Shown here: positions 1-64,000 of the stretch, piece after piece
Layout of the letters: every line of letters begins with the position of its first letter
Position numbering within the stretch: position 1 is the first letter of the stretch
DNA from: Styela clava
Taxonomy: Eukaryota; Chordata; Ascidiacea; Stolidobranchia; Styelidae
Reading direction: 5' to 3'
Assembly (NCBI RefSeq): GCF_964204865.1
Contig: NC_135255.1
Coordinates: 8,337,135-8,401,134, forward strand
Length of the DNA stretch: 64,000 bases
Notes under the pieces: model-generated
Told to the model about the DNA's origin: nothing
What the model saw: only the letters and a program-made list of their open reading frames with translations
Databases searched by the model: none
Translations under genes and position numbers: made by a program

Positions 1-376
1 AATCTTTTTTTACGAGTTACAATGCTTGGATACAATGCTTGTGCGTTATGTATCATTGATCATAACCATGATTTTGTGGCGCAAGAATCCAAAACCCCAA
101 ACTAAAATTGAGGTGTTTGTGAAATATTTGACTTATACAAATGTATGGCATTTGTATAGTGCACAAACATAATATGTTTCCCACATAACAAATTTCTTTA
201 GACATGCTTTAACATACGGCAAACAAAAAAACAATTGGAAATATAAAAGATCATGTTACTTAACTTCTTCGCAATTCATTTGCCTTAAGTATTTATAAAC
301 CAGGAAACGTATTCATTGCAAACTAAAGTTTCCAAAGTTCCTCACGTCAATAACTCTCGTCTTAACGCCGAACAAA
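1..376. promoter_or_regulatory. 5' flank and likely core promoter of the Kazal gene
   Basis: AT-rich non-coding DNA. A TATA-like stretch (TATTTATAAA, about 289-298) lies roughly 80 bases before the ATG at 377. That would fit a start of transcription near 320-330 and a short leader. I see no gene in this stretch. Confidence 0.4.
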
Positions 377-1480
377 ATGTTGCGATTTGTCGTATTGATG
401 ATGTGCTTAGCAATTGCAAGTAAGTAAATTTTTTTGATTTTTAATTCACTTGGGATTAATTACATATATTAATACTAATAATATATATTTATAGGTTCCT
501 GCTCTGACATATCCGATATACCGTTACTCAGAATCTACGTAAGTATAGTAATGATATTTATATCAAATTAAACGACTCGTGTATTGAAACGGCATGTTAA
601 TCAAACTAAATGAGATTGCAATACAGTGTTCATTTTTTGTGTGATAACATGAAATACCACACAACAATGTGTGAAGTTACATGCTGTGACGTGGCGCTAA
701 TCATTAGAACAGTAGTTTTCAATCAGTTGGGCACTTATCGTCGGATAATGTGATGCTATACACATTTGACCTAAGAATTGAAAAATAATTTCTAATACGT
801 TCCTGGTACGTCCAATGTTTTAGGAACTTCAATTCAATTTTTTGAAATTCAATAAGTCTCAATACAAACGCAAATTTTCCGTAAGTAACACGCAGATTTC
901 ATCATTAAAATACATACAACTGTAGTACATACATTGAGTTGTATTATGAGCGCTATGTGGCAACATTTTAAGAATGACATATGAGTATTTGTCGGGCGTT
1001 CCCGTACCTCTTGAGTACAGTAGTTAAATTGCCTAATCGACAACAAATTTATCACCACAATTCACTTCCATTGAAGTTAACTTTATTGTTTCATATTCAG
1101 AATTGCATGGAACGAGAGAAAGAGGGTGTTTGCACTCGTGAACTCGCACCAGTCTGTGTAATACATCATGGGGGACCTATAACCTATAACTTGCAAATGA
1201 CGATGGCCAATAGATGCATGCCCTGTCGGCGGAAAGGCTCGTGAGTATAATCGTTTTTAGTTTGCTATATTTGTTATTGAAGAAATACACAAATTTGTAG
1301 TAAAAGAGACGTTGAACAACAATTTACACACAAAATTCGCGATCCGCAGTTTTTAAGCAAAATTGATTTCATTGGTTAAAATTTAACTTATTGCATTAAT
1401 TTAGAACAATATTGCAAACTTTCTATTTTAGTTACATCTACTACGAAGGAAAATGCCAAATATCAACGTTGGAGATATAA
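377..1480 (+). CDS. Small secreted Kazal-type protease-inhibitor-like protein, five exons
   Basis: I assembled exons 377-419, 495-538, 824-880, 1101-1240 and 1432-1480. All introns are GT-AG, phases agree throughout, and the product is 110 residues ending in TAA. Residues 1-15 form a hydrophobic signal peptide (MLRFVVLMMCLAIAS), so the protein is probably secreted. Exons 4-5 encode six cysteines spaced C-x8-C-x7-C-x19-C-x2-C-x12-C, with ELAPVCV, a G..TYN core and YYEGKC. This is the Kazal serine-protease-inhibitor pattern. The C3-C4 loop is about nine residues longer than the usual ten, so the fold may be a divergent Kazal. The residue after the second cysteine region (TRELAP) would lie in the reactive loop, but I cannot assign a target protease. 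Poly(A) signals follow near 1810 and 1993. Confidence 0.72.
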
Positions 1481-2698
1481 AATGACCATGCGTGATGAAA
1501 ACGCTGAATATTTTTCATTTCTTATTGTCATTTTCTGATTTCATGATCAAAATTAATTCCTTTTTTGACACAATTGAGTTATTTCATGTCAATATAGTAA
1601 TTGTGCTTAGATTTATCATCTGTATATAAACATTGAATCAGAAATAATTATCATTTCAAAATAATCGAGTTTGCCTAGTATCTGTCAATCAAGGCTTTAT
1701 TGCTATAAACAACTTGAAATCATCATAAAAGTTTTGGGTAATTTGTTGAAAATTTCTTACTGAGATCTCCAGATTGAAATGTGAAATAAGACTTACTATT
1801 TACTGAAATCAATAAAATTATTATTTCGCATAAGGTACAAAAGCATGTACATTTATATTTTACGGTGAATTCATTAGGTATATTTCCTTACCGAAGATCA
1901 ATTTTAGACGCATTGATAGAAAAAGATATAGCGAATATTAAAATGTGAATCAAAGCATTCTAGTTTCTTGACATGTATGTGTGTAAGCATAGATAAATAA
2001 AGATTGAATACAACACAACCATTACCGCGTTTTTGATTTTATGTGTGGGTGATAAATAACAGACTTAATTACAATATATATACACTCCTCGTGCATTGTG
2101 CATAGTAATTTTCTACATCCACGTCCATCGACCGGGAAGAAAGGCTGTTAAACTTAATACTGTAATTTTGGTGGGTATCTAGGATACTGACATTTAGTTG
2201 GACGATAAAAATATAAGCTCAGTGATATTTTTGCATTGCTTTTCTTATAAATGAAGATGTTTGGTTTAGCGCCTTTTAATTTTAAGCATGGAAAGAAGAT
2301 GAGAGTAAACTAAGTTGATCACGTATTTGGTCATCTATTATCCAAGCACTGAAAACGCATTTCCTCATCGGGTGAGGGTGACGCCGTGAACCTTGTCTGC
2401 AACTGTTTATTCGCATTCTCTGGCTTAAATTAATTATGTCGCTAATACTAAGTTCCCAAGCTTGCTCAATGGAAGTAGCAATCGTTATTATATTTTAGCA
2501 TGAGGCAGTATAGTAGATGTGTGTGCAGCACTTGGGGAATGTGGGTGCGCGCGCAAAAGAATCGACACCTAGCCCAGAGGCGGACACTTTTCATAATTTG
2601 GGGGAAAGAAGGCAAACTTGGATCGCTATGCAACAAAAAAATAACGCGCTGTGTATCATTACGTAACAATAATCTTTCGATGTCATTCTTTGGTACTT
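1481..2698. other. Intergenic, no gene seen
   Basis: AT-rich 3' flank of the Kazal gene. AATAAA motifs near 1810 and 1993 are plausible poly(A) signals for it. No coding similarity was recognised. Confidence 0.5.
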
Positions 2699-2912
2699 TC
2701 GTAGTATGTGAACCAAGATGGCGGACACCGGAACGTAGTATGTGCACCAGGTTAGGGTTAGGCCATAATTTTGTTCCAATTTACCTTATCTTAGTTCTAT
2801 TACGAGTTCGGGGACTAGCCAAGTGATTAGTAGTATTTGTACCTGAAATTATGGCCTAACCTGGTACACATACTACATTCCGGTGTCCGCCATTTTGGTT
2901 CACATACTACGG
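2699..2912. mobile_element. Foldback MITE, family A (intact copy)
   Basis: Two arms of about 65 bases are inverted copies of each other: 2701-2770 and 2844-2910. Both carry GTAGTATGTGAACCAA, then a GATGGCGGACACCGGAA block, then ACCTGG/TTAGG. A spacer of about 70 bases contains TCGGGGACTAGCCAAGTGA. Related pieces lie at 6703, 14124, 53686 and 61835. There is no coding capacity, so it is a non-autonomous element. I could not identify a target-site duplication. Confidence 0.75.
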
Positions 2913-5729
2913 GAGCGCCCTTTCTCTTGAGTATTAACATGTCATTTTGCTACTCATATATCCAGTACCTATGCCGCTTTGCTTAGGCACGGAACTCGCA
3001 CGTCACTAAACTGATCCTTTGAATTCTGCGAGAATTACCCCACAGCTCCTGCTAACACACAGAAACAAACAAAAATTTGCCGAGCAGTAGGCCTATTTAG
3101 GTATTGTTTCAATTCATAGTGTTGCATAAAGTGCACCAATACCGTTTCGTAAAATTAGGAATGTCAGACAAGGTAACAAATTTTTGCGCGTATTTTTTAT
3201 ATGGCCAATAGAATTGCCATTGTTGCCAATTTATTTAATTATTCAGGATCCACGCAATGAGTTTGCAGGGTTTTCATTCACTATTTAATACGAAAATAAA
3301 ACAGGCACAATAGAAAGTATAGATTCGACAATAGATTAGGATAGAATTTTACATATTTAGGTTTAGCACCATACTTCTGTATTTTTAACTAGTATGGCAC
3401 AGTTCTTCGATTCCAAGAGAGAGAGAGAGAGATTTATTGTTTTGTCAACCGTAAACGAACAATGGTATACAAAATAATATATATAATATACACAAAGTTA
3501 ATTCGGTATAAACTGGCCAAGATGTCCTGACATTTAGTTTAATAAAACAAACACTTTATTTGTCTGAAGCAAGGGCATCTGGCATGACGGCAGATGCATC
3601 AGATAGCGCCATGCTCGTCTTGATGATAATTTACAATCAATTGTGACTTTCGTAGTCTGTCACATGACCTAAATGGTGCTAAAAACTCTTGAATGCTAAA
3701 GCAAAATATTTTCACTTCAAAATTTGATGGAATGAACAGACAAGACAGACCTGGATTCTAAGAACATTCAGGACTTACATGCGAGATGGAAATATAGCAA
3801 TCCTGTCTCTTGAAGACATCTTTCTTCGATTGTTATCTTCCTACAATCCTATGAAAATGTGCTCCCAGTCGGAAAGAAGCACGCAGAATAGCACGACAAC
3901 AACACCAGTTTGTTGTAAAACAGCAGAAAATATAAACAAAATTATAGGTCACGTGATTATGAGGTCATGTGGTAAAGTTATGACCCGTAAAAACGTTAAT
4001 TAAAGACACCAATAACACGACAAACTTGGTCCGAAGTGTTCATTGAATGCCATTAACCCCAAAATAAAAATTTTGTCAGTTAGTATATTTTAGCGCTACG
4101 ACATTATGAATCTCGTGTATCATTTGATATTCGAAGATACACGGATTACCTCAGTCTCTATGCAATATTTTCGTCTATCGACCATGCATATTTTCGCCTT
4201 TTCCCTGCCATTATGACACAGGTCTTCAACTCAAATGTATTTTGTGGGCAGAAGGTGATAGTAAGAATATATTGTAGAAATACTATACTACATTGCGTTG
4301 TTGATTGTTAGCACTACGGTTTCTTTTACATGCACAAAACGCCTTCGGAATGAATGGATAATTGAGTACAGTATAGGACTATATGTAATCAAAGTTGAAA
4401 AAATAACATCACACTCTGTCCAATAAGCGAATATTAGTCCAACTGATATCACTTATGATCAACTGTAAGAATAATAACAGTATAAACTCCACCTGTGCGA
4501 TTGTTAATTCTCCGACAACATCCTCCCCATCTCGTCGAATCTATTATACTGTAACTTTGACGGGGGTGGGCGATTCTTCTGAATTGCGGGCCAAATGGCC
4601 ACATAAGTAAGCTTCGATGTCTTTGTTAGATAATTAATAGCTTTGGTTTCCCGCGGCATCTATTCCGCAGTTGAACTGTTTTTTTTTCTTCTCGAAATTT
4701 GTATATATATACCGGTACTTGATTATTTGTTAGTTGAAAAAATAAACTTGACTTGCCCGTGCTCTATAAAAGGCGCACTTTGCATTATAAATTTGCTCTC
4801 TTTTGTGTCGAACTAACAACAGGTTTCCTAATTTCAAAAAATGGATGTATGTAACAACGTAAATTACTTTAATATGGCATCTACATTAATCTTACACTTC
4901 CGAAACCCCAATAGAACACTATTCGTCCGCTAAGGCGCACATTACCCATTTGCTGTGGTGGTCTAATAATGTATGGCGAACTTTTTATTGAAAGTTACAA
5001 AATTAATTGGACAAGAAATGGGCATATGGATCGTTCTGTTATTATGTTGTAAGAATTTTTCTTCGTGTTACCGTAAGAAAAAATCGCTTCTCTCATTGAC
5101 GACTACTGGACCCATTGTAATTTTCGCTGGAAGGCTATTACATTTAGTTATTTTGTCTGTGGCTTCCATGAGATTAGTTTTTTGTGCGATGACGTCATCA
5201 ATATCGAAAATTATACGCATATTATGATCAGGTTGTGCGCCATATTGGTACGGAAATAATATGGTGTAAGAAAATGGGTGATCGGTTGGGCTGCCCCTAT
5301 CGTTTCCGTTTAGAGCTGTATTCGAATAGCATTTTCCAATTACGGTTAATCGTAATTTACAGTGTGCAAAACTTGCAACGTCGCCGCGCGATATTTTTCG
5401 GTACGTCGGTGAGTGGATGTGTTGAATAAGTGTGTGCTGTGCGCATAATCGCTGCTGGGTACCAGTAACTTTCTTCGATATCAACAATCGTCGGTGTGAA
5501 TTCACAATTGAAATAAGCGTTAGGCTTGCACGTACTTAACGGAATTTAGTTTCAGTTACGTTGGCAAAATTGGAATTTTCACAGCGCTAATTTTGTTATT
5601 AAAATTGCCGATTGTCTTCGTCAGTGTGACGTGTTATTTAGGCCAGTGATTCAGCGGGCGAAAACGATACCGAAGTGAGCGAAAAAGCTGAATGGGGGCA
5701 ATTTCGCGAAACCTGTATTTGGTCGGCGG
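2913..5729. other. Intergenic, no gene recognised
   Basis: The stretch holds a short (GA)n run at about 3417-3431 and a TATA-box-like CTATAAAAGGC near 4764, followed by a 30-codon ORF at 4841. The 145-codon minus ORF at 5068-5505 and the plus ORFs near 4973 and 5235 resemble nothing I recognise. Confidence 0.4.
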
Positions 5730-6700
5730 CTTGCGCATCATGAACTTGATTACTGTTCTCTTCGTGCCATCGCAGGTTTGCCTTCCGTGGGCGATAATCA
5801 CACGCGAGAGGATTGCTGGACTCCTTCCCGCCGTAAGGTAGTTCGCGTAGACCAGGGGTCGGAAATCTACGACCTACGAGTAAAATAATTCGGCACGCGA
5901 CGCTCCACTGAATTATAAAGACAAAACGGCGGTTTTGACGGTGAAATAATTTTATAATCTGCGCTCGAGGAGTAGACTATATTTTTTACTGTAACAGAAT
6001 TTATCGTGAGACACGTTTAAAAAAATTATATCATAAGGTAGCAATTTAGTGAATCTCGTTTAACGATCCTACAATTTAATTATAATTAGACAAATGGCAA
6101 CACGAAAAGAGTTGATGCTGAATGCAGGGTTTAAATAGTGCAGGAAAAATCTACATGAAGCTCCTTGAGATACAATGCAATGAGAAAATAAAATTCATAA
6201 TTCGTTCGGGAGATGCATAACTGCTTAATTTATATAAAAATGTATCTTCTTAAAAAAAATCTCTATCAAAATTTGACAAACCATACGACAAAATTCACTT
6301 CCATGTTTGGAAGTATATATGTGTGCAAACAATTATTTTTGAAATTGATCATTAGAAAGGACTAAACTTGGACTAGTGATGCCCATTTAGAAAATTTCCA
6401 ATTTTGGCTTCATTCAGTGTGATGTCGAAAAAATATCAAGCGTGATGCAGCAACAAGACAGTGTCACATTAAATGTCATTTGTAATTTTATTTCTTTTAA
6501 TAAGACGACTGAGTTGAGTTCATGAATTGTCGCAGTCCCCGCGTGCTGTTCCGTTTTCAACTTTCAAAACGTATGTGCGGCCCGCCGAGACTTGCAACCC
6601 TTAATTTTGGCCCGCGAGCGACAAAAGGTTGCCGACTCCTGGGTAGCAGGTGGTCGGTCGGTTGCCCTACTATCAAATCCATGAATCTGTAACAAATAAA
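5730..6700 (+). repeat. tRNA-derived SINE, family 1, split by a hAT insertion
   Basis: The left part (about 5770-5852) contains GCGAGAGGATTGCTGGACTC, shared with the copies at 54515 and 57613. The right part (6642 to about 6700) resumes with the GGTCGGTTGCC...ATCAAATCCATG segment that follows directly in the intact copy. The hAT element 5853-6641 sits between them, so the SINE is older than the insertion. The tRNA-like head is hard to follow in this copy. Confidence 0.65.
5853..6641. mobile_element. Non-autonomous hAT element, family 1 (789 bp)
   Basis: The termini are CAGGGGTCGG at the left and the inverse GGTTGCCGACTCCTG at the right. Internal GGCCCGCGAGCG and GCGGCCCGCC blocks are shared with the elements at 53097 and 62543. 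The flanks GCGTAGAC and GGTAGCAG are only loosely alike, so the target duplication has decayed. The insertion lies inside a SINE. No transposase was recognised. Confidence 0.75.
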
Positions 6701-6742
6701 GATAAAGGTAGTATGTGAACCAATATGACGGATAGTATAATG

Positions 6743-6960
6743 CAGGGTGGTCCAAACCCAGGCCCGCAGCTTCATTTTTTGTGGCCCGCGTCGCATTTGC
6801 GCAAGGGTAAACAAAAAATTGAATTTGATGTTGTTTCGTCATAAAAATAACCAGAAACAGCTTCTGACATATTGTTACATTACTAATGTCATTGAATTGC
6901 CGGGTGTTTTTTTTGCAACAAGCAAGTTTACCTGTTACGTAAAATATTCAATCCGTGACA
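6743..6960. mobile_element. hAT-like terminus, partial element
   Basis: CAGGGTGGTCCAAACCCAGG followed by GCCCGCAGC and TGTGGCCCGCG is a typical hAT left end. I found no matching right end nearby, so the element is truncated or its end has diverged. The end coordinate is arbitrary. Confidence 0.4.
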
Positions 6961-7029
6961 ACTACGAGATTCTAAAATTAAAATATCTTATTTAATTTAA
7001 TAATTAATTTAATTATCTAATTTAATGTA

Positions 7030-7700
7030 ATGTGTCCAACGTAACTCGCGGTTGCTTATTCTCACGTCAAAAAAAAAAAACATTACTATTCGGTCCGCGG
7101 CGATCTGTGACCTAAAAGTACGGGATAAACTGCCTGATGTATTTAATTTTAATACGTATTTTTGCAATCTTGCCAACTCGTTATCGCCGTTAGAAAAATT
7201 TCAAATAATGATATAAAATCTTGTTAAGTGTTGAGTATAATTCATTTCATACAATGAATATACATATAAGGTTCAGCAGTAAATTAAAAATACATATTCA
7301 TCGCCGCGATTATGCCACCTGTTAAAAGAGTTGACTTTTACAACAACAACTTTCTGTTGTGCAAAGTGATGAATTCGTGACCGATACGCGCATATTTAAA
7401 ATGTCTTGCTTTATTAATTTAATTGTCTTCAATTTAACCTGCGGTTGCGTCGACAAAATAAAATCCTCACCACTCTTATATACCATTGCAATCCGCGGTC
7501 ATAAAAATAAAAACGTGTGGTAAACTGCCCGATTAAATAATGTTTTGATCCGTATTTTGCGAATTCGGCAAATATTTAGATGTACTTGTTAACAGTGACT
7601 CCGCTCAATCGAAATGCTGCCACTCTGATTATTTTTAGATAAAACCGTTCGAAAAATTCATAAATCTGCTGTAACATCTCAGAGTAAAATTTATTTCATC
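7030..7700. repeat. Degenerate direct repeat, about 400 bp offset
   Basis: Matching motifs recur in the same order. CGCGGTTGC (7047) pairs with TGCGGTTGC (7440), and GGATAAACTGCCTGAT (7123) with TGGTAAACTGCCCGATT (7519). ATACGTATTTTTGC pairs with ATCCGTATTTTGC, and both are followed by GAAAAATT and a TTCATTTCAT-like segment. This looks like an old tandem duplication or two related transposon fragments. Confidence 0.45.
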
Positions 7701-7763
7701 ACAATAAAATTGATTAAATATACTTTAGATTGATTATATTATATATCGGTACATCTTCACAAC

Positions 7764-10700
7764 TAGGGCTGGGCATTTCGAATCGAATAGTAAATTATTC
7801 GAATCGGTTTAGAGCAAATTTTCGAATCGCCACCATATTGTTTTACTCTTTCTGCCAAGGGTCGAGGTAAATTTCTCAATTTTTTTTTTTCATTGAAGCC
7901 ATATTTTTTCAACACAATTCTGACTTATGACTCTTCTCTGTATTGAGGTATTGATGAAGACGTGTTTTTTTTATTGTCAGTGATGTATTCTATGTTCTCA
8001 GTAATTTATGTGTCTGGAGGACCTAAAATACTAAGAAATTTACATACAATTTCATACCTTCCAAGTATTCGAGATTCGATTCGAAAAAAATTATTCGATT
8101 CTGAAATCATCAGGTATTCAAAAATTTCCAGTCCTACTCACAACCCGAGAAAAAGTCGCGTTTCAAACCTTGTATCATGTTAACACGAAAATATTTGACG
8201 GCAATTTAAAGTAATGGATAATCAGGCGAATCCCGCCCTCAATTCGTGACGAGATGTTTCTAAACGCCGACCAAACATAATGTGTGCCAGAGGCACACGA
8301 AATTTGGAGGTTTTCACTGCCTAAAAGAGCGTTTTTTAAATTTTCGCGGGCCTCAATAAAACTTATATTGTATACGGTTTTATTTTCAGCATTTTAAATT
8401 GCCGCTTTTCAATCAAAAAGTTGCGTTGTCTTTAGAAACTCACCGTCAATGAACGTATTTACCAGATTCCAATTCCGTGCGGGTACAAAAATAAAATAAT
8501 TGTCATCGTTATCGTGGAACAAATATGTGGAAAATTTTCGTTTTAGAGAAAATAACACAAACGCAAAGGCGTTTACGGCCTAAATACCACGTTACGCTGA
8601 TGAGTGATGAAAACAATCACGCGCAAGTTTTTATCGAGAATGTTTTCATTCAACGGGAACGTCTTGAAAGCGGCGTCGAAAATGTGTGACGTCACACAAA
8701 TATCCGATATTCTTATGAACGCTAATTCCGATATTCGAATAATGAGATATTCGAATACATTCGAATACTTCATTCGAATTGGCCATCCCTGGTTATTACA
8801 AGCTTGTAATAATGGCAACAGACTCAGGGTTGTCCAAAACGAATCGAATATCAAAGTATTCGAATACCTTTTCGGCTGCTTTTCGAATAATTCCGAATAG
8901 TAGCCATTCTTCGCCGTAAACGTGGTGTTTCATTTTACCGGAATCTTCAAACGACTTTTTACGCTATTCTCGCGTATTGTAATGACGATGAAATAGAGTC
9001 GGCACTTCGATTGTTTATATTCTGTGCGACCATACGTCGCATAGTGTTGCGACACATTTGCGTGGGTGGACATTGCCGACATTAGTCTACGAGTTAATTT
9101 ACAAATTCATTCCCATTAGTCGAAAAATTGACAATCACCGTATTTCCCGGCTAATAAGTCGTTTTTCTAGGCCCAATTTTTCGACCTGATTTTTTTTCGT
9201 CTAATTGAGAAAGTATGTTTATTTTATTTCTATGTGGCCTGCTTATTATTCGCATGAGTCTTCTCAGGCATGATTTGTGTAACCTTATAATTGGGTATTA
9301 GGGTCTGCCAATCATGATATTTAATCGCAGGCCGGTTATCGTTACTTTAAAGAGAAACACGGCCACCGAGATAAAATGATTTGTGACCCTTTCGTTTTGT
9401 CGTTTCAGCAGAAAACGACAGGGACAGGAAAACACAGCTGTGTAATAACCCGTGCACGTACAGTGTAGTACTTATCGCATTCCAAAATTATTTCAACATT
9501 CGGGTTAATAGGTTGTCCAAAATAATTGCCGCTTCACAACTTAAATTTACCGCTTTATTGTTAAAAATAGTTAATTCTGTGAGTATGATTCTACCAAATT
9601 AACATGATCCCATTTGCCATGTAAACTTATTAGCCGGGAAATAAGGTATTTTTAGCCGTAATTGTTACGATATCCAATAAATTGTCACAAGTTAGAAAAA
9701 CAAGTCGATTTATTAGAAAATAATTTCTGCAAATAATTATGATAACGATAATTAAAATTATCGATCCTTTACCAGGATGATTTTTTGTTGCGCAAAATAA
9801 TCCAATCCATGACTGGTATCAGCAATGAAAATGTCATGCTGAATGTTTCTGTCACCGCGATCGTTTCGGCGGCGATATCCTAAAGTTAGTATTATATATT
9901 CCAGCATCTTTTTTTGCATATATTTTTTCTTGTGGGTCGGCGGATATCGAAGTTTTATATTTCAAGTATACCCGTGCGTTCACATCGGTAACAGCTGTTA
10001 AACATTAAGGACTGATTTCAAAACCCAAATTAATTTTATTCTGATTTTTATCTTTCACGTTAGCTTTAATCTTATTATTAACACCACTTGTAAATTAACC
10101 GTCCCAGCGAACGGTAATATTATTATCGCACCGGGATGCGGATATTTATTCTATGGTGTCTGTGTTATTTTCGTCTTAGATAGATAAACCTCACAAATTT
10201 GCGATTGCGTGAATCCTGAATGTTGATTTGAAATAGTGATTAAATGAGTTGACAATAAAGGCATTTCTACGCTTTTTTTGTGCCTAATAGAGGATCAGAG
10301 GCTACTTATAACTAATTCCCTCAGGTTTTACCCTTTTTTTTTCAACAAAACAACACCCCGGCGGTCGTTTTATTATAGCTATAATCGTTAGCGAGTAATT
10401 CACAATTTTATTCACGGAATTTGCAAATTTAACACTTCACTAAACAATTTTGATGTTACGCCTTAATTGTTACTGCTAAAATGCTTCAAAATACAATAAT
10501 TGTAATCATTTCCGATGATAATAGGCGCAACAATTCGTAAACGAGCCAGTGTGCATTGTTACAGCGACATTCACGATTGATTTTACGTTCTACTCTTGTT
10601 TACAATTTTAACACATCGGCCATGCATGGTCGAGTAATTTGTTCACGTATTCGAAACATTACTTGGCCAAGGATGGAAGGGATCACAAAAGAGCTAACAG

Positions 10701-11468
10701 AAAGTACGTTATAAAGGTAGTAGTCATTTATTAGCTGGATACAATTTAATAAGTGTTTTTGATACAAGCAACTTGTACCAGCTTTTGGATAAACTTTGAC
10801 GGATCATTTTCAAATCGATATTTATATAACTTGAATTTTCTAATGACCTGAAATCACTCTTTTCACGATGTATGGTCTCTCGAAAACGTTATTTTACCTT
10901 TTGATTTTAATAAATTTTATGTCATGCAAAGTCCTGCAGAAAATGGCTGATAACAAGTAGCGAAGCATACGGAGTTTAAAATCTGGGAAATTTATTTTAA
11001 ATACTTAATTTGCCAAAATTTGGTATGACGTTTCTAAATTTACGGAACGGTCGGTACGTTTTTTTTTTGCAAAATAGAGAACTGCAACGATACGTTGAGC
11101 GCAAGGAGAAAGTAAATAACACCATAACGCAAAGAAAACGACTTCCCAAATTTGTCGCTTTTGTTAACGAGCACCGTGGGTGAATTCTCGCGCAACTCCG
11201 GATTAATTTAGAGGCGCGCGAATTCCGTGCCCAAGCAAAGCGGCGCAGATCACGCGGTACCGGATATTCGAATAGTAAAATGCCATCGGAATATTCTAAT
11301 ATTCGATTCGCTATTCGAATATTTTGCCCAGCCCTAGTTGGGAATAAAGTTATTCAAACACTGGTGCAGTATTGTTTTGGTTCTGTTAATTTAGTTTATT
11401 GATATTCGAAATGTTTTTTTAGTGTTATTCTGGAATAGTTTAGTATTCGGATATGGACAACCCTAGTG
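7764..11468. mobile_element. Composite of hAT-like inverted-repeat elements rich in TTCGAAT
   Basis: Five termini of one type occur. Left-facing ends are at 7764 (TAGGGCTGGGCA) and 8825 (CAGGGTTGTCCAAAACGAAT). Right-facing ends are at 8790 (TTCGAATTGGCCATCCCT), 11337 (TGCCCAGCCCTAG) and 11466 (TATGGACAACCCTAG). Each is bordered by several TTCGAAT/ATTCGAATA motifs. The pairing is ambiguous: 7764 may pair with 8790 or 11337, and 8825 with 11466, which would interleave them. No 8-bp duplications and no transposase ORF were found. Confidence 0.5.
9137..9650. mobile_element. MITE with CCGTATTTCCCGGCTAATAAG termini
   Basis: CCGTATTTCCCGGCTAATAAG at about 9138 is answered by the inverse CTTATTAGCCGGGAAATAAGG ending near 9647. 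The interior has no ORF. The element lies inside the larger repeat composite. Confidence 0.6.
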
Positions 11469-12757
11469 ATGGGTATCCGGAAAATGTGGGAATAAATATA
11501 AAAGTCAATTAGCTAGCTGAAGACTATATTTTAATACTTATTCTGATAAAAATAGTGATGACCACAAATATATTGGCGCTTTCAATTACAAGAAAAGGTT
11601 TTTAATATATAAATTCAAAATGGAAGTGTAAGTATGGCAATATGTTTTCAGTAGGATTGGCAACATGTTTTCAGTGGAATCTTCCTTTTATATTTTAATT
11701 AACGATAAGAAGATCGATCAATTTGGCAATGGCAACCATTACAAAACTATCAATATGGTGTGGCAAATAATTTTTTTCTTTTCTAGTATTTTTTTTTGTT
11801 TACTGTATAGTATACCCTAAATTTATCGCGTTTTATTCTTACTTAAATAACTTCTCAGTGGTTGTGTGTGTGTGTGGCTGGTGGGTGCATGTGAGCGTGT
11901 GTGAAATAACTTAATAATTTGAGGCGAGTAAACACGTACCACTTCTTCTTGGCAAAACCTTCCATCTTATATTTTGTAAGTTATAAACCTTATCTAAGGT
12001 TTCGTTTGCTCCCCTGATTTCATAATCAGTTTTTATTTATTTGTTTTTATCTGTCAAATGTATTGTTGTGCTGATTATGGAGTCGAAATAAATTTATTAT
12101 ACTTATATTCAATTTTTATGTATTCCAAGACGTTGAATGGTTTACATGAATATTTGTTAAATGTAATGTACAACTAAGACATTGCAATATCTCAATGGCA
12201 ATAAGCATTTATGCAATATTGCATTCACTACATTGCGTTTGTAAAAAAAAACAATCGAAATCCTGTTTTAGGGTCCTGGTTCTCGTTGGTACTAGGCATC
12301 ATTTGAAAATAGTTGGTAGGTATGGTTCAGCAAATGGCAATATTTACACAATCATATGAAGCAAAATAAGGATGAACTTTCCTGATTTTGCACTAGCGCT
12401 TGACTTGTTACTGTTAGTATACAAAAGTTCATGGTACAACCTCCACAAATGTTCAACCCAAACAAGCACAACAATACTAATCCAACATTGTGGATTTGTC
12501 AACAATCATATTTCACATAAAAGGTGTCAATACTTTTATAATACAATGCATACGAAGAAATTTATGAGATACTCGCACAATTGCAATATACCAATCTCCA
12601 CAATGGTCTCATATTTAGCAGAAGCATATAACTAGGTTAGACAATCTAACCAATAGATGGAAAGCTGAACAAACCTCCAGTTTTAGCTTCCATCGCATTG
12701 TTGGATTAACATGCATAACTGAGGAAAGAAAGTTGAAGCAGTTAACATGAAGGTATT
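11469..12757. other. Intergenic, no gene recognised
   Basis: Contains a short (TG)n run near 11863 and AT-rich DNA. The 87-codon plus ORF near 12372 overlaps the 3' flank of the minus-strand ribosomal protein gene and resembles nothing known to me. Confidence 0.4.
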
Positions 12758-13303
12758 TCATACAAATCTCCCAGCAATTGCAATGACTTTAGAAATTTGT
12801 ACTCTCTGCTTTGCAGATTGAATTCCTCTAAGAAAAGATGGCACTGGGACTGTAATTCTTGTGCCATCTGGAGTACCATCATCATTTATTAAAATTACAT
12901 TATTAGAATCCATTCTGGCTTTCATGGGGCCCATTGATCTCTTTTGACCAATAATAAGTGCTCTTTTCATCAGTCCTCCTATTGCTAAAAGTACAGTGTC
13001 ACCCACCCTTCCATATCCAGTTTTATGGTAGACTTGTATCACTCGGGGATAACGATAATAGCTCTGCAATGCAAGTGCACTATTGTCAGTTACCCTTACC
13101 CGGGTAAGTTTTTGAAAAGCTTTCCTCTGCATAGCCTTCGTTTGCCGATGTCTGTCTCTAACATTGCCTGGGTGATGTTTTTCTCCGAAATTCACATTTT
13201 CATAAAATGTTTGATTGTCATAATGTGCAGCATTTGGTGCCTTTACATTGCAGCATGTGTAGAATCCCCTGTTGAAATTTTTTACATGATAAAAATATTT
13301 CAT
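12758..13303 (-). CDS. MRPL14: Mitochondrial large-subunit ribosomal protein uL14m
   Basis: Single-exon ORF of 181 residues. From residue 65 it follows the uL14 family: LTRVRVTDNSALAL, then RVIQVYHKTGYGRVGD, a GLMKRALIIGQKR segment and DSNNVILINDDG, then GTRI and a C-terminal SKVIAIAGRFV. The wording matches animal mitochondrial L14 rather than cytosolic RPL23. It binds 23S-type rRNA at the subunit interface of the mitoribosome. About 64 residues precede the conserved core, more than in human MRPL14; they are basic and aromatic (NFNRGFYTCC) and probably include the mitochondrial targeting peptide. An in-frame TAG lies upstream of the ATG, which supports this start unless there is an unseen 5' exon. 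Confidence 0.93.
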   Translation of the reverse strand: MKYFYHVKNFNRGFYTCCNVKAPNAAHYDNQTFYENVNFGEKHHPGNVRDRHRQTKAMQRKAFQKLTRVRVTDNSALALQSYYRYPRVIQVYHKTGYGRVGDTVLLAIGGLMKRALIIGQKRSMGPMKARMDSNNVILINDDGTPDGTRITVPVPSFLRGIQSAKQRVQISKVIAIAGRFV

Positions 13304-13657
13304 AGAAAATAAAGAGGTGAGCCAAAAAATAATCTATTGCCTTGACAGATAAAATAACCACCAATAATCATTTTTTTCCTGTGATTTTGAATTTTAACAT
13401 AATAAAAATTCATTTTACCTCACTGCATTAATTGAAGGGTTGAAGTATCTAAGAATGCTTTGCATCTTTTAATCCACAGGATTTTAACTTGTATCTGAAG
13501 ACATCCAATAGTATTATGCTTGTTTAAACCTACCAATGAAATAAGTTGGTATGAGAAATCAGGATAGAAACCGAGGGTTAGCAGAGGTCACGATGAGCCA
13601 ACCACTGAGCTAAGAAATAATCAAAACTGATCACAGAATCAGGTGAGCAAACAAAAC
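13304..13657. other. 5' flank of MRPL14
   Basis: AT-rich upstream DNA of the minus-strand gene. I see no TATA box that I would defend. Confidence 0.35.
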
Positions 13658-13949
13658 TTGGGGTCTGGTATAGTTTAGTACCACATACCCTTCTAATTGG
13701 CCTGGCTTAACAATTTTTGCATATGTCATTTCTAACCCTCACATGACTATGTCACCGAAAAATTATGCCATTGCGACATCACAGTTACATAATAAGGCCC
13801 ACCAAAGTAAGCGGATGATCGTCCAAAACGCGCAGAAAGATCACCGGCGCTAGCGAGTTTGTTATCGGCTGCGCAGATGACATATCGGGCGATCGTAATG
13901 ATACTTTGGCAAGCACGATGACGTGAAGGTGACGTAATTTTTGCTACAG

Positions 13950-14333
13950 GAGTGGTGACTCCACTACGCCCCATGGGCCGGGGCCACGGCCCATCTAATT
14001 GGGCCACATGGGCCGTGGCCCATCAAGCTATGGGCCGTGGCCCCGTCAGGAAAAATTCAATTATCTTACCAAAATTTTCAATTTCTACAAAATTGTCAAT
14101 ATTCGAACCAAAAAATAAACTCCTGTAGTATGTGTACCAGGTTAGGGTTAGGGCAAAATTTTGTTCAGATTTTTTACATTATAGTTCTATTATGAGTTTG
14201 GGGACTGTCTGTGTTAGCCAAGTGAATAGTTCCTTTACACAACTTGATGGGCCACGGCCCATAGCCTGATGGGCCTAGGCCCAATTTGATGGGCCGTGGC
14301 CCCGGCCCATGGGCCGAAGAGGAGTCACCACTT
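13950..14333. mobile_element. GGGCC-rich foldback element C nested in B
   Basis: The ends AGTGGTGACTCC and GGAGTCACCACTT are inverted copies. Just inside are GCCCATGGGCCGGGGCCACG and its inverse CGTGGCCCCGGCCCATGGGC. The motif GGGCCGTGGCCC recurs several times, making a very GC-rich, self-complementary block in an AT-rich setting. Element A is nested inside it. Confidence 0.65.
14124..14232. mobile_element. Foldback MITE, family A, fragment nested in C
   Basis: CTGTAGTATGTGTACCAGG, then TTAGGGTTAGGG, then ATAGTTCTATTATGAGTTTG and TTAGCCAAGTGAATAG follow the order of the intact copy at 2701-2830. The right arm is missing. Confidence 0.65.
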
Positions 14334-14448
14334 CCACTCAATTTTTGGATGGCCTAGTCAGGTGAGGGGTTAGTAATAACATATGCAAAATTCGTTATGC
14401 TACGCCTACTGGAAGTACTTGCGGTACTAAACTATACTAGACCCCAAA

Positions 14449-16046
14449 ACCTCATGTACTGTTTGAGACATACAGATTTAAAATTGTGAGTAAGGGGCTG
14501 TCAAAAGAAGTGATACAATGTTCCTCACCTAAAATGTGTTAAATTAATGAATACACGCACGCACAAGGCACACACACATACAATCACTAAGACATAATAA
14601 CGAAATAAAAAGAGAAAAAAGATAAACATAGTAGTCTATGTTATTGCATTCAAAAACATGATGATGTCTGAGTATTAGGTGGTTACCAAACGTTAATAAA
14701 AGACCATGAAAAACAACTGTGACAGACAATGAAGGCGGCAGTCCAGTAAAAAAATAAAAAGTTTTATCAATTCTGAAATTAGACCTGTTTCAACTGATCA
14801 CAATGATAAAGGCAGCATGAGAAATATGCCCCTATACAGGCACCCAACAATATTGTAAGATAAATTTGTCAAGTACAGAAGTCAGCAAGTATCGGTATCG
14901 TACCATTTGCATTTTGCACACTCAATACAATAAAATATATTTCGGAACTTTATTCTCGGCAATTTAATTACTCCAGCACTGGCAAAACATAAAATGAAGG
15001 TACCGGTACCGCAGTGATGTGTTAGTTTATGTTGCTAGTCAAGGTACTTATGAAAATTTTCACCTGGCTAATCCACCCAATTTCAGTATAAGTCAACAAG
15101 AACAATCAGTGTTGTATTCTCCCTGAGTACAACATAAATTTCAACGTGAAAATCTGGCACGGCATGACGAATTCAGCCATCCGTTTGATGATACGGCAAT
15201 TTATTTTAGCTGCGTCATTACTAAATAATACGTTCTGTTGTAATTTTCGATTCGATCGGAGGCTGAGCGACTTTCGTGTTTAAAACTCTACGTTGTAGCT
15301 CAAATTACGGTTAGGTTGCGCTGCTGACTCTATACTTATAAGTTAGCTGTATAAGCATATTACTGTGAAGAACATTTAAGATTTTAAAATCTACGTTAAA
15401 ATCTTAGATAGTCTAGATCTGTAATTTTTAAATCAGTTTCACATTTTCCAGATTTCAGAATCTACCGGTATTGAAATAAGCAACTTTGGTATTCAGGTAA
15501 TCTATTTTATAGGCAGTGAGGTTTATTACCACCCATAGTCTGATAATGTCAATTATAGTACCGGTACCGTATGGCGAATCACGCTCATCATTAGGAATAC
15601 GGTACCGGTAGCGGTACCCTTGCCATCGCACTTCTGATTAGTGTGCTTGGGTTTGTAAGCTTGAATTCCGCCCAACTATGTCAGTATGTGGAAGAGGACT
15701 GTTGTAATTCTCCATCATTGAGTCCATATGTCTAAAAACAAATAAATGGCGGACTAATCCCATATCGATTGTGACATTGTAGTCAACTTCCTCTCCCTCT
15801 GGATAAATATGTAAATCCTATTGCAAATATGGATAGGATGTAAATAATTTCATATTTTGCCTTTGAAGAATTTTTAGTTAATTCCCTACTTTTCCGTGTC
15901 AACTATTGAAAGTAAAAAATGTGGTGTTACGAATTTCTCATTGTTCGTTAGCTGTGGTGCTTATATATTAAAATTATTCTATATTAAATACTCACTTATT
16001 ATTATTTTATGATTAATTATGCACGATACAGGTCAAAAATAAAAAA
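14449..16046. other. Intergenic between element B and PSMB1
   Basis: Non-coding. Contains four TACCGGTA palindromes (15001, 15463, 15559, 15603) and a degraded 3' part of SINE family 1 (about 15690-15835). A possible 3' splice site (CAG at 16029-16031) lies 15 bases before the PSMB1 ATG. Confidence 0.45.
15690..15835 (+). repeat. Degraded SINE family 1, 3' part
   Basis: TGAGTCCATATGTCTAAAAA, CAAATAAATGGCGGACTAAT and the tail CTCTGGATAAATATGTAAAT follow the order of the intact SINE at 54515-54865. The tRNA-like head is absent. Confidence 0.6.
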
Positions 16047-16826
16047 ATGGATAGTATTGGAAAACTTCAAACCTATGGAATCAATGCACCAAAGCAGCAA
16101 CATTTTTCCCCATATGCTTCAAACGGTGGTAATACATTGGCGATTTCTGGAGATGATTTTGCCATAATTGCAGCAGATACCAGGCTGAGTCAGGGTTTCT
16201 CTATACACAGCCGGGAAGAACCAAAAACTTTACAGCTAACCCCCAAAGTTGTGCTGGGAGCTGCAGGTTTTCATGGAGATAGTCTGACCCTAAAAAAGGT
16301 CATACAAAATAGAATAAAATTATATGAGCATGAGCACGGCAAGAAGCCAAGTGTCAGTGCAATAGCCGCCATGCTATCAACCATCCTTTATTACAAGCGA
16401 TTCTTTCCTTACTATGTTTACAACCTGTTGGCTGGCATAGATGATGAAGGCAAAGGTTGTGTGTATTCATACGATCCGGTTGGATGTTATGAACGTGAAG
16501 CATATAGGGCAGAAGGTTCAGCTGCTGAATTGTTGCAACCTCTTCTGGACAATCAGATAGGTATGTTGTAAAGTAACATGGATATAATATAACAATGATT
16601 TTTTAACGAGTTAAAAAATGACATGATTAAATATGCTTTTTTAGGTTTCAAGAATATGGAAAATGTTCCGAAAATACCTCTTACGAAACAGAAAGGTTTA
16701 CAGCTAGTAAAGGATGCTTTCATATCTGCTGCTGAACGAGATATAACGACTGGAGATAGTGTTCTTATCCATATTATTGATGCCAATGGTGTGAAGACAG
16801 AACGATTCCCTCTTAGAAGAGACTGA
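16047..16826 (+). CDS. PSMB1: Proteasome subunit beta type-1 (beta 6)
   Basis: Two exons, 16047-16560 and 16645-16826, are joined in phase 1 (donor GTATGT, acceptor TTTTTTAG) and give 231 residues; human PSMB1 has 241. Diagnostic segments are FSPYASNGGNTLAISGDDFA, ADTRLSQGFSIHSREEPK, GAAGFHGDSLTL, AAMLSTILYYKRFFPYYVYN, YSYDPVGCYERE, LLQPLLDNQIGFKNM and FISAAERDITTGD. It is a structural, non-catalytic beta subunit of the 20S core: there is no N-terminal active-site Thr after a propeptide. A possible 3' splice site lies 15 bases before the ATG, so an upstream non-coding exon or a trans-spliced leader is possible. The next gene (KAT8) is convergent. Confidence 0.97.
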
Positions 16827-17931
16827 GTTTTTCTACCAGGACTTTCTGTGACATTATTAGCACTATCTAACAGTGCAAGATGCTCAAAAAAGTTCATTTG
16901 TCAGTAAATGTGAGCATTTCGAAGCTTGTTTGAAAAAATGCTTTGCATTTTATTACTAAATTACATTCTTGAATATAAAAGTGTATGAATGATGGGTATT
17001 ACATTAGAGAAGTTTCAAAGGAATGTTTGGTGTTGCATGCATTTCAATGGTAGTCTTGACTGCCCGTCCGTGTACATTTAGAGCCAAAATATGTCAAATA
17101 GCGCCTGCTTGGGGAATTAAGAATACTATTTGCCGAGCCCACAACAGAATTTCACCTGGTCTGTAGGATCATTTTTCACACCTTTTATTACTAAATTACA
17201 TTCTTGAATATAAAAGTGTATGAATGATGGGTATTACATTAGAGAAGTTTCAAAGGAATGTTTGGTGTTGCATGCATTTTGTTTAATATGCGCAGTTCCA
17301 TGCATTTCAATGGTTAGTCTTGACTGCCCGTCCGTGTACATTTAGAGCCAAAATATGTCAAATAGCGCCTGCTTGGGGAATTAAGAATACTATTTACCCA
17401 CAACAGAATTTCACCTGGTCTGATGTCTGCAGGATCATTTTTCACACCTCGCCAGCTACACCCAATTAATATCTCTCTGGAGAATCTATCCCCTGACTAT
17501 CATGCAAGTAGGTGACCTCTGCATATAGTAATATCCAAGTTTCATGGATGAAAAATACAACAAAATTCTTGTGCTTTGTTTCAGTTTATACTGCTATCAA
17601 TGCTATAGTTATGGTTTTATATGGAGCCCAAAAATAAGCAGACCCCCCTTCGGTAGGTGTATCCTCTGTGTGAAATTATTCCTGCCCTGTTGGATGAGTA
17701 ATAGATTGAAAGTTTCTTGTGTTTTATTTCAGTTCATGGTGTCGAGCCCCGGAGTCCAGAATAAACAGACTTCCTGTGTTAACATCTTCAACAAGATATT
17801 TGAGTACAACAAAGACAGTGAAAAGCAGTTTAATAAAATAATGGCGATTGGCAATATGAAAAGATTCAGTCAGAATGCCTCACATGTATTCTGTAATTAG
17901 TTCATATAGTTTTGTCAACAGTTGACAGTCT
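16827..17931. other. Convergent spacer between PSMB1 and KAT8
   Basis: Holds the 3' ends of both genes and a tandem duplication. On the minus strand, AATAAA corresponds to TTTATT at 17723-17728, about 205 bases past the KAT8 stop. The 118-codon plus ORF at 17544-17900 resembles nothing known and is probably non-coding. Confidence 0.4.
16946..17448. repeat. Tandem duplication, unit about 240-265 bp
   Basis: Two near-identical direct copies: about 16946-17182 and 17183-17448. Both begin TTTTATTACTAAATTACATT and end GGATCATTTTTCACACC. Copy 2 has extra bases (TTGTTTAATATGCGCAGTTC region, and GATGTCTGC). Differences are mostly indels, so the event is recent. Confidence 0.85.
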
Positions 17932-20034
<2,103 letters not shown>

Positions 20035-20042
20035 ATCTACAC

Positions 20043-20697
20043 CAGGGTCGTCCAACCCGTGGTCCACGCGGTAATATTTGAATCCCATCGTCTTTCACAA
20101 ATCTGAGCCATTATTGAAAGTCTAATAACAAAAGTATTCCTTGTCGTTCTAATGCGTGAGAAACACCACACACCTATCGTCCCTTTTTATGTCACTTTGT
20201 GGGCGTTATTGCTGGAGAGAGATGTTTGAATTTATTTTTATTGTTTGTCATATATTTCAATCTGTTTTTTTTCTGTGAAGCTAGAAGAGGCAGTTTTTTA
20301 TGATCTCAATATTAGACAGCACTTACTTATACGAGCAAGTTTTTTCACGGATGAACCATGTCATATCATCCGTGAGATCACTAAATTCCGACAGTCATTC
20401 AGAAAAATTCTCTCTGCATTGCTACATCGCCCGTCGCAACGAATATTGACAAACATATTAGATAAAAGCAGTGCCATACTTCATATTGAAATATCTATGT
20501 GTGGTAAAAACTTTTGATTTTACTGTATCTTTGTATTTTCATTGTTCTTATAAGTTTAGTTTGGGGGTTTTGTTTGTTTTTTCATTGATCCGTAGTCGGC
20601 GTGGTGCAAACTAGAACATAACTGCCATTGCAAGTGGCCCGCCCAATCATTCGTAAACCAAATGTGGCCCTTTAGCCCAAAAGGTTGGACAACGCTG
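20043..20697 (+). mobile_element. hAT element with a transposase C-terminal remnant (655 bp)
   Basis: The ends are CAGGGTCGTCCAACCC and the inverse GGTTGGACAACGCTG. A perfect 8-bp target duplication ATCTACAC flanks it (20035-20042 and 20698-20705). Near 20310-20440 one frame reads TYLYEQVFSRMNHVISSVRS, the hAT dimerisation-domain pattern Y-x-x-E-Q-x-F-S-x-M found at the C-terminus of hAT/ZBED-type transposases. A stop follows soon after. It is therefore an internally deleted derivative of a once coding hAT element. Confidence 0.85.
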
Positions 20698-20814
20698 ATC
20701 TACACGATGATTGCGATTAACGAGGCGATCCCACTTTTTCAAAACAAAGAAAGACGAGAAATATAATAAAAGAGTATGATTAAAACATTTTTCACCCGGT
20801 CAAGCGAATTAATG

Positions 20815-21355
20815 TTTGGAAATCAAAAATTTTCTCCAATATATCGAAAATATCAATAAAATAGTTTATTAAACTGGTTTAAGACATGATAAATATTTTC
20901 TGATCAAATTTATAAACACTGTAACTCTGATAGACATATATAAAACACATATTCAAATTTAAAAAAAATTCAGCGTGCCGAAAGTAGGGAATTTCCCCCC
21001 AACTTATCAAAAATATGGACAAAATGCAAGAAATATGTTTTTCTCATCTAACTGTCAAATTCATAAACAGTATTTTTTGGTAGACACATACCGTATGAAA
21101 CAAATATTAAAATTTTAAAAACTCACTGATTAAAAGTAGAAAATTTCCCCTCATTTTATCGACGAAATCGTCACTGTAACTGAGTTCGGGAGATAAAGCC
21201 TACAAAAATTTATGCGAGGAATAATTTTTTTCGTCGAATTAACGAACACATTAATTCCGTTAGACATATATAAAACATATGAAAAAACCTTACCATACGG
21301 GAAGTAGGAAGTTCCACGGAATATATCGAAAATATCCAAATGTCTGCCAAGTTCC
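20815..21355. repeat. Degenerate tandem repeat, period about 150 bp, four copies
   Basis: Each unit carries a GTAGGGAATTTCCCC-like block, then ATATCGAAAATATC-like sequence, and later TAGACATATATAAAACA. Examples are TTTTCTCCAATATATCGAAA (20830), GTAGGGAATTTCCCCCC (20986), AGTAGAAAATTTCCCC (21136) and AAGTAGGAAGTTCC (21301). The units have diverged considerably. Confidence 0.55.
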
Positions 21356-22639
21356 ACTCCTGAGAATAAGCTAACTAAGCCAACGACACATTTGCCCGCC
21401 AAGACTAATTACCCGTTCTTTGATTTCTGGACTTTGTTGACGAAATTGCAGATGGTTCATACACGTAAAAAATGTTCATTGAAACACAAAATAAATTGAC
21501 AAATCTGGAGCGAAAGAAATATCAGTGCAACTGTACAGATTTTTATTAATAAGCCATCGTTGCTTTATTACTGATTGCACCTTTTTCTAGAAATAAACAA
21601 AAAAAAAAATAGCTCTTTCTCTCTCTCACTCTCGGGGGAACATTAATTGTGACGTCTAGGAAATATTTTTATAGGGTCAAAGGTTGAGAAAACAACCATA
21701 TTTCATTTAGTGAGCAAGGTATTTTTTTTACTAAATTATCGGTAATATTACATACGGTACCGGTATATCTGTGTACAGCACAAGTGTATCGTTTTGCACT
21801 ATTTGCAATATCGCGTTTTGCACTATTGCACATTCAGTTTAAAAGCGTGAGCCATTCAGTACCGGTACGAATGTAGGAGGGGAACTCTCACAGAAATCTG
21901 GAAATGTTATTATCAAGTACCGGTAGTCTAATCACAAATTTTAGACTAGTGTGGAGTGGACAGCAGCTGTTCTTCCTCTACAACCAGACAACTCTTTCTG
22001 TTCTTCCTCTTGTCCTCTGTTACCGGTACCTTAATTATCTTGACAAGAATACGCAAAGAGTTGAGTACGGTACCGTAATTCTGTAGTTCAGTACCAGTTA
22101 TAGCAGTATAGTATATAGTTACTAGGTAGTTATTTAATCAAAATAATTTCCAGAATTCTCCACTTTAAATTTGTGTATATTATAGTATTATGGCAGTATG
22201 GAGTGTTCGAATAAACTATCTACCGAATCTATCCATGGATTTGTTCACAAAGATAAAACATTACACGAATAAGATAACTGGATAAAAGCGAAGAATTTTT
22301 GACTGTTTGAACTGAGCAAAAGCTAAAATGAGTTTTTAAACACATTTACTAGCCTTGAGCATTGACTTGACAGTTCGAAGAAGAAAGAAAACAAACCTCA
22401 TCCAACCTGAACAATTGTGGTAGGCTACCTAATCCAGTTTGCCAGTAAGCATAAATTTTATAAGACAGTACAACAGTAAGAGATTCTGAGATTATAAAAG
22501 CTGAAAAGAGAGTAATATTACAGTTTTATAAGAATAGGAGATCATTAACTTACACATTGCAGCATTACACATTACTGCATTATGTCAGTATGTAGACGTA
22601 TCGTCTCACATATTCTCGAACAAAACAATGAACAGGGTC
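21356..22639. other. Intergenic, no gene seen
   Basis: AT-rich DNA with four TACCGGTA palindromes (21758, 21860, 21918, 22021) within 270 bases. No coding similarity was found. Confidence 0.4.
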
Positions 22640-23010
22640 TCAGGTATTTTCCTACCTCAAGTACTTCTAGTGGGCGTAGCATAACGATTTTTGACTTCCT
22701 GACTTCGCCATCCAAAAATCACATCACTACGCCATCACAATCATGTCATAGAGCTTGCCAAAGTATACATATGATCGCCTGAAATGACATCTGTGCCGAC
22801 GATAAAGAACTTACTACTTCTCTCATATTGGAATCACTGCGGGCACTGTGACGAGAAATAGCTTGCTCGATTTTGGGTGATTGTCTGCGCGTCTTTGATG
22901 ACAGTTCATATAGTCTGAAGGGCTTTATTATGTCACTGTGACGTTGTAGTAACATAATTTTCGGATAACGCAGTCAGGTGGGGGTTGGGATTGATATATG
23001 CAAAAATTGA
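22640..23010. mobile_element. Foldback element, family B, second copy
   Basis: CAAGTACTTCTAGTGGGCGT with AGCATAACGATTTTTGACTT, CGCCATCCAAAAAT and ATCACTACGCCATCACAATC mark the left arm. CAGTCAGGTGGGGGTTGGGA with ATATATGCAAAAATTGAGTG marks the inverted right arm. The same blocks occur in the element at 13658-14448. The outermost TTGGGGTC ends are not seen here. Confidence 0.55.
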
Positions 23011-23371
23011 GTGACAGGGCACTCATACAAACAATCAAAAAAATAATTTTTGGATTAAAATCTGCAAGCATATACCCCAACTCTATCTGTAAATGATTCA
23101 GCATGTATGAATTTTGTGATTGATTTATTCTGAAAAATCCATCCTTTTTTATTTAAATACTGCAATTTTGTTTTGTATCAAATTTATGCTATACCAGTAA
23201 AATCAAAAAATTTCAATTTGTTTTCTTAAATTTCAGCCTTCCATTATTTTTTGATCAACTATGAAGAAGTTTCATTTACACTTAGGCTTCACCACCACAT
23301 GATTAAATCTGCAACATATATGTATATTCAGGGTTCCATATACCTTTGCAGCAATCATTTTATAAAGTCAT

Positions 23372-24919
23372 ATGGATGTGTTTGCATCTGCATACCCAGA
23401 TGCCTGTTCAAGCATTGGAGCAGCATCCAGGGCAGGAAACTCTCAAGTTTTGCATGAACTTTTGATGAAGGGGTTGGATTACACGATCAAAGATAACAGG
23501 GGATGGTATCCTATGCATGAAGCAGCATTTGGCGGTCATATCGAGTGTGTTAAAATACTTTTGGAAACGGCAATGTCAGATTGCGAATCTACCAGAGAGA
23601 TTTTGGATTGTGTATTCCCACCTGCTTTTGATGGAGAAACACCGTTATCTATTGCTTCTAGTGAAGGCCATGTTGAAGTTGTTAAACATCTCATGAGCTT
23701 GTACAAAGAATCGGAATTGGGAATTGACAAAATGGGATATCCTCTCCATGAATCCTGCAAAAATGGGCATAATAAATGTATTGAAATTCTAGTTGATGAA
23801 TTCCCAATGCATGTTAACATGAAGGATTCCCGAAGTGGTGATTATCCAATACATGTAATTGTTGAAAAAGAAAATATTCAAGCAACAAAATTTTTAATAC
23901 AAAATGGGGCTGATGTAAATGTGCAAGATTCAGATGACTTGAAGACACCATTACATGTGGCAGTTTCTATTGAAAATGAAGAGATTGTGAAACTTTTGAT
24001 CAATGAAGTTAAGGATGTGAATGCAACTGATATCACAGATTGTACGCCCTTATATTTAGCTGCGCAAAATGGAAATGAAAATATAGTACGGTTGCTGTTA
24101 AACAAAGGTGCTGATCCATTAAAGTGCATGTATATTGATCATATGGGCTTAAAAAGTTTTCCATTAACAGTAGCAGCTGAAAAAGGACATTTTCCCGTTG
24201 TTAAATTGCTTGCAAAAATTACTCCGAAAGATTGTTGTATTTCTGCAGTTATTTTGAGTGCTTTTAATAGGCACAATGATTGTTTATTATATTTATTCAG
24301 AAAAGGATATTCAACTTTCCATTCGGATATTAAAATTGCAGGTGAAAGCGTATGGGATATTTTATTAGGCCACAACAATGGTTTTGAAAGTTTCTCAAGT
24401 ACTGTTAAAATACTTATTGAAAATGATACTTTATTTTCGGATCTTGCGAGAAGGGAAGAACATTTGTATTTTAAATATTTTATTTTGCCCATGAGATTTA
24501 ATGACGTTAATATTGTGGTCCTAAATGAGTTTTTGAATGCAGGACTACTGGAATTACGATTCAACTGTGAAACATTTCCTAACTTATCATATTCAATCAG
24601 CGGACATAAAGTTTTACAAGATCGCTTAATCCTAAATAGTCGGTATCCGCATTATCTGAGAAATCTATCCAAAATATCACTTTGTTTGAGATATTTTCCA
24701 TTTTTATCGATTTCACATAATAGTTCATTGCCATTGGTGGTTGCAAATGTTGATGATCTTCTGCATGGAATTCTAGTTCAAAATGTTCCATCCTTGGTTG
24801 ATTTAACCAGATGGGTGATACGCTGCTATATAATTAAAGTCAAAGGCCTCATTTGTTCCAAACATATTACCTGCTTAAATTTACCAAGAAAATTGGAAGA
24901 TTTCCTGTTGCAATGTTAA
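23372..24919 (+). CDS. ASB3: Ankyrin repeat and SOCS box protein, ASB3-like
   Basis: Uninterrupted ORF of 515 residues (human ASB3 518). The start MDVFASAYPDACSSIGAASR aligns with the ASB3 N-terminus, which fixes the ATG. About ten ankyrin repeats follow, e.g. NRGWYPMHEAAFGGHIECVK, GETPLSIASSEGHVEVVK, LKTPLHVAVSIENEEIVK and CTPLYLAAQNGNENIVRLLL. The last 45 residues form a SOCS box: VPSLVDLTRWVIRCYI (BC box, binding elongin B/C) and LNLPRKLEDFLL (Cul5 box). ASB proteins are substrate receptors of Cullin-5 ubiquitin ligases. The substrate of this one cannot be read from the sequence. A possible 3' splice site at 23350 lies 20 bases before the ATG, suggesting a non-coding first exon or trans-splicing. 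Confidence 0.92.
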   Translation: MDVFASAYPDACSSIGAASRAGNSQVLHELLMKGLDYTIKDNRGWYPMHEAAFGGHIECVKILLETAMSDCESTREILDCVFPPAFDGETPLSIASSEGHVEVVKHLMSLYKESELGIDKMGYPLHESCKNGHNKCIEILVDEFPMHVNMKDSRSGDYPIHVIVEKENIQATKFLIQNGADVNVQDSDDLKTPLHVAVSIENEEIVKLLINEVKDVNATDITDCTPLYLAAQNGNENIVRLLLNKGADPLKCMYIDHMGLKSFPLTVAAEKGHFPVVKLLAKITPKDCCISAVILSAFNRHNDCLLYLFRKGYSTFHSDIKIAGESVWDILLGHNNGFESFSSTVKILIENDTLFSDLARREEHLYFKYFILPMRFNDVNIVVLNEFLNAGLLELRFNCETFPNLSYSISGHKVLQDRLILNSRYPHYLRNLSKISLCLRYFPFLSISHNSSLPLVVANVDDLLHGILVQNVPSLVDLTRWVIRCYIIKVKGLICSKHITCLNLPRKLEDFLLQC

Positions 24920-25896
24920 AAAGTTTTGCTGTTTCATATCTGAAAAACATTTTAGTGATCACAGATGAAAACAGTATAATCATGCAGAAATGCAGATGAA
25001 ATTGAAACATTCCCCAGTCCCCACACTGTATTAACTTAGGATGGGAACACTAAATATTGAGCTTATTCCTCATATGACTTGGCTATATTAAATATATATA
25101 TCACTTGGCTTTCTAAAATGTTGACTATAATTCTTTTGCATGTTGATAAATTTATCTCAAGCAGTCAATTTTAATTTTTTACAATTTGTATTAAGCTACC
25201 CCACAATTCTGGTTACCCAAGTTCTTAGTGTAGTTTACCGTGGCACATTTGATTGTGGAGATTGGTTTTGATGTTAAAGATCATGTTATTAGCCCCATAA
25301 CTAATTTCATTAGGTATGCTTGTTGAAACTGCCATAAATATATGCATGTTTAAACCTCTGATCGCCATGATATTGTAGGCTAAAGTAACTTTGGTGGGTG
25401 ATTTAATGCTGCTGTGGGATGTGCCGACATAACTATTCCTGTATTCCTTATCATATAGAACCAATTTGTTTGGGACGTGACCTTTGACATTGCCTATCCA
25501 AAATGAAATATGTAGCTGGAGCTCCAGAAGAAAACCACTTGGATCAATTCTAGGAAAAATTTCTGATTTAAATCAAATTATTTGGTTAAGAAAATTATAT
25601 TTTATTTTCCCCACATCAGAGCAACTTTTTTGCACAATGGTCTTTATGATTAAGCTATAATCTCTTCGCAGTCCTGTCCCTTTTCGCAATACTATTGAGG
25701 CTTTTTTACTCAATCATAAATAACAGAAGGTCTAACTTACATACAAATGAATGAATTAAATTATTGTATTTTGGTCGTAGCCAATTACATTGCAAATACT
25801 TAGTAGATTTCCTATATTCTTTGTATGATTTCAGGTAAAACTTACTGTTGTGGCATTAAGTCGTAGTGGAAACACTAGATACACTGTATTGTGAAT
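24920..25896. other. Spacer between ASB3-like and CULT genes
   Basis: Presumed ASB3 3' UTR and upstream region of the CULT gene. A possible 3' splice site TTTCAG (25830-25834) lies about 60 bases before the CULT ATG. The 79-codon minus ORF at 25225-25464 is unlike anything known. Confidence 0.4.
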
Positions 25897-26385
25897 ATGT
25901 GGAACTTTTATTTTGTTGTAATTATGTATGTGACTTCACTTGGCTTAAGTCATCGTACCCAAACTGGCAAGTTCATATGCAAACGATGTGGTGAAACTGT
26001 GGCTCAAGCTGAAGATCTTGTTTCCATTCCAAGTAAACTTGCACTTCAAAGGTGGAACAAAACAATTTTAGGAAAGCCACATATAACTACACAAAAATTT
26101 GAAAATCCACAAGGTGCTCAATTTGAAGTTGTAACTTTTTCTGAAGCCTCTGTAACATCAAATGAAGACGCACATACAGAAGCGACTTGGTTTCCTGGAT
26201 ATTCATGGAGAATTTCTGCTTGTTCAAGATGTAATTTTTTCTTAGGTTGGAAATATCAACCAGTGAATTTTAATCACATGACATTCACAGAAAATGATAA
26301 ATTTTACGGACTTATTATGGATCATATTATTCAAGATATTGATTCTGATTCTCTGGTCATTATTCAGCATCCGAATGCAAGATGA
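25897..26385 (+). CDS. Small secreted CULT-domain (cereblon ligand-binding type) protein
   Basis: Single-exon ORF of 162 residues from ATG 25897. The N-terminus (MWNFYFVVIMYVTSLGLS) is a signal peptide. The rest is one CULT domain, the thalidomide-binding module of cereblon, without the Lon-like and DDB1-binding parts. Zinc ligands are C28-x2-C31 (FICKRCGE) and C109-x2-C112 (ACSRCNFF). The three tryptophans of the ligand cage are W98 and W104 (TWFPGYSW) and W118 (GWKY). Human cereblon has the same order W380, W386, W400 in HSWFPGYAW and GWKF. Secreted stand-alone CULT proteins are known in animals, but their function is not established. A poly(A) signal lies at 26641-26646. Confidence 0.9.
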   Translation: MWNFYFVVIMYVTSLGLSHRTQTGKFICKRCGETVAQAEDLVSIPSKLALQRWNKTILGKPHITTQKFENPQGAQFEVVTFSEASVTSNEDAHTEATWFPGYSWRISACSRCNFFLGWKYQPVNFNHMTFTENDKFYGLIMDHIIQDIDSDSLVIIQHPNAR

Positions 26386-26984
26386 TAATAAGTTCTTAGG
26401 TCATCTGATAAAATTATGTCGGGCAATACAGATGGCAGGATGGTGTCTATTTCAAACATGAAGTTTGAAATGATATAGTGCTACAATATAGTAGTATAGT
26501 ATTTCTTGCCATTTAAAAAAATTTTCAGCCTCTTCAAAAATCGAATAACTAGGCAAGACACCTTGCATATGAAATTGATATACTTCTTGAAGAATTTTAG
26601 TCGAAAGGAAAGTGTTAAAATATCATTTTCATTTTAAAACAATAAAATTTCATGATCATATAAACTTATTTTATATGGTACAAAATACTGCCTTTATTAT
26701 TTATCTTTATTTGATATTGAATAACTGACTCACTGTTATATATATTTATTGTAACTAAATCATTTTTCTGTCTGAAGTTAGAAAAATAATGAAATTTTCC
26801 GAGGTTTAAATGTTTTCCGATTGTGTTTTCCTTTTATCGCCCAACCGACCTTTTTTTCAGTGCAATCAATTAAAATTAACGTTCGGATTCTCTCTTTTGG
26901 TTTACCGTATATCTAATTATATTACGAGCATCCAATAGTATTATTTTGTTGAAATCTAAGTTCAATCATCAATCTAAAGTCAAA
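26386..26984. other. Spacer between CULT gene and CRNKL1
   Basis: AATAAA at 26641 probably ends the CULT transcript. A pyrimidine-rich acceptor (TTTTTTTCAG, ending about 26860) before the CRNKL1 ATG suggests a 5' UTR intron or trans-splice site. Confidence 0.4.
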
Positions 26985-29900
26985 ATGCATGAACCAACAA
27001 TGGGTGGAAAACAGAAAATGCCCAAAGTGGCCAAGGTAACATATTTTTTAATCAAAGGAAACGGCATAGCTTGGTTTGAAGTTGCTTATATTATTGACTG
27101 GTTGTTCAGAGCCTTGTTATGCAGGGTTTAAAACATGTCATAAAAATATTAGTTAACAAGTGTTTATTTTTAAAATTTGTGTGTATTTTTCGTTTTCGAC
27201 CATAAAATTATCCAATGATTAATTTGTATTATGTTTTATGGCTGAGCTGAAGAGAATTTATGAATCCGAGTTGTCTATAAAAGTCACATTTTTTTAATAT
27301 GTGCAGTTTTCATAACCTATAAATTCATGGCTATTTTATGTATACCCATTATTCGATCTCAGGTGAAGAACAAAGCTCCAGCTCCTGTGCAAATCACTGC
27401 TGAACAACTTCTTCGAGAAGCAAAAGAAAGGGAATTAGAGAATGTTGCTCCTGTAAGTTTAAAACCCAAATTTGTGAAATTTTGTTATCTGATTTTCATT
27501 ATTGGACTTGAAATATACATATGGATTGTTTGACAAATTGGTTTTGTTAAAATATTGCTTTTGGCAATGGATTTCAAATTTTCAATACTTAAAATATGGA
27601 AGAAGTCGTTAGAGGCAATTACGGTACTTCAGTCCGATGGTCCGATAGTTCACCTTAAATCAGGCCTGGGCAAGTTGCAGCACTTTGAGCTGTGTGCTAA
27701 CACAGCAGGATATCGTTAGGATAGTCGACTCTGCGCTACCCAGTGTGCCATTGAACCTGATATTAAAGGAATTGTTGAAGCGCTACAGGGAAAACACTCT
27801 TCTAATTAAAAGTAACATTTGTATTATTTGAATGTGTAATAAAATTTGAAATTGCAATATGGCTCCATGGCAAAAATAATTGTTCAACCCTGCCTGAATT
27901 AAACGCTGCTGATTTCTTTTATTCCATCGGAACACTATATATTATATGGGAACGCAATCGCATGCCCTCTGACATTTGTGTCTATCACTGTCTATATAAC
28001 GAACCTTTCTTTCTTATTTAAATATGATTTACATTTTAGCCTCCAAGACAGAAGATCTCAGATCCAGATGAACTTGATGAATATAAACTCAGAAGAAGAA
28101 AAGTATAATCTCTTCAAATTGTCTGTTTATACAGAAGTGTCTTGGGATATTTAAATTAATTTTTGTATAATTTCAGGCTTTTGAAGATAATTTACGAAAG
28201 AACAGAGCCCACATATCCACATGGATGAAGTACGCTGCATTCGAGGATAACATGAAAGAAATCCAGAGGTATTTGTCTTCCTTTAGAGCAGGGGTTCCCA
28301 AACCAGGGGTCGCGACCCCAAATTGGGTCGGAGTGATAAATAGGTAGGGTCGCAACTAGGTACAACTCATCTAAGATTTGACAAACCATGTTAAATTTAG
28401 CAGTTTGTATCATGGCTCAATGTAAAACAGGCACATAGGCATCACTCTATGCTTTTGTTATTGAAAATGTAGGTGTTTATTGTGACATCACTGTTGGGTT
28501 TCAGCTTATTTTCCTTAATACCACCACATGACCAAACTCAAAAGTCCAGTGAAAGAAGCTCTAAAGTTTCATGAAAAATATATATATATTGACCTGGGGT
28601 CGCACTGGACACTTGAAAGTTGTCTTTGGGGTCGTCCTGAAAAAAAGGTTGGGAACCCCTGCTTTGGAGGATTTTTTCTTGTTGCAGAAGCCCCCATTTA
28701 TGTAAAAAGTATGGATTTTAAAGCAATGAAAATATCCTATATCTCGATATCTGTGTTCCTCAATCATCAATATAATTTTGATTGGCGCTCGAGTGAAAAC
28801 TCATAACAAATACTGTAAGATGTATGATCAAACTATTCGAAGCAGTTTTTTCAAGATTCATAAGTTTATAACTTGTTCTAGTTACCTCCCATGATATTTG
28901 TTTTCTCAGGTATGTGCACTTCGCAAGTTGCCGAATTGAATAAATGATCACTCCTATATTATTGATTACTTTATTTTCTGTTCTTTTCAGGACAGCTTCA
29001 ATATACAATATAATATTTTCTTTAAATCACTCTTATTTTTCAGAGCAAGATCAGTGTACGAACGAGCTCTGGATGTTGAATATCGAAATCTTACACTATG
29101 GTACAAATATGCAGAAATGGAAATGAAAAACAAACAAATAAATCATGCAAGAAACGTTTGGGATAGAGCAGTCACTATTCTACCAAGAGCAAATCAATTA
29201 TGGTATGTGTGCGTGGCAATCTAAGTTTTTTGATCAGGGAGAAAAAAGAATGTTGCAGTCTTTGGTGAATTTCGTATCTGATATTCTGGCGTGTTTGGCG
29301 TGTTTATTAACACCTATGCTCAAGTATGGTTTTAAGCAAGCATTTATTGAAAAACACGAGGCTTCTGTGTCAGTGGAAAGAAAAAATTGTCTTTGTGGGT
29401 TGGAGTTTGAACTGCAGTTTTTTTACAGATTATCAACTTAAGTAGGCTATCTACTTCTTCTAATTCTAAATGGAATTAACAAATGGAGCAAAACAAGTTC
29501 AAACTAATTTAGGTCTAACTGTCAGAACAAAAATCTTAATATAACCAAATACACAAATCAATTAAATGATTGATATACACCCAGATGACCAAAAATACCA
29601 TTGTTGCCTTCTGCAATTAACTGTCGTGGCGATGAAATGTGATGTTGAGATCACTCTACTTTGCAAATATAATTCAGTTTGTAAGCCGTCTCTCTTAATT
29701 GAATATTAATTTTTTATTAGATCATGTGATAATATTTTTCAGGTACAAATATACATACATGGAAGAAATGCTTGGCAATATTCCAGCTTGTCGACAGGTT
29801 TTTGAGAGATGGATGGAATGGGAACCACATGAACAGGTTTAAATTGGTTGAATTATTTTTTAATAATGAAAAAAATGGTAGCGAATTAAAATGGTGAAAG

Positions 29901-32900
29901 ACTTTCAAGATTGAGAATAAGAGAAATGTGCATCAAGATAAGTTTTTATCCAAATTTTATAAAATTTATTTCATGTTTAAAATCAATTGTTAACTATTTT
30001 GGCATCGTAACATAGCTCAAAAATTTTTGGTTCCATGTCTACCACCTAACATGGGATGTATTAAATTGAGTAGACAATGCCAAAATAGAGATGGATTTTG
30101 GTCTTCTCAAAATATAATAGTTTCTTACCTCACAGTGGCTCCTCATACAAAGCCTCGTTGAGGGGGAAATGTGTTTAAATTTTTATAAAAAAAAAATAGA
30201 AATGTGATGCTTCATGTACAAAAGTCTGGAAAATTCAGGAAATGTTTCATGATTTTAATATTAAATTGAAAATTACTGAATTAGGCTTTAAGAAATTTTG
30301 CGCAAATTTGATAAAATTTAGCTTCCTATTATTTAATTGTTATTTTTTGTATAACCTCAGGCTTGGCAATCCTACATCAACTTTGAATTACGATATAAGG
30401 AAGTTGACAGAGCAAGAACAATCCATGAAAGATATATCCTTTTGCAAGTCATTTTCCCAACCAAAGCACACAATTGCTTAATGAATGTCACAGCGTAGAA
30501 AATCACTGTGTACTGAGAAACTGATACATTGCTTTAATAACATTGCATTTTTCTCACAATACAAACAGTTTGATGAACATTTATTCAAACATACCAATCT
30601 TGATATTTAAAAACGCTAAGTAATAATAAATCACAATTTAGACAGATATATATTTAAGAATTTAAATTAACTTCACGGTGAAATGATTTCACCATATTTA
30701 GTGGATGACTGTTGACAGGATGGTCAAGTTGTTGAAGCTTTGTACCTGGCATTGTTGATGTCACTTACAGGTGATAAATACCGAATTTGAATTTTCCAAT
30801 TTTTCTATGCCTGGAAATGACCTTGACTGCTATGTTCACTTGTATATATTCATCCTCAAGTCAAGAACTGGATAAAATATGGAAAGTTTGAAGAAAAATT
30901 TGGATATATTACAAATTCAAGAAAGGTAAAATTTGAATAGGAGATTGGCCTAAATGGGCAATAGATTAGGGAAAAAGTGCTTTGGAATTTCATACATTCA
31001 TAATCATATGTTTATTACTTATATATAATGTTAGAATGGTATGAACTCGTTAACTCTTATTTTTGGGATAAATCGAAAATCTCATATTTACTATTTTATG
31101 TAAATAATTTGAAATAATAAAATTCTGATCTGCACTGTACCAGAGCATAATTTTAGGGAATTTTCCTAACTGCATCACTGACAGCAGTTAATATGAATGA
31201 CCTAAGTTTGCTGTCTTTAAGAATATACCAACATGCAAATTTTTGTTATACAAAGACAAAATTCATTAATTTACCACTTTGTGATATATTCATTGAGTTT
31301 GTATTGGAATATTTTTTCAAGATATTCGAAAGAGCCGTCGAATTTTTCGGGGAAGATTATATGGAAGAAAATCTTTTTATTTCGTTTGCGAAATTCGAAG
31401 AACGACAAAAAGAGGTTGGATGTTTAATAATTCTGTAATATCAAGTTGGTCTCAATACCAGGTTTTAATGATGGCAAGAGACCAATACTTAAATGGACAC
31501 TAAGGTCAAAGTTCATATAAAATGTTCCCACAAATTAGAGGAGCAAAATGTGGAGTGAAATATCGCGTTCAATAATACAATCAACCCCCAAGAAAAACAA
31601 TTTAGCAAAATGTATGCTTCACGTCAAATAATGATCAGCATTTATATTGATTATTTATTACTCTGTAAATATGGGTGAGGTCTAACTAAGGGTGGTTTTG
31701 AAGGTAATATTATAAAGGGGACAAAGATACTGTCATGTAAAGTTTTTCTGAATTACACGACCAATGCTTTTAAAGTAATTTTTAATTTTTTTTTAACTCA
31801 TAATTAGCTAACGCAGAGAATTCTATCCACATTGTGTGGCTTTTTTATCATGACTATTTCTTGCTTTTTAGTTTGAGAGGGCGAGAGTAATCTACAAATA
31901 TGCACTCGATCATATTGATAAAAAGGACGCAGGAGAATTATTCAAAGCATATACAATATTTGAAAAGAAATTTGGAAATAGATCAGGCATCGAAAATGTT
32001 ATTGTCAGTAAAAGAAAATTTCAGTATGAAGAAGAAGTAAAGGTTTGCTGGAAGATATATATATGATTTTCATGTGACATTCTTAAGTATTTACTCGACA
32101 TAAACGACTATTCACCTGATATAAGGAAGAATATTTTATTGAAGGGATCTTGATTATCTATTATATTAAATTATCTTGGTCGCTCCTTTTTATGATATGC
32201 CTATTTAGTTGAGATTTTGCTGTTGAAAATTTAAAATTAAATGGTCAATGTGACCCAGTTCTCATTATATTAAATAACTGGTTGAAATACAAATTTGATA
32301 ATTTTAGAAACTGTTTTACATTGTTTTTGCATTGACTTTGCATCTTCCCCTGGCCTCTCATAGTTAATTATGACCCACATATTTTAAAATTTGCAAATTT
32401 ATTGGAATAAACTTTTTTATCACATTATTTTCTGTTTTTCAACGAATGAATACTAAATTTGATTGACAGGAAAATCCACATAATTACGATGCCTGGTTTG
32501 ATTATCTTCGTCTCTCCGAGGAAGAGGGTGACCCAGAGAAGACTCGTGAAGTTTATGAACGAGCTATTTCTAATATTCCACCTGTGGCTGAGAAAAGACA
32601 TTGGAGAAGATATATTTATTTATGGATAAATTATGCACTATATGAAGAACTTATAACCAAGGTCCGAGAAATGAAAATATAGTGCTATGAAGATATCTCT
32701 TTGTTTCCGTAGTTTTAATTTTCACAAAACTAATTCTCTTGTTATTTGCATAATTGCAATTACAGTTGGGGCAAGATAATCTGTGAAAGTCCTACTGCTA
32801 ATCTGATGTTGCGTCTTTCCTCTCACTAGGAACGCAATATATACAGGGTGTCCCAAAATAAATGAAATCCACTCGTATTTCCTGATTCATTCCAATTTTA

Positions 32901-35900
32901 TTAGGAAGGCACATAATCGTCCCAAATTCTAGGTGGCTTTAGTCTGCATTTTGAAAATTCTGTAATTGCTTACCAGGAGGACATTTAAATTATGGAAGTT
33001 TTCTTTATAGAAGTGTAATGGGTTTCATTTATTTTGGGACACCCTGTATATGTATGTTCTTAGAAGACAAGGGGCTTATATAACAAATCTAGTTTTATGC
33101 TCAGAATATTACTTTCATTGTCTTTTTGTAACCATGAAACTCTCTACTATGATAACAAAAACATTGGCATATGCAACCTTCTTTTAATAGACTGTCAAGA
33201 ACGCTTGGTAAACTTAATAGCTTCTTGAGTTTCTGACGAAAATTTAACTGAACTTATGAAATTCAGGCTTCTGATTCCAGAAATTTCAAAGTTTTCACCT
33301 CGACTCTCGACTATGCAGTTTAAAAATTAAACTACAGATCTGTTCAGCACTATGATTAAAAGTAATAATGTGAGAGCCCATTTGGAAATATTCTCTCCCT
33401 TGGTAGCATATGTTTCTCCTGTGAATATGCATGTGAAAATCCCTCGCCAAACCAGATGTCTGTCTCTTATGCTCTTCAAATATTTACTCATCCGCCCAGA
33501 AGGTGGAATCGAACCACTCCGACGCTAATCGGCTACAGGTTTGAAGCCTGCACCCCAGACCACTGAGGATCATCCGGGCATAGGACAACAGGTTCAGTGC
33601 TGTTCATATATGGGTGCATTCAAACAATGCTACCATTTATGGTAGCTAGCTAAATGCGATCAATTACTCTTGAAAGTCAGCTGTGCAATCGCAACATGTT
33701 TACAATACACATGCAGCTGGTGATATTATATTATTAAAGCTTTTATCCAAGGACAAAATCAGAAGACAGACCTTTTTCATATTTCACGTTGAAATTCATT
33801 TCTTTAACCCAAATATCCCTAAATTCAGGATTCCGAAAGAACGCGAGAAGTTTACAAAGCTTGTTTAGAAGTGATACCACATAAGAAATTCACATTTGCA
33901 AAAGTATGGTTGATGTTTGCTCATTTTGAAATAAGACAAAGGGACTTGAAACAAGCAAGAAAAATATTGGTATGTTGGGTTTGTTTACATAGTCTTGTTA
34001 CTGCAAATAAATAATGTACTTCAAATGTAAATACACCAGCTAAGAGCGAAAATTTCTCAGTCTAAAATATGTTACAACTAGAATGTAAAGTTGTTAAAAA
34101 TGTATTGCACTCTTTAACAACCCCAAGCTGTAGCAAGTTCAAAAACACAAAAGTATTGCTATATATCTCAATATTGATTAAGATTTGCCATATAAATCTG
34201 AAAAATGCTGTCAAAAATTCTTCTATGGAATTAGACGAAATTTTATACATTTATTTCTATTTTAAGTAGGCATTTTACTCTGAATGTGGCTCTGCACGAG
34301 CCACCACAAATATTTATTACGAGGGCTAAGCCAATATAAACTACCGGTATTTTAAATTTATTTGTGTTTTTTGTCCACATGTAACACATTCTATTTATCT
34401 AGGGAGTTTCAATTGGTAAATGCCCGAAAGATCGCCTGTTCCGCGGTTACATTGAACTAGAACTTCAACTTCGAGAATTTGATCGTTGTCGAGTTTTATA
34501 TGAAAAATTTTTGGAACATGGCCCTGATAATTGCACAACATGGTGCCGGTTTGCGGAACTTGAAACATTACTTGGGGATGCGGATCGTGCGAGAGCTATA
34601 TACGAGATTGCTGTAAATCAACCTAGACTTGATATGCCTGAGGTTAGTATGTGAGAATAATTTAATGTTGGAACAAAAAATAGCTTTATCTTTAAATACA
34701 AGACTATTGCACCCAAATTTGAGTAGTTGAGGGTGGAATAAGCTCCTGTATTTTACAAATTTCTACTAAGTCACACGAGACCCAAATTTGCTGATTTTAA
34801 AAAGTTATGTCGTCACTTTATTCCACTCACTAATAAATTTTGTAAGCTTATTGGTAACAGTTTTTCGACATCTTATATTCCTTTATTGCTTTTGTATCAT
34901 CTTAAAATACTAGTTCCTGAAACAGCAATGTTGTAAAATTCAAACTTTAATTTTATCCAGTGCTCAATTTGTTAGACTTCAATGACCATTTTATAGGGCT
35001 ATAAATCTCTGTGTTGTGACACTCTATTTTTAGTTCAACATTCAATTGATCTTACTCTAAAGATAGGCACAATGTGCACTCTGGTTTTAGACAGTCTCAA
35101 ATTTTTCTCTCGTTTAGGTTTTATGGAAAGCTTATATTGATTTTGAAATGGAACAAGAGGAAAATGAAAATGCAAGGAAATTATACAGAAGGTTACTAGA
35201 CAGAACTCAACATGTGAAAGTTTGGATGAGTTTTGCTACTTTTGAATCTTCGAATGAGACAAAGGATGGTTTTGAACGAGCAAGGTTAGTATTATTTCAA
35301 ATTGAATTTGGCATAATCGTATGTTGTTTTTCTTCATTGTTAATTATCTCCACAAAAGGGATTTCGAGTATTGTAAATACTACTGTTTTAGTTGCCTGTC
35401 TACTGCCTGCAGGCTTCTATTTATTTTCATATCATTTTGACATATTTTTTTCAGACAAGTGTATAAAGAAGCACACAACACACTCAAAGACACACATGAA
35501 AAAGAAGAAAGAATGTTATTGTTGGAAGCTTGGAAGAAATTTGAAGTGAGAAAAATTTGATTAAAATAGGAACCTGTGTGTCCCCATTTCGATTACTCAT
35601 CAGCATAGTCATATTTCAAATTCCATACATATTCCAAATATTTGCGCAATGTGCCAACAACTATTTGAGAACAGATGGGATTTAGGAATGGGTTATCGAT
35701 AAGCTTTTTTGGAACTGGTACATAGTTTCTTTACCAAAATTTGGTTATAAATTTACTTTACTAATAGTCTCAACCTCTCTTTCCCATTTTATCTGATAAC
35801 GGATTGATATTTTCAGCTTGAAAATGGTGATGCTGAGACGATACGTCAAGTTGACAAACAAATGCCAAAGAGGATCAAGAAAAGACGAAAAGTCACAACT

Positions 35901-36621
35901 GAATCAGGGGTAACAATATATTATCACACAACTCATCGAATTAATAATAGCGATATACAGATAATTAAATCACTGATATTTTTAAAACCACTGTTCTGAA
36001 TTATTCTTTTGCCTATTCATCTCAATTACCTCTGTTTCTCCTGTGTTATATATTTTTTTCAGTGAAAAGTCTGTTTAAGCTAGAATTTAAATTTGAAAAT
36101 CTAACGACCTTTTGACATGACAGTAATAAATGATATGCATGCCTTTAAATTGAATTATTCTTGTATATAACTGAGATTGATTTGTTATTTTACTGTAGTT
36201 GTGATAAATTGATTAGAAAATATTTGGTAGCACTTGCCCCGATTTATTACAACAGTTTTGCTGATCCAGTTGTATTTCATTGAATTTTCGTATTAAATCG
36301 TACTCGTTTAATTCTCAGGTTGATGCAGGATGGGAGGAATATTATGATTACATATTCCCAGAAGATGAAGCAGCTCAACCTAATCTTAAACTACTTGCGA
36401 TGGCTAAACAATGGAAGATGAAACAGGAGGATGAGAGTGACAATGAAAGTGATGGTGACAGTGTATCAGAAGACAATGAAAGTGAAGAAGATTCTGAAGA
36501 AGGGACAAGTCAATCATTACAAATAAAACCAGAACCTACAAGCCAAAAATCTGAGTCAAGTGATGATGAAGGAAAAATAAAAAAGGAACTGGTTTCTGGT
36601 GATGATCCTGACTCAACCTGA
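26985..36621 (+). CDS. CRNKL1: Crooked neck-like pre-mRNA splicing factor, 17 exons
   Basis: Exons: 26985-27035, 27363-27452, 28040-28102, 28177-28268, 29044-29202, 29743-29836, 30361-30433, 30840-30925, 31322-31414, 31872-32042, 32470-32661, 33829-33969, 34403-34642, 35118-35284, 35455-35545, 35817-35909, 36319-36621. All phases agree and give 732 residues. The N-terminus [20 protein letters not shown] and [14 protein letters not shown] match human CRNKL1. An array of HAT (half-a-TPR) repeats follows, e.g. [52 protein letters not shown] and [39 protein letters not shown] precedes an acidic, serine-rich tail. It is a scaffold of the Prp19-associated spliceosome core (Syf3/Clf1). Intron 7 is a U12-type AT-AC intron. 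A tRNA-Sec gene lies antisense in intron 11. Confidence 0.95.
27661..27896. mobile_element. Probable degenerate hAT-like MITE in CRNKL1 intron 2
   Basis: CAGGCCTGGGCAAGTTGCAG at the left and AACAATTGT-like sequence ending CAACCCTGCCTG at the right are roughly inverted (CAGGC..GG). The flanks CCTTAAAT and AATTAAAC do not form a clean duplication. Confidence 0.35.
28289..28661. mobile_element. hAT MITE, family 2, in CRNKL1 intron 4 (373 bp)
   Basis: The ends are CAGGGGTTCCCAAACC and the inverse GGTTGGGAACCCCTG. The flanking 8-mers CTTTAGAG (28281-28288) and CTTTGGAG (28662-28669) differ at one base, giving an 8-bp target duplication typical of hAT. It inserted just 20 bases downstream of the exon 4 donor. 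There is no ORF of its own. Confidence 0.85.
30012..30180 (+). repeat. Degraded tRNA-type SINE, family 2, in CRNKL1 intron 6
   Basis: TTGGTTCCATGTCTACCACC, GATGTATTAAATTGAGTAGA, TGGTCTTCTCAAAATATAAT and a CTCCTCATACAAAGCCTC-like tail follow the order of the copy at 46955-47110. The B-box-like TTGGTTCCAT is degraded. Confidence 0.45.
30434..30839 (+). other. U12-type AT-AC intron of CRNKL1
   Basis: The intron begins ATATCCTTTT (30434), the U12 AT-AC donor consensus. It ends in AC (30838-30839). A U12-like branch site CCTTGACT at 30821-30828 lies about 12 bases before the end. No AG acceptor gives a continuous protein here. The AT-AC junction restores [13 protein letters not shown], which matches the family sequence ERFVLVHPDVKNW across the splice. 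Confidence 0.92.
32844..33046. mobile_element. TA-flanked MITE in CRNKL1 intron 11 (about 203 bp)
   Basis: The left end CAGGGTGTCCCAAAATAAAT and its inverse at the right form perfect inverted repeats of 24 bases (through GAAA). TATA flanks both ends, which fits the TA duplication of Tc1/mariner-type elements. There is no ORF, so it is non-autonomous. Confidence 0.85.
33493..33579 (-). tRNA. tRNA-Sec (selenocysteine), anticodon TCA
   Basis: The minus strand reads GCCCGGATGATCCTCAGTGG at its 5' end, as in vertebrate tRNA-Sec, and ends CTTCTGGGC with discriminator G; total 87 bases. Visible parts are a long acceptor stem, a D stem CCTCA/TGGGG, an anticodon stem GCAGG/CCTGT with loop CTTCAAA (anticodon TCA, 33542-33544), and a long variable arm CCGA/TCGG with loop TTAGCG. 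The T arm is GTGG-TTCGATT-CCAC. The variable stem differs from the human CTGT/ACAG by paired changes, which is good evidence for selection on structure. A TATA-like ATATAT lies about 30 bases upstream (33606-33612), as in known tRNA-Sec genes. It lies antisense in CRNKL1 intron 11. Confidence 0.95.
33604..33614 (-). promoter_or_regulatory. TATA-like element of the tRNA-Sec gene
   Basis: CATATATG lies about 27-33 bases upstream of the tRNA-Sec 5' end on the minus strand. Animal tRNA-Sec genes are transcribed from an upstream TATA plus PSE promoter rather than a normal internal A box. I did not identify the PSE. Confidence 0.5.
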
Positions 36622-39158
36622 ATCTTAAAATCGGCTTTATCTTAAAATCTCGATCTTAGTTGATTCTGAATCTTGTAACCAAGCATTGGGAGTATACTAG
36701 GATATCGAGAATTCCAAAACGAGATGTTCAATACTGCCTCTTTAGTTGGTTTTAATCACGGATTCATTGATATGTCAATACTGCAAGGGGTGTAACTTGT
36801 GGACATTATCCATTAGTTTCTTACTTACTAGTGGTTATCGAAATTATACCATTTTTGAATTTGGGTCAGAGTAACATTGATTTTTCTCTTCCATAAATTT
36901 GTTTTCTGTTTCCACAGGAGTTTGAAACAGACTTGATAAATAACATTCTCGCAGGATTTTTGTTGTTGTGGTTCTTTATGTTTGTGAACGAAGTAAGAGT
37001 GTTGTGTTTTCGAACTCGTCGAGTTCTATATCAGCATACAGACTTCTGAAATTGAAAGCTGTTATAAGATTTGGACAGATACAATGCATTTTTAGATATT
37101 AGAGTCTATGTTGTTGCCATCCTTGCGTCAAAAAGATTTTCCGATCTGGCAGCAGAAATTCTTCACTGATGTGGGTTGGTTTTTGATTAATTAAGAGTTT
37201 CAAAATTATTTCATGTAAGATGAAAGCCGCTGAGTGGATGACTTGATCTCATGGCAAACCAAGGCCTCTAGTCTGGCTAGCAGCCCATGTTGCGTTTACG
37301 AGTTGCTTGAGATGAATGGACTTGTTAGTGTGCTAATTATCGACCATGGTTATGTGAACAACCCCATGACTAAGATCCTCTCCCGCGACATTCGAATCCA
37401 CTAGGGGTGCCGTAATCAAGGGTGTGATGACGAGCCCATAATTTCTAATGCCCAGCGGGATGAGTGTTTTTGGTGAACGGTAGAGTACTTCAAGTTTGCC
37501 TTTAGGACTTGCATTACCCGTCCTCAAGGTCCTCTGCAGTTTGTTTACGCGTTTGTTTTATGGCACAGGGAAGAAAATAAAATTGATTGATAGTACATAA
37601 CGCGGGTTCTGGTTCGTTTCGGCAATGAGCATATTTCGGCTAATATGGTAAAATTGATGGAGCACGCGAGGGAGACATAGAGTGATCTCCAAAGAAGAAT
37701 TTGTCACTTTGTGAGATGGCGCCGGTACATGTAACGTCTGATGGCGAGATTTTACGCCAACAAGTTTGAGTTGAAAAGGGATCTTTTAGCCAAAATATAG
37801 AAGAAAATAGACCTGCAATTTAGAGATATATTGGTTCAGAAGACATAACTACAAATAGACTAGATGAGTACGGTAACTTACTAGAAACGATGAAAATTAA
37901 AGAAATTGTTAATTACCGTACATCTGTAATACGCGGCTAATGTCTTATCTCTAATGGCCAGATGGCTGAATGGGTTACCGGTATCAGCGGGTGAGATGCA
38001 GAGATATGAGTTAAAATATTGGATTAGTGAAAGAATGATGAAATGAACGGTACCGGTATCGTATGATGAAACATCGTGAATGCATTTATTCGGGAAGGGT
38101 TCAATCTGAATATACAGTCATAAAGTTGGTTCAACTGGAATTCTTTTAAACATGGGTGGCTTACCCACTTTGCGGCCACGACCTATTTGCGACCCTCAAC
38201 TTCATCGATTAAATTAATGAGGAAAAAATTAACGAACAGCGACGATATTTCTCACGCGTTATCGTCCACTTTTCCCTCGTAGTTCTACGAAATTACACTA
38301 AAATGTGGCCACAAACAAAAAAGATACGGCCGAAAACCCGACCGAAGAAAAAAAACGGACCAATTTTCCATGTCGCCAACTACCCATTGTTCCTTTAAAA
38401 AAGCTTGAAAATTTATACAAATATAAGAGATCAAGAGATGAAACTTGGCAGTTGGTTAGAGTTGTGTTTCTTTTAACCATCTTTAAAGTTTCGCGCTTCT
38501 ACATTTAAAGGAGGGGGAATAAAGAGGTGCGCATTTCGAATACGTCGATAATATCTTTGTCCACCAATTTGCGACCACCGTGTTTTTGTCTCTTTGATTG
38601 CTGTGATGCGGTGTTTGGTTTTATAATTTGACGAGTTTTGTTCAAAATAACTGTGTTCTTAAAATATATGGCAGTCAGAAATGCAATTAGAAGCCTATTT
38701 TTTTCACGCATGGCTGCGTATGCCATAGTCTCGACGCAGCAGAAACGATGTTCAAGGCTTGAAATGCGTGGTCGCACACTGGTCGTTCGGTCGCAAATAC
38801 GTCTTCAGAGTGTCGTACTTTGGCGGTTGTATAGCTTTAACCCCTGGTCGTAGAAAGTTAATTCGAGGTTTAACGTGCAGAATAAATGCCAATGCATCTA
38901 CGGTGGAAAAATTAACGAGTTAGAAATATTGGTTTTTGTTTTATAGCGATTTGAATGAAATCGTCCGCAGACTGGCTACACCACCCTACTTAGCCATATT
39001 GGGTTCACCTTCTTACGGGCCACCATTTGTTTTTAATCTGACTCTCTTCTATGCCTTCTCTGGGCTTGCTTGATTTTTGGGTTGTGTGATTTTATCATTT
39101 TTTTCTATTACAGAATGTTGAAAAGATAAATACCTACTGACCTATTCTTTAAATTACA
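36622..39158. other. Spacer between CRNKL1 and hyccin
   Basis: No gene recognised. An AATAAA near 37577 could end a long CRNKL1 3' UTR. TACCGGTA palindromes lie at 37976 and 38051. The stretch 38160-38850 has recurring TTTGCGACC/GGTCGCAAAT motifs in both orientations and may be an old transposon. A 3' splice-like CAG at 39111-39113 precedes the hyccin ATG by 45 bases. Confidence 0.4.
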
Positions 39159-40934
39159 ATGGCTAATACAGAGAAAAAAGATGCTGGATCTGTTATTCGT
39201 GAATGGCTTACGGAGTATAAAGGACTAGCAGAATCTTCAATTCCAAATTATGCAAAAGAAATTTCTGAAAAAGATGACGTTTTAGATGCTTTATTGCATT
39301 TATTCAAAGTCCATCCACCTCACACGACTAAGTCCATGAACAATTTAATTCAACCAGTTTGTCATCAGTTGTTTGAATTTTATCGCAGCGGATTTGACGA
39401 ATTAAAAACCTTTACAATCAATTTATTTCCTTCCATAATTCGGTCACATATAATTGTTAGCTCTGCGTTTAGCGATTCAACTTCAACGGATGCACTTTTG
39501 TTGTCGATTTACACATTAGAGAATTTATCGCAGGAAAAAGATATCGAGTCTCCGGGATTAGAAATTCCGCAGCCAGGATATTCATCAATTTATCACGATG
39601 CTATGACTGGGATATTTTCTGAACAAATGTGGAGTATGCAAAATCCGAGTCGGAAATTTTATCAAAAACCAGTTTTGCCGAATCACACTGTAATTGTTCC
39701 AGCAAACAGGTTTCAAATCTTAACGCAAATTATGTCAATTTATTCTTCGCACATTGCAACACTGAAAAAGTCTTCTCATAAAAGTTTGTGTGAGATTTGT
39801 AAACTTCTAGCATCGTCAGGTTACACTTGGCAGAACAAATACATCGAAAGTTATGATGAAACTATGCAGAAATCACGCCGATATCCGATGAGTGTCGAAT
39901 TTATGTTAAAAATACTTCGATGTGTGTATTTTGCAATGTACAACTGTCAAACAGAAGCTTTTCTCGCAACTGAAGCTATGCAAAGAAGAGCTAAAAAAGA
40001 ATTGGTACCACAAGTTATATTTTTATGTAATGCAATTCTTAATACAGCAAAATTAGAGCATGATGAACAGACATTTGGTGAATCTAGTCGAGGTGAAACT
40101 GCACCTTATGGGCTACTTTCCGTCAATCTTACTCCTATTCTTGCTCGTGAGAGCAGCAGGAAAGGAGGGAGATGGGCCGCAACTGCCAAATCGATTAAAG
40201 ATCATCGATGGAGACATCATAATGAAGAAATATCTGGGGATTTATCTAGGAGTCTCGTAAATGCGGAAGTTCAATTGCATCCCCCTAAAGTTGGACAGCA
40301 GAGTTCCGATTTGGATGATTCCGGAAAAGCTGATAAATATTCCAGTACGTCGCCGACAAAGTTATTGAAATCCAAATTAAAAAAATCAGCAGCTGGGGGA
40401 ATTTTAACAGAAAAAAGTAAAAGCCCAGCACCATCTAGTGGAGAAGAACCGAAAACGAGAAAAAACAAGAAAATATCAACATCCACTGATGAAATGGAAG
40501 GTGAAAAACCAAAACTGTCTCCATCACAAAAGAAATTGAGCCCAACATTGACTAAAAAACAAAGCCGGACTTCTATAGGAATTCAAAAGCATCCTAGTAT
40601 GGATGAAAGTTCGTCACTGAATCATAAACAAAGAGGGTTTTCTGGAAGTAAAAGTTTTAGTGATGTTGATAAATATGAAGTCAAGCTACCGACTTCGATC
40701 ACCATAGATGCTAGTTATACATCAGGTGATGGAAACCATGATACGTCTGGGACAGCTCTGCTCGAAGGTTTGAAATTAGACACTTCATCTGAATCAGATG
40801 ATCGAGAGATTTCTAATGATAAAAAGTCAGTGAAAAGTCGTCATTTTTCAAGTGATGACAAAAGGAAAGAGTCTTTTCCACTTTTGTCTACTTCAGAAGC
40901 AATAAATACAAAATCACAAACTACTGCTTTTTAG
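39159..40934 (+). CDS. FAM126A: Hyccin family protein (FAM126)
   Basis: Uninterrupted ORF of 591 residues; human hyccin has 521. Residues 8-340 follow the family: VIREWLTEYKGLAESSIPNY, LIQPVCHQLFEFYRSG, PANRFQILTQIMSIYSSHIA, SLCEICKLLASSGY, SVEFMLKILRCVYFAMYN, RRAKKELVPQVIFLCNAIL and TAKSIKDHRWRHH. The C-terminal 250 residues are Ser/Lys-rich, low complexity and probably disordered. Hyccin stabilises the TTC7-PI4KA complex that makes PI4P at the plasma membrane. Vertebrates have two paralogues (FAM126A, FAM126B); the sequence does not say which this would equal. A poly(A) signal lies at 41082-41087. Confidence 0.92.
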   Translation: MANTEKKDAGSVIREWLTEYKGLAESSIPNYAKEISEKDDVLDALLHLFKVHPPHTTKSMNNLIQPVCHQLFEFYRSGFDELKTFTINLFPSIIRSHIIVSSAFSDSTSTDALLLSIYTLENLSQEKDIESPGLEIPQPGYSSIYHDAMTGIFSEQMWSMQNPSRKFYQKPVLPNHTVIVPANRFQILTQIMSIYSSHIATLKKSSHKSLCEICKLLASSGYTWQNKYIESYDETMQKSRRYPMSVEFMLKILRCVYFAMYNCQTEAFLATEAMQRRAKKELVPQVIFLCNAILNTAKLEHDEQTFGESSRGETAPYGLLSVNLTPILARESSRKGGRWAATAKSIKDHRWRHHNEEISGDLSRSLVNAEVQLHPPKVGQQSSDLDDSGKADKYSSTSPTKLLKSKLKKSAAGGILTEKSKSPAPSSGEEPKTRKNKKISTSTDEMEGEKPKLSPSQKKLSPTLTKKQSRTSIGIQKHPSMDESSSLNHKQRGFSGSKSFSDVDKYEVKLPTSITIDASYTSGDGNHDTSGTALLEGLKLDTSSESDDREISNDKKSVKSRHFSSDDKRKESFPLLSTSEAINTKSQTTAF

Positions 40935-42183
40935 TATCATTTTCATTTCAAAATATTATTGTTAGATACCATTTTTATCCAGTTCAATCCTGATTTACCT
41001 GGTAGGAAATAGAATCTATAACCATTAATTTTCTTCATAGTTGATTCCAATTAAATTTGTAATAACTCTGCTGTGAATTGAAATAAATGATCTGAAATAA
41101 GTTTTTGAGAAAATTTATGGCCATTGTGTTGTGTTAATTTTCTAGTGATTTCTCATTTTTTTTAATTGCAATTGTAATCTTTAATTTATTCAATCATTAT
41201 TAGACAATCCATTGATAATTATCATAAATAGTAAATATCAAAAATAATAAATATCATAAATGGCGGCCATTGCATGTTTAAAACAATAGTTATATCATAT
41301 AGCCTAGTGTTGTTTTTCTATTAGATACAATCTAAAATCTTTTTCATTGCTGTGTAAGAAATGATATTTTAAGCTCTAATGCAAATTTCCAATCCAATTT
41401 TACCTAGGAGTTGGAAAACATACGCGTGTAACATTTGAAGATTGGCTATTAATAAACCCGAGCTCTGCAGGCTGAATATTTATATACTGCTATTTCATGT
41501 ATGGCTTTGGAGTTATGATTTCTTTCATAAAAATTGGAGTTAATCACTATTGTATTTTCAAATTTTTTGAGTGGACTATCGCATCCTAGCCGAGTTACAG
41601 ACTTCTGAAAGTCTAAATATTTGACTGAAAAAAAAAACTCATCTCATAAGTAGAGATTTTGTTTGGAGTTTTTTGCAAGAGCTGCTGTGGTAGTCAATTT
41701 TTCCATCTTGAAAGCAGAACAGAATTTTCTGTCTGGTTGGATTAGGTCATGGCTTGCATGGAAATCTCTGACTTCTTATTTTCTGGCACATATTTTAAAG
41801 CTCTATTCGAACATACCAGAAAAACTCGCTACATGATTACCAAAGAGATGTCAAGTTTCATCATAATATGTATTGCTTTTTAAAGTAGAATTCCAGAATT
41901 TTACTATATTTGAGTTTGCAATATTTCACTTTAAAAATGTGGGTCAAATTTTTAAATTATTTTTTGTTTCGTTATTTGTATAATCAAGAGAACTGCTTTA
42001 TTATGGTTTTAGGAAGTTCAATAGTGTGCACTGTTTACAATTATTCTTTTTAACAATGTATATTTATATCATAGGTTTTTACATTTTGTTGTTGGTAACA
42101 TCTGTAAGCGAGACTGCAGCTAAACTAATTGACATTGAAAGAGAACTGGATATTTTATCTTTGTTCAATCGGAGTTGTAAAAA
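40935..42183. other. Spacer between hyccin and RCOR
   Basis: Hyccin 3' UTR with AATAAA at 41082, then AT-rich DNA. A 3' splice-like TTTTAG at 42007-42012 lies 170 bases before the RCOR ATG. Confidence 0.4.
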
Positions 42184-45100
42184 ATGGCAACAATTGTTTC
42201 AACAGCTACTGATACTCGTACGAGTCCTGTAATATATGAAACAATGAATGGACAAGTCTATGAGGAAAGTAGTGATGAGGAACCAGGTATGGTTATCAGA
42301 TATGACTTACTTTTGTTGCATGGTTGTGAAATAGTGTAAGTAAAGTTATTACACACCTTTCTCTATAAACAAAGCTCTATACAAGTATCCACTGAAATGT
42401 AAAGTTCTACTATATTTAAAAAAAAATCTTTAGAATGACATTATTTAATCGATTTATTTTAACCTTTGTGTGGTAGTATTCGCACCCTTTAATTCGAACT
42501 CAATTTTGTGATCATTAATAATGTGGACTTTATTATTATTTCTGAAATACTAATATAATCACACATGTTCGGCAAACTCGGTTCAGCAGGTAAATAAATG
42601 TGGCTCGCGAAATCGCAGCATTTTGTGTCTATCTCTATTGGTATGTTACGATAGAGTCAGACACTACGTAATAGAAGGTAGACGAAATGGAAAGGTAAAA
42701 TGGATTTATTGATTTCAAATACACAGCATTTTAAATAATAAATACAATATGTAAAATATTCAATCATATAGGGCCTAGGAGTTATGTTTAACACAATTTT
42801 ATTAATTTTGCGGCATATTTAGCAAGTCGCTGCGGCGCCCCTTTTGGGAACCTCTACAATAGGCCATTGTGCCTCCTCCAATTCTTATTTGTTCCGAGCT
42901 TGATTCAATTATTTTTATACTTTTTCAGAAGTTCGAATGCGGGTTGGTGAAATGTACCAAGCAAGAGTCCCGAAATGGGAAGGTATTTATCACTGTTATT
43001 CTTCAAAATTTTGGCAGTTTTCCCGAATGTCCATTCTTTGTACTTTTTGAATCACGAATATACCAAAATCGACTTTACAAAATGACTGTAAACACCAGTA
43101 CATTAGTCCTGGAATGTTTATCAAATCCAATTGTTTAATAATTGTCCAATTGTCAATATATCGCTTTTTACCTAAGCACATTAACAATTATAGTCACACA
43201 ATATAGTCACCCTTTTTTTGTATGTTGCCATTATACATGGCCAACAACATGATATTTATAAGTAGAGTTTTAAAATGGGTTGAATATTTGATGCTTTCTG
43301 TGGAAAAAGCAGTGTGATTACCAGATTACAGTACATGTGCTGACTACTGGTACAGACCAGCCACAAACCACATTTGGCCACTTTGACAATTACAAACTAG
43401 CATGCAATCTATGTGTGAGTATATATGGTATATTTATCCGAATAAGTTGTGTGAACTCAAAATTACTCATATTCACTGTGTAGTTTATAAGTTTCGTTTT
43501 GATATATTTATCTTGAGAAAAATCTTTAAATTTGGGCTATAGCCCTGACACTTGTCAGATATATATAAAATAATTTTATTTCAGATGTCGATAAAAGTAC
43601 AAAATTAATCCAAGTATTGTCATTTCTGACTTTAATGCAATTTTAAAATCCGTCACACTAAAGCTGTACCGGTATTGATTTGTGTAAATTTTATTCCTAG
43701 CATTTCTTAAATTTAGAATATTCTGGTTTAAATATGCTTTTGTCTGTTATATTTAGCAGATAATTGTATATTACTAAATCTTAATTAACCAACTATTATC
43801 AGTTTAGTTCATTTACTGTTTGGACTATAGAAAATTCATTGCTAATGAACAATATCTTAGATCGACACACAATCCACATATTATAATTTTGACAGAAGCT
43901 GAAGAAAAGGTGGAAGTTGGCACTCATGACGGCATAAAAATTTGGTCACCCTTTCATGATGTACCTGATGAAAAAGGTATGCAAGATACTTTTTAACAAT
44001 GGCACTTTTGTCCTTTGTCCGTGAAGGTATAAAATTGGCAATTGGGTGGATGTATTGACCTTAGTCTGAGTTGTGTTGTGAATCTATAATCCATCATTGG
44101 CAAAATTTGTAGGACTAGGAAGGTTTTTATCCAATGATTACTTTTATTGTTGAACTATTTTCCATTATCATTATCTTTTATTGGAACTTCATAGGGCTCA
44201 GTTGTAGCCTAGTTATTTATCACTTGATTACATTTTCACAGTATGGGTTCTGAGGACATTAGAGGATAAATTTTGCATAAATAATGAAAGTACTTCACTG
44301 ATATATAAATATAATAGTTATCTACTATCAAAACATTGCAGTGAAAGCGAAAGGTTTTGAGGAAATGGGCTCATTTCCTATTATTCAACCTGTATTAAAT
44401 GATATTATTTGTTTATACTTTTATTCATTGCAGTTGAAGCCTACTGCAAGATTGCTAAAGAAAAACATGGATATAATGCAGAACAAGCACTTGGATTATT
44501 GTTTTGGCATAAACATGATATAGAAAAATCACTCAAGGATATGTCCAATTTCACACCAATGCCAGGTATATTGTGGGAAACATACTTGCCATTGTCTCTT
44601 TTTTAGCTTTTATATTTTATTTATTAAATTGAGGATTCAAGAAAATTTTGTTTGAAATGTTTGACCAGTGACCCTTGAACTTTAGTACGCAGAAGAAAAT
44701 ATTTTATTTTGCATTTTGAGCATTTGAATTTTGAGAAAATACCAAATTACTCCACGTTATCCAATTTATTTAAAAAAAAATTTGTTCTAATTATTTTGTT
44801 GAATATGACCCAAATTGAAACTAATATTTTGAATTGTCGTTTTATCCAATTTCAAAGTAAATTGTGAATCATTCTTAAATTTGTACATTCCAAGTATTAA
44901 AAAAACATTGTTATTTTTTTTATTTAATATTAAGTTAGTTTTTAATATTATCTGATTAGTAATTATGTTTCAAGAGTTGGTTCACTCATATGAATGTAAA
45001 GACATGCTGAATGCATTACATTACTAATTCTTATAAGCAGAGAATAGGCAGATTGGTGTTTGTCACAAGTACTAGACTCGTCTACATTAATTCTACATTA

Positions 45101-48100
45101 ATAAATGGAGTCTTTTCTCCACTGTTTGCAGTTCATAAATAAGCCGACCCATTTGACGAAAATCTCTAATTTTTATTGTAGATGATTGGTCAGATGAAGA
45201 TAAAGTATTATTTGAACAAGCATATACTTTTCATGGCAAGTCATTTAGAAGAATACAACAGTTGGTATTGTCATTTTTAGTTGATTATTTTGCTTCTTAT
45301 GAGTCGATTTTCTTCTCTGCTATGTTTTTTTACTGTGTTCGATTTATAAAATAATTGTTTTTTAAATGTATATGTTTTGTAACAAATATCATAGTTTCTG
45401 CAAATGTGCCGGAAAGAAGTCTATGTTTTCAGTAAAGTTGAATATCTGGTATATTTATCTTTTATTAAATATCATAAGCTTAGGACAGTAAAATAATAAA
45501 TTAACACTGTGAGTGTCATATGGCCGGTTTTCCATGTCCGGTTTTCCTATTCGCTAAAAAAATCTTTAATCTAAAGAAAAAGTACAAAATTATTTGCTTC
45601 ACCACAAGACATCAAAACAGCATGTGTTAAAACCATTAAACCTTCTAAAGTGCAACTTTATTCCTTATTACTATGCCACAATTACTGACAACTTGAATTT
45701 TTTAGAACTCGAAACGCGTAGCTCATTCGTTTTTATATGGAAACCTTGATAAAAAGTTTATTTTAACCTCTCAGCTTCCAGATAAAGAAATCTGCCAACT
45801 GGTTAAGTTTTATTACCTTTGGAAGAAAACAAGAACGAAAACATCTCTCATGGATAGACAAGCTAGAAAATTAAGCAAACAATCAAATGGGAGGTTCGTT
45901 TTCATTAACCTGAATTAGAAATTCACTTTGTAGTTTCATGTGCTTTGTTATATATTATTTATAACAGGAGATATAATATTTACTAAAATGAGACCTCTCA
46001 AATCGCAATAGGTACATTGTCAAAAAATGTTTTTATTCAAAATTTAGTCTTTGATTGCATGGACATCGTAATAGTTTATTCTGAGCTGTGGTTCATTATT
46101 CTGAATATTAATGACAGGATGGATTACCAATTACCATGTCTTGCATCCTATTATCAGCTTTCTCGTATTCCTTGATATTACGTTTCTTTAAAATCCCCAC
46201 AATAATTTGTTTTACGTCTACCATCAAGAGAAGAATTGTGTATTACATCTCTTTACATAGTAAATTACATATTTAATTCTATTGAAATGTCTTGCATCTT
46301 ACCAAAACCAAAAATTGTCATTTTTGCATTTGTAAAATCCCCTCGTTTTCTTTTTTGTCATAAGTATATACAGTGAAAAAAGTTTGTTCCCTGTGACTGA
46401 TTTATAGCTTCAATTCCAGCCCAGTGTTCATAGTTTGATTGTATATTTGATTGTATATAAGGTAAAAAACTTTTTGAATAGTTTATCTTTTACTTTTTTA
46501 AATCCAGCGATGATTCAGATGGAGAGAGCAACCATTTAACATATATGCAAAGCAAATCACAGCATGATATAAAGGTATTGTACGAAAAGTTGTATGTGTA
46601 TCAGGATCTATCTAGCAAACTAAAAAAGTTCACTTTTTTAAAAATTTAATGCAATCTGATATCTTGTCGTCTCAGTCGTCTCAGAAGATATAATCATTTA
46701 TGCGACTGCGACATACTCTGGCTCTGATCTTTGATGCTTTGACTCTGATCACCAACCACCTGCAGGTTGACAGAAATTTGGAGTCCAAATCATGAGAAAG
46801 CTTGATTTTCATAACAAAAACGTTATTCCAATGTAATATCAATTTTACATCACAGATGCTACAAGGGAAATCTGAGGATGGAAAAGGAGATATTGAAATA
46901 AAACACAAATTACCTAAAGGTATTACCTGTTATCAAAACTACTCTTATGGATTGGGAAGCTTTAGGCTTAACTATATTGCCATCGCAGGTTAAAAATCTC
47001 AGGTTCAAATCCTATGCCCACCATCTTGTTCAGAATGTATTAAATTGGGTGGGGAAAAAACGGTCTTCCCAAAGTATAGTGGCTTCAGCTAACCATCTAG
47101 CTTGGCTGTTAGTACAATGACTTGTTATTAAGAGCGAGAGGTATATGGAGCTGGAATAACAAAAAATCAATCCCCAGTTTTTTGATCCGCTTTTGATAAA
47201 TGAGTAACGTTTTTGTTGTTTTTCGTTCTCCCAGTTTTGAAGATCTTTGAAAACAGTCAACCAAGCAAAACAAAGTTTGTCGTAACTTTTCTACATTCAT
47301 TCACAATTTCACCGTGCTTTATTAATAATATTGAAATTCATTGTAATATTTTGGTAAATTTTAGAGTACACAAGTATCTATTTGTTGATATCAAGTGAAC
47401 TGTCTGTATTATTACTCACAATGTATGGCTCATCGCTTGCATTTCCTGTTGAAATGATATGTGAAAATTTCAATTGTTTAATATTTTGTGATGGTAATTT
47501 AAATAAAAACAGTCTGTGAGTGCTCTGTTTCATGTTCCTACTTTTTCTGTGAAATGATGTTCATTTTTTTTATTTAGGAATTAATTTAGAAGAAAAAGGA
47601 TTATCAGAAATCTCGAGCTTTCCTGGTGGACCTGAAAAATATCTGAAAAAACTTGAAAACAGCATAACAATGCTCAAAAGTCAAGTAAGCCTGAAACATA
47701 AAACTAAACTAGGAACTCCTGTGAGCCATCATAGTGATATTGATCTGTGTGGCATACAAAGATCTGAATGTTTATAGGGAACCTCACTAAACATTTATGC
47801 GAGTTCAGATCAAAACTTGTTATCTTGAAGTTGTAGCCTGTAGGCTTGATTTGAAATATTTCGAAACCAGATTTTGTTTTTATTTAATCGTTAATGCATT
47901 ACAATTTACACCATCACTATGAAAAAGGTTGTACCATAAGCCACTTTCGACATAGGGAAATTTTCCGATTTATTAAAGTCTATTGGACGTGTAATGTGTC
48001 TTAGAGAAATTATTGAATACGGCACGTATAGTTATCGCAACTATTAACAATTTGCTGAACAATCAATATCTTATTGATTTTGAGCAACCTGTATTGTCAA

Positions 48101-50464
48101 AATCAATATTTTGAAACTACTATTGCACAATCTTAAGTAGACTTAGAAGTTGTTGAAAATCATTTTCAGGGCTCCCACCTGCTATAAAACGATATTAAAG
48201 AATGCTATTTTTAACACACTCACATAATAAACAATGAATTTAATCTGTGTTTGCGTATCTAAGAATTTCTAAGGCTTATCAAATTCTTGAACACAAAGAG
48301 AACACACATGGATCATATTGATAAATTGTTTTGATAAAATAATGAATTTTGAGGTCTTGAAATATTTTGGGGATCACCAGGAGAGGCTATGTTGCTTTTA
48401 TCAAATTCTCTTCTAGTTCTGATAATTCACTCAAAATTTTGTTGTTTCCTTTTAGTTCATGGAAACACTTTTTATAACTTATGGGACACTCTTATTCAAT
48501 CTTTGCATCAATATGTTTAATCATTGCTTCCTTGTTCCACATATGATGCTAAATCATACACGATATTACATGTGTCAAAATGAAAGTTATTCAAATTCTT
48601 ATGAGTATAAATAAGATTCATCAATAATTCTTGTTTACTTCTTATTAATGTTTAGTTTTATGTAGTTGATTTGAAATTTGGCTTGAGAGATGATACCATG
48701 ATTCCAAATTCTTTTTAAATAGATTCAAGTTGACAAACAGCATTGGAGTCTTCTCTGCCAAGAATTAAAAGGAATATCACAGTTTGAAGATTTTATCACA
48801 ACACCTATAAAAGAAGACTCAGAGCTCTCACCTGTTTGGTCTAATCAGGAGTTACTTTTAGCTGTGCAAGGTAATAAACATTTACATGGAGGTTTTGCAT
48901 GACTACTGTCTAAATATAAATCTTAAAAAATAATTTTAAAAATATTTCCACTTCGAAAAGTAGTTCCTAATATGAATGCTTGTGACACTTGGTATCTCTG
49001 TTTTTGATTCTCATATTTATCCCTGTAGAGAGGAATGTCCATACTGAAGCTTAATTTTATGTTGAACCAAAGCACCTCGTCCTTTTGCGAGAGGCATATG
49101 AAAATAGCTGACGATATATGCGATTCAGATGCATAGACTATTTAAACATGGTGGTGGAATTGTAATCGCGGTCGTATTGACTCAAATTCTGTTCAAATAT
49201 AGGTTTGATTTATTGTTAGTTTTTCCGAATGTGAACACTCCATGGATTTATTTCAACATGACATTAGAGTAGACAACAGAAACATTAGTTGCAAGATGCA
49301 ACTGTACATTTAATATCAATAAACTGCCTCTGTGTGTATATTTCATTTACAAATCTCTTCAAGCAATTATATTTTTAGTCAATAGTAATGAATCAAATCT
49401 TTATTTTTCACAGGCGTTCGGCGTTACGGCAAAGATTTTCAAGCAATATCTGAAGTACTAGAATCAAAGACTGCCGCACAAGTAAAAACATTTTTTGTAA
49501 GTCAACGGCGGAGATATAACTTAGATCAAGTATTACGGGAATATGAAGAAGCAGAAGCTGGAAACAAGGATAAAATTCAAGAAAATGGATTTACTGAGGA
49601 TGTTACGCAGGTTAGATTTTTGGCGAACAAAAAGCGAAACATATTGCTAACTTGTTGTCGGAGTTGGGAAAAATTGCTTTCCTCTGCAACTAACAGACCA
49701 AACGATTTTCAATTGAAGAAATCACTACTTTTGTTTTTAAATTTTCTTGAGTCCTACAGGGCTCAATATTTCACCTCAAGTTTTACTGTTTAATTCATGT
49801 CTGAAATAATTCTGTGGTCATACTAATTGTTTGACTTTAGTATTCATATATTTTAGCATTGCTTTTTTGCTATAAAGCTTTAATTAATTACTATGAGAAC
49901 AAATGATGCAGCTGAGATAGGTACATACATAGTTCATATAATATCTTGAGCTAGTATACCTATTAATGAATAAAAGACATTTTTGAGACTTGGTCTTTGA
50001 TATAGAAATGAGGATACAATTTGGTGAACATTTAAATATTTACCATTATATATCTTAACCTGGATTTCAAATTGGTAAATGTTGATAAAACACAGTTTGA
50101 CAAAATAATGTTACAGAGAGTGTGTGACAACTTTTTCAACAGATTTTGTTTCAGTAGATTATGATAGTGTCTCCATAAAAACTATCATTTTTGTTTTTGG
50201 AAATTTTCTTTTGAGGATATTTTCTTCCAAATTTAAATGATTTTGAAACATGATGTCACAACTGACCTCGGATTTTTGTGAGCTTATATTTCAGTGGGGT
50301 GGTCTGTAGAAGACACCTGTTTATTTGAAGGTAGTCTACTGGTAATGGCCTTTGTGTCCATCTATTTTTTTCATTGTTCTTTCTTTCAAGTTTCGACACA
50401 GATCTATTTAAAGTTATCTTAATTTTGAATTTTTTTTTAGACCGACTCTGTAATGGATATTTAA
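42184..50464 (+). CDS. RCOR1: REST corepressor (CoREST), twelve exons
   Basis: Exons: 42184-42286, 42929-42982, 43896-43976, 44434-44565, 45182-45264, 45775-45893, 46508-46574, 46856-46919, 47578-47684, 48723-48870, 49414-49610, 50441-50464. Phases agree and give 392 residues. The ELM2 domain starts at about residue 38 ([14 protein letters not shown]) and runs to [24 protein letters not shown]1 (about 124-175) has [20 protein letters not shown] and [21 protein letters not shown] coiled-coil linker follows ([15 protein letters not shown]). SANT2 (about 308-356) has [19 protein letters not shown] and [18 protein letters not shown]. CoREST scaffolds LSD1 and HDAC1/2 in nuclear repression complexes. 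Vertebrates have RCOR1-3; the paralogue is not decided. The short last exon is inferred, supported by AATAAA at 50503 and 50620. Confidence 0.93.
46955..47110 (+). repeat. tRNA-derived SINE, family 2, in RCOR intron 8
   Basis: A tRNA-like head ending in the B box GGTTCAAATCC (47001-47011) is followed by GAATGTATTAAATTGGGTGG, GGTCTTCCCAAAGTATAGTG and GGCTTCAGCTAACC. The same body occurs at 30012 and, inverted, at 61150-61325. Confidence 0.6.
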
Positions 50465-51500
50465 AATCAAGATGAATGTAGTCAAGATTCAATACAAGAT
50501 GCAATAAATAGTCTGTATGTGCGAAGTAGTTTTTTGTGCAAAGACTGCTGGATGAACCAATAGTACGACTTCGCTGAATGCCAGAGTCGCTTTTTTTGTC
50601 TGCCTTATACAAACCTATGAATAAAACACGAGACTGGTGTGCTGGGATGATTATTTTATTATAGGGTGTTTGATATGTGATAGATCTCTGCAGAAAAAAA
50701 GATCAGACATGGTGCCTTAAGTTTCTTGTTGAATCTTTCAATCGAAATCCTGCAATTTTGGACAATAAGATTCGTGTAGTTTCCTTGTTAATCAAAATAA
50801 TTGGTATCTGAAAGATAGTTTAGACAAGGATAGCAATGGTTTCGTCGCTAATCCATTGAGTCCACGCATTTGAACCGAATAATTGGAATCATTATCCGCA
50901 AGTGTTGAAGATTTTTCTCGGTTTTGCAGTAGCTTCTGCACTACTCGCAATATGGTTTCTGGGAAACTCAGTGCAGTGCTGATACGCGAACTCTGCTCGG
51001 AGACGATAGATTTGCTCGTGCACAAGATTGTATATCATTCCCCGAAAACGTAAATTAGGCTTTGATGAACATCTCTAAGCTGTTTATATAATTTTTATTT
51101 TCGTTCGCGCGTGTGTCACCCTTTGTTTTGACAGTTTTTAAAATACACTGTGCCCACTTACCCAAATAAAAAATCGCATAGGTCGCCACAAATCTATTCT
51201 CGGCGTTTCAACATCTTGCACCTTATTCAGTTGCAAACTGGTCGGGTCGTAACCGCTGTTAAAAATACTACTTTAGAGTTGTCCTTGGCGTAATTGACTT
51301 CGACAGTTTGTATGCATGTATCGCGTGTAATAATCGTTTTGGCATGTCTCGCACTAAATTCGTCTTTGCTCATGCTTCTGACGTTACGTCTGTCGTGGGT
51401 AAAGCAAATATTTGAAAAATAATATCGCTTAGCTGCTGTTTACTCACCAGGCATATGGTGTGCAGTTAATCTGCTACATTTGAAAGAATATTACAAAAAG
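50465..51500. other. RCOR 3' UTR and upstream region of the dioxygenase gene
   Basis: AATAAA occurs at 50503-50508 and 50620-50625, the latter followed by a GT-rich stretch. The minus ORFs at 50256-50612 and 50792-51025 resemble nothing known and are not called. Confidence 0.45.
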
Positions 51501-54500
51501 ATGCAGTCAGGTAAGCAGTTATTTTTTAAATAATGTCCAGCATTTTTTACACAAAAATCAATAAATTTTGTAGTGGAAAGAGTGTCAGTTGGAAGGGACA
51601 AAGATGGCAATCCGATTTTAACATCAGAATCGTTAGAGAAATTTGCTGATGATGGTTTCATACTGATCCCGCATTTGTTAGACCCGGAAGAGCTGAGCAT
51701 TTTGAAGACAACGGTCGAAAACAATGAAGTGGTGAAGGCAGGTTTTGTTTTATTATATATAGCACAACTTATAGGGCCATAGGCGGATATTATTCGTGAA
51801 AAGTACAATTTGATTAAGTGAATGTTTCTTATCAGTATGAGACAACTCCTGCATATAATTCTTCCGCGTTGGAATATTTTTTTTCAAGCCCAGTTGGGAT
51901 ATAGCAATACTACATCTTGGACAAATCAATTTAAAGAAAGAAGTCGATACCGCATCTAAATTGCTGTTTGAAATTGCCAAGTAATTTTTTTTAGCTAATA
52001 TTACGTCACCTATATTGTATTGGACAATGAATAAAGTATATATATATATATTCAGTATAAGTACATGTTATGTTTTTTATTGTTTCCCGCAAAAATAGAA
52101 ACATGCGTATGGGAGGAACGATGGACAAGGTAGGAAGGCAAAAGTTGTGCTTTGGAATCGCCCAGGAACGGACATAACTGGGATTATTTCAAGAAGTGAA
52201 AAAGTAGCAGGAACTATGGAAAAGGTATAATTCATATAAATTGTTAGGGTGCCAACGAAAATAAATTTTAAATTCTGAATTTATAAACGAGATACCCGGT
52301 TACCCGACATCGGAGCCACATTGGGACCACCTCGATATAGCCCCTTGTCATAACTAAATTTAGGTTACAAAGCAATATGATGCATTCAGACAATCTGCTA
52401 AAATTTAATAAAGATAGTGTGCGACGTGGCTTGAAAATGGAGCTGTGGAACCGGATATGGGAGTTAATAGTTTGGCATGTTTGAAACTGTGGGAGTCACC
52501 GGAGCCGTATTTTTAAACCATTCGCTTTCGGGAGTCGAATTTCGTAGTTCGCCGTAATTGGAACTTAAGAATCCCAATGATCATGGATTTAGTCTGGATT
52601 TTTAACGGAAACTCGAATAACATTATCTTTACCACGCCTTCTTAATATTCATTTGAAAAATGCTTCGTTTTTGTTATCAAAATTTGAAATATCGGAGGCC
52701 AAGTTTTTTTCAGTCCAAAGTCGGAGGTCGATTGTAAATTTTCCCTAACTTTACAGCCCCGGTAAAATGACCAATAGGAAAATGATGAAAACCAGCGTGC
52801 ATTAATGTATATATATATTTATGCTATGAATTATCGTTATCTGCTAAATGGGAAATCTGTTTTCGTTTAGTTGCTAGGCGGGGAGGTTTACCATTACCAC
52901 TCGAAAATTATCATGAAAGATGCACATACTGGTGGAATGCACGTGTGGCATCAGGACTACGGATATTGGTATAGCAATGGATGCCTTTTCCCTGATATGG
53001 GAACCGTTTTCATTGCTATCGACAGAACCCACAAAGACAATGGGTGCTTAAAGGTACTTATCAAGTAAAATACATAACTTTTTAGATACGATAGACCAGG
53101 GGTCGGCAACCTACGGCCCGCGGTATAATATAACCCGGCCCGCGACGCTTTACTGAATTATAGTTACAAAACAGCTGTTTTGACGATTATATTCTTAACG
53201 TAACAGAATTTATTGTGAGTCACGTGTAAAGTAAATTACATTATAATGTAATAAGTATAAAATTCATAATTACTCGCTTAGTGAGAATATAATTTAAATA
53301 TAATTAGACGAATTGCAACAAAACGCAGAAAAGTTGATGCTTACTGCAAAGGCTTCAATGGCGCCGAATATTTAAATGGAATATTTTGAGATGCAATGCA
53401 ATGAGAAAATAAATCTATATTCTCTTCGAGAGATGTATCACTGCTTGATTTTTATTATAAAACGTATCATCCGTTATGTTATCAACTTTCTGAAAATATG
53501 TGCGGCCCGCCAATGACTTACAACCCTTAATTTTGGCCCGCGAGCGCCAAAAAAAGGTTGCCGACCCCTGCGATAGACGATAACAGATAAAATATTACAA
53601 AATTCTTAGGTGTATTTCATAATCTTGAATCTTAAAATATTTGTTACGTAAAGGGATAGGTGACTCGGAAGAAGTAAAATTCCTGGGACCTCCTGAAGTA
53701 TGCGTACCAAGATGGCGCATAACCTGAACCCAGGTTGTGTACCAGCTTAGGATTCAGTTTGTGCGACATCTTGGCGCGCATACTTCAGGAGTACCAATTC
53801 CTGTAATTCAGTTTCAGTTAATAAATGTTTGCAGCCGATATTTCAATATTATCGGTATATAGACCTATTTATTATACCTTGCAAATTGACAATCCTTTAC
53901 GAAGTTATATGATCAACAGCATCTCCAAACAAAATTGCGTTTTGACCAACCGTGTCTTTTGTGTTCTTAATTTATTGCGTTATTAAACAGTAGACTACTG
54001 GACTCTTGCAACGTCATTGTTGAAAGTTTGCCGAAATTTCATGTTAATTATTCTGGTTCATTAGAATGAGCCGTTATTGTGTCATTTGGTAGGTAGTGAA
54101 AGGCTCTCACAAATGTGGAAGAATAGATCATACAAGAATAGGAGATCAAGCTGGTATCGAAGGAGAAAGATTGGATGAGATATTGAAGAGATTAACGGTA
54201 CTGCAGGCAGAAATGGAACCAGGAGATGCCTTATTTTTCCACAGGTAAACACAAAGATTATAATAAAAGTAGCCTATTCATTTTTTCTTCATTCAAACAA
54301 CCATTAATTTCTAATTATTTTGTCATCAGTAATGTGATGCATAGGAGTGAGCAAAATTCCAGCAATGATCGCAGATGGGCTTTCTTATGTGCTTACAATC
54401 GAGCAGACAATAATCCAGTGATTGAACATCATCATGCCAGATATTTTCCACTCGAAAAGGTAGGCTTACATTAAATATCAGTTTATTGCATATGACAAAG

Positions 54501-55002
54501 GATTATAAAATTATTCGGCTCGACGGTGTGGCGCATCGTGCTAAGCGTTAGGAATACGCTCGCCACCGCATCTCTGATTACCCTTCGTGGGATAGCAGGT
54601 TCGAATCCCATGCGGTGATGATCATATGCGAGATTGCTGGACTTCTCGCCGCCGCAGGGTGGTTCACGTAACCGCTGGTCGGTTACGGCTCCCTCCACCA
54701 TCAAGTCCATGCTTCCGAAAACAAATAACTGGCTAACTAATCCCATACCCGACCTAGACCGGTAACCGGACGAGAGGCCGTGGTTCGCCATATGATTACG
54801 CCGTCTTATCGACTTTCCTCTCCCCCGGGATAAATATGTAAATCCTATCCTATTCTATTCGTTCTATGTGCAGGTGCCAAATTCTAGAATTTCCTTGTGC
54901 AAGCCCACTGATTCAATGGATGGAAAAGATTTTTTCTCTCTTGTTGATGACGTTAGCATGGTTGCGCTGGATCCCAATTTTAAAGAAGATATGAAGAAAT
55001 AA
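51501..55002 (+). CDS. PhyH-family 2-oxoglutarate dioxygenase (L-proline 4-hydroxylase-like)
   Basis: Exons: 51501-51510, 51574-51737, 52099-52224, 52871-53053, 54093-54244, 54330-54459, 54874-55002; 297 residues. The family is recognised from [69 protein letters not shown] and [20 protein letters not shown]. The Fe(II) ligands are H127, D129 and H216. The 2-oxoglutarate Arg is probably R226 or R227. The [19 protein letters not shown] pattern resembles the invertebrate and bacterial branch close to proline 4-hydroxylases more than classic PHYH; the substrate is not known. The end of exon 2 is uncertain: a GC donor (AAG|GCAGGT) keeps KK, and a GT donor at 51732 would drop two residues. The stop overlaps an AATAAA. 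Confidence 0.87.
53097..53570. mobile_element. Non-autonomous hAT element, family 1, in dioxygenase intron 4 (474 bp)
   Basis: The ends are CAGGGGTCGGCAACCTACGG and the inverse AGGTTGCCGACCCCTG. A perfect 8-bp duplication CGATAGAC flanks it (53089-53096 and 53571-53578). Internal GCGGCCCGCC and TTTTGGCCCGCGAGCG are shared with 5853-6641 and 62543-62995. Confidence 0.95.
53686..53803. mobile_element. Foldback MITE, family A, short variant
   Basis: CCTCCTGAAGTATGCGTACC and AAGATGGCGCA at the left are matched by the inverse of TTGGCGCGCATACTTCAGGA at the right. The AACCTGAACC/GGATTCAG core is also partly inverted. It is related to the copy at 2699. Confidence 0.65.
54515..54866 (+). repeat. tRNA-derived SINE, family 1 (intact copy) in dioxygenase intron 6
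   Basis: The head has an A-box-like TGGCGCATCGTGCTAAGCG and a perfect B box GGTTCGAATCC (54599-54609). The body follows: GCGAGATTGCTGGACTTCTC, CCACCATCAAGTCCATGCTT, ACAAATAACTGGCTAACTAA and GAGGCCGTGGTTCGCCATAT. The tail is CCCCCGGGATAAATATGTAA then AATCCTATCCTATTCTATTC. It ends about 7 bases before the 3' splice site of the last exon. Confidence 0.85.
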
Positions 55003-55500
55003 ATATCAATTATTACCGTAGCATTCGCTTATGATGATGTACATTTTGATTCATTTTTGCACTTGAAGAAAAAAAGTCTTTTATATCAGGTTCAGTTGAA
55101 TTGTTCGAATCTGCGTTTATATCTATTGTTGACGAAGTTGAAATGCCATTGTAATGTTTATTCTGCGAAGTCGATCACATTGATATTTATAAATAATTAT
55201 TTGATTGAATTGCAATGTGTACTCACACTTTATATACATTAATTTGGTTGAACAATGAAAGTGAACAATATCATTTAATCATTCACTGCGGATAAACGCA
55301 TCGCTTCGAGCGTCGGAAAAGATTATGTTGCAATACATCATTATATTGACTACGTTTCAATTGTCTACTGGTCTGTAATACAATAATGAACCAAATTATC
55401 CTACGGGCTCACATGCTTTTTCCACGATAAAGTTTTTTGCTAAAATGCTTAGTTAGTTGCCTAGTCGGCAACAAATCGTTATAACTCGCCAAAGTTTTCG

Positions 55501-55872
55501 CTGAGTTCGAAACCTAAGTTCCCTTTGAAGCAACCTAATACGATAGCGAGGCAGGAAATACTTTGACAAATTTGCGTTGTAAGTTTTAGGGAATTGCAAA
55601 CTCAATTAATAAAAAATATTTTATTTCGTTGGTGTTTACAAGAAACGGTAGACACTGCCACATTGCAAACATTGTACATAAGAACGCTGAGTTCGAAACC
55701 CAAGTTCCCTTTGAAGCAACTTAATACGATAGCGAGGCAGGAAAAACTTTGACAAATTTGCGTTGTAAGTTTTAGGGAATTGCAAACTCAATTAATAAAA
55801 AATATTTTATAGGGTTTGGTGTTTACAAGAAACGGTAGACACTGCCACATTGCAAACATTGTACATAAGAAC
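55501..55872. repeat. Tandem duplication, unit 186 bp, two copies
   Basis: 55501-55686 and 55687-55872 both start CTGAGTTCGAAACC and end AACATTGTACATAAGAAC. They differ at only a few bases (e.g. TTATTTCGTTGG versus TTATAGGGTTTGG). No ORF is shared. Confidence 0.92.
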
Positions 55873-56364
55873 AAAAAAATATTAAATATATATTCATCTT
55901 AAAAACGTACTATATTTGGACGAGGAAGACTATCAAAGTCATTGAGACAGGTACACCATTTTTGCTGAGTTTAGCAGCAGATGACATCAAACAACGTCAG
56001 ACAATACGGAAGTAAATTAGCATGAATAAATAAAACACAATTTGATAACTGAAATTTAAAAGAAAACGGGAGAGTCTATAGAAAAATATATTGGAATATG
56101 TCAATTTTGAGTTCTGTAACTAAAACAATGGAGGTCTGAAGGTATCATGTCGTCAGATTACTAGTATATATTGAAGAAATGATAACCGTTTTTCTTTTCC
56201 AAATCAACATATATATTTGAAATCGATTAACATATAGGCTAAAATAGTTGGGAGAGGGTTCGCACAAATTTCGAAGAATAAATCACACGGGAACCGAAGA
56301 TCAAGATACAAATCTTAAAGAAATTTATGGTGTTATACATCCATATATAACACCATTATCATCC

Positions 56365-56435
56365 ATGTCGGGTATGGGATTAGTTAGCCAGATAGTTATT
56401 TGTTTCTTCCGGCGCATGGATTCGAATGAATAACA
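56365..56435 (-). repeat. SINE family 1 fragment, inverted
   Basis: TGTCGGGTATGGGATTAGTT with AGCCAGATAGTTATTTGTTT and GCGCATGGATTC is the reverse complement of the SINE body. It faces the forward fragment at 56484, making an inverted pair with a spacer of about 50 bases. Confidence 0.6.
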
Positions 56436-56483
56436 TAGTGCCACAACTAGCAAATCTTAATTGCTAACTAAATTTCTTGAATA

Positions 56484-56625
56484 TCAAGTCCATGCTTCCG
56501 AAAAACAAATAACTAACTAACCCCATACCCGTCATGGAATGGTAACCGGGCGAGAGGCCGTGGTTCGCCATATGATTAAGCTATCTTATCGGCTTTCCTC
56601 TCCCCCGGGGACCTTTCACCGAGCA
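56484..56625 (+). repeat. SINE family 1 fragment, 3' body
   Basis: ATCAAGTCCATGCTTCCGAA, ACAAATAACTAACTAACCCC, GAGGCCGTGGTTCGCCATAT and CTTTCCTCTCCCCCGGGG match the intact copy. The head and the ATAAATATGTAAATCC tail are missing. Confidence 0.7.
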
Positions 56626-57612
56626 TCGACTTCCTTGTTTAGTGACGTAACGTAGTGACGTAACAATGCTGCCTTTTCGCATCCGCTCAGACACTTTTCT
56701 CACTTAGACGGATTTTCAAGCGTGGTCGTAAACATTACCTCCTAAACATTACATTACCTAGGTCCTAGACTTAGCTAAAATTCCTTACCGGTACTTTTAA
56801 AAAACAGATTGTTGTATGCGATGAATCATAAAGATGGTTTGAAACACATACCCCATTTACAGGCGCCAACTCGCAAAAGCACTCTTAAAATAGCCCCGAA
56901 AATTTTGCAATGATAAAGTATAGTAAGAATTTTTCGGGGGTCAAAGGTCTTCATTAAACCTCAAATATGAGATTCGGGGATTTCAGACTCAGAGTTTGCA
57001 TTTCTTAGTTTATTCCTGTCACAATGACCAGTCAGCAACAAGTCAACATTGACGTAACAATTGCAATTTGTTTTATAGCTCAGACGCCTCGTTCTGTCGT
57101 TCGTTCAGGCATATATTCAAACATGGGTGTAAGCACCAAAAATTGCCTCGTTTTCGTGGTTTTGTGTGTTATTTGCCATTTTTTAGTTGTTTCTAAAAAT
57201 TAGTTGTAGGCTAAATCAAATAGCATAATTGCAATTATATATACCGGTATCGAGTAGGGTAGCTTTAGTTCAACCACACGCGGGACGAATGCTTGCGACG
57301 AACTGTCTGACTGTAATTCACTAATTCAGCAATACAGAAATAGCGAAATACAAATACGTGGGTGTGGGAAGGAATGGCCATGACTTGGTCGTAGTTCAGC
57401 CGGTATCACTACGGTGCACGGTTGGTATTTTAAAAATAACCAGTAGGCCTATGTATAAACAAGAAGAGGTGACATACAGTACCGGTAATTGCTAATAATG
57501 TAATACGGTACTGACCAATGATAAAATTCACAATTTGCTGGTAAAAATCTGGGGAAGGGGGGTTATAAGTTTAGTGGTCCTAATTTAGTATTTACAGATT
57601 TAAAAGGAGCAT

Positions 57613-58205
57613 TCATCGTGCTAAGTGTTATGCTCACCATCGCACCTCTGATTACCCTGCGCGGGTTCAAATCCCATACAGGGTTAATTATGTCTGTATG
57701 TGCGAGAGGATTGCTGGACTCCTCACTGCCGTAACCCAGTTTACTAAACCCAATAACCGATGGTTGTTTACGGCTTCCTCAAGTCAATGCTCTGACGCTC
57801 CTGAAAAACAAAAGAGAATATCGGTCGGAGACCGAAGACTTATCGATCGAAACTGCGGTTTCAATTCATGATTCTATAGTGACACCGCGTGTCCCATCAC
57901 TAATTAATTAATAACCCCCCAAAATAATACGACATAATTCATCCAAAATCAATAGGCTTCTGGTCCGAGATATGATGAATGCACATGCACATTTGGAGCG
58001 GATTCAATCTCGCCTTTCATCTAACAGACAAATACCTATCAACATACTTACCGATCTTAAGATCGATAAGTAATAACTGACTAACTGATCCCATGCCCAA
58101 CATGGACTGGTAATTGGACGAGAGGCTGTAGTTCGCCACATGAATAATTCCTCCCATCGGTTTTCCTCTCCCCCGGGATAAATACGTAAATCCTGTGTTG
58201 CATTT
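57613..58205 (+). repeat. tRNA-derived SINE, family 1, interrupted by a 258-bp insert
   Basis: The head has TCGTGCTAAGTG and the B box GGTTCAAATCC (57664-57674). The body resumes at about 58071 with TAACTGACTAACTGATCCCA, CGAGAGGCTGTAGTTCGCCA and the tail CCCCCGGGATAAATACGTAA. An unrelated segment, about 57813-58070, separates AAAAACAAA from TAACTGAC, which are adjacent in the intact copy. Confidence 0.75.
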
Positions 58206-58450
58206 TTCATATAAAGATATCATCTGAATTTGTTATGCTCACTACATCTGATAGCATACATTTTAGAATGTTAATTTAATGCGATAATACTGTCTGACTG
58301 TTACACCAAGTAGAAATACTGAAATAGTATTTTCTCACTTGACTGTTAAGGCATTTTATTAGCGGAAAAAGACTGATGGCAATCGATTGATGTAATCTTT
58401 AACATCATTTACTTGACACTTGAAGGCTAGTGAAATAATTCACTTGCAAT

Positions 58451-64000
<5,550 letters not shown>

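Follow-up and report, generated by a model that had tools for sequence, protein, structure and literature searches.

An intron very probably of the U12-type AT-AC class in CRNKL1, a splicing gene of Styela clava

Minor introns are over-represented in genes for RNA processing and other kinds of information processing, and pre-mRNA splicing is the function of 11 of the 63 minor-intron genes in the human "majority essentialome" (PMC6865273). The zebrafish rnpc3 mutants gave rise to a model in which the loss of minor splicing destabilises mRNA processing generally (PMC6865273). In Drosophila, the 19 U12-intron genes given in Table 1 of PMC2952598 include SF3A1 (CG16941) and ZRSR2 and no CRNKL1 orthologue, and fly ovaries that lack Miso retain minor introns and contain less Sf3a1 protein (PMC12084885). 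The word CRNKL1 is absent from the main text of PMC6865273, in which the names of the 11 genes are left to the supplement. Paper searches on CRNKL1 or crooked neck together with minor or U12 introns or the minor spliceosome, which covered neither database catalogues nor supplements, turned up no minor intron in CRNKL1 among the papers listed, which may hint that such an intron is unreported.

The CRNKL1 gene of Styela clava compares closely with these systems. Its intron 7 shares with U12-type AT-AC introns the 5' splice site, branch site, spacing, termini and genome-encoded minor snRNAs, and the gene resembles other U12-type intron genes in having a single minor intron beside many major introns; what differs from the known U12-type AT-AC introns is the host gene. 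The human essential set likewise includes splicing genes that carry minor introns, and Drosophila SF3A1 is also a splicing-factor gene with a minor intron, but the factor is a different one.

The window, that is, the whole stretch of 64,000 nucleotides analysed, corresponds to C6:8337135-8401134 in an assembly of 376.6 Mb and 379 contigs, which gave no match to COX1 (PF00115). Its + strand holds a complete CRNKL1 (crooked neck/Clf1/Syf3) gene of 17 exons and 732 codons, laid out as follows in window coordinates.

26985..36621, + strand: CRNKL1 coding region, 17 exons, 732 aa, with Pfam Syf1/CRNKL1 HAT domains and an alignment to human CRNKL1
26985-27035, 27363-27452, 28040-28102, 28177-28268, 29044-29202, 29743-29836, + strand: CRNKL1 exons 1-6
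30361-30433, 30840-30925, 31322-31414, 31872-32042, 32470-32661, 33829-33969, + strand: CRNKL1 exons 7-12
34403-34642, 35118-35284, 35455-35545, 35817-35909, 36319-36621, + strand: CRNKL1 exons 13-17
30361..30433, + strand: CRNKL1 exon 7, ending with the first base of the F208 codon
30840..30925, + strand: CRNKL1 exon 8, opening with the last two F208 bases

The predicted protein aligned with human CRNKL1 (8c6j_S) without a gap, residues 4-686 to residues 4-686, at 1140.8 bits, and matched the Pfam families PF23233 and PF23231 (Syf1/CRNKL1 HAT domains). Residues 196-227, which span the exon 7/8 junction, form a complete HAT repeat (PF02184, 1-32/32). By these comparisons the gene is predicted to encode a full-length HAT-repeat protein, the orthologue of human CRNKL1; the gapless alignment and the HAT domains agree with the name that an earlier note on this DNA had given the gene. 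In a genome search with CRNKL1, 16 of 19 matches (counts that are lower bounds) fell at the window locus, the other three being 23-28% identical, and a single CRNKL1 copy was found. Fifteen of the 16 introns of the gene are GT-AG, and intron 7 alone is AT-AC.

30434..30839, + strand: CRNKL1 intron 7, predicted U12-type AT-AC, 406 nt, phase 1
30434..30443, + strand: minor-class 5' splice site ATATCCTTTT, which fits [AG]TATCCTT
30821..30827, + strand: minor-class branch site CCTTGAC, branch A at 30826
30838..30839, + strand: AC terminus of intron 7

Minor introns have AT-AC or GT-AG termini. The consensus of minor branch sites resembles TCCTTRAC, and the branch region of intron 7, ACCTTGAC, fits it at seven of eight positions, the mismatch being the first base (no T precedes CCTTGAC). 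The 3' end of the intron reads ACCTTGACTGCTATGTTCAC, with 13 nt from the branch A at 30826 to the last intron base; judged by eye, a polypyrimidine tract is absent between branch site and 3' end, and upstream of the branch site there is a short T run. For U12-type introns, 11-13 nt has been described as the optimal spacing of branch site and intron end, and a distinct polypyrimidine tract as lacking (PMC3584512). Intron 7 is also the sole phase 1 intron among the 16 of CRNKL1, which is in line with the published U12 bias against phase 0 (PMC7367187). The coordinates of the intron and the junction 30433/30840 given in the earlier note proved exact, and its view that the donor, the branch-like site and the AC end fit the minor spliceosome was confirmed by ATATCCTTTT, by CCTTGAC at 13 nt and by the AC terminus. 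A repeat origin of intron 7 was considered and found unsupported: in a genome search that skips very common words, its DNA matched itself alone, and at the settings used no internal repeats were detected.

The reading frame bears directly on the choice of splice sites, through two stop codons.

30824..30826, + strand: TGA closing the HPQ frame upstream, with no AG from 30827 to HPQ
30496..30498, + strand: TAG read in frame when intron 7 is kept, which would cut the protein short after residue 228 of 732

Because of this TGA and because no AG lies between it and HPQ, no AG acceptor can retain FVYIHPQ, whatever the donor. We scored 3813 open joins (donors up to 30599, any termini) by summed BLOSUM62 against four orthologues (human, 8ro0, 8xi2 and 9esh), and the results revealed that the AT-AC join 30434/30839 scored highest, at 721, against 616 for the best of seven GC-AG joins and 605 for the best of six GT-AG joins. 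The claim of the earlier note that this junction alone restores the conserved segment stands among joins with known splice termini. Joins slid by a few bases from the AT-AC pair came close to its score, at 719 to 709, but their termini, such as TT-AT and TC-TG, are not those of splice sites. A narrower scan comprised the 17 joins that have GT-AG, GC-AG or AT-AC/AT-AG ends, preserve KNW and leave no less than 30 nt of exon 7 before the donor. Rescue of the exon 7/8 junction by a GT-AG or GC-AG pair was rejected, the HP block being kept by no AG acceptor. An in-frame GT-AG pair at 30448-30865 (+ strand), offset from the AT-AC intron, would change FVYIHPQVK to YILLQ and is a possible cryptic product of the major spliceosome if minor splicing fails.

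The motifs by themselves carry less weight than their position. The donor ATATCCTTTT was found twice in the window, at 30434 (+) and at 24310 (-), and the arrangement of [AG]TATCCTT, CCTT[AG]AC and a matched terminus, sought on both strands up to a limit of 3000 nt, occurred once, at intron 7. In simulated 64-kb strands with the dinucleotide content of the window, the arrangement appeared 0.06 times per strand (100 runs) and 0.05 times (200 runs) within 1000 nt, and 0.21 times per strand within 3000 nt. The motif set alone is thus uncommon, not impossible, and not decisive; chance is removed because the motifs coincide exactly with the junction that the protein requires.

A genome search for U11, U12, U4atac and U6atac, which the earlier note had proposed as a check, returned all four over the Rfam cut-offs: at least one match each for U11, U4atac and U6atac, and two copies of U12 with a further one below the cut-off, the 14 control genomes being silent in each search. 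Positions +4 to +11 of intron 7 are complementary to the 5' end of the genome's U11 over eight consecutive pairs, one of them G-U; positions +4 to +10 are complementary to AAAAGGA of U6atac over seven pairs; and CCTTGAC is complementary to GTAAGG of U12 with the A bulged and one G-U pair, each pairing lying in its expected register. Free duplex energy (U11, U6atac and U12) was discarded as a test of intron class, as it does not discriminate from random sequence. Thirteen percent of 5000 random 21-mers from the window are no worse at pairing with U11 than the intron 7 donor, 44% of random window 20-mers are no worse against U12 than its branch region, and the end regions of 7 of the 15 other CRNKL1 introns do better against U12 than that of intron 7. 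Within the pairing evidence it is the in-register complementarity that would count as telling, and we rely on that only.

At 52-63 nt upstream, all six snRNA loci carry a PSE-like element that differs from CCACAAATGGTAGCATA by 0 to 3 mismatches, against 4 to 7 for the best match elsewhere in these loci, which suggests snRNA-type promoters. The third U12-like copy (L003, 1501-1637) scored 44.5 bits, under the Rfam cut-off; in its branch-pairing stretch it has GTAAAAAAAATAA in comparison with GTAAGGAAAATAA, its PSE-like element remains with 3 mismatches, and it looks like a decayed copy. A similar element was observed within CRNKL1 itself, where a selenocysteine tRNA gene (33494-33579, - strand) lies antisense in intron 11 (32662-33828). 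This tRNA gene has a PSE-like element at 33626-33642, with 2 mismatches to that of the snRNA genes, and a TATA-like TATATG at 33605-33610, and the spacings of its promoter resemble those of the U6atac gene.

Among the minor-specific proteins, PDCD7, also called U11-59K, was found over the Pfam cut-off in the genome, and the matching piece matches PDCD7 alone in Pfam. CENATAC and SCNM1 gave no match in a six-frame profile search conducted exon by exon, in which the controls were likewise silent, so that the absence of either protein does not follow. CENATAC promotes the splicing of AT-AN minor introns (PMC8280824). The zf-U11-48K profile (PF05253) yielded five matches in the genome and matched one control genome too. 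Judged by eye from the frames, these matches belong to two GTSF1-like genes and a single TRMT13-like gene, and they were dropped as evidence of U11-48K. The two GTSF1-like genes (L004 and L006, on C2 and C10) have paired CHHC zinc fingers, as recognised by eye.

The sequence hallmarks, a frame that excludes AG acceptors, the four minor snRNAs and PDCD7 together argue for the U12-type AT-AC class that the earlier note had assigned. We consider it very probable that intron 7 is a genuine intron of this class, to be removed by the minor spliceosome, in a normal CRNKL1 gene. The anatomy, the frame and the snRNA genes are seen in the DNA itself, and from them we infer how splicing would proceed. 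U11 and then U6atac would pair with ATATCCTTTT, U12 would pair at the branch site, CCTTGAC, and the 3' splice site would be the AC terminus that lies 13 nt further on. Correct removal would rebuild codon 208 and complete the HAT repeat, whereas translation into an unremoved intron would end after residue 228. The major spliceosome presumably removes the remaining 15 introns, all GT-AG. With one minor and 15 major introns, the CRNKL1 mRNA would need both machines, like the mRNAs of other minor-intron genes.

CRNKL1 is a member of the NTC and may also be used in minor complexes. Intron 7 might act as a regulatory gate, along the lines of the earlier note, in which slow minor splicing would set the CRNKL1 level and hence the capacity of the major spliceosome, and possibly that of both machines. 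Splicing rate and regulatory effect lie a step beyond what the DNA displays, and we regard such a gate as unlikely, although the idea is plausible and not novel in kind. Its plausibility derives from HeLa cells, in which CRNKL1 depletion leads to more intron retention (PMC12256911). The proposal that slow U12 splicing is rate-limiting (PMC3584512) and, at this locus, the finding of one CRNKL1 copy in the genome and the truncation predicted on intron 7 retention point the same way. The fly data fall on both sides, because Sf3a1 protein is reduced when minor splicing fails (PMC12084885), whereas none of seven SF3a1 probes changed in U6atac-mutant larvae (Table 1 of PMC2952598). The functional bias of minor-intron genes, moreover, was attributed largely to gene age in a survey of more than 3000 genomes (PMC10639083), which speaks against a gate. 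More doubtful still is the fuller version, in which the output of minor splicing would cap major splicing in this lineage via an unreported CRNKL1 intron and, should the minor spliceosome likewise use CRNKL1, would form a positive loop of self-dependence.

The possibility that the AT-AC intron is spliced by the major (U2-type) spliceosome arises because class is not defined by AT-AC termini alone, and U2-type AT-AC introns are indeed known in SCN4A (intron 21; PMC2831892), SYCP2 (intron 5) and TAF2 (intron 1; both PMC8280824). Such splicing is very improbable for intron 7, which has a full-length minor 5' splice site, a minor branch site, minor spacing and no polypyrimidine tract beside its 3' end, in a genome that has kept the minor snRNAs. 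Just as improbable is the use of a GT-AG or GC-AG pair by the major spliceosome, with the minor-class motifs there by coincidence. In its favour, the frame stays open in seven GC-AG joins and in six GT-AG joins, of which 30448-30865 is the best, and simulation yields the motif arrangement about 0.05-0.2 times per strand. Against it, every AG acceptor loses FVYIHPQ, the best such joins score below the AT-AC join, and the motif set sits exactly on the required junction.

With intron 7 read as a U12-type intron, Styela clava and the fly can be compared gene by gene. The SF3A1-like coding region of Styela clava (L022 616-2922, - strand, on C13), PRP21-like by Pfam, is one uninterrupted frame of 768 codons and so leaves no room for the fly U12-type intron. 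Its coding introns are gone, a processed copy being one possible route of loss. In the fly, SF3A1 has a minor intron and CRNKL1 is not listed; in Styela clava the reverse would hold, which suggests that the splicing genes that depend on minor splicing differ by lineage, at least for this pair. A pattern search for the intron 7 position in other animals, the collections being other than eukaryotic, returned 5 viral_contigs matches and 31 genome_contigs matches, none of them a relative.

This locus provides one well-supported gene structure and no new mechanism, minor introns in splicing genes being already known; the AT-AC intron in CRNKL1 is very probably real. De novo variants of CRNKL1 have been linked to severe microcephaly (PMC12256911), and this link, together with the intron retention in HeLa cells described in the same article, suggests that the supply of CRNKL1 could matter. 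If the position of the intron is shared with other animals, or if it is specific to the lineage, either outcome would bear on whether the minor introns of splicing genes are regulatory or are leftovers of gene age. In the lineage of Styela clava, as judged from the DNA, CRNKL1 would join the splicing genes whose expression passes through the minor spliceosome.
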